NCBI RefSeq assembly: GCF_007741515.1
Contig: NZ_CP036263.1
Location: 1,116,001 to 1,180,000 of the forward strand
Reading direction: 5' to 3'
DNA: 64,000 nucleotides
DNA from: Adhaeretor mobilis
Lineage (GTDB): Bacteria > Planctomycetota > Planctomycetia > Pirellulales > Lacipirellulaceae
The translations under genes were made by a program, and so were the position numbers. Under the pieces are notes generated by a model that had not been told where the DNA came from, did not search any database, and saw only the letters and a program-made list of their open reading frames with translations. Of this stretch, positions 1 to 64,000 are shown one piece after another (position 1 is the first letter of the stretch; each line of letters starts with the position of its first letter).

Positions 1-223
1 CTCAGTGCTAGGGAGTCAAATTCTAGCTTATCTCAATAGCCACCCCAGGGAACGGCCTGCTGGCGAGGGAAATACTGCAAAATTAGCGTAGAATAGACAT
101 CAAGCTGCGAGCCTTACGGGGTCTTCGTTACGAAACCGCTTAGTTGCGAAACTCTCGCGGGCGGCGCGGGTTTAGTATTCTGATAGAGGCTTGTCTTATC
201 AAACTCTGAGCACACCTAAAGCC

Positions 224-3200
224 ATGCAGAAATTTCACTACCCGCTCGCGATTATCCTCGGCCTATTCTGCCTGTTGGAATCCGCAATGGCTGCGGAGCC
301 GTCACCGGCTAAGCCACCTCAAGACGCCGCTCGGATCAGGCAGTTTGATAGGAATCAAGACCGTCAGCTCTCGTTCGAAGAATTTGAGGAATTTGCTAGC
401 CGCATTCCCAGGCTGAAGGGGCGGCCCGAGGCGGTTGCGTTTTTGTTTGAGTTGCACGATGCGGACGGCAGCGGCCAGCTCGATCGCAAGGAGTTGCAGG
501 AGCTGCGCAGCTCGGCCCAGCAGTCGGCAAGTCCTGCAGGGAGGTCGCGCTCATTCGGCCCCGACACGTCAGTGCGCCGCAACCCGCTGCGACTTACCAT
601 TCCCAAGAACAAGAAACAGGGGAAGACTAACCAGCAGAAACCCAAGAGCACGAAGCAGAAGGCGAAACAGCCAACCATCAAGGCTGCGGAGGTTGAAGCC
701 GAACGAATGTCACAGGCTGAGCAACCTCCGGTGAAGCTCACTGAGCAACAGCTAGCGTTTTTTGAGTCGAAGATTCGCCCCGTGCTTGCCGATCGTTGCT
801 ACGGGTGCCACTCTTCCGAAGCAAAGCAATTGCGGGCCGGTCTGATGCTTGATTCGCGGGATGCGATTTTGTTGGGCGGATCAAGCGGGCCGGCAGTCGT
901 GGTGAGCAGCGAAGATGGCGTTGTCCACGGTGACGCGGAAGCGAGTCCGCTGATTCAAGCCTTGCGGGGCGACTATTACGATCAGATGCCACCGAGCGGC
1001 AAACTCTCGTCGCAGACGATTGCTGATTTCGAGCGTTGGGTTGCCATGGGTGCGCCTGACCCGCGCGAAGGAGAGCCGGTTCCTGTTGAAGAAACCCCCG
1101 AGTCGACCATCGACATCGAGGCAGGCAAACAGCACTGGGCGTTCCAGTTGCCAGAGGGCGTTAAGCCGCCGTCGGTGGCTGACAAGTCCTGGCCGAGCAC
1201 GGATATCGATCGTTTTCTGCTCGCCAAGATGGAAGTAGCAGGGCTCAAGCCTGTGGGAGATGCTTCCCGGGGAGCTTTGCTGCGTCGCGTGAGCTTCGAT
1301 CTGACCGGGCTGCCACCTTCGGTCGAGGAAATCGAGGCGTTTCTTAGCGATCCCGATTCCACGCCGATTGCGTTTGAAAAAGTGGTTGATCGCCTCTTGG
1401 ATTCGCCTGCCTTTGGTGAACGTTGGGGCCGGCACTGGTTGGATGTGGCGCGATATGGAGAGTCGAGCGGTCGAGAGGCGAACATCTTCTACCCATTTGC
1501 TTGGCGCTATCGCGACTACGTGATCGATGCCTTCAACGCGGACAAGCCGTTCGATGAATTCCTCCGGGAACAAATCGCCGGCGACCTGCTGCCTGCTTCC
1601 AACAATACCGAGAAGGCAGAGCAAACCATCGCGACTGGTTTCCTCGCCCTGGGGGCGAAGTCCCATAGTGAACGCGATCCTCGGCAATACGTGCTCGATG
1701 TTGCCGATGAGCAACTCGATGCCGTTTCGCGTGGCATGTTGGGACTGACGGTTGCCTGTGCGCGTTGTCACGATCACAAATTTGACCCGATTCCGCAGAC
1801 GGACTACTACGCCTTGGCAGGGATTCTTGCGAGTACGGAAACCCTCTCGGGCGGCGTTCGAGGGAGGCAGGTTCGCCAGGCGAATGGACTCGTTGAGTTG
1901 CCTGAGAGTGTTGAAGCTGCGACAGGTGAGCCGCTTTCTCCCAAAGAGATCGATCAACTGTACGATCAGCTCGATAACCTCGACCAAGCCATCCAACGCG
2001 TCGGAAATGGCCCTGATGCGCGCAGGATGCGCATCGGCATCGAGATGCGCCAAGCGAACGTGCGACAGAAGATTTCCTATTATCACGAAGATGGCTCTCC
2101 AAGAGACTTTGCCATGGGCGTACGCGACGGCGATGTGCTCGACATTCCGTTATTCGTGCGCGGCGAACTCAAACGCCCCTCTGACGTCGTGCCACGCGGA
2201 TTTCTACAAGTTCTCCAACAATCCAGTGATCCTGAGATTTCTACAGGCAGCGGTCGGCGTGAGTTGGCCGAGTGGATTGCCAGTGAGAGGAATCCGCTGA
2301 CTGCTCGGGTCATGGCAAATCGCGTTTGGCTGCACCTGTTCGGGCGCGGGCTCGTGACCACGCCGGACAATTTTGGCGCAACGGGCGAGCCACCAAGTCA
2401 TCCCGAATTGCTCGATCACCTAGCCATCGAATTCGTAGAGAGTGGCTGGAGTGTCAAAGAGCTTGTCCGACAGATCGTGTTGAGTCGTGCCTACCAATTG
2501 GACTCGACAATGTCCTTCGAGGGGCATGAGATCGACCCCGACAACGAGTTCGTGTGGCGGCATCCGGCTCGCCGACTGGAGGCGGAAGCGATCCGCGACG
2601 CGATTCTCTCAGCAAGCGGCACGATTGATTTACAGCGGCCGGTGGGTTCTTTTGTTGCCAAGATTGGCGACGGTCAAGTGCGAGCCCTCGACAATGCCGC
2701 TGTCCAACGGGCCAAACAACTCCAGCGGGCGAAAGCCATGGCACGTCGCACGGGCAACAATCGCATGCAGCGAAATAGGAACGCGATGTTCCCAGTGCCC
2801 GAGGCCGAACCAACACCCACGTACCGCGCTGTGTATCTCCCCATTATTCGTGATCGCCTTGATGAATCGCTGGCCGCTTTCGATTTCCCTGATCCGAGTC
2901 TAGTCGCAGGTCAACGAGAAACGACGACTGTGCCCTCGCAATCGCTCTTTCTCATGAACAGCGAGCTGGTCATCGAGCAGGCAGTAGCAATGGCAGAGCG
3001 ACTTGCGGAGGTTTCGAGCTCCACCAGTGAGCGGATCGACTTGGCGTTTCAATGGACGCTTTCCCGCTCGCCCCGTGCTGATGAATCCAGAGCTGCGAGA
3101 ACCTTTCTGAAAGAGTTCTCCCGAATTGATCAAGACAAGCAAGGCAACAAAAACAAACAAGGCAACCAAACGAGTGCGTGGTCCGCGTTCTGTCAGTCGC

Positions 3201-3235
3201 TATTCGCGACGGCTGAATTCCGCGAGATCCCCTAA
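224..3235 (+). CDS. DUF1549/DUF1553 exported protein with EF-hands and PSCyt1 heme motif
   Basis: Large exported planctomycete protein of the PSCyt1-DUF1549-DUF1553 type, about 1003 residues from the ATG at 224. The frame is open back to a TTG at 191, but the ATG directly precedes a clear signal peptide (MQKFHYPLAIILGLFCLLES). Two EF-hand-like loops follow (DRNQDRQLSFEEF, DADGSGQLDRKEL), then a basic linker, then a heme-type CYGCH near residue 192. The DUF1549 block contains a second CARCH near residue 512, and DUF1553 is recognisable from NPLTARVMANRVW onward. The family is usually paired with a DUF1501 protein, as here 74 bp downstream, suggesting one operon. Substrate and redox role are unknown; an extracytoplasmic redox or polysaccharide-related function is only an inference. 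Confidence 0.9.
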   Translation: MQKFHYPLAIILGLFCLLESAMAAEPSPAKPPQDAARIRQFDRNQDRQLSFEEFEEFASRIPRLKGRPEAVAFLFELHDADGSGQLDRKELQELRSSAQQSASPAGRSRSFGPDTSVRRNPLRLTIPKNKKQGKTNQQKPKSTKQKAKQPTIKAAEVEAERMSQAEQPPVKLTEQQLAFFESKIRPVLADRCYGCHSSEAKQLRAGLMLDSRDAILLGGSSGPAVVVSSEDGVVHGDAEASPLIQALRGDYYDQMPPSGKLSSQTIADFERWVAMGAPDPREGEPVPVEETPESTIDIEAGKQHWAFQLPEGVKPPSVADKSWPSTDIDRFLLAKMEVAGLKPVGDASRGALLRRVSFDLTGLPPSVEEIEAFLSDPDSTPIAFEKVVDRLLDSPAFGERWGRHWLDVARYGESSGREANIFYPFAWRYRDYVIDAFNADKPFDEFLREQIAGDLLPASNNTEKAEQTIATGFLALGAKSHSERDPRQYVLDVADEQLDAVSRGMLGLTVACARCHDHKFDPIPQTDYYALAGILASTETLSGGVRGRQVRQANGLVELPESVEAATGEPLSPKEIDQLYDQLDNLDQAIQRVGNGPDARRMRIGIEMRQANVRQKISYYHEDGSPRDFAMGVRDGDVLDIPLFVRGELKRPSDVVPRGFLQVLQQSSDPEISTGSGRRELAEWIASERNPLTARVMANRVWLHLFGRGLVTTPDNFGATGEPPSHPELLDHLAIEFVESGWSVKELVRQIVLSRAYQLDSTMSFEGHEIDPDNEFVWRHPARRLEAEAIRDAILSASGTIDLQRPVGSFVAKIGDGQVRALDNAAVQRAKQLQRAKAMARRTGNNRMQRNRNAMFPVPEAEPTPTYRAVYLPIIRDRLDESLAAFDFPDPSLVAGQRETTTVPSQSLFLMNSELVIEQAVAMAERLAEVSSSTSERIDLAFQWTLSRSPRADESRAARTFLKEFSRIDQDKQGNKNKQGNQTSAWSAFCQSLFATAEFREIP

Positions 3236-3309
3236 CAGCATAACGCAGCGCAATTATTAGCCACGGATGGCACGGATAGACACGGAACTTTTTCGACAGG
3301 AATACTCTC

Positions 3310-4737
3310 ATGAACGATATCGCCCAACAACTCGCTATGATGAGCCGTCGTGAATTGCTCAAAACCGCCTCGGTAGGTTTTGGCTACTTGGCATTTGCCG
3401 GGCTAAGTACTCAGGCGGCAGCACGCGAGGCCGGGCCGCTTGCGGCGCGAGCGCCCCACTTTGCGCCGCGCGCCAAACGGGTGATCTTTCTTTGCATGCA
3501 GGGCGGACCTTCGCACGTTGATACTTTCGATTACAAACCCAAGTTGCAAGCCAACGATGGCAAGGAAGCCAGTTCCACAACCTTCGGCGGCACCGGTCGT
3601 GCCCGCTATGGCAAACTACTGGGCCCGCAGGCGAAGTTCCGGCAACGGGGCGAATCGGGATTGTGGATTTCCGATCTCTTCCCCGAAGTTGCCAAGCATG
3701 CTGATGACCTGTGCTTACTGCGGGGCATGCACACCGATGTGCCAGCGCACTCTCAAGCGTTCTTGCAAATGCACACGGGTACTTCGCGATTCGTGCGCCC
3801 CTCGCTCGGCTCGTGGGCGCTCTACGGGCTAGGTACAGAGAATGCTAACTTGCCCGGTTTCATCAGCTTGAATCCTCCCTCAGGTCAGGGCGGCGCGCAA
3901 AACTACGGCAGCGCGTTCCTGCCGGCGGTCTATCAGGGGACTCCTATTCGAGGGCGCGGCATGCAAGGGGCCGGAGCAGCGCCGACAAGCCAAGTCCCTA
4001 ACATTGCGAATCCACAACTGAGTGAGCTCGCCCAGCGTCGTCAGCTAGACTTCATCCAAGAGTTGAATCAGTCCAAGCGCGCGCAAGAAGAACACCTTGC
4101 CAATTCCCAGGTCGACGGGGTCATCTCATCCTATGAGTTGGCGTTCCGCATGCAGGATACTGTGCCTGAAGTGATGAACCTTGCTGGCGAGACAAGCGCC
4201 ACGCAAGCCGCCTATGGACTAGAGAATCGCGAGACGGCAACCTTCGGGCGCCAGTGTTTGCTAGCGCGCCGCTTTCTAGAAGCTGGTGTGCGCTTTGTCG
4301 AGGTCTGCCAGACTGGATGGGACCAGCATCGCAATCTCAAGGATGGGCTCGCGAAGCAATCGGGGGCAGTCGATCAACCCATTGCCGCGTTGCTTGCCGA
4401 TTTGAAGCAGCGCGACTTGCTTAAAGACACGCTCGTGATTTGGGGTGGCGAATTTGGTCGCACGCCGGTTGCCCAAGGGGCTGACGGACGCGGCCACAAT
4501 AATCTCGGCTACACGATGTGGATGGCTGGCGGCGGCGTGCGCAGCGGACTGAGTTACGGAGAAACTGACGAATACGGTCGCGAGGCGATTGACGGGCGCG
4601 TCCACATCCACGATCTACACGCGACTATCCTGCATCTGTTAGGTTTCGACCACAAGCAGCTCACTTACCGCTACGCCGGCAGAGATTTCCGCCTGACCGA
4701 CGTGCATGGCAACGTGGTGAAAGACATTCTCGTTTAA
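3310..4737 (+). CDS. DUF1501 family protein, Tat-exported
   Basis: 475-residue DUF1501 protein, a member of the alkaline phosphatase/sulfatase-like fold. The N-terminus carries a twin-arginine type signal (SRRELLK followed by a hydrophobic stretch ending near TQAAAREA), so export in folded form is likely. Typical family motifs are present: MQGGPSHVDTFDYKP near residue 60, GGEFGRTP and GRGHNNLGYTMW in the C-terminal half, and HDLHATILHLLG near the end. It lies directly downstream of the DUF1549/DUF1553 gene, the standard planctomycete pairing. The biochemical reaction of the pair is not established. Length and motifs look complete. Confidence 0.92.
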   Translation: MNDIAQQLAMMSRRELLKTASVGFGYLAFAGLSTQAAAREAGPLAARAPHFAPRAKRVIFLCMQGGPSHVDTFDYKPKLQANDGKEASSTTFGGTGRARYGKLLGPQAKFRQRGESGLWISDLFPEVAKHADDLCLLRGMHTDVPAHSQAFLQMHTGTSRFVRPSLGSWALYGLGTENANLPGFISLNPPSGQGGAQNYGSAFLPAVYQGTPIRGRGMQGAGAAPTSQVPNIANPQLSELAQRRQLDFIQELNQSKRAQEEHLANSQVDGVISSYELAFRMQDTVPEVMNLAGETSATQAAYGLENRETATFGRQCLLARRFLEAGVRFVEVCQTGWDQHRNLKDGLAKQSGAVDQPIAALLADLKQRDLLKDTLVIWGGEFGRTPVAQGADGRGHNNLGYTMWMAGGGVRSGLSYGETDEYGREAIDGRVHIHDLHATILHLLGFDHKQLTYRYAGRDFRLTDVHGNVVKDILV

Positions 4738-4782
4738 GGCGGATGCTGTCTTGATGCGCCGTCTTCAAGCGAACTGTGCTTT

Positions 4783-5100
4783 TCAAACAAACTGGCCCGA
4801 CGCCCGCATCTCAGCAGTCAGCGTTTTGAAATGTTGTTTCTTCCCTTCTGGTAACTCACGCCAGTCGATGTCGTGGATCGCTCCGTAGAGAGCGTAGAGG
4901 TAGGCAGCGTTGCAACACTTGCCGCTCCGTCCCTGTTTCTTGCGACCGATGAGCATCTGGACGAAAGCATCCTCCGCACCCAGTTTCTTGAGCTGATCAG
5001 CCGTGCGAATGCCGACCGCATTGAGGTCGCCCTCGCAGGCTGGGCCCAGATTTCGCATCTCAGAAATTTTACGGTTGTCATCGGCCACGATGCGATTCAT
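4783..5100 (-). CDS. TfoX/Sxy C-terminal domain protein
   Basis: 105-residue protein consisting of a TfoX C-terminal-type helix-hairpin-helix domain (MRNLGPACEGDLNAVGI, then ADQLKKLGAEDAF). Stand-alone TfoX_C proteins of this length are common and are thought to bind DNA or proteins, but no specific role is known. The gene is convergent with the DUF1501 gene, whose stop is 45 bp away. A GGTGAG purine run abuts the ATG at 5100, leaving unusually little spacing for a ribosome site. A longer upstream start is not obvious. It has no link to competence genes here. Confidence 0.75.
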   Translation of the reverse strand: MNRIVADDNRKISEMRNLGPACEGDLNAVGIRTADQLKKLGAEDAFVQMLIGRKKQGRSGKCCNAAYLYALYGAIHDIDWRELPEGKKQHFKTLTAEMRASGQFV

Positions 5101-5125
5101 CTCACCCGCGCGTTGCTATGCCCTG

Positions 5126-5161
5126 TGCGTAGCTTGGCCGCTGGTGCAACCAAGCTACGCA
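5126..5161. terminator. 12-bp stem hairpin between two minus-strand genes
   Basis: TGCGTAGCTTGG at 5126-5137 is perfectly complementary to CCAAGCTACGCA at 5150-5161, with a 12-nt loop. It lies between the stop of the upstream minus-strand gene (5179-5838) and the start of the TfoX-domain gene. No U-tract is visible on the minus-strand exit side, so it could be a processing or attenuation hairpin rather than an intrinsic terminator. Confidence 0.5.
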
Positions 5162-5178
5162 TAGGTGGTTGATCGTTT

Positions 5179-5838
5179 CTATTGCTCCAAGTGATAACCG
5201 AGAAAGCCGTGAGTTAGGTGAGCGCGATGGGTGCGCGGGGGCCATTTCGTGATGCGATTGTCTGGATCGATGGGTGTATAACGGCGGTCGTCGCCATCCC
5301 AAAAGCGGGCTGGTCCGTTGCGGCGGTGCTCCATCCGAATGGAGGTGTCACTATAGATGGCAGTCAGTTGGATCTTGTTTGTGCCCACTTCCACATCGGT
5401 GCGAGCGTGTGGCTGCAAATCTGAGTACGTGCCATCGTTGTTTCGGATTTCCAACGTGCCCGGACCAAGATTGGTGACGGTGACCGTCGAGTTCTTCTTG
5501 ACGGTGTGTTGCGCGACCAGTCGTTCAAGATCGGCAATGATTGGGTTGTTGTTTCGATTCTGTCCCAACGATGCCTGGTCGTTGAGTATTCTTTCAATCG
5601 TGAAGAGCAGCTCCTGACGCGGGTCAATTGCAGCCGCGCGACGTGCGGTGGCTGGTCTGGATTGCACCACCCTCGAGCCGTCTGGCTGAATGGTGTAGTA
5701 CTCTGTCTCTTGCTGAGCTTGCAGTGCTTGTTGAGCTTGCCGCAAAAGTGTCTGCCCACTCACTTGCAGTGCTGCGCTAACGCTGAGGAGGAACACCAAC
5801 GATGTGACAGCACACTTGACTCTCGGTGAATTTGTCAT
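5179..5838 (-). CDS. Secreted protein of unknown function
   Basis: 219-residue protein with a signal peptide (hydrophobic CAVTSLVFLLSVSAALQV, probable cleavage after SGQ). After it comes a glutamine-rich helical stretch (LLRQAQQALQAQQETEY), then a basic segment, then a probably beta-rich region with VTVTNLGPGTLEIRN, and a C-terminus rich in charged and aromatic residues. I do not recognise the family. It is likely extracytoplasmic. The 359 bp between this start and rsgA (5839-6197) hold no convincing gene and must contain both divergent promoters. Confidence 0.7.
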   Translation of the reverse strand: MTNSPRVKCAVTSLVFLLSVSAALQVSGQTLLRQAQQALQAQQETEYYTIQPDGSRVVQSRPATARRAAAIDPRQELLFTIERILNDQASLGQNRNNNPIIADLERLVAQHTVKKNSTVTVTNLGPGTLEIRNNDGTYSDLQPHARTDVEVGTNKIQLTAIYSDTSIRMEHRRNGPARFWDGDDRRYTPIDPDNRITKWPPRTHRAHLTHGFLGYHLEQ

Positions 5839-6197
5839 GCCTAACTTTCAATCAAGAAATGGTGATAAGTGCCCGTACCGAACGGGCGTCGTAATAGAAA
5901 AGCAACTACTTTGTTCAGGGGCGACCGACACGAATCTGTCGGAGGGAGCGCCGCTGCTCTAGTAGGAGTAATTGAACCGATGCGTAAAGCATCTGCCGAA
6001 GAGCGATTAGAATGCGAGCAACCGCAAATTGCAAGTAACCCTGGATCTGTTGTTTGTCTCGCCTTGATATTTCGATTCAAGGTATTCTCAATAGTTGGTG
6101 AAATCGGATCAGTCGGCTTCCCCCGAACCTCTGCTTCGCGTCACGTGTCGAGTGAGACGTTAAGGATTAGGTCCCTTTCGCAAAAAAGGCCCTCGGA

Positions 6198-7286
6198 ATG
6201 AGCAACTTCAGTCTTCGCAACATTGGATGGAAGCCGTTCTTTCAGCAGCAAGTGTCGCTGGAGGAACTGGAAACGGGTGTCGTTGCCCGTGTGTCAGCTC
6301 ATCATGGAAGTCAGATTCTCATGCTGGGAGAAGCTGGCGAGTTCAGTATTCCTGCGCAGTTGGCCCAAGCGGCCGATGAAAGCGCTGGTGGAACAGCGGC
6401 TGGTGAAGCGGGCGCCTGCGGAATCGCTGTCGGCGATTGGCTATTGCTTGATGCGCAGGATCACCGCGCCATTAGGCGACTCGAACGCGACACGCTACTC
6501 TTCCGCAAAGCTGCGGGGGAGGAAGTCAAACCCCAGGTCATTGCAGCGAACCTTGATACGATTTTCATCGTGACTTCGTGCAACGAAGATTTCAATCTCT
6601 CTCGGATCGAACGCTACCTCGCTCTCACTTTGCAGGCGGGCGCGACTCCCGTTGTGGTTCTCACGAAAGCGGACCTTTGCGAGAATCCTGCCGAGCTCCG
6701 CCACCAGGCTGAGCAACTTCATGCCGGACTGCTCGTTGAAACTTTGGATGCCCGCGAGAGCGAGCAAGCAGACGTCTTGAAGTCTTGGTGCGGACCGGGG
6801 CAATCGGTGGTGCTCCTAGGCAGCTCGGGTGTTGGGAAATCAACCTTGGCCAACGCTCTGGGTACAGGTCAGCTGGCGACGGGTGGCATTCGAGAAAAAG
6901 ATGGCAAAGGTCGTCATACGACCACCGCACGTTCTCTCCACCTGTTGCCAAGCGGAGGCGTCTTGATCGATAACCCGGGTGTGCGAGAGCTTCAGCTGCC
7001 AGCCTGCGAAGAGGGCCTGACCGACTTGTTCGAAGACGTGCTCGTTATCGCTAGGAACTGCCGCTTCAGTAACTGTAGCCACGAAGGGGACGCCGGGTGC
7101 GCCGTCATGGCCGCCTTGGAAGCAGGCGAACTCGATCAGCGGCGCTTCGCGAGTTTCCAGAAACTCAATGCGGAACAGGCCCATAATTCCAGATCGTTGG
7201 CAGAACGCCGTGAGCGCGACCGTAAGACGGGCCGCATGTACAAGTCGATGATCGACAAGAAACGCCGGCGGCGCGAAGAATCCTGA
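6198..7286 (+). CDS. rsgA: Ribosome small-subunit biogenesis GTPase RsgA
   Basis: 362-residue circularly permuted GTPase that assists late 30S subunit maturation. Visible parts are an N-terminal OB-fold region, the G4 motif TKAD at 156-159, G1/P-loop GSSGVGKST at 208-216, and G3 DNPG at 258-261. This G4-G1-G3 order is the hallmark of the YjeQ/RsgA family. A zinc-binding site follows (C288, C293, H295, C301), and the basic C-terminal tail fits rRNA contact. Length is normal. The gene stands alone; the flanking 300-plus bp on each side hold no partner gene. Confidence 0.96.
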   Translation: MSNFSLRNIGWKPFFQQQVSLEELETGVVARVSAHHGSQILMLGEAGEFSIPAQLAQAADESAGGTAAGEAGACGIAVGDWLLLDAQDHRAIRRLERDTLLFRKAAGEEVKPQVIAANLDTIFIVTSCNEDFNLSRIERYLALTLQAGATPVVVLTKADLCENPAELRHQAEQLHAGLLVETLDARESEQADVLKSWCGPGQSVVLLGSSGVGKSTLANALGTGQLATGGIREKDGKGRHTTTARSLHLLPSGGVLIDNPGVRELQLPACEEGLTDLFEDVLVIARNCRFSNCSHEGDAGCAVMAALEAGELDQRRFASFQKLNAEQAHNSRSLAERRERDRKTGRMYKSMIDKKRRRREES

Positions 7287-7551
7287 AGGCTGACGAACGA
7301 GCTTGAATTGCTCTCCCTCCTGAAAGCAAGTAGCGGTGGATGCGGCTGGCGAATGCTTGGAATTGTCTGCGTGTCTGAGGTCCTCCTCTTTGGGGTAAAA
7401 AGGTTTTGCACTTTTGCACGGTTTTCATGTTTTCGTGAGCAAAACCCAAACGGATGTTGCTTCGCTCGCGGTCGGTACTCGTTACCGCCAAGCGACTTAC
7501 GACAATTCAAAGTTCGCAGCGTCGCTGGGTTTTGCTTTGCGTTAGTCAGCA

Positions 7552-7632
7552 CCGTGCAAAACTCCCATCACCGTGCAAAACTCAGCACCGAGCAAAAACA
7601 CAGAGCAAAAACACAGAGCAAAAAGTCACCGC
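7552..7632. repeat. Short GTGCAAAA / AGAGCAAAAACAC repeat cluster
   Basis: Downstream of rsgA the sequence contains two CACCGTGCAAAACTC-like units followed by three near-identical AGCAAAAACAC units in tandem. A related inverted pair (TTTTGCACTTTTGCACGG) lies near 7408-7425. No open reading frame here looks genuine. The function is unknown. It may be a degenerate repeat array or simple slippage product in the non-coding region 7287-7845. Confidence 0.5.
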
Positions 7633-7846
7633 TACCGCGTGCGATAGTCGCCCCTTGCGAAGCGGAACTTGACGAACGACTCAGTTTCACTTCGCTTGCT
7701 ACAGTCGCATGCCGACCAGCAAAGACTATTTTATAGGTTCTTGCAGTCGAGTTCAGCAACGATTCTTGGCCACTCGATCTGGCGCAAATGAGACGGACCG
7801 CTGGCCAGGAGAGGTGCGCGGTGAGGGGATGCGCAGGAAGACGCAA

Positions 7847-7896
7847 GTAGCGATGGAGGGATTCGAACCGCCCGACACGCGGATTATGATTCCGCT
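7847..7896 (-). tRNA. Decayed 3' half of a CAU-anticodon tRNA
   Basis: On the minus strand a 5-bp anticodon stem (GCGGA/TCCGC) encloses the loop ATCATAA with a CAT anticodon. It is followed by a short variable region, a TTCGAAT T-loop and an acceptor-like CATCGCTAC. The T stem has a C-C mismatch and no matching 5' acceptor or normal D arm is visible upstream, so this looks like a tRNA remnant rather than a working gene. Such 3' halves often mark att sites of integrated elements. The remaining interval, roughly 7900-8540, contains nothing else I can support. Confidence 0.45.
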
Positions 7897-8543
7897 TGTT
7901 GACCCTATAAACCCCGGGGAAAGTGATGGTTTTCAGAATTGCGCAGCGCCAGGCGCAGCGCGCATTCTAGCAGATGGACCTCATGATCCCGACCTTGAGA
8001 GCGTGATCCGAGTGTGGGCGGACTTACCTGATGCAATTAGGGCGGGCATTACGGCGATGGTGCGAGCCTCTGAAGCTTGAGCGTCCTAGTAGCTGTTGGG
8101 CGGACTCGGCGTACCTCCCACACTCGAGGAATTCTACACCCTTCTAAGGGGCTAAGGTGCGTCGCGTTTCACTCCGTTCCTGAACGAGTTTGTCAAGTAA
8201 CAAGTGCTTCCCTTGGGCTAGCTGCGTACGGAAAACTACGAAACCGCGTCAAACGACAATTCTCGTGCAGGTCAATAGTTGGCAATATCCTCAGCACGGG
8301 TGGCAATCGAGGGCGTTTTGCCAACTTGCCTTTTTACGCTTGGGTGGACGTCACCCACGCGTCGAATGGATTGGGCTTGGGCACTGAGGTGTAGTTTACC
8401 TCAGCGAGATTGTGGAGTTATGAACTGAAAGCGGGTTGTCCAACCTCGTGTACAGAGCCGCTATTCAAACTGAAGGAGGTCGCATTCCACACACCAGGAT
8501 CTCTCACTCAGGTTGGAACACGAAACGGGGGTGATGCAGTTCA

Positions 8544-9345
8544 TCAGGCGTGCTGTTTGCGACGCGCAACCACCAGGCTAAGCAACACGACAGCTGTTGT
8601 GCCCGAGGTGGACGACTCCGGCACGTTATAGGCTGTAGTGACCTGACTTCCGGTGAATTGTCGCTGCCACGCGATAAAGTCGGCTCCATCAGAATCGCCA
8701 TCGAGGTCTGCGACTGCTCCAGGCCCAAACTACAACTCCCAAAGTGATAGATCGACCTGATCCACGTCGCCATCGGTGTCGAAGTCTGCGCCGGAGGGTA
8801 AGGCAATCGCCAATGTAAAGTCGGCGGCGCCGTAGATGGCTCCCCCTTCGAGCCTGCCTTCCTCATTAAGTTCCAACGTGCCCACGAAGACGACTGAGTT
8901 GAAGCCATCTGGATCTACACAGCCGATGAACTCATGTCCGAACGAAGGATGATCGCCTGGATACATGGCACCATATCCCGGCTGATAGTATCCAGGTTCG
9001 TTTGCGGTCATGCGGTCTTCGAATAAGACTCCTACCGACTGTTCATCAGGATTTGTATTGAACCAACCCCATCTACGCCGTAGAGTGGAAATTCAGACGA
9101 TACACGCATGGTGGTGGGATAGCCGGCTCCGGCATGATCCTCGAAGTCTCCCCATTGGCTAGATCGGGCCCAGTTGCTGTTGGTAGTCACGCCAAACGCC
9201 CGAGACGTAAAAGTCCCGAATACGTCCTTGGCGGCTGTCTGCCACCTCACCTCCTAGCTAACTACCTCTGGTGATGAATTGAACACCGGGTAGTTCGTCC
9301 GCACAAGGTCCCAATCGCTCGATTCAAATCCCTCGCTAATCGTAT
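8544..9345 (-). pseudogene. Decayed PEP-CTERM/dockerin exported protein
   Basis: Reading the minus strand reconstructs one protein interrupted three times: an in-frame TAG at 9254-9256, a frameshift near 9040-9065 and a second in-frame TAG at 8730-8732. The pieces join naturally as YDTISEGFESSDW, then an adhesin-like middle, then a dockerin-like DFDTDGDVDQVDLSLWE. After the last stop the same frame continues with DLDGDSDGADFIAWQRQF and a degenerate sorting tail ending VVARRKQHA. The N-terminus with signal peptide is missing. It sits just downstream of the intact paralog at 9371-12442 and was probably part of the same surface-protein family. Confidence 0.75.
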
Positions 9346-9370
9346 CGTACTAAAGTTCAGCGAGACGATC

Positions 9371-12300
9371 TTAATACTCCGTTTCAGTCTTGTACCTTTC
9401 CACCGCAGCAAAGCAATAGGTGGCTCCAAACAGAGCGACCAGTAACCCACAGGGTGCCAACAGCTTGGGGACTTGCCGGTGTTCGCGAAACGTAGTGCCA
9501 TAGGTCAGCGCTAAGAGAAGCAGAAGAAGCGTACTTGGCTCCGGAATGGCTAGCGCGACCGATGTTGAAGGAGACGGTGCGAATTCTCGCTGCCATGCAA
9601 GAAAGTCGTTGCCATCGCTATCCCCATCCAGGTCTGCGTCTGCGTTTGCATTCATCCCGAACGACTCTTCCCATAACGATAGGTCATCGCCGTCGACATC
9701 TCCGTCATCGTCAAAGTCAGCTGTATATGAACTAACGACATTGAGAAAAAGCGATTGACCACCCGGGCTGAGCTGCCAATCAAGTCCTGTGGGGAGCGGC
9801 GGTAGATTGACCTCATCGAACATACCACCGAAGCCACCGGTCGCGCTGAGAAAGCCGAAGGTGTCGCCCAATTGAGGAGCGAAAACACCGCTGCCCAAGT
9901 CGAGCAGTGACACGTCGAGTGCACCGCCAAGCATAGCGATCCCGTCAATCGAAAGTTGATCATATTGCGGACTCAGCGAGTCGGAGTTGTCTATGCCACC
10001 AAGCTCAATACTCAATGTGCCCTCGATAAGCTGAGTATAGTCGCCCAGCACGTTAAGGACACCTGCCGAGAGACCTGGCTCCACGTGACCGCCTTCGTTC
10101 TCAATGTTAGCGTTGATCTGACCAGTTCCGGTCAACGCAACTGTCGTATCACCGGTCTCATTCGGATCATTTGGGTTGATGAGCTGTGCTCCGTGCAACC
10201 GCAAGCTGGTGGCATTGATCGTCCCGCCATCGAGAGTCAACAGACCATGATGGACGTCAATGTTGTTCATAACATCGAGCAATCCGCCGTCGGCGATGGT
10301 CATTTCAGCATTGGAACCGAATGTGAACGTGGTCGTCGAGGTTTTCCCGAAGGACACTGAGTTTGTCGAAATTGCAGAACCGTCGCCAGAGATGTTGACC
10401 TTGCCAATCGAGATCTTGCGGCTCGCCAGCCCGAGTTGCGAGGAGGAAACGGTGCCACCCTCCGTGACATTGAGTACACCTTCGGCGACAAAGAGGCCTG
10501 CGCCGGAGTAGATTTGCGGATCGTTGTTGAAGCCAACCCAGATCGCAGACGGTGTGGTCCAAGTTGAACCGACACCCGAGATATTAGCCACGCCACGGAG
10601 TTGGTCGCGCAGACCATGGCGACCGATCATCGCTTGGCCTGTTTGGATATTGGCCCCATCCAGGACGTTCAGCTCACCGTCGCCTTCATGCCCAATAAAC
10701 GTATTGCCAGAAAACTGCGAACCGGAACTCCAGGAGGAGCCCGGTCCCGTAACCGTAAGAATCCCTTTTCCTTTACGAGTCTTGCCGATGAACGTTTCTT
10801 CCGCCACCACGCTGGCACCGTTTTGAATGGTCAATGTCCCAGTCAGCAGCGGCGGCGGGGGAAACGACGCAAAGCTGCCAATCTGATCTCCAACGCCGAC
10901 GTTGAGCGTGCCGCGCGAGGAACCGCCGATATTGATCGTCCAGCTGGTGTCTGGCCCGTCGAGCAGAACATCGGCATCCGCGCTCACAGCAATCGTGCCG
11001 CCCGAACCGGACAATCTCGCGCTATCGGTGACATTCATAGATGCCGGCCCATCCTGTGCGATTGTGAGAGTACCACTAAGTAGGGTTCCTGCTCCCGAGA
11101 CATTGATCGTTCCCATTCCCGTCGGTTCGTTCACCAAACCGTTGCCTGCTTTCGCGCCGGCGACTACGGTGCTGGCCGTAACAAAGGCTCCGTCGGAAAC
11201 ATTGAGCGTTCCAGTTCCGCCCAAGCCTACGGCGATGGGACTAAACGATGCAGTGTCCCAACGTGCACCCGCGCCCGAGACATTGACCGTTCCCGTACCG
11301 TCGAGTTGCCCGACGATACCGCCGTAGGCGATACCAGAACCACCGCTCGTGACCTTCCCACCAGCATTGATGTCCAGAGTACCGTTGCCACCCGACCCGA
11401 CTCTCATCGTGCCGGTCAAGCTAACCGTTGCCCCGTCGTTGACAGTCAGGAGGCCTGTGGAATTGGTCGAGTGTGCTACGACGGCGTTGACGCCAGCGAT
11501 TGTGCCGTTGGAGAGGGTTAACTCGCCGACGTCGCCTGGCCGCTCAGCGACGATGAGCGATTCGCGTGTGATGTTCGCTTGGAGTACGTTGAATTGAAAC
11601 CCACCAAGGTCAAACGCAACTTTGTCGTTGGCTACGACAGTCTGACTGACTGCTCCGCCCTGCGAAAAGTTTACCGTGTAGGGAGTTGCGCTGCCGAGGT
11701 GAAACAGTGCATTGTCCGTAGGTAAAGGGGTAGCATCACCATTCCAGTTGCTGCCAGTCGCATAGGTGCCGCCGGTTGTGCTGTTCCAGCGGGTTCCTGG
11801 CTCGCGTCGTGAGGGAGCCGTCGCAAAGCCGAACGTAAAATCGTCGAGATAAAATGTTTTAGACGGATCGATGGGATCACCTGAGCCGGGCTCCGGAGGG
11901 TCGACAGGTTCTGTTTCAAATTGCAGGCTGCCGATCCCCGCCGTATCGATGACACCCCAGAAGACATAATTGGATGTTGGAACCCCAAAACCATCGAATT
12001 CTCCTGGCGAACCATTGAGGAATGCCGAAACATCGTTTTGCCCGCCAGAACCCGCGTTGCCAGAACGGAACCAACCTCCAAATCCGAAGAGGGGCTCGTT
12101 TGCCGTCGCCAAAAATCCATCAAACGGCGAGCCCGGAGGCGTCGACTCCAGCGCCCATTGGCCCGATCGATCGTCGCCATGGTTAAGCGTCACTCCACCA
12201 CCCAGACCGGTCCAGGTAATACCCTGATTCGTGACGTTGGGTGCGGAGTCGGTTTCCAGAAGCCCCCAGAAGTTATTGCTTTCAAAGCCATCGGCTGCGG

Positions 12301-12442
12301 ACACGTACCCCATAGTGGCCAAGTCGGCCAAGTAGGCGGCTTCGTCGTTGTAGACAGTTTGGGCAGCATGTGCCGGCTGCACGGATTTGAAGATAGCAAC
12401 CAGTCCGAAAACTAGAATCAAGTATCGTTTCCGTTTCAACAT
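9371..12442 (-). CDS. PEP-CTERM protein with T5SS/PEP-CTERM-associated repeats
   Basis: Exported surface protein of about 1023 residues from the ATG at 12442, chosen because it begins the signal peptide (MLKRKRYLILVFGLVAIFKS) and lies 1 nt after the stop of the upstream gene. The frame extends upstream, but only into that gene. The middle holds many beta-helix-like repeats of the form GSGGNGTLDINAGG, GLGGTGTLNVSDGA and GEGDGELNVLDGA, which match the T5SS/PEP-CTERM-associated repeat pattern. Near the C-terminus are a dockerin-like DFDDDGDVDGDDLSLWE pair and an IPEPSTLLLLLLALTYG sorting segment. Unusually, about 35 further residues follow, including a second hydrophobic stretch. It is probably anchored or processed by an exosortase outside this window. 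Confidence 0.85.
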   Translation of the reverse strand: MLKRKRYLILVFGLVAIFKSVQPAHAAQTVYNDEAAYLADLATMGYVSAADGFESNNFWGLLETDSAPNVTNQGITWTGLGGGVTLNHGDDRSGQWALESTPPGSPFDGFLATANEPLFGFGGWFRSGNAGSGGQNDVSAFLNGSPGEFDGFGVPTSNYVFWGVIDTAGIGSLQFETEPVDPPEPGSGDPIDPSKTFYLDDFTFGFATAPSRREPGTRWNSTTGGTYATGSNWNGDATPLPTDNALFHLGSATPYTVNFSQGGAVSQTVVANDKVAFDLGGFQFNVLQANITRESLIVAERPGDVGELTLSNGTIAGVNAVVAHSTNSTGLLTVNDGATVSLTGTMRVGSGGNGTLDINAGGKVTSGGSGIAYGGIVGQLDGTGTVNVSGAGARWDTASFSPIAVGLGGTGTLNVSDGAFVTASTVVAGAKAGNGLVNEPTGMGTINVSGAGTLLSGTLTIAQDGPASMNVTDSARLSGSGGTIAVSADADVLLDGPDTSWTINIGGSSRGTLNVGVGDQIGSFASFPPPPLLTGTLTIQNGASVVAEETFIGKTRKGKGILTVTGPGSSWSSGSQFSGNTFIGHEGDGELNVLDGANIQTGQAMIGRHGLRDQLRGVANISGVGSTWTTPSAIWVGFNNDPQIYSGAGLFVAEGVLNVTEGGTVSSSQLGLASRKISIGKVNISGDGSAISTNSVSFGKTSTTTFTFGSNAEMTIADGGLLDVMNNIDVHHGLLTLDGGTINATSLRLHGAQLINPNDPNETGDTTVALTGTGQINANIENEGGHVEPGLSAGVLNVLGDYTQLIEGTLSIELGGIDNSDSLSPQYDQLSIDGIAMLGGALDVSLLDLGSGVFAPQLGDTFGFLSATGGFGGMFDEVNLPPLPTGLDWQLSPGGQSLFLNVVSSYTADFDDDGDVDGDDLSLWEESFGMNANADADLDGDSDGNDFLAWQREFAPSPSTSVALAIPEPSTLLLLLLALTYGTTFREHRQVPKLLAPCGLLVALFGATYCFAAVERYKTETEY

Positions 12443-12443
12443 C

Positions 12444-13889
12444 TTATTGTTCCTGACAGCTTGGCAGTCGCGACTGGCACCGACGTCGGGCTGGTCGACC
12501 ACTCTGCATCGATAGGACTGCGGCGCAAAAAAGTCCGAGGCTTGCTGGCTCGGGGACAGCAACTCCGCCCACGACTGCCGACCCTGTGAACTGCCGCTGC
12601 CAGACTATAAAGTCCTTTCCGTCAGAATCGCCATCGGAGTCGGCATCTCCGCCATTGTCGATGCCAAATGCTGTAGCCCACACGGACAGATCTGTAGCAT
12701 CCACATAGCCATCGCCATTGAAGTCGGCTCCTGCAGCGAGCGATACATTGCCGCCAAGACTAATCTGCGAAAGCACAAAGTCGGCATCATCAATCGAGGT
12801 ATTCAGACCATGAATTGCCAAGACATTTTCACTGCCCGCTTGGAGCAAGTCTGGAAAATCATTGGTAAGATCGATGACGTATCGTTCTAGTATATGGCCC
12901 GGTGCTCCATTGGTAGACTCATGATCCGCGCCCAAACCGTCAAATGGCTCGGGTAGTCCAACCGTGCCAAACGACGAGCGAGCGACTTCGACAGCGTTGA
13001 CATAGGCGATGAATGCATCGTCATAGTCAAGCTCCAGAACCAACTCGCTAATCTCGAACGGATTTACGACCGAAAAGTTGCGACGTAGGTAGAGAGTCGT
13101 ATATGCATTCTGATTCACACCGTCGTCTCGCATGTCGCTCAGCTCCGTGCCCACGCTGCTGAGCAATCCAGCCTGGGTCGCAAGGTCGGTGTCATAGCCG
13201 AATCCCCCATTCCCAAAATTCCAGGTCGAATCACTGAATGTCTGGCCGGACCATTCAAGGCCAGTCGAAGGTTCGGCAAGCCCTTTAAAATAGCGCCAAG
13301 CTTCCCCTGCGTTGATGAGCGGAATGTCCGGTGGGTCCGCAGGTCCAACGGGAGTTCCATCAACCACAAATGCAGCCCGAGAAAATGGATCCGTGTTGTA
13401 AGAGAACCAGCTAACGCCATCATCTTCGCTAACCGATTGCGTTCCGAAAACAGTAGGAGTGGTATCGAGCCACATTTGTACGTTGGCGCCACCCGTATCC
13501 ACCGCCAGCCAGTAAGTACTGCCGACATCTAGCTGCACATTGCCCGAAAAGGGGGCGGTTACCACACCATCGATAAAGCTAGCCATGCCAACGGATTCCA
13601 AGACCGCTCCGGGTACGCCACCGCTATCCGCATAGACGCTCACGCCGATTTCTGCAGTACCGGCACTATTTGCGATTGCTAAATCAACGCCATCAAGCAA
13701 CACGCTCGTACTTGGCGAGAACTGCTCGGCGATAATCTGCGGAAATGGAGAACTTGGTCCTTCAATGATCGAACCATTGAGCGAATCGTAGGCGCCACCA
13801 GGCCCAAAAGTCGAGAATGTGACCGCTGCATAAGATGTAGCAGACCAGGCATGGGTTAAGCAAGCAACGATTAACAATCGAAAATTCAT
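12444..13889 (-). CDS. PEP-CTERM protein with choice-of-anchor and jelly-roll-like domains
   Basis: About 481 residues from the ATG at 13889, which starts a signal peptide (MNFRLLIVACLTHAWSATSY). Residues up to about 190 (FGPGGAYDSLNGSII to WLAVDTGG) resemble the choice-of-anchor R surface domain. A galactose-binding-like jelly-roll region follows (YTTLYLRRNFSV to ENVLAIHGLN). A dockerin-like segment (DFNGDGYVDATDLSVWATAFG, then DGKDFIVWQRQF) precedes the sorting tail VPEPASLGLF. Its stop lies 1 nt before the start of the next gene, implying translational coupling. The C-terminal basic tail is longer than usual. The substrate is unknown. Confidence 0.85.
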   Translation of the reverse strand: MNFRLLIVACLTHAWSATSYAAVTFSTFGPGGAYDSLNGSIIEGPSSPFPQIIAEQFSPSTSVLLDGVDLAIANSAGTAEIGVSVYADSGGVPGAVLESVGMASFIDGVVTAPFSGNVQLDVGSTYWLAVDTGGANVQMWLDTTPTVFGTQSVSEDDGVSWFSYNTDPFSRAAFVVDGTPVGPADPPDIPLINAGEAWRYFKGLAEPSTGLEWSGQTFSDSTWNFGNGGFGYDTDLATQAGLLSSVGTELSDMRDDGVNQNAYTTLYLRRNFSVVNPFEISELVLELDYDDAFIAYVNAVEVARSSFGTVGLPEPFDGLGADHESTNGAPGHILERYVIDLTNDFPDLLQAGSENVLAIHGLNTSIDDADFVLSQISLGGNVSLAAGADFNGDGYVDATDLSVWATAFGIDNGGDADSDGDSDGKDFIVWQRQFTGSAVVGGVAVPEPASLGLFCAAVLSMQSGRPARRRCQSRLPSCQEQ

Positions 13890-13957
13890 GAGCACTCTCT
13901 GCGGTACTGCTCCGACATCGGAGTCATCTCCATCGTTTCTGAACAAGCTAGCCACTC

Positions 13958-16900
13958 TTAGCTGTAAGGAGTGAGCAACGAAGTTGGACCCCACAGACCA
14001 GACTCAGAGACGGGTGTGACCGTGACGCCTCGATGCCATACCGCTCCAGTTGGTGACAAGAATACTGTCGCACTGAGGTCGGTTGCGGGGACGATGATCG
14101 TCCGCGTTCGTCTGCGACTGCTCCATTTCCAATGCTGCGTAATTCGATAGTGGGCAATCGGCTCAACATTGTCTGTCGGGGCTGTCCAAGTGACGGTCGC
14201 CTGATTGGTTCCCACTGCACGCACTGCTGAAATGTTCGTGACAGGGCCAGTGAAGAGCACATTGATGCCAACAACAACATCCCGTGGCCCAACACTGTTG
14301 GTGGCCCGGAACGTGACTGTCTGCTGACCGACCTGTGCGGCAGTCGGTGTCCAGGTGGCCAAGCCTGTGGCAGTATTGAACGTCAGATTGGCCGGACCGC
14401 TGACAAGTTCCAGAGTGCTTGGGTCGGGATTACTATCGGTGAGCTGAATTACTATCGGCTGATTCGCAACAATGGGCCCACCGTTAGGATTCTGCACAGT
14501 CCGACTGACAATTGGCAATGCTGGAGTCGAACGAAATTCGACCTGCTCTGAGCTAAAAAGTCCTTTCTCTCCATCCGCGTTGTACGCATTGACGTACACC
14601 TTGTAGGTTCGACCAATGGTCAAGCCAGTAAGATCGATGCTGGTCGCGGTGCCCGGCGAATCGAAGTTGATTCGCTCAGTCCGCCACGCACGGCCTCGTC
14701 GATAACGAGTAGTAAGCTGGATTGAGTAACCGGCCACATCTTCCGCACCCAGACCCGTCGGAGCAGTCCATGTGAGAGTTGGATTCAACTGATCCACCAG
14801 TCCCGTCACGGCGATGTCCGAGACGCTCCCGGTAAAGTAGGTCAGGAACTCAATGGTCCTCTCAGTACTGCCCGCACTATTAGTGGCACGTACTGTTAAA
14901 GTCGTTGGCCCAGCGTCAGCTACTGTCGGAGTCCACGAGATCAATCCTGAATTCGGATCAATGGTCATTTCCGAGGGTGCCGTGAAAAGTTCAAAAGTTG
15001 AAGGGGTGTTGCTTGAATCGATGACTTGGATTTCCAGCAATTCACCGGGCAGACCCAATCTTGCACCACCACCATTGGGATTGAATTGATACGATACGAC
15101 GGGCAAGTCGGCTGCGACATTTATCGGTATTGAAATCTGCGAACTACCTACCGAGTTGGTAGCTTCGATGACTACTGTCGTCATGCCAACATCACCAGCA
15201 GTTGGAGTCCACGCGACTAAGCCAGTTGTCGGGTCAACGTTTAGAGTCGCCGGTCCTGAAATCTTGGCGTACGTCGGAGCAGGATTCGCGGCAGCAGTCA
15301 GACGGACTTCCAGCGGGAAGTTCGCGGTTGCCTGCACTTCTCCATTGATGGCTCCGTCTTGATAATAACGGATCGTCGGAGCGCTTTGTGTTGTGGCAAT
15401 TACTTGATTAGAGTTAGTCGAGTGATTTCCCTCGGCATCAACCGCACGAACGACGAGCTTGAAGGAAGTCAGTTCTTCGAGGCCAGTTAGAGTCGTCGAG
15501 GTAGACGCAATATCGGTCTGAATGACACTGTAGCAAGTGTTTCTACCGCGCCATCCACACCGTCGGCCTTTGAGAATCTCATAGTGGTCGACGCCGAAAT
15601 TGTCGGTAGCGGGAGCCCAGCTTAGATCGACGGTTGTTGTACCAGTCCCATCAACTGTCAGTAGAGTTGGGGCCGTTGGCGGAGTCGTGTCGCCGAGAAC
15701 ATCAATCACAAATGATTGATCGGTGCTGTCAGCACGGTTCGTCGCGGTGACGGTTACCGGGTGAACACCTTTTTGCCCAGGTAACGGTTGCCAGGAAATG
15801 AATCCTGTTGCCGAATCGATCGTCATACCTGCCGGGGCAGCGCTCAGCATAAATGTTGGGTCGGGATAGGCCGTAGCATTCGCATCGTAACTGTAGAACG
15901 AATCAATCGAGCCATTCGCGTTTGGATTCGATGTGAAGACCGGTTTCGTGCCAGTAAGAACGTTGACCGTGAAGCTTTGATCGACACTCCCAGCCTGACT
16001 CGTCGCTGTGGTGGTAACAGGATTGTCCCCAAGCTGACTTGGGCCGGGTATCCAAGAGATCAGTCCGGTGACCTCATCGATCGTCATTCCTGCGGGTGCG
16101 GTGCTTAGCGTAAATGTTGGTGCCGGATTGCCGGTAGCGCCCACGTTATAGCTATAGGCGGCATCTTGGAGGCCATTCTCGTTGGGATTCGAAGTGATCA
16201 CCGGTGCCGAGTCGGGGATGTCGAGGCGCTGGCTTCGATAGACTGAAGCGACTGTAGTTCCCGCGAAATCCTTGCCGCCTACCACAATGATCTTGCCGAG
16301 ATCATCAACGGTTGCGGTGTGTGAATGTAAAGCTGCTGGTAAGTCGGTTGTGGTGTCCCAAGTATCAGATGCAGGGTCATAGGTCTGCACAGTAGCGACG
16401 GTCCCCGCAGCTGACTGACCGCCGATGACGTAGATTGTTCCATCACCGGCATATACTGCCGCGCTATCTTGTGTCGCTATTGGCATGGGGGCCACGGAAT
16501 CCCACGTGCCTGTCGCTACCGTATAACGGAACGAGGAATTCTCAATGTTACCCGCTTGAGTCGTGGACGAACCGCCAAACACGTAGAGATGCCCAGCATC
16601 GTCGCTCACAGCTGCGGTACTGTGGCGGGCACTCGGCAAACTGGCAATCGAGGTCCAAAGGTCTTCTGATGCGTCGTAGCGTTCTGCGGAACTGAGGACT
16701 TGATTGGCTTCTTTGTCGAGCCCACCAATAGCATAAGCGCGTGCCAGGTCATCCGCGACAAATCCGAATTCGGATCTCTCGACACTCAACTTGTCCCCGT
16801 CTTGGCTATCTCCGAAATAATAGTCGTAATGCAGAACTTCATCGGAAGCCTCGTTGCCGTCGACGCCGCCGTACACGAAGACGCCCGATCCTGGGGTACG

Positions 16901-17227
16901 GACCGCTCCGTGACCGACTCTTTCAAGCTCCAAGTCGTGGCCTGACGTCCAAAACGCAGCTCCACTGGCGAGCTTAGGTACGTTCCGTGGATCGCCCGAG
17001 GTTTCGCCGCCCAGAACAACGACCGCGTTGTCCGGGCCAAGCAGCGCGACCGCTTCGCTGCGGGGAGCGGGTAGCTGCGGCCCTGAGTTCCAAGCCACGG
17101 TGGAGAGCAACTCTCGTTTTTCCAACGTCTCATATAACGGTCTGCGACCAAACTGGCCTAATCTACGCTTGGTCGGTATGATCCGCCTTCGCTTATTACG
17201 CTTTTTGGGTAGCAATGAACTGAACAT
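13958..17227 (-). CDS. LEPR-XLL surface protein with Kelch, Ig-like and FN3 repeats
   Basis: 1089-residue protein. The N-terminus has a basic run and the LEPR-XLL-type motif LEKRELLS near residue 35, a planctomycete surface-protein signature. Residues about 45-330 form Kelch-type repeats, with recurring VYGG, VFGG, VIGG and VVGG turns, predicting a beta-propeller. Several putative Ig (He_PIG-like) modules follow, marked by APAGMTIDxxTGxISWxP, interleaved with FN3-like modules (LSWAPATDNFGVDHYEI, LTWTAPTGL). No dockerin or PEP-CTERM tail is present. It is probably a cell-surface or adhesive protein. It sits 68 bp upstream of the next minus-strand gene and may be co-transcribed. Confidence 0.85.
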   Translation of the reverse strand: MFSSLLPKKRNKRRRIIPTKRRLGQFGRRPLYETLEKRELLSTVAWNSGPQLPAPRSEAVALLGPDNAVVVLGGETSGDPRNVPKLASGAAFWTSGHDLELERVGHGAVRTPGSGVFVYGGVDGNEASDEVLHYDYYFGDSQDGDKLSVERSEFGFVADDLARAYAIGGLDKEANQVLSSAERYDASEDLWTSIASLPSARHSTAAVSDDAGHLYVFGGSSTTQAGNIENSSFRYTVATGTWDSVAPMPIATQDSAAVYAGDGTIYVIGGQSAAGTVATVQTYDPASDTWDTTTDLPAALHSHTATVDDLGKIIVVGGKDFAGTTVASVYRSQRLDIPDSAPVITSNPNENGLQDAAYSYNVGATGNPAPTFTLSTAPAGMTIDEVTGLISWIPGPSQLGDNPVTTTATSQAGSVDQSFTVNVLTGTKPVFTSNPNANGSIDSFYSYDANATAYPDPTFMLSAAPAGMTIDSATGFISWQPLPGQKGVHPVTVTATNRADSTDQSFVIDVLGDTTPPTAPTLLTVDGTGTTTVDLSWAPATDNFGVDHYEILKGRRCGWRGRNTCYSVIQTDIASTSTTLTGLEELTSFKLVVRAVDAEGNHSTNSNQVIATTQSAPTIRYYQDGAINGEVQATANFPLEVRLTAAANPAPTYAKISGPATLNVDPTTGLVAWTPTAGDVGMTTVVIEATNSVGSSQISIPINVAADLPVVSYQFNPNGGGARLGLPGELLEIQVIDSSNTPSTFELFTAPSEMTIDPNSGLISWTPTVADAGPTTLTVRATNSAGSTERTIEFLTYFTGSVSDIAVTGLVDQLNPTLTWTAPTGLGAEDVAGYSIQLTTRYRRGRAWRTERINFDSPGTATSIDLTGLTIGRTYKVYVNAYNADGEKGLFSSEQVEFRSTPALPIVSRTVQNPNGGPIVANQPIVIQLTDSNPDPSTLELVSGPANLTFNTATGLATWTPTAAQVGQQTVTFRATNSVGPRDVVVGINVLFTGPVTNISAVRAVGTNQATVTWTAPTDNVEPIAHYRITQHWKWSSRRRTRTIIVPATDLSATVFLSPTGAVWHRGVTVTPVSESGLWGPTSLLTPYS

Positions 17228-17407
17228 GAGAAGTCTTTGCTCTCTCTGAGATAAATTGTTGGTTCATATCCGCTAGGATGCTCGCAAGTGCTCGATACCG
17301 CACCGATGTGGGCAGGAAGCCTAGAGCTGTGACTCTATTTCCCTACTACACTGTGTAAAGCTGAATCTTGGCAGCAGACCCGCCAAGATTCAGCCAAAAA
17401 CTGGCAA

Positions 17408-18307
17408 CTACTTCCGCGGGCGGTACAGGAGGCCACCCGCGATCGCTGACGCGACAAGCATTACCGACGCAGGCTCCGGCACTTGAGTGGCAGCTACTCC
17501 GATACCGCCGGTTCCGTACAATTCTCCCCAGATTTTGAGATCGTCATCGTCGACTTCCAAATCGTGGTCTGCGTCTCCGTCGCTTAGTCTGGCCCCTTCA
17601 GAGATGCCAAAACCTCGCTGTAGTGCAAGAAAGTCGCCCCCATCGATGTCACCGTCGGAGTCGAAATCCGCATCGGGAAGCGTGCTTAGAGCAGGCAATT
17701 GCAAGTTTGCCTGATAACCACTGAAAAGATTCAATGGATGGCCTGGTTCGTTCGAACCTGCTCCGAACTGAATGGGGCTTCCGTTGACCTCGCTGTATTG
17801 ATCGAGGTCAAACTCGATGTCAAAAATAAGTGCGAGTGTTTCACCGACTCCAACAGTTGGAGCCGTGAAAGGGTCAACATCGAGACTAAAACCGAAGGGA
17901 GTTGCCCCAGCGTTAAAGTTTGCCAGGCTGGCAACCTCGCTTTCTACAATGCCATCACGGACAAAACCAGCGAAAGGTATTAAGTCGATGTTCTCTTCGT
18001 CCGTCCGCAGACCCACGACCGCGCCGAGCACCTCAAATGAGGATGGGGCGAGAGAGGATGAGGAGCCAAGATTCAGAGAACATTGGCACTGGGCGGTCGA
18101 AGCCGGCGCGTGGACTTCTACTTCCAATTCAATCTTGTAGCGAACTTTGTTCGTATCGAAATCGTAATCTTCGTACTCGATTTCAAGCTCATATTCGTTG
18201 GATGGTCCCGGGTCGGGAAGCGGCATCGTGCAGGCTCTAGAACTTGCCATTGGACAAGCGACTGACAGTATCAACAAGCTGGCTAACAACTTGATCTGCG
18301 AATTCAT
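17408..18307 (-). CDS. PEP-CTERM/dockerin exported protein
   Basis: 299 residues with signal peptide (MNSQIKLLASLLILSVACPM), a unique beta-rich domain containing an acidic stretch (EYELEIEYEDYDFD) and cysteines (CQCSLNLG). A dockerin-like pair (DFDSDGDIDGGDFLALQRGFG and DHDLEVDDDDLKIWGELYG) precedes the sorting tail VPEPASVMLVASAIAGGLLYRPRK. The start overlaps the stop of the upstream gene (ATGA), and an AAGGAG ribosome site lies inside that upstream gene, so the two are translationally coupled. The specific ligand is unknown. Confidence 0.85.
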   Translation of the reverse strand: MNSQIKLLASLLILSVACPMASSRACTMPLPDPGPSNEYELEIEYEDYDFDTNKVRYKIELEVEVHAPASTAQCQCSLNLGSSSSLAPSSFEVLGAVVGLRTDEENIDLIPFAGFVRDGIVESEVASLANFNAGATPFGFSLDVDPFTAPTVGVGETLALIFDIEFDLDQYSEVNGSPIQFGAGSNEPGHPLNLFSGYQANLQLPALSTLPDADFDSDGDIDGGDFLALQRGFGISEGARLSDGDADHDLEVDDDDLKIWGELYGTGGIGVAATQVPEPASVMLVASAIAGGLLYRPRK

Positions 18308-19356
18308 GTTTCTCTCTCCTTCGATTGTCTGCGGTACGAACTTGCAGCGAAGCCCAGTGCTCCCCCAAAAAGCAAGCTTCCCGTCGCGGGCTCGGGTACG
18401 AACGTGAATGCTGGCGTCGCCGCTGTGCCCGTGTACTGGCGCTGCCAGATTAAAAAATCTTCACCGTCAGAATCGCCGTCGGAGTCGGCGTCTGCCCCAA
18501 CGCCGCCTCCAAACGACGATTCCCAGACGGTTAAATCGGCGCTATCAACATCACCGTCGTGGTTGAAGTCAGCCGGCACATCGACAAACTCGTAGCCCGA
18601 CAGCTGAAAGTTATCAAACCGACTTGGCTACAATTCCCCCAACGGTTGCACGTACAGTCCAATGGCTTGGACCGATGCCAATTGCGAATTGCTGAGAAAC
18701 GCAGGTGTGTCGAAAAGACGCAACCTTTGCCCAGGAACGCCGCCATTGGCTTTGATGATTCGGCGAAAGTTGGTTCCCGTGCTGATCGGATCCGTTTCGC
18801 CGTGAAGAACGCCAGGCGTGATCGAAGAAGCGATTGCATCATCCACAGTCCACCGGAAGCCGTCGTCGAGAATGACTGCAAAATGGAAAACCGGGCGGCT
18901 ACCGAATTGACTATTTCCCATCTGAAAGTCGACGTCGAATCTCGCGTCATTGAGATCGATTGCAGTGCCATGCCCCAGTGCAGCAGAGTTAATAAGCAAA
19001 TAGTCTCCAGCGTCCTGCCCCCAGAAGTTTTCAGGTCGTGTTGTCTCGCTCTCCTCCCTGAGAATGTCGTGCTCGTAAAAGAAGTAGCTGGACGTAAACT
19101 GCGATATTGCATCGTTGCTGGCAGTAATCTTTGTCACATTGCGATTATCGTCGTTGGCGAACGCGGTACTGACTTCGGGAATAGCGTTGGTGTCGTGAAT
19201 TAGGTCCCAGCCTGGCTCGCTGATGGCAGCAGGGTCTTGTGTCACGTCGAACTCTTCAAGAAACACTTGTTCTGCACCAGCTGGGGACAATGCTATACAA
19301 AACCAACAAATAGTTAATGCTTGCGGATGCAACTTCAAACCGTGTGCCATGTTCAT
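18304..19356 (-). pseudogene. PEP-CTERM/dockerin protein interrupted by in-frame TAG
   Basis: The frame starting at ATG 19356 has a signal-like hydrophobic segment (LTICWFCIALSPAGA) and a lectin- or glucanase-like beta domain (FRWTVDDAIASSIT, FHFAVILDDG), and ends at a TAG at 18628-18630. The same frame then continues without any shift through FDNFQLSGYEFVDVPADFN, a dockerin-like pair and the sorting tail VPEPATGSLLFGGALGFAAS to 18304. One nonsense change therefore separates the domain from its dockerin and anchor. It could be a recent pseudogene or, less likely, a readthrough product. Its tail overlaps the next gene by ATGA, so loss of translation there may also reduce expression of that gene. 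Confidence 0.75.
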
Positions 19357-20254
19357 TACTAAATCCCCGCTGGGGTAAGCGAGACTTGATCCCCAGCGCT
19401 TGGTCAGCGGAACCGATGGCCATTGCCTGGTGCCCATGGATTGCCGCACTCCTAGTTAGCTAAAACGTCCGGCGACTCAATGATCTGAAGCCGCCGCATG
19501 TTTTGAGCAGAACGCTTACCCTCCGAGCGGGCGGTCGACGTAGTTTTGCCTCTTCCTCTATTCCGACCCCATCAAACAGCTTCAAGTAGCCGCATCTCGT
19601 TGTGCGAGCCCGGAATACGTGGCTCCGTAAGGAGAAGGCGAGAACCGACCCGCCACCCGCCAACAAATCTCGAGTTTTCTCGGGGCTTTCGTTCTCCTCC
19701 GATTTAGAACAAGTCACGCAAATAGCGACCCGATACGAATCGCTTCATTGGACTGAAACTCAAGACAGCCACCCATAATCGACATTGCGCTCATCGCCAA
19801 CACCCCCCAAAGCGTTACTCTGGCAGCCGTTTCCAACTTGGACGCATTTCCCACGTTGGCGGAAAAGTGCTCCCAAGAGAGCTGAACTCAACAGGGTGAG
19901 AGACTTCCTAAACTTGAGCTGCTGTGGCGATCGGCAGCGACAGGCGAAGTACGACAAGGATAAAACAAATAGATCGCGTGTGAAATTACCCTTGGTTCCG
20001 GTCATTTCGACTGTCCTTCTTGTTTTGGCTATAATGCACTTATGGGAGAAGCCAAAGGCTCCCAGCCCTTTTTTTGGCACTATGCGACCTGCATTGGCTA
20101 TGGCGACTTCATATCTCCTTGGGACTTTGCCTGCTGTCTCAGTTGCCACAATACATCCAGAGCCTCCATATTCGATACACACTCCAGCTTTCCCACGGAT
20201 TCTGTGGCGGTTAGCATGGAGTAAATAGGCTTTACAAGGTGGCATATACCACGA
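19357..20254. promoter_or_regulatory. Divergent intergenic region with candidate promoter and RBS hairpin
   Basis: About 0.9 kb between the minus-strand surface-protein genes and the plus-strand sigma factor gene holds no convincing coding sequence. A TATAAT at 20030-20035, with only a weak TTCGAC-like -35 element 18 bp upstream, is a plausible promoter for the sigma/kinase pair. Just before the sigma start, GTGG at 20239-20242 can pair with CCAC at 20249-20252. This would occlude the AAGGTGG ribosome site at 20236-20242. Both assignments are inferences from sequence alone. Confidence 0.4.
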
Positions 20255-20893
20255 ATGTCGGACAAGCACCCAGAAACGCAATTGAATTCCGAAGCCGTCG
20301 AGCAGGCTCTCCCTGAGTCGGTTTCTACGGATCGTTCATTGCTGCGTCGATTTCAAGCGGGAGAAGAGGACGCCGCCACTTCGCTGTACGTGAAGTATGC
20401 CAAACGACTTGAGGCGCTGGCCCGTAAGCAGACGAACGACCAGTTTGCGGCGCGCTTTGATCCAGAAGATGTTGTGCAGTCGGTCTTCCGCACCTTTTTT
20501 CGGCGGGCCGTTAAGTCTGGCTATCAAGTACCTGCAGGTGAGGAACTTTGGCAGCTGCTGCTAGTGTTAGCACTCAATAAAATTCGGACGCTTGCAACCT
20601 TTCATCATGCTCAGAAACGGGATGTGTCGCGGACCTGCGCCTCACCCAACAATAAACTGTGGGACTTGGAGGCAAAAAGTGGAGAGGAATTGGCATTCAG
20701 AACCATGCAGCTGGTCGTTCAAGACTTAGTGTCCAGCCTTCCAGCGCCACAAGATCGGATTGTGGAGATGCGGATCGAAGGTCATGAAGTCAAGGAAATC
20801 GCGAGATCAGTGAAACGATCTCTACGCACCGTAGAACGGACCTTACAACACTTCCGGAAAGAGTTGTCCAAATCGATTGACGCCGAGTCATAA
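20255..20893 (+). CDS. ECF-type RNA polymerase sigma factor
   Basis: 212-residue sigma-70 family protein of the ECF type common in planctomycetes. Region 2 is visible as LLRRFQAGEEDAATSLYVKYAKRL with FDPEDVVQSVFRTFFRR, and region 4 as LPAPQDRIVEMRIEGHEVKEIARSVKRSLRTVERTL (HTH). No anti-sigma factor follows. Instead a membrane Ser/Thr kinase starts 4 bp after the stop, the usual partner in this phylum, suggesting phosphorylation-linked control. The likely targets are the neighbouring surface-protein genes, but that is inference. The ATG at 20255 has a possible but structurally occluded ribosome site. Confidence 0.93.
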   Translation: MSDKHPETQLNSEAVEQALPESVSTDRSLLRRFQAGEEDAATSLYVKYAKRLEALARKQTNDQFAARFDPEDVVQSVFRTFFRRAVKSGYQVPAGEELWQLLLVLALNKIRTLATFHHAQKRDVSRTCASPNNKLWDLEAKSGEELAFRTMQLVVQDLVSSLPAPQDRIVEMRIEGHEVKEIARSVKRSLRTVERTLQHFRKELSKSIDAES

Positions 20894-20897
20894 CGTG

Positions 20898-23800
20898 ATG
20901 AAAGCAAAAACGACATCCGAGGCCAAAGGTGATTCTCCTGTCGCCGACTCGTGCCAACTTCATGAATACGTGGAAGCTTTCGAACGATCGCGCGCGGATG
21001 ACCCGCAGACCGACTTCAGGGATTTCTTGCCTCATGCCGAAAGTCCCGAATTCGTAGGAGTGGCTACGGAACTTGTACGGGTCGACATGGAGTACTCTTG
21101 GTCCGGGACGTCTGAGCCCCTGCAAACCGGGAGGAGGCTTGCCCACTACCAGCATCTCTTACCGAAACTCTTCTCCAACCAGTCCGCGCTGAGTGACGTC
21201 GCCTTCGAAGAATACCGCCTGCGAGTGCACACAGGGGACGACGTCTCTCCGGCCTTCTACCAACGTGAATTCGGCGTCGAAACCGAACAATGGCCCCAAG
21301 TCGAGAGGCGGAACTCTGAATCGACCTCCGTTAACGGCCAAATGGCTGCCTCTGAGTCAACATGGCAAGATGCTCTCACCTTAGCGACCAACGTCCAAAA
21401 CTTCCCGGAAGTCGGACAAGATTTTCTGGGCTTCAAGCTGCAAGGAGAGCTGGGCCAAGGGGCCTTCGCCCGCGTCTTTATGGCGACCCAAAGTGAATTG
21501 GCTGATCGACCCGTCGTGCTCAAAATTGCTGCGGGCAAATCCCTGGAACCAGAGCATCTGGCGAGGCTTCAACACACGAACATTGTGCCAATCTATTCTG
21601 TGCACCGGCAGGATCACTTCACCGCGGCGTGCATGCCGCTGTTAGGCACACGAACCTTAGCCGACCTCATCTTGGCCGTTCAGAACGGTGATCCGCGCTC
21701 CATAGGCGAACAGAATCTGATCAGCACATTTTTGAACCGTCGAGACGATACGGTTGTCTCCCAGTCGCAATTCGACTCTGACCAATCCATCGAAACCAAT
21801 GCCTCACAAGTTGTCGTTGTCGAGGCGGTAGCCAAGGCCAGTTATGTCAATGCGGTCATCTGGATCGTGCAACAATTGGCGCAAGGTTTGGCTCACGCCC
21901 ACGGTCGCGGAATTGTGCATCGCGACCTCAAACCAGCCAACATATTACTGACCGACGAGGGAGTGCCCTTGGTTCTCGACTTCAATCTCTCCGAAGATGT
22001 CGTCGTCCACGGGCCCGGGATTCTATCTGTGGGAGGGACGCTTCCCTACATGTCACCCGAACAACTGGTGGCGGTCCATCGTGGCGGCCGCCTCGGTCCT
22101 CAGACAGACGTCTACTCGCTGGGAGTGATCCTTTTTGAACTGCTCTGCGGTAGCCGGCCGTTTCCTGATCGACGCGGCGCGTTCGACGATATTACCGAAA
22201 ATGCGAGGCAGGATCGCATCGCTGGATGCACGCCAGTGCATGAGCTCAATGCGGCGGTACCGCATTCAATCTCTGCGGTCGTCTCACACTGTTTGGCCAC
22301 AAGTCCCAGTGATCGTTATCAGTCGATGACGGAGTTGGCTGATGACTTGCGTCGTCACCTCGAAGATCGACCGCTCCGCTACGCGCCAAATCGCTCACTC
22401 GCCGAAAGATTTCGCAAGTGGACGAGACGACATCCCCGTCTCAGCTCGGGAACCAGTGTCGCGATACTCTTCGGAGTAGCATTGCTGGTTCTCGCATCAC
22501 TGCTTATTGCCCGTGGACGTCAGGCTGCACAAATTGAAGCCGAAGTGGAGTTCCAGAAGTTTTCTGAGTCCATGCCGTCGCTTTACATGGCGGTTGGCGT
22601 GCCGCACAGTGAAACCGAACTCCTGGCCAACGGGATTTCGCAAGCCCGCGCTGAGCTAAACCGATATGGGGTTTTTACGGATCAAAACTGGAAGCACCAC
22701 CAGCGTTACACAGCACTACCGCCTTTACTGCAGGATCAGCTTGATCAACGGGTTGGCAATTCGCTCTATCTATTGGCCAATGCGAGCATAAAACTAGCAG
22801 AACGGCGCACTGATAATGCCGAGAGCCTAAAATTAATTGAACAGGGTCAGCGGTTTAATCAGCTCGCCCTCAAGACGCTCAAACCGGCAGAACCAGCGGC
22901 ACTGCTGGATCAGCAAGCCAGCTTGATCAAACTTGCTGGTTCCGATGACGAGGGAATCGCTGTACGCGAGAATTTCGCTGCGGCTGGTTCAAGTGAACCG
23001 CTCAATCCGTTTGTCGAAGTCGTGCGTCTTCACGAAGCGGGCGACTACCACGGTGCTATTCCGCTCTTAACAGCGCTCCGAGACGCCAATCCTCACGATC
23101 CTGCGCCTTGGCTGTTTCTGGGAAATTCCAAGGTCGCGCAAAGAGATCTCCATGATGCTGAAGGACATTACACAACTGCGATTGCTATCCAGCCGGATTC
23201 CTACCTCGGCTATTTCTACCGTGGTCTTTGCCGACTCGATCTCCAAGAGTATCAAGAGGCAGATGGCGATTTCAGTCAAGTAATCGACATGAAGCCAACG
23301 TTGGCGTGTGGTTATCTCAATCGTGCCTTGGCCCTGCGCGGTCTCAACCGACACGCGGACGCAGTGAGCGATCTCACCAAGGCGCTCGAACTTGGAGCAA
23401 CGCAGACGCGAATCTATTTTCTGCGTTCTCAGTTGCGTGCTCGCATGGGAGACCACTCGGGGGCAAAGGAAGATCGCGAACTAGGACTATCGGCGACGCC
23501 TAGTGATGAACTGAGTTGGGTGGCACGCGGTGTTGCGCTGTTGGAAAGCGATCCTAAGGCTGCCCTGGCTGATTTTCAACGCGCTCTACAACTCAATCCC
23601 CTCTCGGTAAGTGCGCTGCGCAACTGCGTCCATGTCCTGGCGGATAAGTTGGATCGCCCCGACGAGGCCATGGCTTCTCTCGATCAGTTACTGCTGCAGA
23701 ATCATAGAGATCCTGATGCCTTGGCAGGTAGAGCCGTGCTGTTCGCTCGTCAAGGCGATCGCGAGCAGGCCATCGCGGATGTACAAGCATTGCTGAAACT

Positions 23801-24092
23801 TTCCAAGGAGCCAAAAGCTCTGTTTCAAGCAGCCTGTGCACTCTCGATCACATCTACTACTGAAGAAAAGGACGCCTACAAAGCGCTCACTCTGCTGTCT
23901 CGCGCGGTGACTGCAAATCCCACCTGGTCGTATCGCGCTCAAACGGACCCTGACCTAGTAAATCTGCGCAAGACAGAGGAGTTCAAGGCGCTCATCGAGA
24001 GCATCAAGGAGTTCACCAGGCTCAACTTCGAGCTACACCAGCGTAGTCGCGAAGCACCGTCGAGCACCTTGAAAACGGAGCCAGGAAAGTGA
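20898..24092 (+). CDS. Membrane Ser/Thr protein kinase with C-terminal TPRs
   Basis: About 1064 residues from the ATG at 20898; a GTG at 20895 is an alternative, and both follow the sigma stop closely. The N-terminal 180 residues have no recognisable fold. The kinase domain begins with LGQGAFARVF near residue 185, has VVLKIA, an HRDLKPAN catalytic loop near 342, an activation segment starting DFNLSE instead of DFG, and GTLPYMSPEQL. A single transmembrane helix (VAILFGVALLVLASLLI) lies near residue 525. The C-terminal half is helical with TPR-like repeats (DPAPWLFLGNSKVAQRDLHD; CGYLNRALALRGLNRHADAV). It is likely a signalling partner of the sigma factor. Confidence 0.93.
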   Translation: MKAKTTSEAKGDSPVADSCQLHEYVEAFERSRADDPQTDFRDFLPHAESPEFVGVATELVRVDMEYSWSGTSEPLQTGRRLAHYQHLLPKLFSNQSALSDVAFEEYRLRVHTGDDVSPAFYQREFGVETEQWPQVERRNSESTSVNGQMAASESTWQDALTLATNVQNFPEVGQDFLGFKLQGELGQGAFARVFMATQSELADRPVVLKIAAGKSLEPEHLARLQHTNIVPIYSVHRQDHFTAACMPLLGTRTLADLILAVQNGDPRSIGEQNLISTFLNRRDDTVVSQSQFDSDQSIETNASQVVVVEAVAKASYVNAVIWIVQQLAQGLAHAHGRGIVHRDLKPANILLTDEGVPLVLDFNLSEDVVVHGPGILSVGGTLPYMSPEQLVAVHRGGRLGPQTDVYSLGVILFELLCGSRPFPDRRGAFDDITENARQDRIAGCTPVHELNAAVPHSISAVVSHCLATSPSDRYQSMTELADDLRRHLEDRPLRYAPNRSLAERFRKWTRRHPRLSSGTSVAILFGVALLVLASLLIARGRQAAQIEAEVEFQKFSESMPSLYMAVGVPHSETELLANGISQARAELNRYGVFTDQNWKHHQRYTALPPLLQDQLDQRVGNSLYLLANASIKLAERRTDNAESLKLIEQGQRFNQLALKTLKPAEPAALLDQQASLIKLAGSDDEGIAVRENFAAAGSSEPLNPFVEVVRLHEAGDYHGAIPLLTALRDANPHDPAPWLFLGNSKVAQRDLHDAEGHYTTAIAIQPDSYLGYFYRGLCRLDLQEYQEADGDFSQVIDMKPTLACGYLNRALALRGLNRHADAVSDLTKALELGATQTRIYFLRSQLRARMGDHSGAKEDRELGLSATPSDELSWVARGVALLESDPKAALADFQRALQLNPLSVSALRNCVHVLADKLDRPDEAMASLDQLLLQNHRDPDALAGRAVLFARQGDREQAIADVQALLKLSKEPKALFQAACALSITSTTEEKDAYKALTLLSRAVTANPTWSYRAQTDPDLVNLRKTEEFKALIESIKEFTRLNFELHQRSREAPSSTLKTEPGK

Positions 24093-24220
24093 GAAAACCG
24101 CTAAGAAACCACTCAGGTTATGATTTCACTCAAAAGGTGGCTACAATAGCCTGTGGTTCAGTCGTGCACATAAAAGTCGCACCGAGGGCTGGGCTGCGCA
24201 TTGCTCGGGAAGGTTGAGAA

Positions 24221-27200
24221 TTGGTTCAGACGCAACGCGAATCGCTTAAACGAACTGTCAGACGACAACATCCACACCAGACGCAGCGGGGATTGCGGAT
24301 CGAGGCGCTTGAGCCTCGCCTATTGCTGGACGGGGATGGGTTCCTCAACGGGACCGACGTCCACCTTACCCTGAGCTTCGCGTCCGATGGCACCGACGTG
24401 GCTGGCCAGCCGAGTGCCCTGGCAGCAACATTTGATTCTATAGCGCCCTCTGCCGACTGGCAGGACGCTATCCTTCGTGCCTTCCAGACGTGGGCAATCG
24501 AAACGAACGCCGACGTCGGCGTTGTGTCCGAAAACGGCGATCCGTTTGGCGCCCCTGGACTGACTCAACGTGACGATCGCTTCGGTGACATCCGCATCGG
24601 GGCCATCGCGATGTCTCCAGAAGTTGGCGCGGTATCAGTTCCCGTGGACGGTGTCGTCGCAGGGACTTGGTTCGCCGACGTTGTTTTCAACACCGAGTTT
24701 GCGTATCAGTCGCTCGACGATATTTTTGCCGTGGCGTTGCATGAGGCTGGCAATGTATTTGGGCTGGAAGACAATACGGACCCCAACTCCCCCCTCTTCA
24801 TTGGTGGAGCTCCGACCGGTTTGCCCCCCACCACTGCAGATCTTGCTGCACTACAGAGTCTGCATGGATCACGAGTCCCTGATCAAAATGAATTGCCGGA
24901 TGATGATGGAGGCGGAGGTCCATTTGATAACGATTCCTTCGCTAACGCAACTCAACTCAAACTGCTTGAAGCGACTGAGAATGACGAAGGCTCCGCGCCC
25001 TCATTTACCTACGGCGATATTACCACCCACACCGACCTCGACATCTACAAAGTTAAGACGTCGGGTGACTATACTGGCTCGGTGACGTTTCAAATTCGAT
25101 CGGTAGGGATCAGCCTACTGAGACCCGAAGTCACGATCTACAATGCAGCGGAGCAAGTTGTAGATCAACTCGATTCGACAAGTTCGGTGGGTGACTTCTT
25201 GACCTATCAATTGCCCGGCGTTGCAGCGGACTCGACCTACTATGTGGAAGTTTCCAGCGACGAAGCAGGGCTCAATGGAATTGGTGGTTACTCCCTTGTA
25301 GTAATTTTCGACGGCATCAATCAAATCGATCAGCAGAGTATTGATGAAGTGGTCGGAGGTCAATTTCGCTTCTTAGAGTCAGATGACTTTGAGCACTTTT
25401 TTGATGCCAACGGAGACGATCACTTTGCCGTCGATCTGAATTCAAACGATTTGCTGGCATCGGCAACGGGACTGAAAACGGCCCCTGGGTTCATTGAAGC
25501 GACCCGCTATCAATTTGTCGGCAGCATTAACAATACGATCGATGCGGACTTCTACACCATTAAGTCTCCCGTTTTTGATCCTCTGCCAGCCGATGTGATG
25601 ACCGTTTCGGTCAAGTCACTCGATGCGGGCGGACTCATTCCGACGGTTACCGTTTATGGCAGCAATGAATTGCCCATCAGCGCTCGAATATTGGCCAATG
25701 GTGGTGGAGACTACATCGTTCAGGTCGATGGCGTTTCCGCGGACGACGAGTACAGCATCGAAGTTGCAGCGTCAGACCCGGCTGGCCCCTTTAGCACGGG
25801 CAATTACGATCTGGTTGTGACGTTCGGCGATGTCGCCACCCAGCTCACCTCAATGTCCTCGGGCAGCGTTGGCAACGGCACCACGCAGAATACGCATACC
25901 TTGCATATCGGACAACCACAGCTTTTTCACTTCGCGCTGCAGGTGGATTCCGCAACGGTGCCTGTGCCGACGGTGGTGGTGGCCACGATTCTCAATGCAG
26001 CCAATGAGCCTGTTTACCAGATAGCTTCACGACCGGGTGACACGCGGAGCAAAGACGCCGTGCTTCTACAAGCAGGTTCCTATACTGTCGAAGTCGTCCC
26101 TTGGACACTCGATGGCAGTACGCCGCCTGAATTGTCCTACGCCCTACTCGGCGCGTCGATCTCTGATCCTTTCGTTGGCGATCCCGACGACCCGAACGCG
26201 CATCCTTTTGCCTGTGAGGAACCGGGCATGGAAGGGCTCTTCTGCTACCCTGGCGGCTTTATCTCGCCTGATCCATTTTTGTGGGACACGTTTATCGACT
26301 CGCTTACCACCCCAGTCGATGGGATTGATTTGGGAACCTTGGTCTCCAATATGATCGGCGATTGGTGGTCCTGGGTGTGGAACTCTATGGGAGTCAACGG
26401 TCCCCCGCTAGCTCTCTCGGATACGACGCAGGTTCCGGTTAGTAGTGCATTCGCTGCTCTCTCCACATTCATAAGACCAACCGACAGTTTGCTGGACAAT
26501 GACCTCGATCCCGAGGGTGGTGCAGTCGTCGCAATCAAGAAGTCCGATCCGCAGCACGGAACGGTAGTGCTCAATCCGAATGGCACGTTTGTGTATACGC
26601 CAGACCCAGGATTTGTGGGCCGCGATACTTTTACCTATGCGGCTTTTGACTTTACTCAGGAATCTGAGGTGGCAACCGTTGCGGTCGTTGTAGGCGAAAG
26701 CGGTGATTTCGACGCCGATGGCGATGTTGATGGCGGAGATTTTCTGGCATGGCAACGGGGGCATGGCCAACAGGGGGGGGCGCTGCTGCCCAACGGCGAC
26801 AGTAACTTTGACGGCAATGTCAACGTCGCCGATCTTGGTGTTTGGGAACAACAATTCGCGACGACCACCACCCCCGTTCCATCCGGCGGAGATGCTGACG
26901 CAGATGGAGATTTTGATGGAGCTGATTTTCTGGCGTGGCAACGGGGTTACGGAATACCCTCAGGGGCATCTGCAGCTGACGGCGATGCCGATGCCAATGG
27001 AGCCGTCGACGAGAATGACTTAGCCCAATGGGAAACCAATTTCGGAACAGGTGGCGCTCTTGTCAGCCAGCTCCTGGCCGCTAGCGTGGCGGACACAGCA
27101 GGGCCGGTCGAACTGCAAGCACAAGCCGAATTGCCACACCATGCATTCGTTTCACTTTCCTTGTTTACCTCGGATGGGAACTCAACTCGCCTGCCGTTTT

Positions 27201-27433
27201 ACCAGCAGGCTCACTTAACGAACTTCAGCGTTGAAAATCCACCCGTTGAGGATCCCTTTTCGGCACCACTGGAGAATCTGCTCGCTGAGTCAAGCAATCA
27301 AAACGTCAAAGGCCTGCGAAGGATCGAGTTAGCCAGTCGCGACCGAGCCTTCGAGGAATTCGGTGAGCACGTGAAATGGGAATCGTTCCATCGATTGGAA
27401 ATTCGTGAGGTCATTGGCGGCCAGAATCGATGA
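24221..27433 (+). CDS. LEPR-XLL exported protein with degenerate matrixin-like, PPC and dockerin domains
   Basis: 1070 residues with a TTG start at 24221; no closer ATG precedes the LEPR-XLL motif [12 protein letters not shown] at about 28-39. A matrixin-like segment carries [11 protein letters not shown] at 174-184, where the second zinc histidine of HExxH is Asn, so catalysis is doubtful. Two pre-peptidase C-terminal-like beta modules follow ([29 protein letters not shown]). After these comes a cadherin/Ig-like module ([16 protein letters not shown] to [17 protein letters not shown]). Two dockerin pairs of the [15 protein letters not shown] type are near the C-terminus. No PEP-CTERM tail is seen. 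It lies downstream of the kinase and just upstream of the DUF1559 gene. Confidence 0.85.
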
Positions 27434-27446
27434 ACAGGCAAAATCG

Positions 27447-28541
27447 ATGACATCGTATGCGAGAACTCGCCACCAAGCCCCGCACGGCTTTACGCTGATC
27501 GAACTTTTGGTTGTGATCGCCATCATCGGTGGCTTAGTTGCACTCTTATTTCCCGCGGTACAGTCAGCACGCGAAGCAGCCCGTCGCGTCCAATGTGCCA
27601 ATAATCTCAAGCAACTAGGGCTGGCGATACTAAACTACGAAAGCGGCCGCGCAGAATTACCGCCCTGCGGATCAGCGAGCACAGTCAAGATTCCGCAAAA
27701 TGATGCTGTCGACGTCTACAACCCTTATGGGGGCAAACAACTTAGCTGGATTGTTCACGTGCTTCCCTACACGGAGCAAAGCAATCTCTACGATAGTTTC
27801 GATTTGACCCGTTCGCTCGCCTACCAAGACGGAGATCCCCAGGCAGCCGGTATCGCTGCGCTACGATGTCCCAGCGATCAAGCCAGCGGTCGCATGTATC
27901 GCATGCTGATTCCTGGCGTGGGCCTGAAGTATGAACTAGCCGCCAAGGGAAACTACGCCGCGTATGTCAGTCCCTTTCATGTCGATTTACAATACCTGTA
28001 CCCGGGTGCGTTAGTTGGACAACCACAGAAAACTGCCAGCATTGAGGATGGAATGTCAGCAACGTTGGCACTGAGCGAGGTACGCACCCTCGATCACCAA
28101 TCGGATGAACGCGGTGTCTGGGCATTGCCCTGGAATGGGGCGAGTCTCTTGGCGTTCGACATGCACCCCAAGGAGTGGCCCGAAGACCACGACGGATCGG
28201 GAGTCGGCGATCAATACATCACCCAGAACCGTGCGCCTTACACTGTCAATTTGGGTAGTATCGGCGAAGCCCAGCCGCCCAACAATCGGGGCGAGAATGT
28301 TGACACGCTCAAGAGCTGCCATGACGGGACGGAGCTACACCAGTTCGCAAATGAACAGGGCCTTCCCTGCACCTACAGTCGCGTACCAGGACTACACGGT
28401 TACATGTCCGCCGCCCCGCGAAGCCTACATCCCGGCGGAGTCAACGCCACCTTTCTCGATGGACACGTTACGTTCTTGGTTGACGACATCGATGAAGTCG
28501 CAATGGCGTATATGATAAGTGCGATTGACGGCCAGAATTAG
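27447..28541 (+). CDS. DUF1559 domain protein with type IV pilin-like N-terminus
   Basis: About 364 residues from the ATG at 27447. The N-terminal [20 protein letters not shown] is a prepilin cleavage and methylation motif, followed by the conserved [26 protein letters not shown] that defines DUF1559 pseudopilin-like proteins. The C-terminus has the family signature [12 protein letters not shown]. It would be processed by a prepilin peptidase and is probably displayed on the outer surface. The family is hugely expanded in planctomycetes and its role is not known. It starts 13 bp after the upstream gene and is probably co-transcribed. Confidence 0.93.
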
Positions 28542-29166
28542 GAATCTGTGTGGAAGCTGTTTTGACCGCACCTATTCCGAAGCCAGCTACCAATATCCAC
28601 AGCATCTCGCCTTAAGCTGCAAGAATTGCCTGTTCAAATGCAGAACGACTACTGCTAAATGGCGATAGGAATATTATTCTAACTACTTATGGAAAGGAAA
28701 TTCCTAGCGTGCATCAGTGCCAACAGCATGCCCTAAACGCACCGAAACAGTTTGAAAATCGAGTGCGTCAGACAATCCTATTCATGTCTGCCTGGTATTG
28801 CATAGCTTCGCCAGTTGGCATGCGAGTTACTGACGAGCGGCCACGGAAAGGCCCGTTATGAACTCGAATCTTCACTTGGTCGCCAGACCGATGCGAGTTC
28901 CGTGATTTGCTTCCGGACGTCGTTTGGATCAACCGCTCGGCCGTGGAATATCTCCTTCGCCGCAGCGGGGTGTCATGCGGACAGTCACCTCTGCGAGTTT
29001 GCTTTGGACGCAACTCGCTCGTGTTTGTCCACCCGCTGTCAATTCAAGGAGTCCCATTCTGAACGAAGTCTGATACACGTCTGCTAGTTGGCAAATTGTG
29101 TTCGGACTTCAAAGCCAGCGGGATTGAGCGTCTCGCTTCGCGCTGCGACTTATCGCACATGCGATG
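28542..29166. other. Gene-poor interval
   Basis: About 0.6 kb after the DUF1559 gene contains only short open frames with no recognisable product and no ribosome site. I see no RNA gene or mobile-element end here. It may hold the terminator of the sigma-kinase-DUF1559 run, but no convincing GC-rich hairpin with a T-tract was found. Confidence 0.4.
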
Positions 29167-29376
29167 TCAGTAAGCAGCGCGGTCCCAGCTGCCAGGCACC
29201 AGTTCCATTTCGGTTCCTGCCGAGAAACCTGACGGCGAGATGCTCAAGAAAATGCTGTTGTAGTTAAACGTTATGTCAGCCGTGGGCGACAGCTGGTTGC
29301 ACACCACGACGCCTTCGTAGTTTGATTGGTGCGAGATCGTCAGCAGCCCCGACACATAGACCAATCCCTTGATCAT
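29167..29376 (-). pseudogene. C-terminal fragment of a pilus-assembly-like exported protein
   Basis: A 69-residue reading frame ending GFSAGTEMELVPGSWDRAAY resembles the C-terminal end of planctomycete beta-helical proteins often annotated near pilus assembly genes (GLVYVSGLLTISH, then a final PGSW). The frame stays open for about 30 codons upstream but without a recognisable start. The rest of the protein is absent, so I treat it as a truncated remnant. The assignment rests on a remembered pattern and is weak. Confidence 0.35.
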
Positions 29377-29512
29377 ACATACCGTGTTTACGCTGGCGCA
29401 CTCTGTCCCACGCTGTGCTTCGTCAATTCGCCAGATGTGGAAAGCCTGGGCTTTCGACTCGCTTTGGCTGGCTTAAGACAGGCGACTTTAGCTACGTTGT
29501 CCGAAACTGCTT

Positions 29513-30412
29513 CTAGCCGGCAGCGATCAAGCCCACGATCCATGCGCAACAGACACTAGCTATCGCCGCGAAACCTGCCAATTGCTGAACTCTGCTGTGG
29601 ACCAGCCACGAGGTGGGTAGACTACATCCCACCCAGCCGGTTAGCAGACCAGCAACGAAACCGGCCAGGTGTGCGACAACATCCGTGCGGTCGCCTCCGA
29701 GGCCGGTGTACGCCAGCAACACAATTCCACCGATCATCGGGCTCCAACGTCTTAGAAGTTTTTCTTGGACCGCTTTTCGAGGACGTAGCGCGTGGGCGAC
29801 GAGCAGGCCGAGGGCGGCGAAAACGGCGGTCGAAGCGCCGATCGACGCGTGGTCTGGCGCCCGCACCATCGCATTAATCAAGTTTCCCAGTGCCCCCGCG
29901 ACAACGATCGCCAACCACGCGACGCCCCCACCTAGGACTTGTCCCGCCAGAATACCTAAGAAAGCTCCAAAGACTAGATTCGCGACGAGGTGCACTCCAT
30001 CTACATGGAGCGTCAGCGCTGTCACCGTCCTCCACCACTCGCCTGCCATGACCCTTCCGGCCTGCATCCTGCCCGCCAGCAGCCACTGCAGGCCTAATGT
30101 CGACTGGGCCGTGAGAATGGCGATCGAGATTAAGACTCCCGTGTAAGCGACAACACCTGCCTTTGCTCCCTCGAAGACGGGGACAGTTGCGTCGCCGTGG
30201 TGCGACGGTTCTATGTTCTCCTGCCGATAGGCGTTCAGCTCGGCCGTGGCGGTTGTGAGATCGTCGTGCCGCACGATGAGCAACCACCAACCATCTTGAT
30301 GATGCGATTTGGCGGGAACCCCCGCTGCATCGAGGACCAACCGCGACTCGCGGTCTTCGTCTCGCGATCTGGTCCTGAGGACAATTTCATAACCCGGCGG
30401 CGACTGGTACAT
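29513..30412 (-). CDS. Rhomboid-family intramembrane serine protease
   Basis: Roughly 299 residues from the ATG at 30412 (MYQSPPGYEIVLRT); an in-frame start at 30439 would add nine residues. An N-terminal soluble domain of about 90 residues precedes six or seven membrane segments. The rhomboid signatures are present: GEWWRTVTALTLHVDGVHLVAN (L1 region), catalytic Ser in GASTAVFA, and catalytic His in DVVAHLAGFVAGLL. It would cleave membrane proteins within the bilayer. There are no obvious partners; it marks the left border of the accessory region. Confidence 0.9.
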   Translation of the reverse strand: MYQSPPGYEIVLRTRSRDEDRESRLVLDAAGVPAKSHHQDGWWLLIVRHDDLTTATAELNAYRQENIEPSHHGDATVPVFEGAKAGVVAYTGVLISIAILTAQSTLGLQWLLAGRMQAGRVMAGEWWRTVTALTLHVDGVHLVANLVFGAFLGILAGQVLGGGVAWLAIVVAGALGNLINAMVRAPDHASIGASTAVFAALGLLVAHALRPRKAVQEKLLRRWSPMIGGIVLLAYTGLGGDRTDVVAHLAGFVAGLLTGWVGCSLPTSWLVHSRVQQLAGFAAIASVCCAWIVGLIAAG

Positions 30413-30626
30413 TGCCCTATCCTTGACGCTACACCCCAAATTGGCAATCCATCGATCCTCTAAGGAGTGTGGCTCACGGCAGATCTGGTTCTACAAGGGA
30501 GTCTCGCGCCATGAAGTCTGCCCTACGCAAAGTGCTGAAAAGTGTTGGCCTCTTCAAGTCGGTTAGTTGGGCCAAATGGGCCCTGCAGGTAAGAGGATGG
30601 CTCGCATGGCCCTCCCCGGCGTCAAC

Positions 30627-30890
30627 TTACGCGAACTGACCGGCTTGACTTGCATCCGGTTCACCGCGGAGCAATTCGTAAAGCTTGGCCGGACCTAACA
30701 GAATGTCTTTGAGGCCGGCTTGTACCTCTTTGGAATTCAGGGCTTGGGAACTCATCGCCTCGTGTGCGTCTAACGCTTCCATGATGCCTGAGAGAATCTC
30801 GCGGTTGAGATCGGGAGAATTCGAGAACTGTTCTTTGGAATTGCGGCCTGCTAGTTCAAACTCACGCCAAACCGCTTCTTCGATCTTTCA
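30627..30890 (-). pseudogene. C-terminal fragment resembling type I restriction subunit R
   Basis: A minus-strand frame reads IEEAVWREFELAGRN, then EQFSNSPDLNREILSGIMEA, and LDAHEAMSSQALNSKEVQAG and ends at 30627. This pattern resembles the C-terminal helical region of HsdR proteins. Upstream the frame is broken by a shift near 30888, beyond which KEKGYFGNQNTVARPVAAKW continues in another frame. Only the tail of the gene remains. The identification with HsdR is from memory of the motif and is tentative; the fragmentary state is clear. Confidence 0.45.
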
Positions 30891-30912
30891 ACCGTGTGGT
30901 CCCACTTGGCGG

Positions 30913-31152
30913 CTACGGGGCGGGCGACTGTGTTTTGGTTGCCGAAGTAGCCCTTTTCTTTGATCCCTTCGGTGATGGGATTCGCTTCTCGAACGTGGTT
31001 TTCACCTCACGCCCGATGATCATCAAGTTGGGGTCGGCGATTGAGACGTCATGCGCCAGTATGTCTTGCAGCCGTGCCTCGAAATCGAGTGGGGCGAACT
31101 GCATTTGCTGCAAGTCGTTGTCGATTCGCCAGATTCCTAGTTCCAAAGGCAT
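30913..31152 (-). pseudogene. N-terminal fragment of a DUF91-like nuclease family protein
   Basis: The first ~55 residues (MPLELGIWRIDNDLQQMQFA, then DFEARLQDILAHDVSI and NLMIIGREVKTTF) match a common family beginning MPxExGIWRID and containing LExxLxxDxxI...IGRxVxT. Members have a PD-(D/E)XK-type nuclease core. The expected catalytic part (DLLAxDxDGxLxxxELK) is missing: after residue 55 the frame runs into unrelated low-complexity sequence. It is therefore a truncated gene. It lies among other restriction-like remnants on the same strand. Confidence 0.5.
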
Positions 31153-31203
31153 GTGGTCGAGGTCCCTGTTGTGCGGGTCTATTGGTCAAAAAACTTCGTT
31201 CTG

Positions 31204-32211
31204 CTACGGATCCCGATGCAGCCATTCCTCTTTCAGCGCATTTACCACTTCTGAGTAATCCGGGAACATGAGGTGCCTCGCGATTCGCTCTCTTGACAAC
31301 ATCCACAAGATTTCGCCGGCAACAGCGCTTGGTGCGGAAATGCGGTACATGACAGGTCCGATGTCTTGCAGGACTTTAGCCTGGCTATCGATGGAACGCT
31401 GGAGAATATCAGGTACAGTGCGGAGATCGACATCCGCCAACAGGCTTGCAGGGCCTATTTCAACTCGGCTTAGAGTAAACGTACCATCTTGTGCAAACAT
31501 ATTTCGATTGCCTTCATAGGGTACGCGAACTAGTTCCTCGCTTTGCAGTACGCGACCACTCTTCTCTCGCCTTGAACCTGTAATTCCAGTGCTCAGAGCC
31601 CATACCGACATTCGTTTAGGGGGAGCGCCAGCGGCTAGTGGATTTGCGGCGCCCGAAGCTGCGAAGTATGCGGCTATCCGGGGAGACCGCGACCAGTCAA
31701 GCAGCCGAGTCGGCAAGCCGCTATGCCTCGCAATGGCAAGTAATTTATAGCAATGTGGAAAGGGCCATTTTCGCTCTTTTCCGGCATATTGATGGCTAGC
31801 ATCAATCCCCTCGATTTGCAGGTCTGATTGGAGAATAACTTCGACGTAAGATCTCATTTCGTGGAGGCGTTCAAATGCATCAGCAGTTGAGTCTGGAAGG
31901 ACCATCCCACAGTCATTGGCACACTCCGCAAATCGGAGCAACATTACAATTTCGAGGAGCACTTGATATGCCGCAGAGTTAGTCTTGCCCGATTTCAAGA
32001 AATCTTGCCCCGCACAATGTCTCACCAAGGACTTTGCTTTCGCATCTCGTCGCAGTACGGTTGGTGTCAGTGCGAATGAATCGTCTGAGTGGCCGCGGAA
32101 TATCCAGCCCCCAGGAAGGCTTTCGTAGTTTTTGTGGTGAATGGAAAGTTGCTGCAGAAACTCGTTGGCGGATTCAACTTCTATCTCACAAACTGGTTGG
32201 TACATCGGCAT
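31204..32211 (-). CDS. FRG-domain protein
   Basis: 335-residue protein with the FRG signature near the N-terminus (GGWIFRGHSDDSFALTPTVL) and the second conserved block HSGLPTRLLDWSRSPRIAAY. FRG proteins are small cytoplasmic proteins often found in defence islands; the domain is suspected of nucleotide-related enzymatic activity, but the reaction is not established. The gene looks complete, with start ATG at 32211. It lies in the minus-strand remnant cluster bordering the BREX-like operon. The 276 bp upstream hold no other gene that I can support. Confidence 0.85.
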   Translation of the reverse strand: MPMYQPVCEIEVESANEFLQQLSIHHKNYESLPGGWIFRGHSDDSFALTPTVLRRDAKAKSLVRHCAGQDFLKSGKTNSAAYQVLLEIVMLLRFAECANDCGMVLPDSTADAFERLHEMRSYVEVILQSDLQIEGIDASHQYAGKERKWPFPHCYKLLAIARHSGLPTRLLDWSRSPRIAAYFAASGAANPLAAGAPPKRMSVWALSTGITGSRREKSGRVLQSEELVRVPYEGNRNMFAQDGTFTLSRVEIGPASLLADVDLRTVPDILQRSIDSQAKVLQDIGPVMYRISAPSAVAGEILWMLSRERIARHLMFPDYSEVVNALKEEWLHRDP

Positions 32212-32487
32212 GTCATTCTTAAGCTGGATTAGAAACTGTGATTGCCAATTCCACTATATGGCCGGTCTTCGTTTATTAACGCGTCCTTCTCCCACCAATC
32301 TGTGCCCGACTCTCTATCTCTCGGCGTACGCTGTCTTCTAGGCCATTTCGAACGCGCCCAAATCGCCGAGAATGGTTCCAATAGTTTGACCGCTGAATGG
32401 CCGCCCAAGTATCCGCTCGCGGTCAACATTTTGTTCTGCACCTAACCGTGCTAGTTAAGGATTTCTTCGACGCGATCTGATTAGTAT

Positions 32488-32874
32488 TCATACGGCTTGC
32501 GGGCACACAACGACCTTCATGTTTGGATGGGACTCGAAGATTGGGGTGAGTACCGAGTCGCGTTCGTGACAGAGGGCGACGGAGATGATGGATCGCGGGT
32601 TGAAGGCTTGCATCAGGTGTGCGGAGAAATAGGCTTGCCCGAGCAAGGACATACTGGAGCGGCCGGGTTTGGTTTGTACGACGATGATGTCCTGATCTTT
32701 TATGTCAACCTCTTCCGACTTGACAATTCGTTTTGCGCCGTCTCGTACGATAACTCCATCGATCCAACGCGGGCTTGCGGTTGCTGATTTGGCGACCGCT
32801 TTGAATTCTTCAATGAGCGTGCCGCCAATTTGTTCCCAGTACCAGTGAGTCATGGGTGTTTCGTGCTTGCTCAT
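32488..32874 (-). CDS. Conserved small protein, possible PD-(D/E)XK-like fold
   Basis: 128 residues: MTHWYWEQIGGTLIEEFKAV from residue 8, then RWIDGVIVRDG and DIIVVQTKPGRSSMSLLGQA. The spacing of an Asp (WIDGVIV) and a VVQxK strand resembles the catalytic core of restriction-like nucleases, with Gln at the usual Glu position. The family is widespread but uncharacterised as far as I know. The start could be at 32874 or at the internal ATG (MTHW) at 32853. The context of restriction-like fragments supports a defence-related origin. Confidence 0.55.
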   Translation of the reverse strand: MSKHETPMTHWYWEQIGGTLIEEFKAVAKSATASPRWIDGVIVRDGAKRIVKSEEVDIKDQDIIVVQTKPGRSSMSLLGQAYFSAHLMQAFNPRSIISVALCHERDSVLTPIFESHPNMKVVVCPQAV

Positions 32875-32998
32875 TGACTGGATCCGTCGAGGATTTGATG
32901 AATCGGCTAGGCACTTACCTGGCCATGCTATGACTCTGGGAGTAGCTGCTTGCCCAATTCTACTCCATAAACGAATTTTCTTCGGCGAGCGAGGTTAT

Positions 32999-33229
32999 CT
33001 ACTTATTGGCCATCGCGTGCAATGCATCTTTGCAGATGCAAAGGCAATCTCCAACCTCGCCCGCAAATAGCTTTTGAAACGGCTTGGGCAGCGACGTCGG
33101 TTCAATCCATTTCGTAGAAGGCTTAAAGCTAATGGCCGTCGCGCCGACACGGACTCCGGCATGTAGGCAAACATATTCGGGCTCTAGTTCCAAATACGCT
33201 CCAAGGCGGTGTGCCGTATCGTAGACCAT
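32999..33229 (-). CDS. Small hypothetical protein, possibly truncated
   Basis: 76 residues (MVYDTAHRLGAYLELEPEYV, HAGVRVGATAISF, FAGEVGDCLCICKDAL). It has the look of a genuine protein and not a shadow frame, but I cannot name the family. The frame remains open for about 14 codons upstream of the ATG without a better start, so the N-terminus may have been lost. It is followed on the same strand by the small PD-(D/E)XK-like gene. Divergently, the HTH regulator of the BREX-like operon starts about 120 bp away. Confidence 0.4.
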   Translation of the reverse strand: MVYDTAHRLGAYLELEPEYVCLHAGVRVGATAISFKPSTKWIEPTSLPKPFQKLFAGEVGDCLCICKDALHAMANK

Positions 33230-33285
33230 CAGCTCACTGATAGCCCGGCGCCAGGAATTCTTATGCGGGCACTACTAACCTTCCT

Positions 33286-33303
33286 TGGTAACCTTTGGTA
33301 CCA
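33286..33303. promoter_or_regulatory. Inverted repeat, candidate operator
   Basis: TGGTA at 33286-33290 and TACCA at 33299-33303 form an inverted repeat with an 8-nt centre, and the related CCTTTGGT recurs at 33324-33331. It sits about 40 bp upstream of the HTH gene start, where an autoregulator could bind. No footprint or promoter boxes confirm this. Confidence 0.35.
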
Positions 33304-33344
33304 TGCATCGATCAGATGATTTCCTTTGGTCCCAGGGTAAGGAA

Positions 33345-33554
33345 ATGCCAAAACTGGACGAATACCTGCAGATCACTGAAGCCGCCGAAATGTTGGGGGT
33401 TTGTCGTAACACCCTCCGCAACTGGGGGCACTCCGGTCGGATCGAGGAACATCGACACCCCATCAACAACTATCGCCTTTACAAACGAGCTGACCTTGAA
33501 CAGCTACTTCGCGAAACCGAAAAGTCGGTCAAAGCCAAGAGAAAGCCACGCTGA
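33345..33554 (+). CDS. MerR/excisionase-type HTH protein
   Basis: 69-residue protein with a winged-helix HTH_17/MerR-like domain: YLQITEAAEMLGVCRNTLRN, then WGHSGRIEEHRHPINNYRLY and KRADLEQLL. ATG 33345 is preferred because AGGGTAAGG lies just upstream; in-frame starts at 33303 and 33285 are possible. It is the first gene of the plus-strand defence operon, 68 bp before the ATPase gene, and is the natural candidate for its transcriptional regulator. It lacks the C-terminal effector domain of full MerR proteins. Confidence 0.8.
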   Translation: MPKLDEYLQITEAAEMLGVCRNTLRNWGHSGRIEEHRHPINNYRLYKRADLEQLLRETEKSVKAKRKPR

Positions 33555-33622
33555 CGAGAGTTCACCCACCAAATCACTAGACGATCGACCAGGCTCGATC
33601 TGCGAACGCGGGAAAATGCCAG

Positions 33623-36385
33623 ATGGTAGACCTACAACTTCGTGAGGAGTTCAAAGGGAAACGTCTCAAAGGGACTACGGTTGATTTCACCAACCAGTCG
33701 AAGACAGGTGCGTTGCAGCGCGACGCTGCTGATTTTCTGCGAATCACTTATCCATCCCATGATTTGCTGAAGACCATAGAGGCAACTGGGCCGGGCCAAT
33801 CGCGCCCGCTGGCTCTCATCGGTTCGCGAGGTCAGGGTAAGTCGCACTTGATGGCCGCGCTCTACCACTTGTGCAAGAACCCTGAAGTCGGCAGGGAGTG
33901 GCTCGACCAATGGGCCGATGTCCTTAAGAACCCAAAGCTCGCCGAGCTCGGGCTTCGCGAAGACTGTCACGTCATCGCGGAGAGCATGCATTTGCAGCGT
34001 TACCAATATCTTTGGGACGTCATCTTCGAAAACCATCCGAAAGGTGAGGTCTTCCGAGAAATCTGGGAGCGGATGGGCGACAAGAAGACCAATGTTCCCA
34101 GCTACGACCTAATGTACGACATGTTCAAAGAGCAGCCAACGATGCTGATCGTTGACGAATTTCAAACGTGGTACGAAGGTCTCACGAACACGAAACAGTA
34201 TCCCCGTCGTAATTGGGCCTTCATTTTCATTCAGATTCTCTCGGAGATTGCCCAAAAGCACCCTGAGCTACTCGTGCTGGCTGTTTCCGTTCGCGAGGGC
34301 AGTTCTGATGCGTACCAGCAGGTTCGTCGCGTCAATCCTGTCGATGTGGACTTCAAAGGTCCGTATGCGAAGCGCGACCGCCAACGTTTGCTCCTGTATC
34401 GTATTTTTGAAAACCGGATGCAGGCGCATGAAGACGATATCAAACTGATCATCGAAAACCATCTTTCGGAGTACTTCCGACTCGGCAATGTTCCGCAGCA
34501 AGAACAAGAGAAGAAAACTGCCGACTTTGTCGAGTCTTGGCCGTTTGCTCCTCACCTGCTGCAACTGCTCGATGACCAAGTGCTTGTGGCCACCGACGCG
34601 CAAGAGGCTCGCGACCTAATCAAAATTCTGGTTGACCTATTCAAGAACCACGAACCGCAGGACGCCATTATTACTGCCGCCGACTTCTCATTGACCAGTG
34701 AGAAGTCAGCCGTTGGTTCGCTGCTTGACTCCGTGGCGAATCAAGAGCACAAAGACCTCCGCGAGAAAGCTCAGCGGAACCTTGAGGTCGTTTTGGCAGC
34801 TGTGCCCAACGCGAAGAACGCCGTACCGCACGCCGAAGAAATCATCAGCTCGCTGTGGCTGCGTTCACTCAATGTTGAGCAACTGCGCGGCTCCGAGCCA
34901 GAAACACTGCAAATCGATATCACACGAGCCAATAAGATCGACGACAACGCATTCGAAGTCGAACTGGCCAACATCGTCGATAACAGTTTCAACATTCATC
35001 AGGTTGGTGGTCGCCTGATTTTCCGTCAAGAAGAAAATGCACGAGCCAAACTGCTTTCATATGCCAAGAATGACAAGCTGTTCAAGGAAGGCGAACACGC
35101 TGGCCAGGGCCTAGAGCATCTCGCCAAGGAGATACGGGCTGTTCTCGGAGGTGACGAGAGCGTATCAGCCAAGCACCGAATCGTCGTACTCAAGACCATG
35201 TGGAACAACGCCCCATGGTCTGAGTTTGAGGAGAACCAGGGGCCAAAGGCTTGGGATGACAAGCGATTAACCACGGTTGTAATTCCAGAGCTTCCAGAGA
35301 AACATGCTGAGGCTCTCGGGAAATGGTTGAAGGAACACCTGCAGGACAGTCGCAACACGATTCGTTTTCTGCTGCCACAGAAAGGAACAGGGAACGTCTA
35401 CTACGACCGCGACCTTGTGATTCTCGCCCGCGCTGTCTATTTGGCAAACGAGTGGCACAAGAACGACACGAAGGCCGGTTATGCTGAGTTGGCCAGAACG
35501 TTCCGCAAGGATGAATTAATTCCCAAGATCAGGAGTCGATTTGATCGGCTCTGCGTTCTAAGTGAGTGGAATTATGCAGAACCGGCCAAATGCATCTTCG
35601 AAGAAAGCAAAATCGACAAACAGGGAGACAAGATTCCCGAAGAGATCGACCGCATCGTTCGAGAAGAGATGTTCATTCCCGAGGAGTTCGAAGAGTACGT
35701 TGCGATGTTCGCCTCGGACAACGAATCAGTCGGCAAGCTCTTAAAGGACCTCCGTGAACCGAGACCCCATGGCAAGCCTTGCATTCCTTGGCTCGGCGAG
35801 ACCGAGCTCAAGGAACGCGTCGAGAAGCTCTGCGCCGATGGAGTGATTGCTCTGAACATTCGCGGCACTCGGCTGATGCAGGCGAAACCTGGCGAAGACT
35901 TCGAGACAGCTTGGCGCCGGATGAAAGGCCAGTTGCCCACGGGAACCCATCTCAATGACACTACTATTCAGAAGCCGGACAGCTCCGCCGCCAGCGGCGG
36001 CAAGCCGATTGTGACTGAAACCGGCGGTGCTACGGGCACTCCCGAGCCGGGAACTGACCCAATATCGGGAGGCTTGTTTGGCGGAGGTACACCAGACGCA
36101 ACTGGTACGGGTGAACCGCAACCGGGGACTGACCCAACAGGCAGTGGGACAGCGGGCGTAGGTACCGGCACGGCCGTACCAACCACGTCACATTCTGCTC
36201 CCGCCACGTCTGCACTGAATTTACTTGGCCAAATCGAAGACTGGGGCATCAACCCGGGAACACCTGTTACCAACGTAAGGGTATCTGTTGGTCAAATGAC
36301 CGGTGCACAGCTGCAGAAGCTTATCAAAGACTTACCCGATGGAGTCACTTACAGTCTGGAACTTGAGAAAGAGGCGGATAACTAA
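33623..36385 (+). CDS. DUF499-type P-loop ATPase (BrxC/PglY-like)
   Basis: 920-residue ATPase. Walker A is GSRGQGKS at residues 67-74 and Walker B is LIVDEF at 175-180, followed by a sensor-like LLVLAVSVREG. The long helical remainder ends in a Gly/Pro/Thr-rich linker (about 780-850) and a short C-terminal domain (VRVSVGQMTGAQLQKLI). The organisation fits DUF499/COG1483 ATPases that accompany PglZ and methylases in phage-defence clusters, analogous to BrxC/PglY. Its stop overlaps the PglZ start (TAATG), implying coupled translation and a shared complex. The family call is from motifs and context. Confidence 0.85.
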   Translation: MVDLQLREEFKGKRLKGTTVDFTNQSKTGALQRDAADFLRITYPSHDLLKTIEATGPGQSRPLALIGSRGQGKSHLMAALYHLCKNPEVGREWLDQWADVLKNPKLAELGLREDCHVIAESMHLQRYQYLWDVIFENHPKGEVFREIWERMGDKKTNVPSYDLMYDMFKEQPTMLIVDEFQTWYEGLTNTKQYPRRNWAFIFIQILSEIAQKHPELLVLAVSVREGSSDAYQQVRRVNPVDVDFKGPYAKRDRQRLLLYRIFENRMQAHEDDIKLIIENHLSEYFRLGNVPQQEQEKKTADFVESWPFAPHLLQLLDDQVLVATDAQEARDLIKILVDLFKNHEPQDAIITAADFSLTSEKSAVGSLLDSVANQEHKDLREKAQRNLEVVLAAVPNAKNAVPHAEEIISSLWLRSLNVEQLRGSEPETLQIDITRANKIDDNAFEVELANIVDNSFNIHQVGGRLIFRQEENARAKLLSYAKNDKLFKEGEHAGQGLEHLAKEIRAVLGGDESVSAKHRIVVLKTMWNNAPWSEFEENQGPKAWDDKRLTTVVIPELPEKHAEALGKWLKEHLQDSRNTIRFLLPQKGTGNVYYDRDLVILARAVYLANEWHKNDTKAGYAELARTFRKDELIPKIRSRFDRLCVLSEWNYAEPAKCIFEESKIDKQGDKIPEEIDRIVREEMFIPEEFEEYVAMFASDNESVGKLLKDLREPRPHGKPCIPWLGETELKERVEKLCADGVIALNIRGTRLMQAKPGEDFETAWRRMKGQLPTGTHLNDTTIQKPDSSAASGGKPIVTETGGATGTPEPGTDPISGGLFGGGTPDATGTGEPQPGTDPTGSGTAGVGTGTAVPTTSHSAPATSALNLLGQIEDWGINPGTPVTNVRVSVGQMTGAQLQKLIKDLPDGVTYSLELEKEADN

Positions 36386-37416
36386 TGTCTCTTGCATCAG
36401 CGCCATTATCGAGGGGACTACTCGACACGATTACCAGCGGCTCACCCCAGCAAGCTTGGGATGCGATTGGTCAGTCGTTATGGGAGACATTCTCGGCACC
36501 TATAAGTGCGGCCAGCAAGCAAACCGCCACGTCCGAGATTGTTAACCGCGATGCGAATATCAACGAACTTGAGAATGTAGTGTCTGGCTCCTGCTGGGAT
36601 TTGTGGCAACACTTCGGCGACTGCGTTCCACGTACCAGTCAGTCGCTTATCGAATTCTGGGGCCGTGTTGGTGGTGGCAAAGCGGTCCTCATTTTGGACG
36701 GGTTGTCGCTGCGTGAATCTCCTTGGCTGCTCGGCGCGCTAAAAGAGCGGGGTTACACAATTCACAAAGCGGGCTATCGAGCATCCGAGCTTCCCTGCGA
36801 AACAACTCCTTTTGCCCGTTCGCTTGGGTTCCAGCAGAGAGCCGACTTGGAGAACAATGGAGCGAGCAAGACGCACAGTCTGACCGGAGCTGCCACAGAA
36901 TCCACCGGGCTCCCTTGGGAAGATTGTGTGGCCAGCGTCAAATCGCAGGAGCACTTTGTTTATTGGCATCATTGGCCAGACAGCCGCATTCACGAACTGG
37001 CCAAGCCTGGTGAAGGGCTGAGAAAATTAGCTGCCGAGGCCCAGTCCCGGCTATCAGAAGATGCTTTTTGGGAATTCGTTGAGCGGCTTGCTCATGGTCG
37101 CCGCTTGGTGATAACTGCCGACCACGGCTTCGCCGCTTGTGGAAATTTTCCTGACCTGGGCAAAGAACAATCGAATTACATGAAAGCCCTATTCAAGAGT
37201 GGCCGCACAGCGGTGGTTCCACCGTCGACGGAGCCGACGGAACCCGCTGCATGGATGCCGCCAATCGACTTAGAGCTGGAAACGGAACACGGCAAGCATC
37301 GCTTTGCATTGGGCAGGCGTAAATGGAAAGTCTCTGGCGAAAAGAATCGCTTGCTCGCACACGGCGGGCTCTCGCTGCTGGAGGTGTTTGTTCCTTTTTT
37401 CGAATTGTCAACGTAA
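36385..37416 (+). CDS. Short PglZ-domain protein
   Basis: 343-residue protein recognisable as PglZ (alkaline-phosphatase-like fold): VLILDGLSLRE with Asp105, LVITADHGF at 242-249, and the C-terminal LLAHGGLSLLEVFVPF block at 323-338. BREX PglZ proteins are usually about 600-900 residues, so this is close to a bare catalytic domain with a ~90-residue N-terminal extension. PglZ is required in BREX and Pgl phage defence; its substrate is not settled. The ATG overlaps the ATPase stop. It is followed 27 bp later by the methyltransferase. Confidence 0.85.
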   Translation: MSLASAPLSRGLLDTITSGSPQQAWDAIGQSLWETFSAPISAASKQTATSEIVNRDANINELENVVSGSCWDLWQHFGDCVPRTSQSLIEFWGRVGGGKAVLILDGLSLRESPWLLGALKERGYTIHKAGYRASELPCETTPFARSLGFQQRADLENNGASKTHSLTGAATESTGLPWEDCVASVKSQEHFVYWHHWPDSRIHELAKPGEGLRKLAAEAQSRLSEDAFWEFVERLAHGRRLVITADHGFAACGNFPDLGKEQSNYMKALFKSGRTAVVPPSTEPTEPAAWMPPIDLELETEHGKHRFALGRRKWKVSGEKNRLLAHGGLSLLEVFVPFFELST

Positions 37417-37443
37417 GAGTGCGAAGCCGCACGGGGAAATCAC

Positions 37444-40400
37444 GTGGCGAGAATTAAGAAGAAGACGAAGGCACAGTTGCTACAAGAAGCGATCGCGGAA
37501 TCCGTACGCGCAGGAGAAGCAGTGCAACTCGACACGGTCGACTTCTCTGACCCTGATCGCCCGTCAACCTGTCTCGAAGTAGATTTTCCGATCCTCCCCG
37601 TGAATCGTGTTGCCGCCATTGAAGGCAACGCTGGTAAGCCGGTTTATCAAATGTCAAAATGGTGGGCCCGACGACGTTCGAGCGTATTCCGCGCGTTACT
37701 TCTTGCGGCAGCCACGAGAGCACCAGATGATCCTTTGGAAGCCGCCAATAAGATCTGGGAAGCCTATTATGGTAACCATCAATCCAATGAACGCTTCCGC
37801 CAGCTCACCGTCGCTGATGTCTTCATGGGTGGTGGAACTACAATCGTTGAGGGTGCTCGCCTCGGAATGCGGATGCTTGGAAACGACCTGAATCCGGTCG
37901 CTTGGCTAATCGTCAAGAACGAGCTGTCGCAAGTTGCATCTGAAGACGTACAAACACTGCTCGATGACATTCGTGCAGAAGTTCGGCCGCAGCTTATTCC
38001 CTTTTATGCTTGTGATTGTCCACGCGGCCACAAAGGCCAATGGACACATTCAGACGGCGAGATAATGCCGCCATCTTTTGACCCACTATCCGTACCACCG
38101 GAGGATAGGTCTCAATACGATTATAACGGTCCGGAAATCATCTACACATTCTGGTGTAAGCATGGCCCATGCACAGCTACAGAATGCGACCATCGCACAC
38201 CGATCATGACTAGTCCCGTGATTGCAGTAAAGGAAATATCCGCAAAAGCGTGGGCACAATGGTCTTGCTCAGAGTGTCAACAGCTATTTGACATAGAGCA
38301 GAAGCAAGTCCGAATGGCCCCAGCGTCGCCATTGATAGTCGCGGAGGATGAGGCTCCCTTTGCCACGATGGACGAAATGGGCAACTACACTTGTCCGCAT
38401 TGTGGCGTAGCGTTTCAGGATGAGGCGGCGGCTGCGACGGGCGAGTCTATCACATTGAAGAAAGCAAAGAACAAGAAGGTCAGTTTGACCTTGCTAGTAC
38501 ACCCATCGTGGTTGCGTGGAGCGTCAGCGCAAGATGCCGTCGGGCCGTATGGCGGTCGTGCGATCGATGGTGCAGAGGCGACATCTCGTTGGAATCACGC
38601 TCGCTCTAAGACACTATCATTCATCGAAGTTCGAGGTAAGCTGCCAGACGAAATCACAACGCCCGATACAAATGAGACTGTTGCAACGGGAAAGAAGGGA
38701 GGAACTATACCTGGAAAGTCAGCCTTTACATGTCAGGAAGCAACATGCGGATTGGACCAGGACATTCTTACTGCTATTCGCCAAACTGAAACCACGGGCC
38801 CACTTGCAGCCTACGCGGTACAGGGGTACTGCTCAGCCTGCAACGAAGACAAACAGCCCTATGGTGGTCGCTTCTTTGCAGAACCTAAAGCTGACACTAT
38901 CAATGCCGCATTTGCGGAATGGCAAAGCCGAGGCAAAGAAGAGCTAGATGCATGGTGGCCGAAGACCGAATTGCCATTCGGATTTATGACACACCAGAAC
39001 AACGGAGGAATTCCAAATCACGGTTTCACGCATTGGTGGACGATGTTTAATCCACGCCAGCTACTTGCTCAGTCACAGCTCCTTCGGGCAATCACGACGG
39101 TAGGCGAACACGATTGGACAGTGCGAGAATTCTTGCTCGGTGGTTTTCAACAAACTCTTCGTAATAACAACCTCTTCTGCATCTGGAATCCGCAACGTGA
39201 TACTCCGGAACCGATGTTTTCGAACAGCAACTATCACCCGAAGGCCACAATGGTCGAGAACTGCGTTTTCGCAAATCTCGGTCGTGGAAATTGGCAGTCG
39301 TCGAGTGAGAATACACTGGAAGGCTTGGGATGGTGCGATGATCCATGGGAACTTGTTTCTAAAGCGGGTTTGGCGACGACGGCACCAGAAATTGCAGAGT
39401 CAATTGGTGGCAAGAGTGCTAAGACATTTCCAAACGACCCCGTTACCGAAGGACATGTATTATCATGCCGTTCATCAAGTGACTTAAACGAACAAGGAGA
39501 CGAAACGGTTGACTTGGTAATTACTGATCCACCTTTTGGTGGCCTCCTTCATTATTCGGAGTTGTCAGATTTTTTTCACGTATGGCTGCGGATTCCATTG
39601 CAAGAACGCTTTCCCGACTACTTCTCAGCCGAGTACACGCCTAAAGCTCTGGAGGCGGTAGCCAATCGCGCAAGAAATCCAGAGGACCCAGACGGCTTTT
39701 ATCAGCAATTGCTGACGGAGTGCTGGCGAGAATCGGCTCGAATCCTGAAACCATCTGGCATTCTCGCTTTCACCTTCCACCACAGTGAAGATGAACCTTG
39801 GGTCGCCGTTCTCGAAAGCCTATTTAATGCTGGATTCTATTTAGAAGCTACCTACCCAATTCGCAGCGATGAGACTAAGGGCGAAGGTGGAAAGCCGGGG
39901 ACTTTTGGTTCACAACTAATTGAGTATGACATAATTCACGTCTGTCGAAAAAGAACCGAAGAACCAGAGCCAATCAGTTGGGCTCGACTACGTCGTACTA
40001 TCATGCGTGATGTTCGTGAATTACAGGACATTCTCGAACAACATCATGGGGATGGTCTAGGTGAGGCTGATTTACTGGTCATTCGAAGGGGGAAGGCGCT
40101 TGAATATTTCTCGCGGCACTATGGTAAGGTCTATGTTGAACGAGGTCGTGAAGACGAATTCTCGGTGCGAGATGCGCTTCTCGGTATCAATCAGCTGCTT
40201 GACGACACTGACGAAGACTCAGGTGACACCACACCTGTGACAGCCGAACTCTACACCCGACAGTTCCTCCGCTTGTTTACGGATAAGTCAGAGCTTTCAC
40301 GCGACCAAATACAGAAGTTCCTTCGTGGAACGGGCGTATCGAGAGGCTGGTTCATAGATCGCGGCTGGTGTTACGAAGAAAAGAAGGTGCTCTTTCTAAA

Positions 40401-40716
40401 GCCGCCATTGGAATGGGCTCGCGAATGGAAGGGAAAACATCGAAGCAACATGTCTCGCGACTTCGACCAGGCCTATTTCTTGATTGGGGCTAGTTACGAA
40501 GAGAGCGGTATCCGCCTCAGCGATACACTCCAGAGCGGCAGCTTTATACCGCATCCAGCCATTAGCGATCTACTCGATTGGTTCGCTCGCCACGGGTACG
40601 ACCAAGACGTGAAAGATGCGGCATCCCGGGCGCGCCAGATCTACAGACGATGGGAAGCAGAGCACGTCGCGGAGGTATCCTCGCAAAAAACCTTATTCGA
40701 TATGGATGAGGAGTAA
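37444..40716 (+). CDS. DUF1156/COG1743-type Zn-ribbon DNA methyltransferase (PglXI-like)
   Basis: 1090-residue DNA methyltransferase, GTG start at 37444. The DUF1156-type N-terminus reads LEVDFPILPVNRVAAIEGNA, then KPVYQMSKWWARRRSSVFRA. SAM-binding motif I is DVFMGGGTT near 125-133. The catalytic motif IV DPPF is at 695-698, typical of adenine or cytosine N-methylation; adenine is usual in this family. Between them are several cysteine pairs (CSECQQ, CPHCG, CSACN) that fit zinc ribbons. It presumably marks host DNA for the defence system. It is followed directly (3 bp) by the small unknown gene. Confidence 0.9.
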   Translation: MARIKKKTKAQLLQEAIAESVRAGEAVQLDTVDFSDPDRPSTCLEVDFPILPVNRVAAIEGNAGKPVYQMSKWWARRRSSVFRALLLAAATRAPDDPLEAANKIWEAYYGNHQSNERFRQLTVADVFMGGGTTIVEGARLGMRMLGNDLNPVAWLIVKNELSQVASEDVQTLLDDIRAEVRPQLIPFYACDCPRGHKGQWTHSDGEIMPPSFDPLSVPPEDRSQYDYNGPEIIYTFWCKHGPCTATECDHRTPIMTSPVIAVKEISAKAWAQWSCSECQQLFDIEQKQVRMAPASPLIVAEDEAPFATMDEMGNYTCPHCGVAFQDEAAAATGESITLKKAKNKKVSLTLLVHPSWLRGASAQDAVGPYGGRAIDGAEATSRWNHARSKTLSFIEVRGKLPDEITTPDTNETVATGKKGGTIPGKSAFTCQEATCGLDQDILTAIRQTETTGPLAAYAVQGYCSACNEDKQPYGGRFFAEPKADTINAAFAEWQSRGKEELDAWWPKTELPFGFMTHQNNGGIPNHGFTHWWTMFNPRQLLAQSQLLRAITTVGEHDWTVREFLLGGFQQTLRNNNLFCIWNPQRDTPEPMFSNSNYHPKATMVENCVFANLGRGNWQSSSENTLEGLGWCDDPWELVSKAGLATTAPEIAESIGGKSAKTFPNDPVTEGHVLSCRSSSDLNEQGDETVDLVITDPPFGGLLHYSELSDFFHVWLRIPLQERFPDYFSAEYTPKALEAVANRARNPEDPDGFYQQLLTECWRESARILKPSGILAFTFHHSEDEPWVAVLESLFNAGFYLEATYPIRSDETKGEGGKPGTFGSQLIEYDIIHVCRKRTEEPEPISWARLRRTIMRDVRELQDILEQHHGDGLGEADLLVIRRGKALEYFSRHYGKVYVERGREDEFSVRDALLGINQLLDDTDEDSGDTTPVTAELYTRQFLRLFTDKSELSRDQIQKFLRGTGVSRGWFIDRGWCYEEKKVLFLKPPLEWAREWKGKHRSNMSRDFDQAYFLIGASYEESGIRLSDTLQSGSFIPHPAISDLLDWFARHGYDQDVKDAASRARQIYRRWEAEHVAEVSSQKTLFDMDEE

Positions 40717-40719
40717 CTG

Positions 40720-41235
40720 ATGGACAAACCACTCATCAATGATGACCTCTGGAAGCGTCGCGGCATTAGCATTCTCTGGGATGCGGATTCGCTCAATAGT
40801 CTTTGCCGTTCAGACGAAGTCATCAGTCTGCGACATTTTCGCCAACTGTTCAACGACCGGTGGTCAGATGTGGATGCCTCAATGGTTGACGAAGAGACGC
40901 TGGTCGTTGCCGGTTTGGAGAGTTGTATTGATGCCTTGCCTCCCGAAGAAGCCACCAAGTGGCTGCAGGACGTGTTCTACAAGGCTATGGTCTCATACCA
41001 GGGCGAAGTAGCCGACGGTGGCACTCAAGCTGCTCTCATCTTGTGGTTTGTCGATTCACGGCGGCTGAAATATAGAACCAGCGATGATGGATGGAGCATG
41101 CATTGCGCCGGTGAATTCAAGGGCCAGCAAATCCCACTCGGACGTTGCCTCTTCAACGGCGCCGCAAAGGACCTCAAGGAAATCCAGGACGCCGACGGAA
41201 ACAGTCTCGGACTCTATCACCCTCGAATCTCATAA
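40720..41235 (+). CDS. Small unknown protein of the BREX-like operon
   Basis: 171 residues (MDKPLINDDLWKRRGISILW ... ETLVVAGLESCIDALP ... TQAALILWFVDSRR ... GQQIPLGRCLFNGAAKDLKE ... LGLYHPRIS). It reads as a genuine compact alpha/beta protein, with two predicted core strands (LVVAGLE and AALILWFV), but there is no Walker A motif. It occupies a conserved-looking slot between methyltransferase and helicase. It could be an adaptor analogous to the small Brx proteins (for example BrxF or BrxA); I cannot establish homology. Start ATG 40720 is 3 bp after the methyltransferase stop. Confidence 0.7.
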   Translation: MDKPLINDDLWKRRGISILWDADSLNSLCRSDEVISLRHFRQLFNDRWSDVDASMVDEETLVVAGLESCIDALPPEEATKWLQDVFYKAMVSYQGEVADGGTQAALILWFVDSRRLKYRTSDDGWSMHCAGEFKGQQIPLGRCLFNGAAKDLKEIQDADGNSLGLYHPRIS

Positions 41236-41272
41236 CCCGTGCCGGACACCATTTTCCTCTGCTGCCAAACTC

Positions 41273-44032
41273 ATGAGCGAAACGCCACTCCAGCCTGGAC
41301 AACGAGTACGCCACGCTCAATACGGTGAAGGTGCGGTGCTCGTTGCCGGTACGGATGGATTTGCTCGTGTGTTGTTTTCTGGTGATGCGGGTGAACGCCA
41401 GGTGCCGTCCGCCTCGTTGTCAGCAGCACTTAGTCGTGCTGAGCTTGTCGTGCAGAACGTTGCCTCGGGCCAGCAACGCAACCTCCGAGCGTGGTTGGCT
41501 TATCAAGCTCATGCGCTCCCCCTAATTGACAGTGCGGCAGCTCTGACATCAGCTCGAATTGATCTGCTGCCGCATCAAGTTGTCCTGACCCATCGCGTAG
41601 CCACTGCTTCTCCTCGCCGCTATCTGATTGCGGATGAGGTAGGGCTAGGTAAGACCATTGAGACGGCTTTGGTACTTCGTGAACTCGCCAGTCGTGGAGA
41701 ATTGAATCGCGCGTTGATGGTGGTGCCCGCTGGTTTGGTGAATAACTGGCATCATGAGCTGAACGAAGTCTTCAATCTGGATTTTGAGGTCTTCGGTTCG
41801 CAGGGTGACGTCACCGACCGGAAGTCCAATGCGTTTGCCAAACACGATCGGCTTATTGCCAGCGTCGATACGCTCAAAATGAAACCGCGTTTGAGGAGAC
41901 TCAAAGACGCACCTACTTGGGATTTGGTGGTTTTTGACGAAGCCCATCACTTGAGTGCCTACCGCAACGGCACCAAGGTCCGTCGCACCGAAAGCTTCAA
42001 ATTGGCCGAAGTACTGCGAGACCATTGCCGTGACTTGCTCTTGCTGTCGGCCACGCCTCACCAAGGCGATCACTTTCGGTTTTACATGCTGGTCCAGCTG
42101 CTAGAGCCGACGCTGTTTACGAGCCCCGCCGACATGATCGACAACCGGCATCGGTTGAATTCGGTCATTTTCAGACGCACAAAAGCGGATGCCTGCCGTC
42201 CCGACGGCTCGACACTGTTTGCTCGGCGGTGGGTGCATACCGAGTCGTTTGTGATGTCGGACGACGAGCGGGATTTCTACAACGAACTGAACGTCTACCT
42301 GATGGACGGCTTTGCCCTGGCGAAGAAACAAGGCAACAAAGGCCGAGCCTTGGGATTCGTGATGACGATATTCCAGAAAATCGCCGCCAGTAGTTTTGCG
42401 GCTGTGCATCGTACGCTTCGCCGCCGCCTGATTGCGTTGACGGTCCAAGAAGGCTTGATGCACGACAACAATTTGGACATCGAGGCTCGGGATGCGTCGT
42501 ACTCGGAAGCTCGCGAGCTGATGCGGAACGAATATGGCTTGCCTGACGACCAAATGGGTCGAGTTGAAGCCGAGCGTCTGGTTGCCGACATGAAACGGCG
42601 GCTACTCAAGGACATGAAAGACGAAGACTTGGCTGTCTTGTCGAGTGAGTACTCTCAAGAGACCGCCACCACTTCGAGTGAAGACTCGGTCGCGACAGCC
42701 GTCAAGCTGGCGCTACCCGAAGAGCGAAACCGCATTCGAGACCTACTTCAAAAGTTTCCCAAGCAAACGGAGACTAAGGTACAGAACCTGATGCAGGCGC
42801 TCGGTACTCTTTGGAAACAGAATCCCCAAGAACGAGTCGTTATTTTTGCGACGTACTTGGGTAGTGTTGAAATGCTGGGAGAACAGATTGACCAAGCCTA
42901 CCCTGGCCAAGGTGTTGTGGTACTAAAGGGTGGCGACCACGGTACCAAGGCAGCTGCGGAGAAGCGGTTCAAGCAACCGGAAGGCCCTCGAGTGATGATC
43001 TGCACAGCAGCAGGTCGCGAAGGTATCAACCTGCAACACGCCCGGATCCTCTTCAACTTCGACTTGCCGTGGAATCCGATGGACCTCGAACAGCGGATTG
43101 GGCGCATTCATCGCTATGGTCAAAAAGATACAGCCCAAGTCTATAACCTCGTGCTCTCCGACACGATCGAAGGCCGTATCTTCTTGTTGCTCGACGACAA
43201 GCTGAAGGAAATCGCCAAGACACTGGGTAAAGTCGATGAGCACGGCGAAGTCGCTGAAGACCTTCGTAGCCAAATTCTTGGCCAACTCTCCGAGCGACTC
43301 AGCTATGAGCAACTCTACGCCCAAGCCATTTCTGACCCGAAACTAAAACGGACCAAGGTCGAACTCGAAGCCGCGCTGTCGAACGCTCAAGAAGCTCGTA
43401 CAGCCGTCCATGAACTCTTTCAAGACCTCGATGGGTTTTCGCTCGACGACTACGAACCGCTAGCGGATACAAGCAAGGGAATGAATGATATCGTCGCATT
43501 TGTGAAGGCAGCAGCGCAACAAGAGGGTCGAGATTTGCGAATGGAGCCCAATGATTTGGTGACCTTGTCGGCCGCTAACGGAGACTCGGAGAAACAATTC
43601 ACAACGGACCGCGAACAATCATTAGATTCCGATACGCTTGAGCTTCTGGGTCTCGATCATCCACAAGTTGTTCGCTACATCGAGGAGTTTCGTGAGCTCG
43701 ACCCGGTACAGCTCGGTATCCGAGTCGCTAGCGCTGACGGACAAAGCGGCGTCTTGTCTCTCTGGCACGTCACGACCCACGGTGACCGTGGCGAAACAAA
43801 GAACTTGATCGTTCCGTTGGGAATCGACACAGAAGGGGCTCGCGTTCCCGTGTGGGAAAAGCAAGTCAATCAGCTTTTCCGCTTACCGCCCGCGAGCGGC
43901 TCTGCCAGTCCCCTCAAAATCGCCACGGATGTTTTCGAGCCGATGATTCAGCGCGAGTTGTCGCACCGCGGCGTACTGGGCAAGGACCGAGGGTACGATT
44001 CGCGATTAGTTGGCTGGGTGGAAGTTATTTAG
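41273..44032 (+). CDS. SNF2-family helicase (BrxHII/DrmD-like)
   Basis: About 919 residues from the ATG at 41273; the upstream frame extension has no coding character. A short N-terminal beta domain (PGQRVRHAQYGEGAVLVAG) resembles a chromatin-reader-like SH3 barrel. The SNF2 ATPase has DEVGLGKTIETAL (motif I) near 119-131, FDEAHHLSAY (motif II) near 221-230, and motif VI QRIGRIHRYGQ near 607. A C-terminal extension of about 200 residues is unassigned. SNF2-type translocases are components of several BREX and DISARM types. It is the largest motor of this operon. Confidence 0.9.
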   Translation: MSETPLQPGQRVRHAQYGEGAVLVAGTDGFARVLFSGDAGERQVPSASLSAALSRAELVVQNVASGQQRNLRAWLAYQAHALPLIDSAAALTSARIDLLPHQVVLTHRVATASPRRYLIADEVGLGKTIETALVLRELASRGELNRALMVVPAGLVNNWHHELNEVFNLDFEVFGSQGDVTDRKSNAFAKHDRLIASVDTLKMKPRLRRLKDAPTWDLVVFDEAHHLSAYRNGTKVRRTESFKLAEVLRDHCRDLLLLSATPHQGDHFRFYMLVQLLEPTLFTSPADMIDNRHRLNSVIFRRTKADACRPDGSTLFARRWVHTESFVMSDDERDFYNELNVYLMDGFALAKKQGNKGRALGFVMTIFQKIAASSFAAVHRTLRRRLIALTVQEGLMHDNNLDIEARDASYSEARELMRNEYGLPDDQMGRVEAERLVADMKRRLLKDMKDEDLAVLSSEYSQETATTSSEDSVATAVKLALPEERNRIRDLLQKFPKQTETKVQNLMQALGTLWKQNPQERVVIFATYLGSVEMLGEQIDQAYPGQGVVVLKGGDHGTKAAAEKRFKQPEGPRVMICTAAGREGINLQHARILFNFDLPWNPMDLEQRIGRIHRYGQKDTAQVYNLVLSDTIEGRIFLLLDDKLKEIAKTLGKVDEHGEVAEDLRSQILGQLSERLSYEQLYAQAISDPKLKRTKVELEAALSNAQEARTAVHELFQDLDGFSLDDYEPLADTSKGMNDIVAFVKAAAQQEGRDLRMEPNDLVTLSAANGDSEKQFTTDREQSLDSDTLELLGLDHPQVVRYIEEFRELDPVQLGIRVASADGQSGVLSLWHVTTHGDRGETKNLIVPLGIDTEGARVPVWEKQVNQLFRLPPASGSASPLKIATDVFEPMIQRELSHRGVLGKDRGYDSRLVGWVEVI

Positions 44033-44045
44033 GGATGAATCGACG

Positions 44046-45212
44046 ATGACACTAATTGACCTATGGAACAGTGACCGAACCCAAGTTACAAGCAAACGAT
44101 TAGAGCAACTAATTGCGTTTGCTGGTGAAGGGAAGCTTCGGGATGGCAACGAAACCACCGCCGAACTGAGAGCGTTGCTGGCCGTTGTACCTAGCGACAT
44201 TCTTGGTGAATGGATTGAAGAGTGCCTGACATCACGATTCTCCGATTTCGGTTTCGTCGTGCAGGACATAGTAAACGAGATTGGTCACCGGCTGAATTTT
44301 GTTGTCCGTCCGGGTGTGTATCGAGGTCATAGTAACGAAGGGTACGATGGCCTGTGGCAGATTCCCAATGGACAATCAATTCTAGTAGAATCGAAGTGCT
44401 CTACAGCCTACTCGATCAATCTCGCCCGAATTGCTGACTACCGAAAGCAGATTGCTCCTGACCTAGCTGTCGAACCAGAAAGCATCTCCATCTTGCTGGT
44501 CGTAGGTGATGAAAGTACCGAAGACCTCGAAGCCCAAGTTCGCGGTTCACGGTTCGCTTGGGACATCCGTCTTCTCGGCATGCGCGCTCTGTTCCGTCTT
44601 TTGCAGCTAAGGGAGTCGCTAGACGACCCCGCTGTCGAGCGGCAAATTCAGAACTTGCTAATCCCCAAAGAATTTACACGTCTCGATAGTATTGTTGATC
44701 TGGTGTTCTCTACCGCTGAGGACGCACAGGACAATACCGAGGAACCGGAAGTCGAGCACTCAGAGCCCCGAACGAAGGATACTCCTGCTGCAAACTTCCA
44801 CGGCGAGATTCTTCCTAGGCTGGAAAGACGATTTGGCAAGTCGTTGGTAAAGCGATCTCGCGTTGTCTGGGGATCGCCTGACGATTCCGTCTTGGTCTCC
44901 TGCCAAGTGTCGCGAGAATATGATTCTGGAGGCTACTGGTTTGGTCTTAAGCGTACGACAAAAGAATCTCTCGAAAAACACGGCAATGCTCATTGCGCAT
45001 TTGGTCTTAACTCGCCCGATAAAGTGCTACTAATCCCATATAACGACCTCGCGAAGCAGCTCGATAACTGCCACACGTCGCCAGATAGGGACGGGAGCAT
45101 CCGCCATTGGCACATCCGGCTCGAAACAAATGAGGCTGGAGAAATTTCGATGTTGTCTAGAGGCGACCATGCCCACCTCCCCGTCAGTGAATTCCTGCTC
45201 GATCGTACTTAG
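44046..45212 (+). CDS. PD-(D/E)XK nuclease-domain protein
   Basis: 388 residues from the ATG at 44046, 13 bp after the helicase stop. The first ~200 residues hold a restriction-endonuclease-like core: Asp101 in GYDGLWQIPNG, then Glu115-Ser-Lys117 in ILVESKCS, the D-X13-EXK pattern, followed by helices with RIADYRKQI. A linker of acidic residues (about 230-250) separates a C-terminal domain of unknown fold (LERRFGKSLVKRSRVVWGSP). Cleavage activity is inferred from the motif only. It could be the effector of the defence operon. Confidence 0.8.
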   Translation: MTLIDLWNSDRTQVTSKRLEQLIAFAGEGKLRDGNETTAELRALLAVVPSDILGEWIEECLTSRFSDFGFVVQDIVNEIGHRLNFVVRPGVYRGHSNEGYDGLWQIPNGQSILVESKCSTAYSINLARIADYRKQIAPDLAVEPESISILLVVGDESTEDLEAQVRGSRFAWDIRLLGMRALFRLLQLRESLDDPAVERQIQNLLIPKEFTRLDSIVDLVFSTAEDAQDNTEEPEVEHSEPRTKDTPAANFHGEILPRLERRFGKSLVKRSRVVWGSPDDSVLVSCQVSREYDSGGYWFGLKRTTKESLEKHGNAHCAFGLNSPDKVLLIPYNDLAKQLDNCHTSPDRDGSIRHWHIRLETNEAGEISMLSRGDHAHLPVSEFLLDRT

Positions 45213-45227
45213 AACCCTTGAAAGACT

Positions 45228-46823
45228 GTGACAACATTTTTCAGCGAGAATCTGGTTTCAAGAGAGTTTGTGGAGCGGCTTCAGGGCGACCTGCGCGAGT
45301 GCCTGATGTGCCGATTCCTCGTTGCCTATGTTTCGAATGCCGGAATTTGCACCATCGGCCGGCCGTTGCTTGTCGATGCCATGAGCAAGACCGGTTCATT
45401 TGGAATTAGCTCTCTCAGCTGTAGTTGCGGTTTTGACCCGCTGCTTGATTTGCAGGGCGCCATTGGTTCCAGTCGCGCCAAGCTCAAGTACTTCATGGAC
45501 CCAATAGTCCGCACGAGGCGCGAACCTAGGCTTGTCTTGCTGCATTCCAAGCTCATCTATCTTGCGATTCCGTCACAAGGGAAATCGGTCGTCTACATCG
45601 GTTCTCACAACTGGACAGGCTCTGCACTGTCTGACGATGGCACGGTCAACGCAGAAGCATCATTGAGAATCGAAGTCCCCTATGACACCGAACATGCGTA
45701 TGGCCGAGGTGACTCTATTGCCGGACAAGTCAATCGGCACTTGCTTGAAGCCAAGGATCTCCCCGCGTGCCGTGACGCTGTTGAGTCGAATCGCCAGCTA
45801 TTCGAGCAGTGGTACGACAAAGGTTGTCGAACTAACCCATCGCCGAGCACTGATGATGCGTTCATCCTCCTTGCGGTTCTCAAAGATGCCGAACCGATCT
45901 CCCCGTCTATTTTCGATGAGCTGGTTGATAAAGGCATCTACTTGCGAACCGACAACACCGGCAAACGAATGTATCTCGCTGAGCACCGGCGGTTGATTAT
46001 CATGCTCTGGCTCTCGGAATCGGATTTGCAGAATGGCCAACAGCCTATTCTTATACGCTGTCGGCGTTCGACCGATGCACCCGACGTATCCGCTGACGTG
46101 AAGTCTACGAATACCTCTCCGTCTCCCATCGAGGGATTCGGAGCCGCTATTTTTGGCAGTAAGAAGCTAACACTGTGGTCCGGGCGTGAAGCGCAAGCCT
46201 TCGACTTTGCATTCCAGTCGGGTCCCACCAGTTCACAATCGTTTGACACAACTCTGGGCGGCCGAGCGCCCAAGTACCGGTTCCATCTGGAAGTGATGAA
46301 TGTGGTCTTTCCTGCTTTTGGCATGGATGAGCTTTTTTCTTCGCAATCGGCCAGTTCGGAACAGGCTCGCGCTGAACCTCAAGGAGATGAACAGAAGTCG
46401 GCCAAGCCTCCCTGCTGGTACCCGGATTCATTTGCTGTGGCGAACAAACGCAAAGACTTCGCCTTTATCGGCATCAATGGGTATCTGGTCGGAGAAGAAG
46501 ATGAACAAAGCATCGCGAAATGTTTCAAGGATGTTTTCAGTATCACTGAGAACGATGCGACCGTGTGGCCGACTTCGAAGACGGCAGAAGAACCGCTTGG
46601 CAATTTCGTGTCGAGCCACCCACTCCACGAAACCTATTTGCATGGCATCGAGCATCAGTCTCTCGCCACGAAAGTCAAAGACTTTGCAAAAGCGTTGATA
46701 CCACAGCTCCCTAAGGAGGCGTCGGAAGAGGACGGTGACAAACGCACACTCCAAGCGATCACGCGTGTTCAGCACGGTGTCGTACGACAGCTTGATGAAT
46801 TGTTTGGCCAGTGGCACGAATGA
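45228..46823 (+). CDS. PLD-superfamily protein of the defence operon
   Basis: 531 residues, GTG start at 45228, 15 bp after the nuclease gene. One HKD-type motif is visible: HSKLIYL at 106-112, then YIGSHNWTGSAL and NAEASLRIEV. This is the phospholipase D/nuclease signature, with a single copy suggesting a homodimer. The remaining ~350 residues show no known domain. PLD proteins occur in DISARM (DrmC) and other anti-phage clusters; this one is much longer than DrmC. It is the last gene of the operon; the next ~490 bp contain only decayed sequence. Confidence 0.8.
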   Translation: MTTFFSENLVSREFVERLQGDLRECLMCRFLVAYVSNAGICTIGRPLLVDAMSKTGSFGISSLSCSCGFDPLLDLQGAIGSSRAKLKYFMDPIVRTRREPRLVLLHSKLIYLAIPSQGKSVVYIGSHNWTGSALSDDGTVNAEASLRIEVPYDTEHAYGRGDSIAGQVNRHLLEAKDLPACRDAVESNRQLFEQWYDKGCRTNPSPSTDDAFILLAVLKDAEPISPSIFDELVDKGIYLRTDNTGKRMYLAEHRRLIIMLWLSESDLQNGQQPILIRCRRSTDAPDVSADVKSTNTSPSPIEGFGAAIFGSKKLTLWSGREAQAFDFAFQSGPTSSQSFDTTLGGRAPKYRFHLEVMNVVFPAFGMDELFSSQSASSEQARAEPQGDEQKSAKPPCWYPDSFAVANKRKDFAFIGINGYLVGEEDEQSIAKCFKDVFSITENDATVWPTSKTAEEPLGNFVSSHPLHETYLHGIEHQSLATKVKDFAKALIPQLPKEASEEDGDKRTLQAITRVQHGVVRQLDELFGQWHE

Positions 46824-46865
46824 TGGTTCCTCAACCGCAGTAGCTTTATTGCTGCATGTGTCTTC

Positions 46866-47216
46866 TTAGCGAGGCTTTCTAGGATTCGCTGAATCGGGGT
46901 CGTAAAGCTCCGAGTCCATCTCCAGCAGCACGCATCCATTCAATTCGAACGTAAATCGCTCCGCAAAGTCTTCTGGCTCGTCCGGCTTGCCGAGCTAGCA
47001 TCCCTGCTTGGGGATCGTGCCACGTGCCTTAGCCCAAGGCTTCTTAAGTACCTTAATCTGCTCCAGACGCGGACTATCACGCAGCCCATGACCCCGGTTC
47101 CGCCAGATCCACTCTCAATGCAGGGGAGCGACTCCTGTTGAATGAAGCTGTCCTGCGACAACTGCGCTAGCTCTGGGAGGTGCTAGGCTGCAATCGCCCT
47201 CAGCAGGCTTGGCAGG
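46866..47216 (-). pseudogene. Decayed copy 1 of an unknown gene family
   Basis: Minus-strand frames read LPELAQLSQDSFIQQESLPC, then after a frameshift RGHGLRDSPRLEQIKVLKK and WAKARGTIPKQG, and finally PDEPEDFAERFTFELNGCVL. In-frame TAG codons interrupt at 47183-47185 and 46995-46997. The same motifs (FxQQESLxCI and PRLEQIK) occur in the two copies near 58.1-59.1 kb. I do not recognise the family. Copy 1 carries the most complete C-terminus (ending SANPRKPR). Confidence 0.55.
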
Positions 47217-47318
47217 CCGTATGAGGACAGCTCAGACTTTCAGATGCTATAGCTTAAGGAGGTCGGGCCCCTTCTTCCGGAGGCCTCACTTTTCAAGCGC
47301 TATTCACAGGATCTCACC

Positions 47319-47660
47319 ATGGCTAGGGACCGAAGCAACAACGGGCGATTCTTAAAGGGGAACCCCGGTGGGCCTGGGCGGCCTCGACGAGCGGTTGAAG
47401 CTGACTATCTTGCCGCAATTACCAACCGCGTCACTCTCGAAGATTGGCAGGAGGTCGTCGGCCGGGCAATCGAGGATGCCAAGAAAGGGGATGCCCGGGC
47501 GCGGGATTGGTTGTCTCGCTATCTAGTGGGTGTCGATCCGCCTGAATCTGAGGACCAGCAAGAGCCCTTGCGTACAGTCATCATCAATTGTCCCGACAAC
47601 GGGCGTGGGCCGAAACGTGACGCTGACGGCAATGTGATACCGCATACCCCCGGTGTCTAG
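47319..47660 (+). CDS. DUF5681-type protein
   Basis: 113 residues starting MARDRSNNGRFLKGNPGGPG, followed by RPRRAVEADYLAAI. The NGRFxKGNPGGPGRP start is the DUF5681 signature, a short family found in phage-like and mobile contexts and in planctomycetes. A helical middle (VTLEDWQEVVGRAIEDAKKG, DARARDWLSRYLVG) and a flexible C-terminus follow. Function is unknown. It is an isolated gene between a decayed family copy and an IS element. Confidence 0.75.
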   Translation: MARDRSNNGRFLKGNPGGPGRPRRAVEADYLAAITNRVTLEDWQEVVGRAIEDAKKGDARARDWLSRYLVGVDPPESEDQQEPLRTVIINCPDNGRGPKRDADGNVIPHTPGV

Positions 47661-47816
47661 GTTCTCCCGTGGGTACTCCCACACATGTCCGTCAATTCAG
47701 GACCACCTCGCAGGGTATGTGAATCCAGGCAATTGCGGGAACGCTTACTAGACTATTCAATCTTCTCAAGGGCTTTCTTGTTTTACTGCTGCTCTTGGCA
47801 TTCTCTTATACCCCCT

Positions 47817-49062
47817 CAGGGCGATTCAAAGTTTCATGATACCCAGCTTGGCGAATAGCTTATCGACTCGGTAAGCGTTTTCTCTGATAGCACCGATGAG
47901 GCTGGGGACTTTGGCTAAACGGAGCAGATTGATAGCCGCATTGCGGAAGCAGGCTAAGTTTTGGCTTCCACGGTGATGACGGACCCCACAACGGTCTTCT
48001 TGCCAGAGGACATCACGAACCCAGTGCAAACGGTTTTCAATGCCCCAATGGCTACGCCAGATCTCAAGCAGCTTCTCCGCATCGGCACGCTGCGGAGAGA
48101 GACTGGTGATGGCATACTGGACCTCGGTGATCGTCTCGTTGTTGCGACGACTCGTACGCTCTAAGCGAATCACCTGCCGAAGTCCGGGCCAGCGAGAGAG
48201 GTGCGGAACGATCCGCGTGCTGGCCTGAAGATGCCGCGTGATAACGCGACCATGCTCTTTGGTGTGCGTCCGGACCTCGGTTTGGAACGCCTCTTTTTTA
48301 TGCTGACTGGCGGGGGGAAAAGGCCGGTAAGAAATCACCGGCGATGTCTTCTTCTAAGTTTCCCTGATTGCCTTTTACGACAATCAGGAAGTCACCGCCC
48401 GAATCGGTAATGGTCCTACAAATCTCGGTCTGTGCGAACATCGCGTCTCCGGTCACCACACGTCCTTCCAAGACAAGCGTCTGGAGAATTTCGGGGGCGG
48501 TCTTAATCTCGTTCGTCTTTCCCGAGACAGGCATTTGGCTGAGTACGCAGCCGGTCTGCTGATCAAACAGGCTCAAGAGATGGACCGACTTGCCGTACCG
48601 ATCCAGGGTCTTACAAAGCGTCTTTCCATCAATGGCTAGGCAGGCCATTGCTTGGGGGTCGACTTCTGCGTGAGGAGTGATCCAAGCACGCAAGGCTTGT
48701 TCGAGTTGCTCCGGGTCCATCATGTTCAGTAAGTAACGAAACGCGCCTTCTTTGGGCGGCGTGCGAAAGTACCCCAGCAGATACCAAACGCTCTTCTCTT
48801 GAGCGTGAATCCACTGGGCAATGGCTTCATAGCCTCGCGCACCGCACAATACGGCACAGGCAACGGTGGCCAGCATGGCCTGCAATGAGTGGCGCCTTCC
48901 TTTAGCCCCACGCGGGTCGGGAATCTGCTGCAAGTGAGCTAGCAGACTCTCCGCGTGAGCGGCATTCACAGTAAAACCTCCTGAAATTAAGGACGAAACG
49001 TTAGTTGCTCTAAAACACGTACGCAACCTGATCTGCACAGGTTCATTCTTTGCGTAGTCCTG
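47817..49062 (-). mobile_element. ISAs1-family-like insertion sequence with TSD
   Basis: About 1.25 kb element with imperfect terminal inverted repeats: CAGGGCGATTCAAAG at 47817-47831 and CTTTGCGTAGTCCTG at 49048-49062, whose reverse complement shares CAGG, C and CAAAG positions. TATACCCCCT flanks both ends (47807-47816 and 49063-49072), a 10-bp target duplication. This shows the whole element inserted as a unit. One transposase gene on the minus strand fills it. Confidence 0.85.
47826..48969 (-). pseudogene. ISAs1-family transposase, split by a frameshift
   Basis: The gene begins at GTG 48969 behind a strong AGGAGG ribosome site (VNAAHAESLLAHLQQIPDPR). The N-terminal part shows LAIDGKTLCKTLDRYGKS and VVTGDAMFAQTEICRTI, containing two catalytic Asp positions of the DDE domain. 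The first frame ends near 48298, while a second overlapping frame runs to 47826 (LEIWRSHWGIENRLHWVRDV, with the catalytic Glu region). The switch falls in a TTTTCCCCCC run near 48310-48325. ISAs1 transposases normally use one frame, so this is either an inactivating indel or slippage-mediated frameshifting. Confidence 0.85.
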
Positions 49063-49163
49063 TATACCCCCTCGTTTTATTTGAAGTTCTTCAATTTTCG
49101 TGGTAAATTGCCATCCAATTTGAACTACCTGATAAACGATCAATTCAACTGGAAAAAGTACTA

Positions 49164-49985
49164 ATGCAAAGCAAAACCAAGGGTCGTGGACTACTAAAGT
49201 TCTGCTTGTTCGCTGGACTTGTGGGAATTCAACAGCGATCAGCACATGCGATTACATTTGAATACACTGATTTTTCAGACACATCCGCGCTGATAATAAA
49301 TCGTGACGCTAGTCCGGTGACAACACCTGCTGGAGTGGTGATGCGGCTAACTCCAGCACTCGGAATTCAGTCAGGTAGTATTTATCGAAACGAGGAGGCG
49401 AGTGTTTTCAAGTTCAGCACGGCTTTTAGCTTTCAAATTGCTAACGACTCTAACCCAGGAGCCGACGGACTTGCCTTCGTGTTGCAACCCGGTGGTACTC
49501 TTGCTGGCAATTCTGGAGGCAGCTTGGGGAATGCTGTTCCAAATACCGTCGCGGTAGAGTTCGACACTTGGAACAACCCCGAGAACAACGATCCAAACAA
49601 TAATCATATTGGTATCACACTTTTTGGAATGGAAGATCATGGAGCGGGCTCCCCTTTCACAGTCACAGCTCCCAGCGATCTGAATGATGGACTCGTAAAA
49701 TATGCTTGGATCGACTATGACGGAACGAATTTGGAAGTCCGGTTCTCTGACCTTGCGGCGAGACCTGAATTGTCGATTCTTACGCAAGCAATCGATATCT
49801 CAACTGTACTCAAGGGATCTTTCAGAGCATTCGCCGGTTTAAGCGCTGGAACGGGCGGCGCTTCTCAGAATCATGATATCTTGAGTTGGTCTTTTGAGGG
49901 CATTCCCGAACCAAGTTCTTTGTTCCTGATCATGACAGCGACACTCGCTGCTTTGGCGCACCGCACTCGCTATACAACCAGGTAG
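49164..49985 (+). CDS. L-type lectin-domain PEP-CTERM protein
   Basis: 273 residues: signal peptide (FCLFAGLVGIQQRSAHA), then a legume-lectin-like domain with ANDSNPGADGLAFVLQPGG, VAVEFDTWNNPENNDPNNNH (metal/carbohydrate loop) and WIDYDGTNLEVRFS. A C-terminal sorting segment IPEPSSLFLIMTATLAALAH with basic RTR follows. It is likely a surface-anchored carbohydrate-binding protein. No dockerin is present, unlike the proteins at 9-19 kb. It sits about 100 bp downstream of the IS end and may have received new upstream sequence from that insertion. Confidence 0.85.
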   Translation: MQSKTKGRGLLKFCLFAGLVGIQQRSAHAITFEYTDFSDTSALIINRDASPVTTPAGVVMRLTPALGIQSGSIYRNEEASVFKFSTAFSFQIANDSNPGADGLAFVLQPGGTLAGNSGGSLGNAVPNTVAVEFDTWNNPENNDPNNNHIGITLFGMEDHGAGSPFTVTAPSDLNDGLVKYAWIDYDGTNLEVRFSDLAARPELSILTQAIDISTVLKGSFRAFAGLSAGTGGASQNHDILSWSFEGIPEPSSLFLIMTATLAALAHRTRYTTR

Positions 49986-50044
49986 GGTCAGCTGTGCGGG
50001 ACGCCGGAAACGACTTTTCTAATCCTGAGTTAGTGATCACAGCG

Positions 50045-50341
50045 ATGGCTCTTATCTCCTGTCCTGACTGCAAGCATGACGTTTCTGACAAAGCTACCGC
50101 CTGTATACATTGCGGTTGCCCTTTAAATACGAAAGAGGCGATCGAAGTGAGACCGCCGGGATCGGTGGGGAAGTGCCCCGCGTGTGGTAGTTTGAACACG
50201 GTCGATCGGATTGCATTGGAACGAAATGAGGGCGGTTTCTTTCGAGCACTAGGGGCGCGTGTCGGACGACGTTTCGCTGGCCACGGGAGATACGAATGCA
50301 GAGATTGTCCTCATACTTGGGAATTCGGCCAAAATATCTAA
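50045..50341 (+). CDS. Zinc-ribbon protein of unknown function
   Basis: 98 residues from the ATG at 50045 (MALISCPDCKHDVSDKATAC). Two zinc-ribbon-like units are visible: CPDCK...CIHCGCPL near the N-terminus and CPACGSLN with CRDCPHTWEF near the C-terminus. Such proteins are predicted metal-binding and possibly nucleic-acid or protein interacting; no specific role is known. The frame extends 17 codons upstream but the MALISCPDCKH start is typical of the family. The next gene (GYF-type) is 42 bp downstream. Confidence 0.75.
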   Translation: MALISCPDCKHDVSDKATACIHCGCPLNTKEAIEVRPPGSVGKCPACGSLNTVDRIALERNEGGFFRALGARVGRRFAGHGRYECRDCPHTWEFGQNI

Positions 50342-50383
50342 GCTTTTCGAGAATGGAAAATAACCTTTAGTAAGGTGAATAAA

Positions 50384-51130
50384 ATGTCTGCTGAATGGTA
50401 TTACCTGATCGAAGGTATCGAAATTGGACCTATTTCTGGTGACGAAATAAAGTGTCTCGCGGATACCTGCAAGATACTGCCATCAACATCAACTCGTAGG
50501 GTCTTTAGAGGCGAATCGACACCTTGGACTCGCGCGGGGGCCATTAAAGTTCTTTACTCTGACAATGTCATAGACAAGCTTGGCCCACCTATTTGTGACG
50601 ATTGTGGAAGTACTCTAACAGGAGATGTCTGTTGCAATTGCCAACCAAGCGAAGCCGCGTTGGCCGAAGGAATTGCACTAACCTGTACCGAAACTAGCTT
50701 CATGCAGCGCTATTCTGGTATGTCAGCACACGATATTGAAAGCGCACTCAAGAATCGCGAGTATCGAGAAAAGGAAATTACTAAACCCAGAAAAAAGGTG
50801 AACCCAGTCAGAAAACGCCGATCAAAACCTCAGCGCAAAGTTTCTCAAACTAGCCAAGAGAGCGAATCAAATAATGGTTTCTTAGTAGTCCTTGCGTTCT
50901 GCGCATTGCTTGCGTTGTTTACAACCTCCGATTCCTCAGACACGTCATCGATGACATCCTCTTCAAGGCATTCATCGACAAGGCCACGTGACATGCCACA
51001 AAATCAGTGGGACTATTTGAATAGAAAACTGCAGAGAGAGCTTCCTGGTGAGAGTCGAGCTGATATTGAAAGCGCATCCAGGGCGATCTGGGAATTTGAG
51101 AAGGCGAAACGAACACGTGGCGAATATTAA
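50384..51130 (+). CDS. GYF_2/DUF4339 domain protein with zinc-ribbon and membrane helix
   Basis: 248 residues from the ATG at 50384 (MSAEWYYLIEGIEIGPIS); a GTG at 50375 would add three residues. The N-terminal ~60 residues match the GYF_2 (DUF4339) fold, WYYxxxGxxxGPIS. A cysteine set CDDCGSTLTGDVCCNC near residue 80 suggests a zinc ribbon. After a basic linker (KPRKKVNPVRKRRSKPQRK) a single membrane helix (FLVVLAFCALLALF) appears near residue 175. It is likely a membrane-anchored adaptor of unknown partner. Probably co-transcribed with the preceding zinc-ribbon gene. Confidence 0.75.
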   Translation: MSAEWYYLIEGIEIGPISGDEIKCLADTCKILPSTSTRRVFRGESTPWTRAGAIKVLYSDNVIDKLGPPICDDCGSTLTGDVCCNCQPSEAALAEGIALTCTETSFMQRYSGMSAHDIESALKNREYREKEITKPRKKVNPVRKRRSKPQRKVSQTSQESESNNGFLVVLAFCALLALFTTSDSSDTSSMTSSSRHSSTRPRDMPQNQWDYLNRKLQRELPGESRADIESASRAIWEFEKAKRTRGEY

Positions 51131-51277
51131 GGCGGGCTAACACGTACACTTCCTCCGCCTTCACGCTTGCCACCTCACACGCGCTGCCCGGATACGTGGA
51201 TTCAAGGTCTTGTTTCGTAAAACTCGCTGTACTTTCTCCATTCTAAAAGTGAATTACTCAATACCTTCCAACCTAAC

Positions 51278-51514
51278 GAAAAATCGAATGGCGATACGAA
51301 GGGTGCAGGCTAGCACAGCAAGCAACTCCAGAACGATAACAAGCTCGTCGTGCAAGCTGCAGGGAAGGCCCAGAAGGCCGCCGATTGGATGTTTGGGACG
51401 ACGTTTGAAGAAGTCGCCCCGCCTCAAGAGCCAACGGTGACGGCGGCGATCGCCAGCACTGAACCAGTGCCCTCAGAGCCAGTGACCGAACGCTCACAAC
51501 TCGAAATCTTTTAG
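51278..51514 (+). pseudogene. C-terminal remnant of an unidentified gene
   Basis: A plus-strand frame with coding character reads KQLQNDNKLVVQAAGKAQKA and ADWMFGTTFEEV, continues with a Pro/Glu-rich tail and stops at 51512. An in-frame TAG at 51311-51313 interrupts it, and no start is visible upstream. I do not recognise the family. It is probably a fragment left by rearrangement in this IS-rich stretch. Confidence 0.35.
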
Positions 51515-51637
51515 AGGCCGATTATGTGTGAATCTGTACAATGGCAGGACATTGCGACCTTAGCCGCTAGGGCTTTGAGTGAATGTTAATGCCATTCAGA
51601 CCTGACCCTTTTTTATCCTCCTCTGGCATTGCCCTTC

Positions 51638-52456
51638 TCAGTCTTTTGTCCACCTAAGTCTTGAAGATAGCTCAACGAGTTCAAGCCACTGTGCCTCGTT
51701 ATTCACACCATACTGTCTCAGATGGTCACTCATAGAATGATATTTGTCCTGCTCCATTTTATGCCCTAATCCAATTATCAACGCCAGCTGCAGAGCCTCG
51801 ACTCCCCCTCCTTTTGGCAACTCCTTCAGTTGCAGTCTGAACTGTTGAAGTGTTTCTGCGTCGTAGTCATATTGCCTACTGCTGTAATATCCATCTTTCT
51901 CTCGGGCTTTTGCTTCACCCGCGTACCATGCTTCCTTCATGCTTTGTAGTTTTCTCTTCTTCGCTTCCTTCCTTTCGGCTTCTGCTTGCTTTTCTCTATG
52001 TACAGCTCTTGCATACTTCCAGGCCTTAATCCAGACACCCTTTAGTTGCTTGGGCGCCTTTGTGATTGGGATTCCCTTATTGTACGCGTCGAATCCTGCC
52101 TGATCAGCTAAAACTTTTTGACTTGCTAGTTCTTGAACCCTGCTTTGAGCATCGATCGCATCCTGAATCATTTCGCCAATGAAATCGTGATGTATTTCAT
52201 TATCACCAATGAAATCCATCAATTCTCTATGAAGACGTGCTGTCTCCGGGTGGTTGTCTTCTGAAGCTGCTTTAATCACCGCCTTTGACCGTGCGGAAAT
52301 CTCACTTGAATTGTCAATGTCCCAAGTATCGTGAAAGAAGGCGAAATATGTAGCTAGAGCAACTAGGGTAACTAAAACGACAGCGACAAGAAGCTTTAAC
52401 GAATTCAGCGAGTTTCCCAAAGCAGGGTCAACGTGTTCGTGTTTTGCCTTGGGCAT
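51638..52456 (-). CDS. Membrane-anchored protein of unknown function
   Basis: 272 residues with one N-terminal membrane helix (LLVAVVLVTLVALATYFAFF at about 22-41) preceded by a short cytoplasmic tail. The rest is predicted helical, with a charged coiled-coil-like stretch (HREKQAEAERKEAKKRKLQ). There are no recognisable enzymatic motifs. It is preceded by a normal intergenic region on its 5' side that contains an IS3 remnant. I cannot name the family. Confidence 0.65.
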   Translation of the reverse strand: MPKAKHEHVDPALGNSLNSLKLLVAVVLVTLVALATYFAFFHDTWDIDNSSEISARSKAVIKAASEDNHPETARLHRELMDFIGDNEIHHDFIGEMIQDAIDAQSRVQELASQKVLADQAGFDAYNKGIPITKAPKQLKGVWIKAWKYARAVHREKQAEAERKEAKKRKLQSMKEAWYAGEAKAREKDGYYSSRQYDYDAETLQQFRLQLKELPKGGGVEALQLALIIGLGHKMEQDKYHSMSDHLRQYGVNNEAQWLELVELSSRLRWTKD

Positions 52457-52552
52457 TTTGGATTAGTTCCTCATTGCGACTATGATCGGCCGCAGCAAAT
52501 AACCGCGCTAGCCCACGACTTACGGACAGCGGCGGGCCGGATTTTTAGGCCA

Positions 52553-52660
52553 CTAGGGCGGGGCGTATCCGGCTTCATATCTATCGGGTGACTTATAATC
52601 GAGCAACTGGCACAGTCGCTGTTGATTGTAAAAGGATTCGATATACGTGAATAGTAGATT
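52553..52660 (-). pseudogene. IS3-family transposase OrfB C-terminal remnant
   Basis: The minus strand encodes EEAYNLLFTYIESFYNQQRL, then LDYKSPDRYEAGYAPP and a stop at 52553. IESFYNxQRLxxxLxYxSPxxYE is the typical end of IS3-family OrfB transposases. Upstream the frame loses similarity, so only about 35 codons remain. It lies 200 bp left of the IS256 insertion. Confidence 0.75.
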
Positions 52661-52964
52661 ATAAGCTTCTTCTTTTTGAACACCTCCTTGCACTTGACGT
52701 CCACACCAGTGTCGTCATTGACGAAGTGATAGATTTCCTTCGTCGCTAAGTTCCTTCGCAACTCTTCTCTTCGTGGATCGACATTCTTCAGATTATGCGT
52801 CCGCGCCCGCGAATGCAGATCGCGCCAGCAGTGTGACGCGACGAAGCAGGCGATGGTTGCTCGGATAACGTCCTAATAGTTGCGCACTTAAACGGGCAGC
52901 CCCTGCTTGGTAGGAATTGTTTTTGAACGATTCCAATACCAACCAAGCGAAGGAGACTGCCACG

Positions 52965-54182
52965 ATGGCAAGTGTAACCGGAGACGTAATTTCAGTCGAT
53001 GAGTCAAAGATTCGCGGTCATGTCGATGAGGTGGTTCGCACGAGCGTCGAAGAGACTCTCAACGGGCTGCTCGACGCAGAAGCGGACCAGCTTTGCGGAG
53101 CGAAGCGTTACGAGCGGTCTGCCGACCGTGTCGACACGCGAGCTGGCTCGTACGACCGAAAGCTGCAAACGAAGGCAGGAGAAGTGAATTTGAAGGTCCC
53201 TCGCTTACGCTCGTTACCTTTTGAGACGCAGATTATTGAGCGTTACAGACGGCGAGAATCGAGTGTCGAAGAAGCGCTGATGGAGATGTACCTCGCAGGC
53301 GTAAGCGTGCGACGGGTGGAGGATATTACCGAAGCCTTGTGGGGAACGCGAGTTTCGCCGAGTGCGGTGAGCGACTTGAACCAGAAGTTGTACGAGCGAA
53401 TCGAGCAGTGGCGTAACCGTCCCATTGAGGGCGAGTACGCTTACATTGCCTTGGACGGCATTTGGCTGAAACGCTCGTGGGGCGGTGAAGTGAAGAACGT
53501 GGCCGTTCTGGTAGCAATTGGCGTGGACCAGGAAGGCTATCGTCAGGTGCTGGGTGTCTGCGAGGGAACGAAGGAGGATATCGAGAGTTGGAAGAGTTTT
53601 TTAAGGCATCTCAAAGAGCGTGGATTGAAAGGCGTGCAGTTGGTGACCAGCGACAAGTGTCTCGGTTTAGTGGATTCGCTGGCCGAGTTTTACCCAGAAT
53701 CTGCTTGGCAGCGTTGCATGGTGCATTGGTATCGCAATGTGGCGTCATCGGTACCTACGTCGAAGATGAAGGAAGTGATGGCGATGCTCAAGGCGATCCA
53801 TGCCCAAGAAGACCGCGAGGCGGCGGAGAAGAAGGCTACTGATGTCGTAGCGAAGCTCCAGGTAATGAAGTTGGCCAAGGCGTCCCGCTGCGTCGAGGAA
53901 GGGGCGAGCGAGACGCTCAGCTACATGGCTTTCCCTCGCGAGCATTGGACACGGATTCGGACGAACAACCCGCTGGAGCGGATTATGCGAGAGATCCGTC
54001 GCAGGACTCGAGTTGTGGGAGCGTTCCCAGACGGCAACAGTGCTTTGATGCTGGTCGCCGCTAGGCTGCGTCACATCGCGGGCACGAAGTGGGGCACTCG
54101 GAAGTACCTGGACATGAGTCGGCTTGCCGATCAGCAGAAGGAGAGCGAGCAACAGGAAGGGACTGAGGAGGCGGTCGCGTAG
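52965..54182 (+). CDS. IS256-family (mutator-type) transposase
   Basis: 405 residues from the ATG at 52965, with an AAGGAG ribosome site 10 bp upstream. The family hallmarks are DTRAGSYDRKLQTKAGEVNL, then VPRLRSLPFETQIIERYRRR, and DDE positions in ALDGIWLK (Asp), LVTSDKCLGL (Asp) and NPLERIMREIRRRTRVVG (Glu). The QRCMVHWYRN block is also conserved. Length and frame are intact, so it is probably functional. The stop is followed 8 bp later by a perfect hairpin. Confidence 0.95.
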   Translation: MASVTGDVISVDESKIRGHVDEVVRTSVEETLNGLLDAEADQLCGAKRYERSADRVDTRAGSYDRKLQTKAGEVNLKVPRLRSLPFETQIIERYRRRESSVEEALMEMYLAGVSVRRVEDITEALWGTRVSPSAVSDLNQKLYERIEQWRNRPIEGEYAYIALDGIWLKRSWGGEVKNVAVLVAIGVDQEGYRQVLGVCEGTKEDIESWKSFLRHLKERGLKGVQLVTSDKCLGLVDSLAEFYPESAWQRCMVHWYRNVASSVPTSKMKEVMAMLKAIHAQEDREAAEKKATDVVAKLQVMKLAKASRCVEEGASETLSYMAFPREHWTRIRTNNPLERIMREIRRRTRVVGAFPDGNSALMLVAARLRHIAGTKWGTRKYLDMSRLADQQKESEQQEGTEEAVA

Positions 54183-54189
54183 GCCGCGC

Positions 54190-54236
54190 CCGCCCCCAAC
54201 TTCGGAGCTGCGTAGCAGCTCCGAAGTTGGGGGCGG
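54190..54236. terminator. Perfect 22-bp stem hairpin after the IS256 transposase
   Basis: Positions 54190-54211 (beginning CCGCCCCCAACTTCGG) pair without mismatch with 54215-54236 around a 3-nt GTA loop. It lies inside the element, between the transposase stop and the right inverted repeat. There is no T-tract, so it may block read-in transcription or act in transposition control rather than as a classic terminator. Confidence 0.65.
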
Positions 54237-54301
54237 ACCTACCAGCAAGGGCAAACCCTAAAAACTAATGTGCGCATCTTGACGGACGCTACCGTTGCTC
54301 G

Positions 54302-54624
54302 GAGTCTACTTCTTTGGGCAGAACGGTCGTGGACATAGAACGCTAGGCGAGGGACTTTGCGGCCTGGGCAAACAGTTCAGCCTAACATGGAGCTGCGGAA
54401 AGGGGAAACGGCCTGCCATTTTTGAGGCCGATCGAGCCGTGTCGTCCCCGACCCCGACTTAGAAGCACGTAGCACTATCGCTCCGCGACCGGAATTGCCG
54501 AAGCAGGAAACGACTGCCACCATTATAAAGGTGACGAAGCTCTCCTGAGGCTGCGGCTTTCGTATCGCGGAGCGATACTTGGCCTCCTTTGCTTCGCACA
54601 CAGAGCTTCGTGGGTGCGAGTGTA
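54302..54624. other. Gene-poor flank with a 13-bp inverted repeat
   Basis: No supported gene between the IS256 right end and the next gene stop. TATCGCTCCGCGA at 54476-54488 is exactly inverted at 54565-54577, 76 nt apart. This could form a long-loop hairpin, or the arms could be ends of a small decayed element. Other short frames here have no coding character. Confidence 0.4.
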
Positions 54625-56202
54625 CTAATCCTCGAGGATGGCCTTGTAAGCCCCGTATAGCTGTGTCAAGCCTGCAACCTGTTGAACAGATAAGTCTATT
54701 GCCTTTTCCTTCGAGCGGGCTACTAGCTTTAGCTCAACCTTCTTTGCCTTTTCCAATGCATCGAACATCTGTATCACTTCGTTGTCGGGCTTATAAATCA
54801 ACTTGGCTTCTTCTTTTCCGGACATTCTCCCAGCACTCGATTTCACAAAATCTACGCCATCTATTACCAGATTTGCACTTTTCAGGTGCAATCTCGCGTC
54901 ACCGGACTCGTAGTGTATGATTACCTCTACTCGCAATGCATCGGGCTTCGGCAGATCAACTTTGGCTTGAAATGACGCCAAAATCTCGATGCGGTTGGGA
55001 CCGCTTGAGTACGACACCTGGAATGCATCGTCGAATTTAATGTATTCGGAACGAAGCAGGGGGTACTTATGATCTCGCAGACGGGCAAGCTTTTTGCTAG
55101 CTGAGACCCCCTGAGAACCCTCGGTTCGCCTGTCTTTCCGATCGAATCGCAATTCATTCGATGATTGAATTGGCTTACCGAGAGCCAAAGCACTTATCTT
55201 GTGTGCTTCCTCTATTCGTTTCGCAACTCGCTCTTTTTCCCGATCGTCTAAGGAATCGAGTCCTCGTTGATAGAGCTTGCTGGAAAAGTTTGCCAGCACC
55301 CTCTTCTTACGTCCCTCTAATGCAGAGATTCGCTTCCACCATTCATCAGCCAGCTTGACAGATTTTTCATTGTCATTCTTGTCATTCTTGTCATTCAGTA
55401 GATCGCGCGTTTCATTCGCCAGTTGTCTGAGATTCACATCCCCTGAACGGGCTAATAATTCTAGCCCGCTTGTCCATTTGTTGAGAGCCAAGCATTCGAA
55501 CAGACCAGCTATTCTACAAGCTTCCGCCGAATCGCCCTGCTTGAGTTGCTCCTTGGCACGAACGTATCTAATAGTTTCTCGCCTTAGTACTACAACATCA
55601 TTCCGGAAGTCTGAAGCAATCTTGTAAAGAGGAAAGTCGCGAGCACCCTTCGCCGTCTCGGCAGCATAAGTTGCAAGTTTAAACGCGAGATCAATATCGT
55701 TCTCAGCCACCAATGGGTCGATCAACAAGACGGCATCTCTAGCTATGCGTTCTCCTTCCTCTCGGCCTAGTCGCATTTTCGCTTTGTCAATGGCACAAAT
55801 AGCAAGTGCTTTTGAACGCTCGGGTGATATCTCAAAACTCTCCGCAATCTCATCAGCTATACGAAGGGTCAATTCTATATCGTTAGCAGATAAGGCTTTT
55901 GATCTAGCAAGCATGAAGAGGGCATACTTTGAACGGGGATCGCCTTTTATTACTCTTGCATCTTCCAGTAGTGCTTCTGCAAATACCCCCTGTTGTTGCG
56001 AGGTCTTCGTCTCAGATAACTCGGCATCGTAAAAGTCTTGGATCTCCGATTTCGCTTTGCGAATATCTTCGTCCGAAGGCACTGCTACCCTCTGATTAGC
56101 ATGCCCAATCAAAGCGTGAGACAATAATCCCAGCAATAAGAACACAAGTCCTAGCGGTTTCAATGGGGCGTGCTGCGCTAACTTGCCGTGAAATAAATAC
56201 AT
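54625..56202 (-). CDS. Exported helical protein of unknown function
   Basis: About 525 residues from the ATG at 56202 (MYLFHGKLAQHAPLKPLGLV); an in-frame ATG at 56241 would add 13. A signal-like hydrophobic segment (LGLVFLLLGLLSHALIG) ends near NQRVAVPS. The body is alpha-helical and repeat-like (ALFMLARSKALSANDIELTL), with a small KNDKND microrepeat near the middle. The C-terminal ~130 residues look beta-rich (FQVSYSSGPNRIEILASFQA). Similar architecture is seen in planctomycete TPR-like exported proteins, but I cannot assign a family. Confidence 0.65.
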   Translation of the reverse strand: MYLFHGKLAQHAPLKPLGLVFLLLGLLSHALIGHANQRVAVPSDEDIRKAKSEIQDFYDAELSETKTSQQQGVFAEALLEDARVIKGDPRSKYALFMLARSKALSANDIELTLRIADEIAESFEISPERSKALAICAIDKAKMRLGREEGERIARDAVLLIDPLVAENDIDLAFKLATYAAETAKGARDFPLYKIASDFRNDVVVLRRETIRYVRAKEQLKQGDSAEACRIAGLFECLALNKWTSGLELLARSGDVNLRQLANETRDLLNDKNDKNDNEKSVKLADEWWKRISALEGRKKRVLANFSSKLYQRGLDSLDDREKERVAKRIEEAHKISALALGKPIQSSNELRFDRKDRRTEGSQGVSASKKLARLRDHKYPLLRSEYIKFDDAFQVSYSSGPNRIEILASFQAKVDLPKPDALRVEVIIHYESGDARLHLKSANLVIDGVDFVKSSAGRMSGKEEAKLIYKPDNEVIQMFDALEKAKKVELKLVARSKEKAIDLSVQQVAGLTQLYGAYKAILED

Positions 56203-56300
56203 CTCAACCACCTTCTTCGCTGAATTGTCTGGTGACATCATGCCACGACGTCTCTATCGTTTACCGAGAGGCATAGAACACGACACGATGGGCAGCAACA

Positions 56301-56513
56301 CTATCCGGAGAGTCTAGCGACAAACTGGCTAGCAAACAATAAAACTACGATTGCCGTAACCCCCCAATCACCCCACCCTGGCCAAACTTCGTCAGCGACT
56401 CCCCACGTAACATCACTTATAATGACACGACGCCTCTTTCCAGCAACCAACCCGCAGTCCCCAATTATGCTTGCGCAAAATTCATTAACCGGCGACGAGT
56501 GCGATCGGCCCAA
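56301..56513 (-). CDS. Possible small membrane protein
   Basis: 70 residues ending WGDWGVTAIVVLLFASQFVA and RLSG, which predicts one C-terminal membrane helix. There is no family recognition and no clear ribosome site. It could be a chance frame; it is listed because the hydrophobic segment and tryptophan-rich turn are unlike the shadow frames around it. The interval 56514-56757 has nothing else supported apart from a run of about ten C near 56610-56620. Confidence 0.25.
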   Translation of the reverse strand: MGRSHSSPVNEFCASIIGDCGLVAGKRRRVIISDVTWGVADEVWPGWGDWGVTAIVVLLFASQFVARLSG

Positions 56514-56757
56514 ACTGCTGAAATGGTTCTAACTTAACCAGGATTCCCCAGATGGATTAGCCGGGAACCGCTCCCGGCACAGTTTGGTCCCCATTGTAAC
56601 CGCTGCGCGCCCCCCCCCGTGTCTAGCGCGTCGCGATTTTGTGTCATTTTTTCGTTCTGTGGTAGGCGCAAGGTAGCTTAAGGCTGTTCTTTGAGCTTCA
56701 AATCGCCCTTCGGCGCGCAACTTCTCGTCAAATCGTGACTTACATCGACCAATTGAG

Positions 56758-57015
56758 TTAGCCTCGCGGCGCAGCGACCTCGGACGGCGGGATCGCCAAC
56801 CGCGCAATGCGGTCGAGGATCGCGGCGAACAGCCGCCGAGGCATTGCCACTTCGGCCAACTGGAACGTCACGTACTTCGCATGCCGCACGACTTTTGCCC
56901 CAGTCTTCACTAACTTTTCGCGGAGCGTGGTCAGCGACCAGTGATCGATCTCCCGGGGTAGCGCCAGGCGACGCAAGAAGTTCGCCACGTTGTAGGCTAC
57001 CCTAGGTAGAGTGGC
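56758..57015 (-). pseudogene. IS1380-type transposase C-terminal remnant
   Basis: The minus-strand frame reads VAYNVANFLRRLALPREIDH, then WSLTTLREKLVKTGAKVVRH and PRRLFAAILDRIARLAIP. This matches the C-terminal region of IS1380-family DDE transposases (AYNLxNxxRxLxLPxxIxxWSLTxLxxxLVKxGxxxxxHxR). The catalytic N-terminal and middle parts are missing beyond about 57015. It is therefore a truncated relic. Confidence 0.75.
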
Positions 57016-57100
57016 AATTGACTACGTCGTAGCACGCGTGGCACGCTAAAGCAGCTCGACCAGCCACATCGTATCCCCAGCAAAAAGAGATATTAAATCG

Positions 57101-58015
57101 ATGACTAGCTTAGTTCGCAAACTATTCTCCGGCCCGATTGATCTTGTAGGCGATGTCCATGGCGAGATCGGCGCGCTGGAAACATTGCTAGACCGCCTAG
57201 GCTACGCGGCCAACGGCACCCACCCACAAGCCCGGCGGCTGGTGTTTCTGGGAGACCTCACCGACCGCGGTCCTGACAGCCCGGCGGTCATCCAGCGTGT
57301 GTCGGAATTGATAGCAGCGGAGCGAGCCCAGTGCGTGCTCGGGAATCACGACCTGAACATTTTGCTGAAAGACAGGAAGCACGACAACCACTGGTTCTAC
57401 GGCGAGCCGTGGGCACTTGATGGGGAAACCGAGACACCCGCTCGCTTAGCCGACGAAGCAACTCGCCAGCGGACGCTCGACCACTTCCGCCAATTGCCGA
57501 TCGCTCTGGAGCGTGACGACCTGCGGGTCGTGCATGCGTGCTGGGATGATGCGGCAATCGAAGCCGTGCGTAACGAGACCGACGCGGCGGCACTATTGCG
57601 ACAGAGCCAAGAGCAGATCGAAGCAAGTTTTGCGGATCATCCCGAGTGGGACGAAGTCGATCGCGGGCTAGCGCTGCAGAACCTGAACCCGGTGCGACTG
57701 CTCACCTCAGGGCGGGAGCAACGAGCCGCCGAACCGTTTTTTGCCAGCGGCAAGCTGCGTCGGCAAGAACGCGCCCCATGGTGGAACGCTTACGATGCGG
57801 AAGTGCTGTGCGTGTACGGGCACTATTCACGCTTTCGCGATGCGGAAGAACCCATGAGCAACCCGGTTTGTATCGACTTCGCGGTCGCAAAGCGCTGGAA
57901 AGAACGCCAGGAAGGCAAGCAGCCCAAGGAGTTCCGCAGCCGCCTGGGTGCCTTGCGTTTGCCAGAACGAGAGCTTGTTTACGACCAGGGCGAGTCCGAG
58001 CGGCTGGCAGAGTAG
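57101..58015 (+). CDS. Metallophosphatase (PrpE/Ser-Thr phosphatase-like)
   Basis: 304-residue calcineurin-like phosphoesterase with all three early metal motifs: GDVHGE at 18-23, GDLTDRG at 51-57 and GNHDLN at 81-86, plus VVHACWDD and a VCVYGHYSRF block further on. Relatives include PrpE-type diadenosine tetraphosphatases and bacterial PP1-like phosphatases; the substrate cannot be chosen from sequence. ATG 57101 follows AAAAAGAGA. The C-terminal FRSRLGALRLPERELVYDQG is duplicated about 0.7 kb downstream. Confidence 0.9.
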   Translation: MTSLVRKLFSGPIDLVGDVHGEIGALETLLDRLGYAANGTHPQARRLVFLGDLTDRGPDSPAVIQRVSELIAAERAQCVLGNHDLNILLKDRKHDNHWFYGEPWALDGETETPARLADEATRQRTLDHFRQLPIALERDDLRVVHACWDDAAIEAVRNETDAAALLRQSQEQIEASFADHPEWDEVDRGLALQNLNPVRLLTSGREQRAAEPFFASGKLRRQERAPWWNAYDAEVLCVYGHYSRFRDAEEPMSNPVCIDFAVAKRWKERQEGKQPKEFRSRLGALRLPERELVYDQGESERLAE

Positions 58016-58078
58016 GACGCCGGTGACGGTGACAGAAGTCTGCCGCTGCGGGCACTAGCCGCGCTTGTGTCACCGGGC

Positions 58079-58511
58079 TGTGAGCAGCTGTACTGGCTTT
58101 CTTAGGAATTTAATCTGTTCCAACTTGGTCCGTTCCTCCAGCCAGGGCCCCAGATTTCGCCAAATCCAATCCCACGACCGCTCTCTTTCAGGAGCGATCT
58201 CCCGCTCCGCCTGGTAGAACTCAGGCGGGTGACTGACGAGCTGGCCGTCGATCTCCCGGCCGGGCACCCGCATGTGCGTTAGCTCATGCTCGCCCGGCCC
58301 CTTCTGCGGAACTCTGGGGATGTACGATGCAGGCCAGCGTATCCTGCTGCACGAAGTGGATCTCCGGAAGCGGCGTGATTTCAGGAAAGTACTGTACTGG
58401 TCGCGAATCTCTCTCAGAAGAGTCCGTAGACAGGTCTGGGCCAACGGCAGCAAAGGCTGTTGACGTGCGCTGCGAAGGCGTTGCTATCTGCGGAACTTGG
58501 CTAGCATACAC
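58079..58511 (-). pseudogene. Decayed copy 2 of the unknown gene family
   Basis: Two overlapping frames hold the family motifs: EIHFVQQDTLACIVHPQ in one and, after a frameshift near 58300, HPPEFYQAEREIAPERERSW followed by DWIWRNLGPWLEERTKLEQI in the other, ending at 58079. Compared with copies 1 and 3 it has about 60 extra residues between the FVQQ and WRN motifs. It runs convergently to the phosphatase gene, 60 bp away. The family is unknown to me. Confidence 0.5.
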
Positions 58512-58672
58512 GAGGTGCTAAATGGGCTGGAAAATGAAGGTGCCGACAGGCTGCAGGCTAGTCTGGGTCTGGCTGGAAACCAGGCATAAATCCCCCAAAA
58601 TTGAGAAGTTTAGGCAGGCGTTTGATGGTCAGCTTTCAGGATGAAGGTAGCCTAGCGAATGGCTAGTCTACT

Positions 58673-58756
58673 TTCCGCAGTCGCCTAGCCGCCCTGCGCC
58701 TGCCGGAGCGAGTACTGCACTACGATCAGGGCGAGGTAGAAGCCCTGCCTGTCTAG
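58673..58756 (+). pseudogene. Duplicated C-terminal tail of the metallophosphatase
   Basis: The frame FRSRLAALRLPERVLHYDQG then EVEALPV and TAG is clearly homologous to the last ~27 codons of the phosphatase ending at 58015 (FRSRLGALRLPERELVYDQG). No other part of the phosphatase is present upstream. It is a duplication remnant and sits, like the original, just before a minus-strand member of the decayed family. Confidence 0.85.
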
Positions 58757-58794
58757 CTACGCTCTAATTACCCTGCTGGGGGACCGTGCTGCGA

Positions 58795-59062
58795 GGCTTG
58801 CCCCATGGATCGCTGAATGCCTTGATGTGCTCCAAGCGTGGACATTAAAGCAGCCCATGCCTCAGATTCCGACAGATCCAACTCCAATGCAGGCTAGCGA
58901 CTCCTGTTGAACGAAGCTGAACTACGGCAACTGCTCTAGCTCTGGAAAGTGCTGGTCTCCAATCTTGCGGAGTAGGTTCGGCAGATCGTGGGAGGCTAGA
59001 GATAGTAGCGGCTGGTTGCGAGCTCGTAGCTGCTTTTGGACTTCTCGTGAGGCGGCGATCAT
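58795..59062 (-). pseudogene. Decayed copy 3 of the unknown gene family
   Basis: This copy preserves the N-terminus: MIAASREVQKQLRARNQPLL, then SLASHDLPNLLRKIGDQHF and PELEQLP, an in-frame TAG at 58922-58924, FSFVQQESLACIG and, after a shift, CRNLRHGLL. At the TAG position copy 1 has CAG, and at copy 1's TAG (47183) this copy has CAG. A TAA and shifts also disrupt it. The family function is unknown. Confidence 0.6.
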
Positions 59063-59220
59063 CTAGGAACTTCCAGTAGCATATACCCTTTGAGGAAAAG
59101 GGTGTCCGGTGCTTGTATATAGCCAGAATCAGCAATAGCGGATAGCATGAGGGTAGCGAATCCAGCCTAGCAATCACAATTGATTTAGGCAAAAAGTTGC
59201 CACTAATTTAGGGTAATGTC

Positions 59221-59721
59221 GTGGGTGGAACCGGCAGTGGAAGATGGCGGCGGACCGACAAGATGGCGACTGTCGAAGAGTCGCTGGTGCTGGAATTGCG
59301 CGACTTCCGTGGACAAATTCGCCCTCGCGGTCGTGGCCAAATCGGGTGGGAGTGGCCAGGAGGCCAACGCAGCGAGATAGCCTTTGTTGTTGAGTGGGGG
59401 CAATCGCCTACGATCGTGCTGAGGTACAGCTCAGGCGAGCAAGAAAGTATCGAAATACCGATCCAATTGCAGTGGACCGCGACGAACTTTGGCGGCCAGA
59501 GGCGATGGTTTACGTGCCCGCTCATCTCAGGCGATGTAGCCTGCCGAAGGCGGGTTGGGAAGCTGTATCTGCCGCCAGGCGCCAGGTATTTTGGCTGCCG
59601 TAAGTGTCATCGGCTTACGTATGAGAGCTGCAACCAGTCCAACGTGTTTGAGCAGATCGCACACATGACTGAATATTTTGAAAAGCTGATCGAGAAATCT
59701 ACAAGTGCGGATTTAAATTAA
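59221..59721 (+). CDS. Zinc-ribbon-type protein of mobile elements
   Basis: 166 residues, GTG start at 59221 (MGGTGSGRWRRTDKMATVEE). It matches a common accessory-genome family with start GGxGSGRW and a C-terminal RWFTCPL...CRRRVGKLYLPPGARYFG followed by CRKCHRLTYES, which predicts a zinc-binding site. Function unknown; it is frequent in phage-like and integrated-element contexts. It could be the first cargo gene of the element that continues to the window end, but there is a 546-bp gap after it (59722-60267) in which I see no supported gene. Confidence 0.75.
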   Translation: MGGTGSGRWRRTDKMATVEESLVLELRDFRGQIRPRGRGQIGWEWPGGQRSEIAFVVEWGQSPTIVLRYSSGEQESIEIPIQLQWTATNFGGQRRWFTCPLISGDVACRRRVGKLYLPPGARYFGCRKCHRLTYESCNQSNVFEQIAHMTEYFEKLIEKSTSADLN

Positions 59722-60267
59722 TCTTCGGGTCTTGCGGGTCGTTCTCGCATCGGTCGATTTGCTGGGTGGCTGCTGTCGGAGAGGTCTGAGAGTGAGAGCA
59801 TCATTCGACACTCCCGAGTCACAGAGAGAGTCCGCTGTCCATGTGGCTGAACCTAGTATTCCAAGCACGAAAACTCACCGGGGTGGGCTATCAATCGCAA
59901 CTGCGAGTGTTTCGGACGCCGTGCAACTCTAGTTCACTGTAGGCGATCGTATTCCGTGAATTTAGGCCATTGGCTGGACATGAGAGCATGCTGAAAAGTG
60001 GCCAGCAATAGCCCAGAAAGGTCGTCGGCGCGGGGCTGGCGGATTGCATGCGAGTTTTCAGGACGCTGCCTTCCCTCGCATTGCAGCAGCGGTAGCGTTG
60101 CTCGTGGCAATTTCATGCGACCGCTAGATACTCGACGCATGAATAGTGCACAAGGTACAATAGCACGCGGGGATAGTGTCGCTCCTGAACGCGGTTTTCC
60201 CGAACCGCTTCCCCGTTTTTATTGTTCTCGGGATTCTCCAGCAACACCGCGACGGGAATCGGATTCG

Positions 60268-61392
60268 ATGGCTGATTGGTATGAGGAAGACATTCTCCCT
60301 GACTTGGAACGCGTGAGAGGGTCGATCCACTACGCGTCCGAGAACTGTGGAGAACCTAGCTTGAAAGACGAACTGTGGACCAAGGATGACAAGGCCGCTT
60401 GTCGTCGCTTGGCGAAGTTTTGGACGGAAAAGCTTTCTCAAGAATACGCTGGCTTATTTATCGATCTAATATGGAATGGGCCATTACACGCGATTGAAGT
60501 CAGAACACACGAGCCCTTCATCATCGAGTGTTATGAGGATTGCTTTAGGGACACGGAGCGGTACGCCTACGAACTGCCAAGCAAGCCTGAGAATGAATCC
60601 GGATCAGGCATCGATGCAGTTGCCGTTGCAGTCGATGAGAAACCGCTTCAGGTATGGCCACACGAAGGACGTGGAGAAGCACTTTTATTTTATGCAAGTC
60701 ATTGGCAACTACTCGGTGAATCGGACTATCAAGATGAATGGAATGCGATCGAACAATTCTTCAACTATTCTGGTGATGAAAGACTCTATCGACATCGAGA
60801 GGACGAATCCTACTTGCTCGTTCGGCAGTACTCACACTGCGAAGCATCTCACCTAGAACAATCCACGTACCAGTGGCTTTCACGTGCCGAAGCCGCCAAT
60901 TGGATTCTCGCAACTGGCAACGAAATTCCCCCCGTATTGAAGGCCGAAGTCAATTCGCTTCGGAAGATGAGAACGCTGAGGCCACCATCGCTAGAGCAAC
61001 AGACACCCGCTGAAGAATCGCCAACAATAGCCCGAAACGGCGAAGCGGGCGAAGTTGCTGAGGACAAAGCTGAGCTTCCTAGCATCGACAAACTGGAGCA
61101 GGAAACGCCAGCGCTGGACACGGAGGACTCTCAGAACTGGATCAAAGCATCGGAACTCAAGAAACACAAGGAACCGGCTGACTTGAAGTCGTTTGACTCA
61201 CAGCGTAGCCGTGGCCTGAAAACTGAGGACAAGCTATTTGGCGTGGATGAGGTTGGTCGAATCTATCGCAAGCATGGTGGCCGAATCTGGTACTACGCGC
61301 CCTCTCTCTTGCCGCGCCGCGACAAGGATCAACCCTTGATTTCTCAAGCGTTAACCTTGATTTCTACCCTCGATTTACCCTTGATTCGCTGA
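60268..61392 (+). CDS. Unknown protein with possible C-terminal DNA-binding region
   Basis: 374 residues from the ATG at 60268 (MADWYEEDILPDLERVRGSI); the frame extends 90 codons upstream, but that part is unlike protein. The N-terminal half is compact and acidic (LFIDLIWNGPLHAIEVRTHE); the middle is a low-complexity acidic linker (TPAEESPTIARNGEAGEVAE). The C-terminal ~80 residues (NWIKASELKKHKEPADLKSF) are basic. Its last codons consist of iteron-like DNA repeats and its stop lies in a hairpin loop. The position ahead of the excisionase and primase suggests a replication or control role; this is inference. Confidence 0.6.
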   Translation: MADWYEEDILPDLERVRGSIHYASENCGEPSLKDELWTKDDKAACRRLAKFWTEKLSQEYAGLFIDLIWNGPLHAIEVRTHEPFIIECYEDCFRDTERYAYELPSKPENESGSGIDAVAVAVDEKPLQVWPHEGRGEALLFYASHWQLLGESDYQDEWNAIEQFFNYSGDERLYRHREDESYLLVRQYSHCEASHLEQSTYQWLSRAEAANWILATGNEIPPVLKAEVNSLRKMRTLRPPSLEQQTPAEESPTIARNGEAGEVAEDKAELPSIDKLEQETPALDTEDSQNWIKASELKKHKEPADLKSFDSQRSRGLKTEDKLFGVDEVGRIYRKHGGRIWYYAPSLLPRRDKDQPLISQALTLISTLDLPLIR

Positions 61393-61401
61393 AATCAAGG
61401 G
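61332..61401. repeat. Iteron-like ACCCTTGATT repeats with terminal hairpin
   Basis: Four direct copies of (A)ACCCTTGATTT(CT) lie at 61332, 61353, 61366 and 61377, with small variations, followed by an inverted AATCAAGGG at 61393-61401. The last direct and the inverted copy form a 9-bp stem with the gene's TGA in the loop. This may be an origin-type iteron set, a repressor site or a terminator. Confidence 0.6.
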
Positions 61402-61489
61402 CAGTAATTGGGCTGTTTGCTCTCAATGATTGATGACAGAAGCAAGCGAGTGCTTGCCAACGTCACTTTCAACATTAGGAGCAACCCCG

Positions 61490-61690
61490 ATGCAACACAC
61501 TGACCCCATCCCTGCCGCTCACCGTCGCCTTCTGACCCGTCCTGGAGCGAAGGCCTATCTCGCTGTCTCTCAGCGGAAGCTCGATTCCTTAGTGGCGGCT
61601 GGCGAGATTCCAGTCATCCGCATCGGCACTTGCGTGAGATTTGATCCGGCCGATTTGGAAAAGTGCATTGCCACTTGGAAGAGCGCCTGA
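61490..61690 (+). CDS. AlpA/excisionase-type HTH protein
   Basis: 66 residues from the ATG at 61490, with TAGGAGCA just upstream. Core: LLTRPGAKAYLAVSQRKLDS, then LVAAGEIPVIRIGTCVRFDP and ADLEKCIATW, the standard HTH_17 excisionase fold. In P4-like elements such proteins regulate excision or early genes. It precedes three genes that are tightly overlapped and end in the primase, so it is likely the regulator of that module. Confidence 0.85.
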   Translation: MQHTDPIPAAHRRLLTRPGAKAYLAVSQRKLDSLVAAGEIPVIRIGTCVRFDPADLEKCIATWKSA

Positions 61691-61797
61691 TTGACATTCG
61701 CTGCGTGGTCAATCGATGCCCGCATTCTCACACAAACAAAGCCCGTGCCGGCGTGTTTGGCGACCACCGGTTACGAGCTTCATTGGGAGGTTTCTTT

Positions 61798-62181
61798 ATG
61801 TCTCATTCTAACAAGCCTAGCACGCTGGCGGACGCCACATTTACGAAGATCGAGCAAAGGAAAAAGCAACTACTTGCCAACGACAAGGAGGCAAAGCGGC
61901 TTTGGCAACAGCTTAAAGAAATCTCGAAGTTCAACGACGAGTTGCAACGGAATTTGCATAAGCAACAGCTGAAGGCGATTGTCGGCCAACAAGTGAAGCC
62001 GCTCTATCGCAGCTCAAGCAATCCGGAGTTGAATGGCACGGTTAGTACGCTACTGAAAGTTAATCGCACATTCTGCAAAGTAGACTTTGGCGAATTCGGT
62101 CGCTGGGATATGCCCACTGGCGACGTGACCTGGCTGGAAGCTGAGCAAGGCACGATGCTACCGATTCGAGTTGTGCGATGA
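61798..62181 (+). CDS. Small element protein, coiled-coil N-terminus
   Basis: 127 residues with a GGGAGG ribosome site 8 bp upstream of the ATG at 61798. The N-terminal half is helical and charged (FTKIEQRKKQLLANDKEAKR), and the C-terminal half reads as a small beta domain (TVSTLLKVNRTFCKVDFGEF) resembling SH3-like folds. Family unknown to me. Its stop overlaps the start of the next gene (ATGA), so it is translationally coupled to it. Confidence 0.7.
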   Translation: MSHSNKPSTLADATFTKIEQRKKQLLANDKEAKRLWQQLKEISKFNDELQRNLHKQQLKAIVGQQVKPLYRSSSNPELNGTVSTLLKVNRTFCKVDFGEFGRWDMPTGDVTWLEAEQGTMLPIRVVR

Positions 62182-62525
62182 AAAGCATCCTTCAACGACA
62201 GCACGTTCTGATCGTAGCCCACGCAGACGGCTACCTAGAAGTCTTCGGCGAGAAAAATCTCGACATACGAATCAGCAATATTCCGTTAGCACATTCACGG
62301 GAAGCAGAGCGCATCGCGGAGGACGCGCTCGAGTTGTCCCTGCCACGTTGCTACCGGCAACTTTACTTCCCCGGCAAGCGTCGAGCGACTGCCACGCTGA
62401 TGCCACTGTTGCCGAGTACAATGGCACGGGCAAAAGCTGTGAAGCGGACAATTAGACAGTTGAACCAGCTCGTCCAGAAAGTCACCAAAGCTAAGGCCGC
62501 CAGATCCAGACAGGGGGCGGCATGA
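62178..62525 (+). CDS. Small element protein of unknown function
   Basis: 115 residues: MKSILQRQHVLIVAHADGYL, then EVFGEKNLDIRISNIPLAH and a basic C-terminus (RTIRQLNQLVQKVTKAKAAR). It overlaps the upstream gene by ATGA and the downstream primase by ATGA, so all three are translationally coupled. The first 45 residues suggest a beta-strand-rich domain. I cannot name it. Confidence 0.65.
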   Translation: MKSILQRQHVLIVAHADGYLEVFGEKNLDIRISNIPLAHSREAERIAEDALELSLPRCYRQLYFPGKRRATATLMPLLPSTMARAKAVKRTIRQLNQLVQKVTKAKAARSRQGAA

Positions 62526-63889
62526 TGGAACAAGAATATACGATTGCAGAAGGCCCGGTGTCACTGACCGACACCGGCAACGGCGAACGGTTCGCGGCTC
62601 AACATGGCCACTGTGTAAAATACGTTCACCCCTGGAATAAGTGGCTCGTTTGGGATGACTCCCGCTGGCAGTTCGATCATAGTGGACAGATTCACCGGCG
62701 AGCCAAGGCGACAGCGAGATCAATCTACAATGAGGCGTCACAATTCGGTGATAAGGAAGAGCAGAAGGCGGTAGCACAGTGGGCGTATGGCTCACAAAGT
62801 AAATCACGCCTGGAGAACATGCTTTATCTAGCACGTTCCGAGCAACCGATACCGCTTGACCATGCCGACCTCGACGCCGACGGTTGGCTGTTGAATTGTG
62901 ACAACGGCACAGTTGATCTTCACACGGGAGTCCTGAAGGCCCACAATCCTGGCGACCTCCTCACGAAGTCCACTGGCGTTGAATACTCGGACCATCCCGG
63001 CGCCGATGCGGTTCTCTGGACCGACACCCTCGATACGATCTTCGCGAGAGATACGGAACTGATCGGATTTGTGCAGCGGCTCCTCGGCTCTGCCCTGGTT
63101 GGTGAGGTGCATGACCATATCTTGCCAATTTTCTATGGCAGTGGTGCCAACGGGAAAAGTGTTCTGATCGAGACGGCAATGGCAGCCATGGGGGATTACT
63201 CCATGAAAGCACCGGCTGGCTTGCTGGTAGCTCGCAGGAACGAATCACACCCCACCGAGCTGGCGGACTTGTACCGCACTCGGTTAGTGGCGATCACCGA
63301 GACCGGCGATGGCCAGCGACTCGACGAACGGCTTGTAAAGGAATTGACCGGCGGAGATACAATTCGGGCGCGGCGCATGCGAGAAGACTTCTGGCAGTTC
63401 GCTCCGTCCCACCTGGCGTTAATGGTGACAAATCATAAGCCGATAGTTCGCGGAGTGGATTACGGCATTTGGCGGCGATTGAGACTAGTCCCGTTCGAGG
63501 TGACGATCCCCGAAGAAAAGCAGGACCGTCAGTTGTCCCAGAAGCTCCGAGCTGAGTTGCCAGCGATCTTAAAGTGGATGGTGCAAGGTTGTCTCGACTG
63601 GCAAAAACAGGGACTCGCAGCACCACCACAAGTCATGGCAGCCACGGACGACTACAAGGCCGAATCAGACACGTTCGGACTCTGGTTTGAAGAGCGCTGC
63701 ACAGCCGGTGAACGGTTCCAGTGCAAGGCGAGTCAATCGTTCACCAATTACAAGCAGTGGGCAGACGAAAATAACGAGCGAGCCATGAATCAGCGCAAAT
63801 TCGGTGAAAGAATCGGTGAAAGGTTCACTAAAGAAAGGCGCAATGACGGCTTCCACTATGTCGGTTTTTCCCTGGATTCTCACACTTAG
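62522..63889 (+). CDS. P4/D5-type SF3 helicase, phage/plasmid primase family
   Basis: 455-residue DUF5906/P4-type helicase domain protein. The N-terminal region reads FAAQHGHCVKYVHPWNKWLV with DDSRWQFDHSG, the D5_N-like segment. Walker A is GSGANGKSV near 206-214, Walker B-like VAITETGD, and motif C LALMVTNHKP; arginine-finger region GIWRRLRLVPFEV. The usual N-terminal primase domain (about 300 residues) is absent or encoded elsewhere. It would unwind the element's origin. Its stop overlaps the first of three 9-bp repeats. Confidence 0.93.
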   Translation: MMEQEYTIAEGPVSLTDTGNGERFAAQHGHCVKYVHPWNKWLVWDDSRWQFDHSGQIHRRAKATARSIYNEASQFGDKEEQKAVAQWAYGSQSKSRLENMLYLARSEQPIPLDHADLDADGWLLNCDNGTVDLHTGVLKAHNPGDLLTKSTGVEYSDHPGADAVLWTDTLDTIFARDTELIGFVQRLLGSALVGEVHDHILPIFYGSGANGKSVLIETAMAAMGDYSMKAPAGLLVARRNESHPTELADLYRTRLVAITETGDGQRLDERLVKELTGGDTIRARRMREDFWQFAPSHLALMVTNHKPIVRGVDYGIWRRLRLVPFEVTIPEEKQDRQLSQKLRAELPAILKWMVQGCLDWQKQGLAAPPQVMAATDDYKAESDTFGLWFEERCTAGERFQCKASQSFTNYKQWADENNERAMNQRKFGERIGERFTKERRNDGFHYVGFSLDSHT

Positions 63890-63993
63890 TGAACAGAGTG
63901 AACAGTGTGAACCCAAGTTCCCTATGACTCTAAACGCGAGAGATTTTCTTAGAGTTATACCGCAACTGGGTACACAAGGTTCACTAGGTTCAC
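63889..63993. repeat. 9-bp-spaced GTGAAC repeats and inverted GGTTCAC repeats
   Basis: GTGAAC occurs at 63889, 63898 and 63907, exactly 9 bp apart, and the complementary form GGTTCAC at 63978 and 63987, again 9 bp apart. They flank an AT-rich 65-bp centre. Related GGTGAA motifs occur inside the end of the helicase gene. It looks like a protein-binding array, possibly origin or operator, that may continue beyond the window. Confidence 0.65.
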
Positions 63994-64000
63994 CGCAAAC

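Follow-up and report, generated by a model that had tools for sequence, protein, structure and literature searches.

The window, the 64,000-nucleotide stretch of Adhaeretor mobilis DNA analysed here, carries on its forward strand an operon that encodes, in this order, a DUF499 AAA+ ATPase, a short standalone PglZ protein, a DUF1156 DNA adenine methyltransferase, a small protein and a Snf2/BrxH-like helicase (Table 1). Both Walker motifs of the DUF499 protein are intact (Walker A, GSRGQGKS, at residue 67 and LIVDE at residue 175), and the PglZ motifs DGLSLRE, TADHG and HGGLSLLE are likewise present and intact. Residues D105, S108, R110, E111, D246, H247 and H326 of the PglZ motifs, which we take to be putative metal-site residues, are among the columns invariant in 9/9 sequences. 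The methyltransferase carries a DPPF motif at residue 695 and scores 21.6 bits against DUF1156 in hmmscan (cut-off 24) and 26.7 bits in a six-frame scan. The helicase retains its GLGKT and DEAH motifs.

Table 1. Genes and features of the operon and its surroundings, in window coordinates
Feature	Position	Strand	Length	Remarks
FRG-domain protein	31204-32211	-		Resembles PADLOC candidate PDC-S15; lies ahead of the operon
DUF499 AAA+ ATPase	33623-36385	+	920 aa	BrxC-like motor; PF04465 (DUF499), 37 bits, cut-off 23
Short standalone PglZ	36385-37416	+	343 aa	PADLOC PglZ, E 3.3e-4
DUF1156 DNA adenine methyltransferase	37444-40716	+	1090 aa	NF042963, 104 bits (cut-off 1000); HmaB, E 4e-34
Small protein	40720-41235	+	171 aa	ATG start; probable Type-3 BR iSTAND-type adaptor
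C-terminal GLYHPRIS	41209-41232	+	residues 164-171	Arg169 at 41224-41226; proposed trans arginine finger
Snf2/BrxH-like helicase	41273-44032	+		BrxHI, E 4.5e-95; HmaA; DrmD (scanned from 41084)
Protein after the helicase	44010-45212	+	at most 400 aa	No family; in-frame ATG at 44046
PLD/HKD-like protein	45228-46823	+	531 aa	HSKLIYL; PLDc_2, E 0.004 (below cut-off); weak ZacB, E 6e-4
DDE-type transposase	47826-49245	-		Split over two overlapping ORFs; directly downstream of the operon

The small gene starts 3 bp past the TAA of the methyltransferase gene, with GAGGAG directly upstream, and ends 37 bp before the in-frame ATG of the helicase. These spacings had been given in the initial annotation and are borne out by the ORF coordinates. 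An alternative, longer helicase ORF is listed from 41084 and overlaps the small gene. Compared with its counterpart at a related locus (L028; 67% identical protein), the small gene shows 45, 28 and 100 differences at codon positions 1, 2 and 3, respectively, and another codon is used at 62 of the 114 identical residues. The third-position bias is common to four homologue pairs with 54-67% protein identity. By these codon-level comparisons the small gene is a real gene under coding constraint, to a degree far beyond chance; a chance ORF or a wrong start is ruled out by the ORF and ATG check together with the codon-position bias.

Distribution of the small gene and relation to Type-3 BR

When used alone as a query, the small protein had a match in 5 of 97 related genomes, its own genome counted, and no match among genome contigs. 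Across 294 genomes of the phylum, a PglZ query found 9 genomes, and a profile built from an alignment of 70 small-protein sequences (A3) found 7, all among the 9 with PglZ; in one of them (G378) the small gene and PglZ lie on different contigs. A six-frame scan detected DUF1156 in 54 of the 294 genomes, including all 7 with the small gene and 47 without it. Since the small gene occurs in 7 of 9 PglZ genomes and in 7 of 54 DUF1156 genomes, it tracks the PglZ subtype and not DUF1156 generally. The co-occurrence with DUF1156 methyltransferases that the initial annotation proposed as a check therefore holds within the PglZ-bearing subtype and fails in general (7/54). The two PglZ genomes with no A3 match, G262 and G166, have a much diverged PglZ, and the G166 contig ends inside the methyltransferase. 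At the equivalent place in the diverged system of G262 lies a 142-aa gene (locus L024, 8396-8821, minus strand), whose product is without the C-terminal arginine described below and whose genome is unmatched by the A3 profile. This gene may represent a second adaptor lineage.

To survey genome contigs, we used a PglZ alignment as the query, so that retrieval was independent of the small gene, and took the best 80 of 215 loci, that is, the closest PglZ relatives only. According to their record titles, these loci span Planctomycetes, Verrucomicrobia, Proteobacteria, Acidobacteria, Firmicutes and others. The small-protein profile matches 69 of the 80. Among the 68 of these loci in which the methyltransferase and the helicase were both recognised, 67 carry the small gene; at the exception (L036), the methyltransferase is in pieces (240 and 325 aa), the helicase has 590 aa and DUF499 was not recognised. 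Gene order is strongly maintained, with no same-strand gene of at least 150 aa between the methyltransferase and the small gene in 64/67 loci, or between the small gene and the helicase in 62/67. Other same-strand families are less frequent in the 68 loci, the most common being an 80-aa gene (20 loci), followed by a 356-aa gene (9 loci).

In the available text of Rakesh & Krishnan (2026, PMC12839542), Type-3 BR systems are described from 569 taxa as comprising DUF499, a methyltransferase, a helicase and a standalone PglZ; 466 of the 569 (82%) also have an iSTAND as a gene of its own. The iSTAND is presented there as a BrxB/BrxF-like inactive STAND, and the accessible part of the paper by Kaiser and colleagues (2026, PMC13326643) calls the Type-3 BR gene a BrxB homolog. 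The window operon agrees with the Type-3 BR described in the former text in both composition and order, and the small gene resembles the iSTAND in being a separate small gene, in lacking Walker A and in evolving rapidly. In both the window helicase and the Type-3 BR helicase, as far as the latter is described in that text, no nuclease was detected; for the window helicase this refers to its Pfam matches. At the helicase N terminus, the site of the Type-3 BR TUDOR domain, the Pfam scan, which affords no fold-level view, gave no match. The published frequency of the iSTAND (82% of taxa in the text available) compares with 67/68 loci in our survey, which covers the closest PglZ relatives.

Because no other suitably sized gene is conserved in the surveyed loci, the small gene would by elimination correspond to the published iSTAND gene. 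We consider it probable that the small gene encodes the fifth core component of Type-3 BR, most likely its iSTAND, with a P-loop fold that has lost its Walker motifs. The small gene is an ordinary but unannotated core gene of an already described system. Conserved widely in an anti-phage system that has only recently been described, it offers a useful annotation and not a new kind of system. The initial annotation had offered two possibilities, a Brx-type adaptor that has diverged or a component not seen before, and came close. The protein does belong to a BREX-related system, and its best reading is a BrxB/BrxF-type inactive STAND; the novelty probably does not stand, given the iSTAND reported in 466 of 569 taxa in the text of PMC12839542 at hand.

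Sequence families, conserved residues and predicted fold

In hmmscan searches, the small protein matched no family in Pfam or PADLOC and gave one chance match in NCBIfam (E 0.15), in agreement with the earlier remark that it has no recognisable motif. The 70 relatives gave no credible match in the same three collections, with scattered single-member matches at E 0.03-0.4, and a PDB sequence search with the A3 alignment returned one chance match (E 0.44). With respect to the known small subunits, the models for BrxF (NF033453), BrxB (PF08747) and DUF3780 (PF12635) had no match in the 70 relatives (E up to 0.5). The BrxF and BrxB models had none in the genome of the window either; the DUF3780 genome scan matched nowhere at all and is hence uninformative. 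The clear match to BrxF that the initial annotation named as speaking against its proposal was thus looked for and is absent at the sequence level, and identity with BrxF, BrxB or DUF3780 by family model is ruled out at that level for the 70 relatives. Profile-profile comparison of the small protein with BrxF and BrxB gave no signal, but the positive control, BrxF against BrxB, also failed, so that the method is without power here; when secondary structure was included in the comparison with BrxF, reversed decoys outscored the real pair.

The invariant residues across the 70 small proteins include W11, G15, W20, R38, W48, D71, W109, R115 and R169. Gly164 and Arg169, both within the C-terminal GLYHPRIS, are invariant in 70/70 sequences of the A3 alignment, and 74 of 75 distinct sequences retain the C-terminal arginine. 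The C-terminus that had looked conserved from a single sequence is therefore conserved indeed. A full Walker A motif (G....GK[ST]) was found in 0/75 distinct sequences, and VVAGL is the commonest reading at the Walker B strand.

An AlphaFold2 model based on the 70 sequences (pLDDT 93.2, pTM 0.88) predicts strands at residues 15-19, 60-64, 105-109, 116-119, 124-128, 153-156 and 162-167, two-residue strands at 35-36 and 137-138, and helices at 22-28, 37-45, 51-54, 66-72, 75-97, 140-145 and 148-151. The two hydrophobic core strands proposed from the letters correspond to 60-64 and 105-109, and the predicted alpha/beta protein goes well beyond them. In order, the model has a strand, a helix, a short strand, two helices, a strand, two helices, a strand, three short strands and a last strand; this order is read from the strand and helix list, and strand directions and the antiparallel nature of the three short strands lie outside it. 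The iSTAND of PMC12839542 has, in the text available, a five-strand alpha/beta core, a helical insert after strand 2 and a three-strand antiparallel cap after strand 4. The predicted order resembles that description, except for an additional helix-helix-strand segment (140-156) before the last strand.

Foldseek searches with the model returned no match at E <= 0.001 in the PDB or BFVD (best E 0.51 and 0.095, respectively), and the top lists held both P-loop proteins and viral polymerases, the latter as short partial matches. The best VIA-align match was weak (Z 4.8, 128 residues, 4.4 A), and the 50 rows listed aligned 96-137 residues. We take 49 of these 50 rows to be RecA/Rad51/KaiC/AAA-type proteins or Shu-complex subunits; the remaining one is unnamed (2ekd). 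The top-ranking matches are of the RecA-like kind, not of the AAA+ kind. BrxB (9zll_E), although in the VIA-align library, is not among the matches listed, an absence that excludes nothing. Taken together, the model and these weak matches (Z <= 4.8) make a degenerate P-loop fold likely for the small protein but do not establish the fold of BrxB.

Among known proteins, BrxB of Type I BREX shares with the small protein the company of PglZ, an AAA+ ATPase and a methyltransferase in its system, as well as a C-terminus with aromatic and arginine residues (NYYRAFRL in the PDB chains, compared with GLYHPRIS). The available text of PMC12839542 describes BrxB as an inactive P-loop fold. The BrxB chains in the PDB (9zll and 9nv3) have 192 and 199 aa, exceeding the small protein by about 20-28 residues. 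BrxF of Type III BREX is similar in size. Its AlphaFold2 model, built from two sequences (pLDDT 81.7 for the best of five and 53.2 for the worst), has BrxB 9zll_E as its top VIA-align row (Z 10.9). It suggests a strand and helix order like that of the small protein, with three short strands after strand 4. In contrast to the small protein, BrxF keeps a Walker A motif (GKT in 6/6) and an LLDN-type strand; its model has an N-terminal helix that the small-protein model does not, whereas the latter has, ahead of its last strand, the extra helix-helix-strand segment. DUF3780 of Type-2 BR is likewise a small accessory gene in a DUF499/DUF1156 system. PMC12839542, in its available part, describes DUF3780 as an antiparallel four-strand sheet with five helices; judged against that description, the small-protein model differs in that its predicted strands and helices alternate.

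A possible adaptor role and its alternatives

Work on Type I BREX offers a possible mechanism. In the accessible part of PMC12205998, BrxB and PglZ form a stable complex, and the nuclease activity of PglZ in vitro is unchanged by BrxB binding. According to the available text of PMC13326643, BrxB bridges BrxC and PglZ in a crystal structure, with an arginine reaching into the BrxC ATP pocket; bound BrxB would preclude further BrxC at that position, and BrxB raises the ATPase activity of the N-terminal part of BrxC. The same text reports that Type I BREX needs BrxB for methylation as well as restriction, that the R82E mutant of Acinetobacter BrxB loses restriction and keeps 84.6% methylation, and that two BrxC mutants of E. 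fergusonii lacked methylation yet still had full or partial restriction. The differing behavior of the E. fergusonii mutants indicates that even Type I systems vary.

By analogy with BrxB, the best reading of the small protein is an adaptor that links the DUF499 ATPase to PglZ. One of its faces would sit on PglZ and the other on the ATP site of the DUF499 AAA+ domain, where Arg169 would be supplied in trans to the ATP pocket. In this position the small protein would cap the DUF499 motor assembly and tie the PglZ nuclease to the complex of ATPase and methyltransferase, and such tethering could limit restriction to unmethylated DNA. Arg169 is a candidate trans arginine because BrxB, too, ends in an arginine-bearing stretch, and it may act as a trans arginine finger. 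The correspondence is tentative, since the published R182 of Acinetobacter BrxB fits 9nv3_A, where it is an arginine, but not 9zll_E, which has no arginine there and whose C-terminal arginines are 186 and 189. Arg169 provides a one-residue test of whether the BrxB-type logic of ATPase, adaptor and nuclease holds in the simpler DUF499 systems. The interest of the protein lies in a testable C-terminal arginine and a still unproven relation to BrxB.

We also compared the divergence of the five core proteins in the 47 loci that encode all of them at full length. The small protein has the lowest mean pairwise identity (0.516), followed by PglZ (0.608), the methyltransferase (0.648), DUF499 (0.654) and the helicase (0.714), and all five co-diverge, with rank correlations of 0.80-0.92. 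Partial correlations of the small protein are 0.47 with the methyltransferase and 0.30 with the helicase (0.38 for each in 33 non-redundant loci), and 0.02-0.04 with DUF499 or PglZ. The values for the adjacent genes may reflect linkage, and they do not favour a bridge between DUF499 and PglZ.

The rapid divergence is what an arms race would produce, and it would suit a small protein that acts as a sensor, using its degenerate P-loop fold to recognise phage nucleic acid or nucleotides directly and to trigger PglZ, a reading that Rakesh & Krishnan propose for the iSTAND in the available text of PMC12839542. Fast divergence alone cannot tell a sensor from an adaptor, however, and the invariant residues in the 70 sequences suggest a fixed internal interface. 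Moreover, as far as the accessible texts go, binding of BrxB to BrxC and PglZ was measured (PMC13326643, PMC12205998), whereas sensing is a proposal (PMC12839542). We regard a sensor as unlikely.

Similarly doubtful is the idea that the small protein is a degenerate RecA-like protein, unrelated to BrxB and BrxF, that was recruited independently to the same position in a PglZ/ATPase machine. The VIA-align rows, dominated by what we take to be RecA/Rad51/KaiC types and Shu-complex proteins, point in this direction, as does the lack of a sequence bridge to BrxB or BrxF. Against it stands the secondary-structure order, in which the three short strands after strand 4 resemble BrxF and the iSTAND as published. 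A related conjecture, to which we give an equally low chance, is that the small protein would be a trans-acting plug of DUF499, its Arg169 finger ending motor assembly and the protein docking PglZ, on a RecA-like scaffold not demonstrably homologous to BrxB. If this were true, BREX-type machines would have gained an inactive-ATPase adaptor more than once.

The least probable alternative, and a very unlikely one, is a protein that gives the DUF1156 enzyme its specificity or helps it to fold, and is needed to protect host DNA rather than to restrict: the partial correlation with the methyltransferase is the highest or equal to that with the helicase, the two genes are adjacent as described, and BrxB is needed for methylation too in the available text of PMC13326643, but the helicase, the other neighbour, is linked by the same statistic, so that gene linkage may explain the correlation, 47 of the 54 DUF1156 genomes are without the small gene, and the R82E mutant, in that same text, largely keeps methylation while losing restriction.

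Accessory genes and mobile copies

Downstream of the helicase, the genes for the protein of at most 400 aa, which contains an ESK triplet (VESKCST) and has no PDB sequence match, and for the PLD/HKD-like protein form a pair (44010-46823) that may constitute an added nuclease module. Neither has a match in the 80 related loci, and their membership in the system is unsupported there; many of these loci stop a short way past the helicase, and of the 68 with methyltransferase and helicase, 32 hold at least 2900 bases beyond it. Within the same limits, no conserved standalone nuclease was found beside the core. The FRG-domain gene similar to PDC-S15, upstream of the operon, suggests a defence island, and a split transposase gene lies directly downstream of the operon.

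Accessory modules occur at junctions of the core operon at other loci, namely AAA and subtilase genes (L054), an AAA gene (L076), SIR2 and HerA (L078), AAA_21 and DUF4276 (L062), and a Schlafen AlbA_2 gene (L082); L064, L077 and L104 have genes similar to those of module-bearing loci by size alone. A gene of at least 200 aa lies between PglZ and the methyltransferase in 17 of 66 loci. The 80-aa family of the 68 loci is exemplified by a plus-strand gene at L039 (2853-3095), and on a Klebsiella plasmid DUF499 is preceded by a gene of similar size that is annotated as helix-turn-helix.

The small protein is also encoded on three viral-collection contigs (L131, L132 and L133), indicating either that the system travels on mobile DNA or that host DNA was binned there; a BrxB scan of viral sequences found nothing. 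By tblastn, the small protein was present in 37 plasmid records, 28 of them from Klebsiella, and among the matches listed for these records the product label was "hypothetical protein" in 30/30 rows. A profile from the 70 small-protein sequences would help annotators to spot Type-3 BR systems, those of Klebsiella plasmids among them. On one such plasmid (L171; NZ_CP114377.1, 2092-15303), two IS26 copies flank a complete Type-3 BR system, in which a SIR2 and HerA-type ATPase pair is inserted between PglZ and the methyltransferase, and PglZ and the small gene are both annotated as "hypothetical protein".
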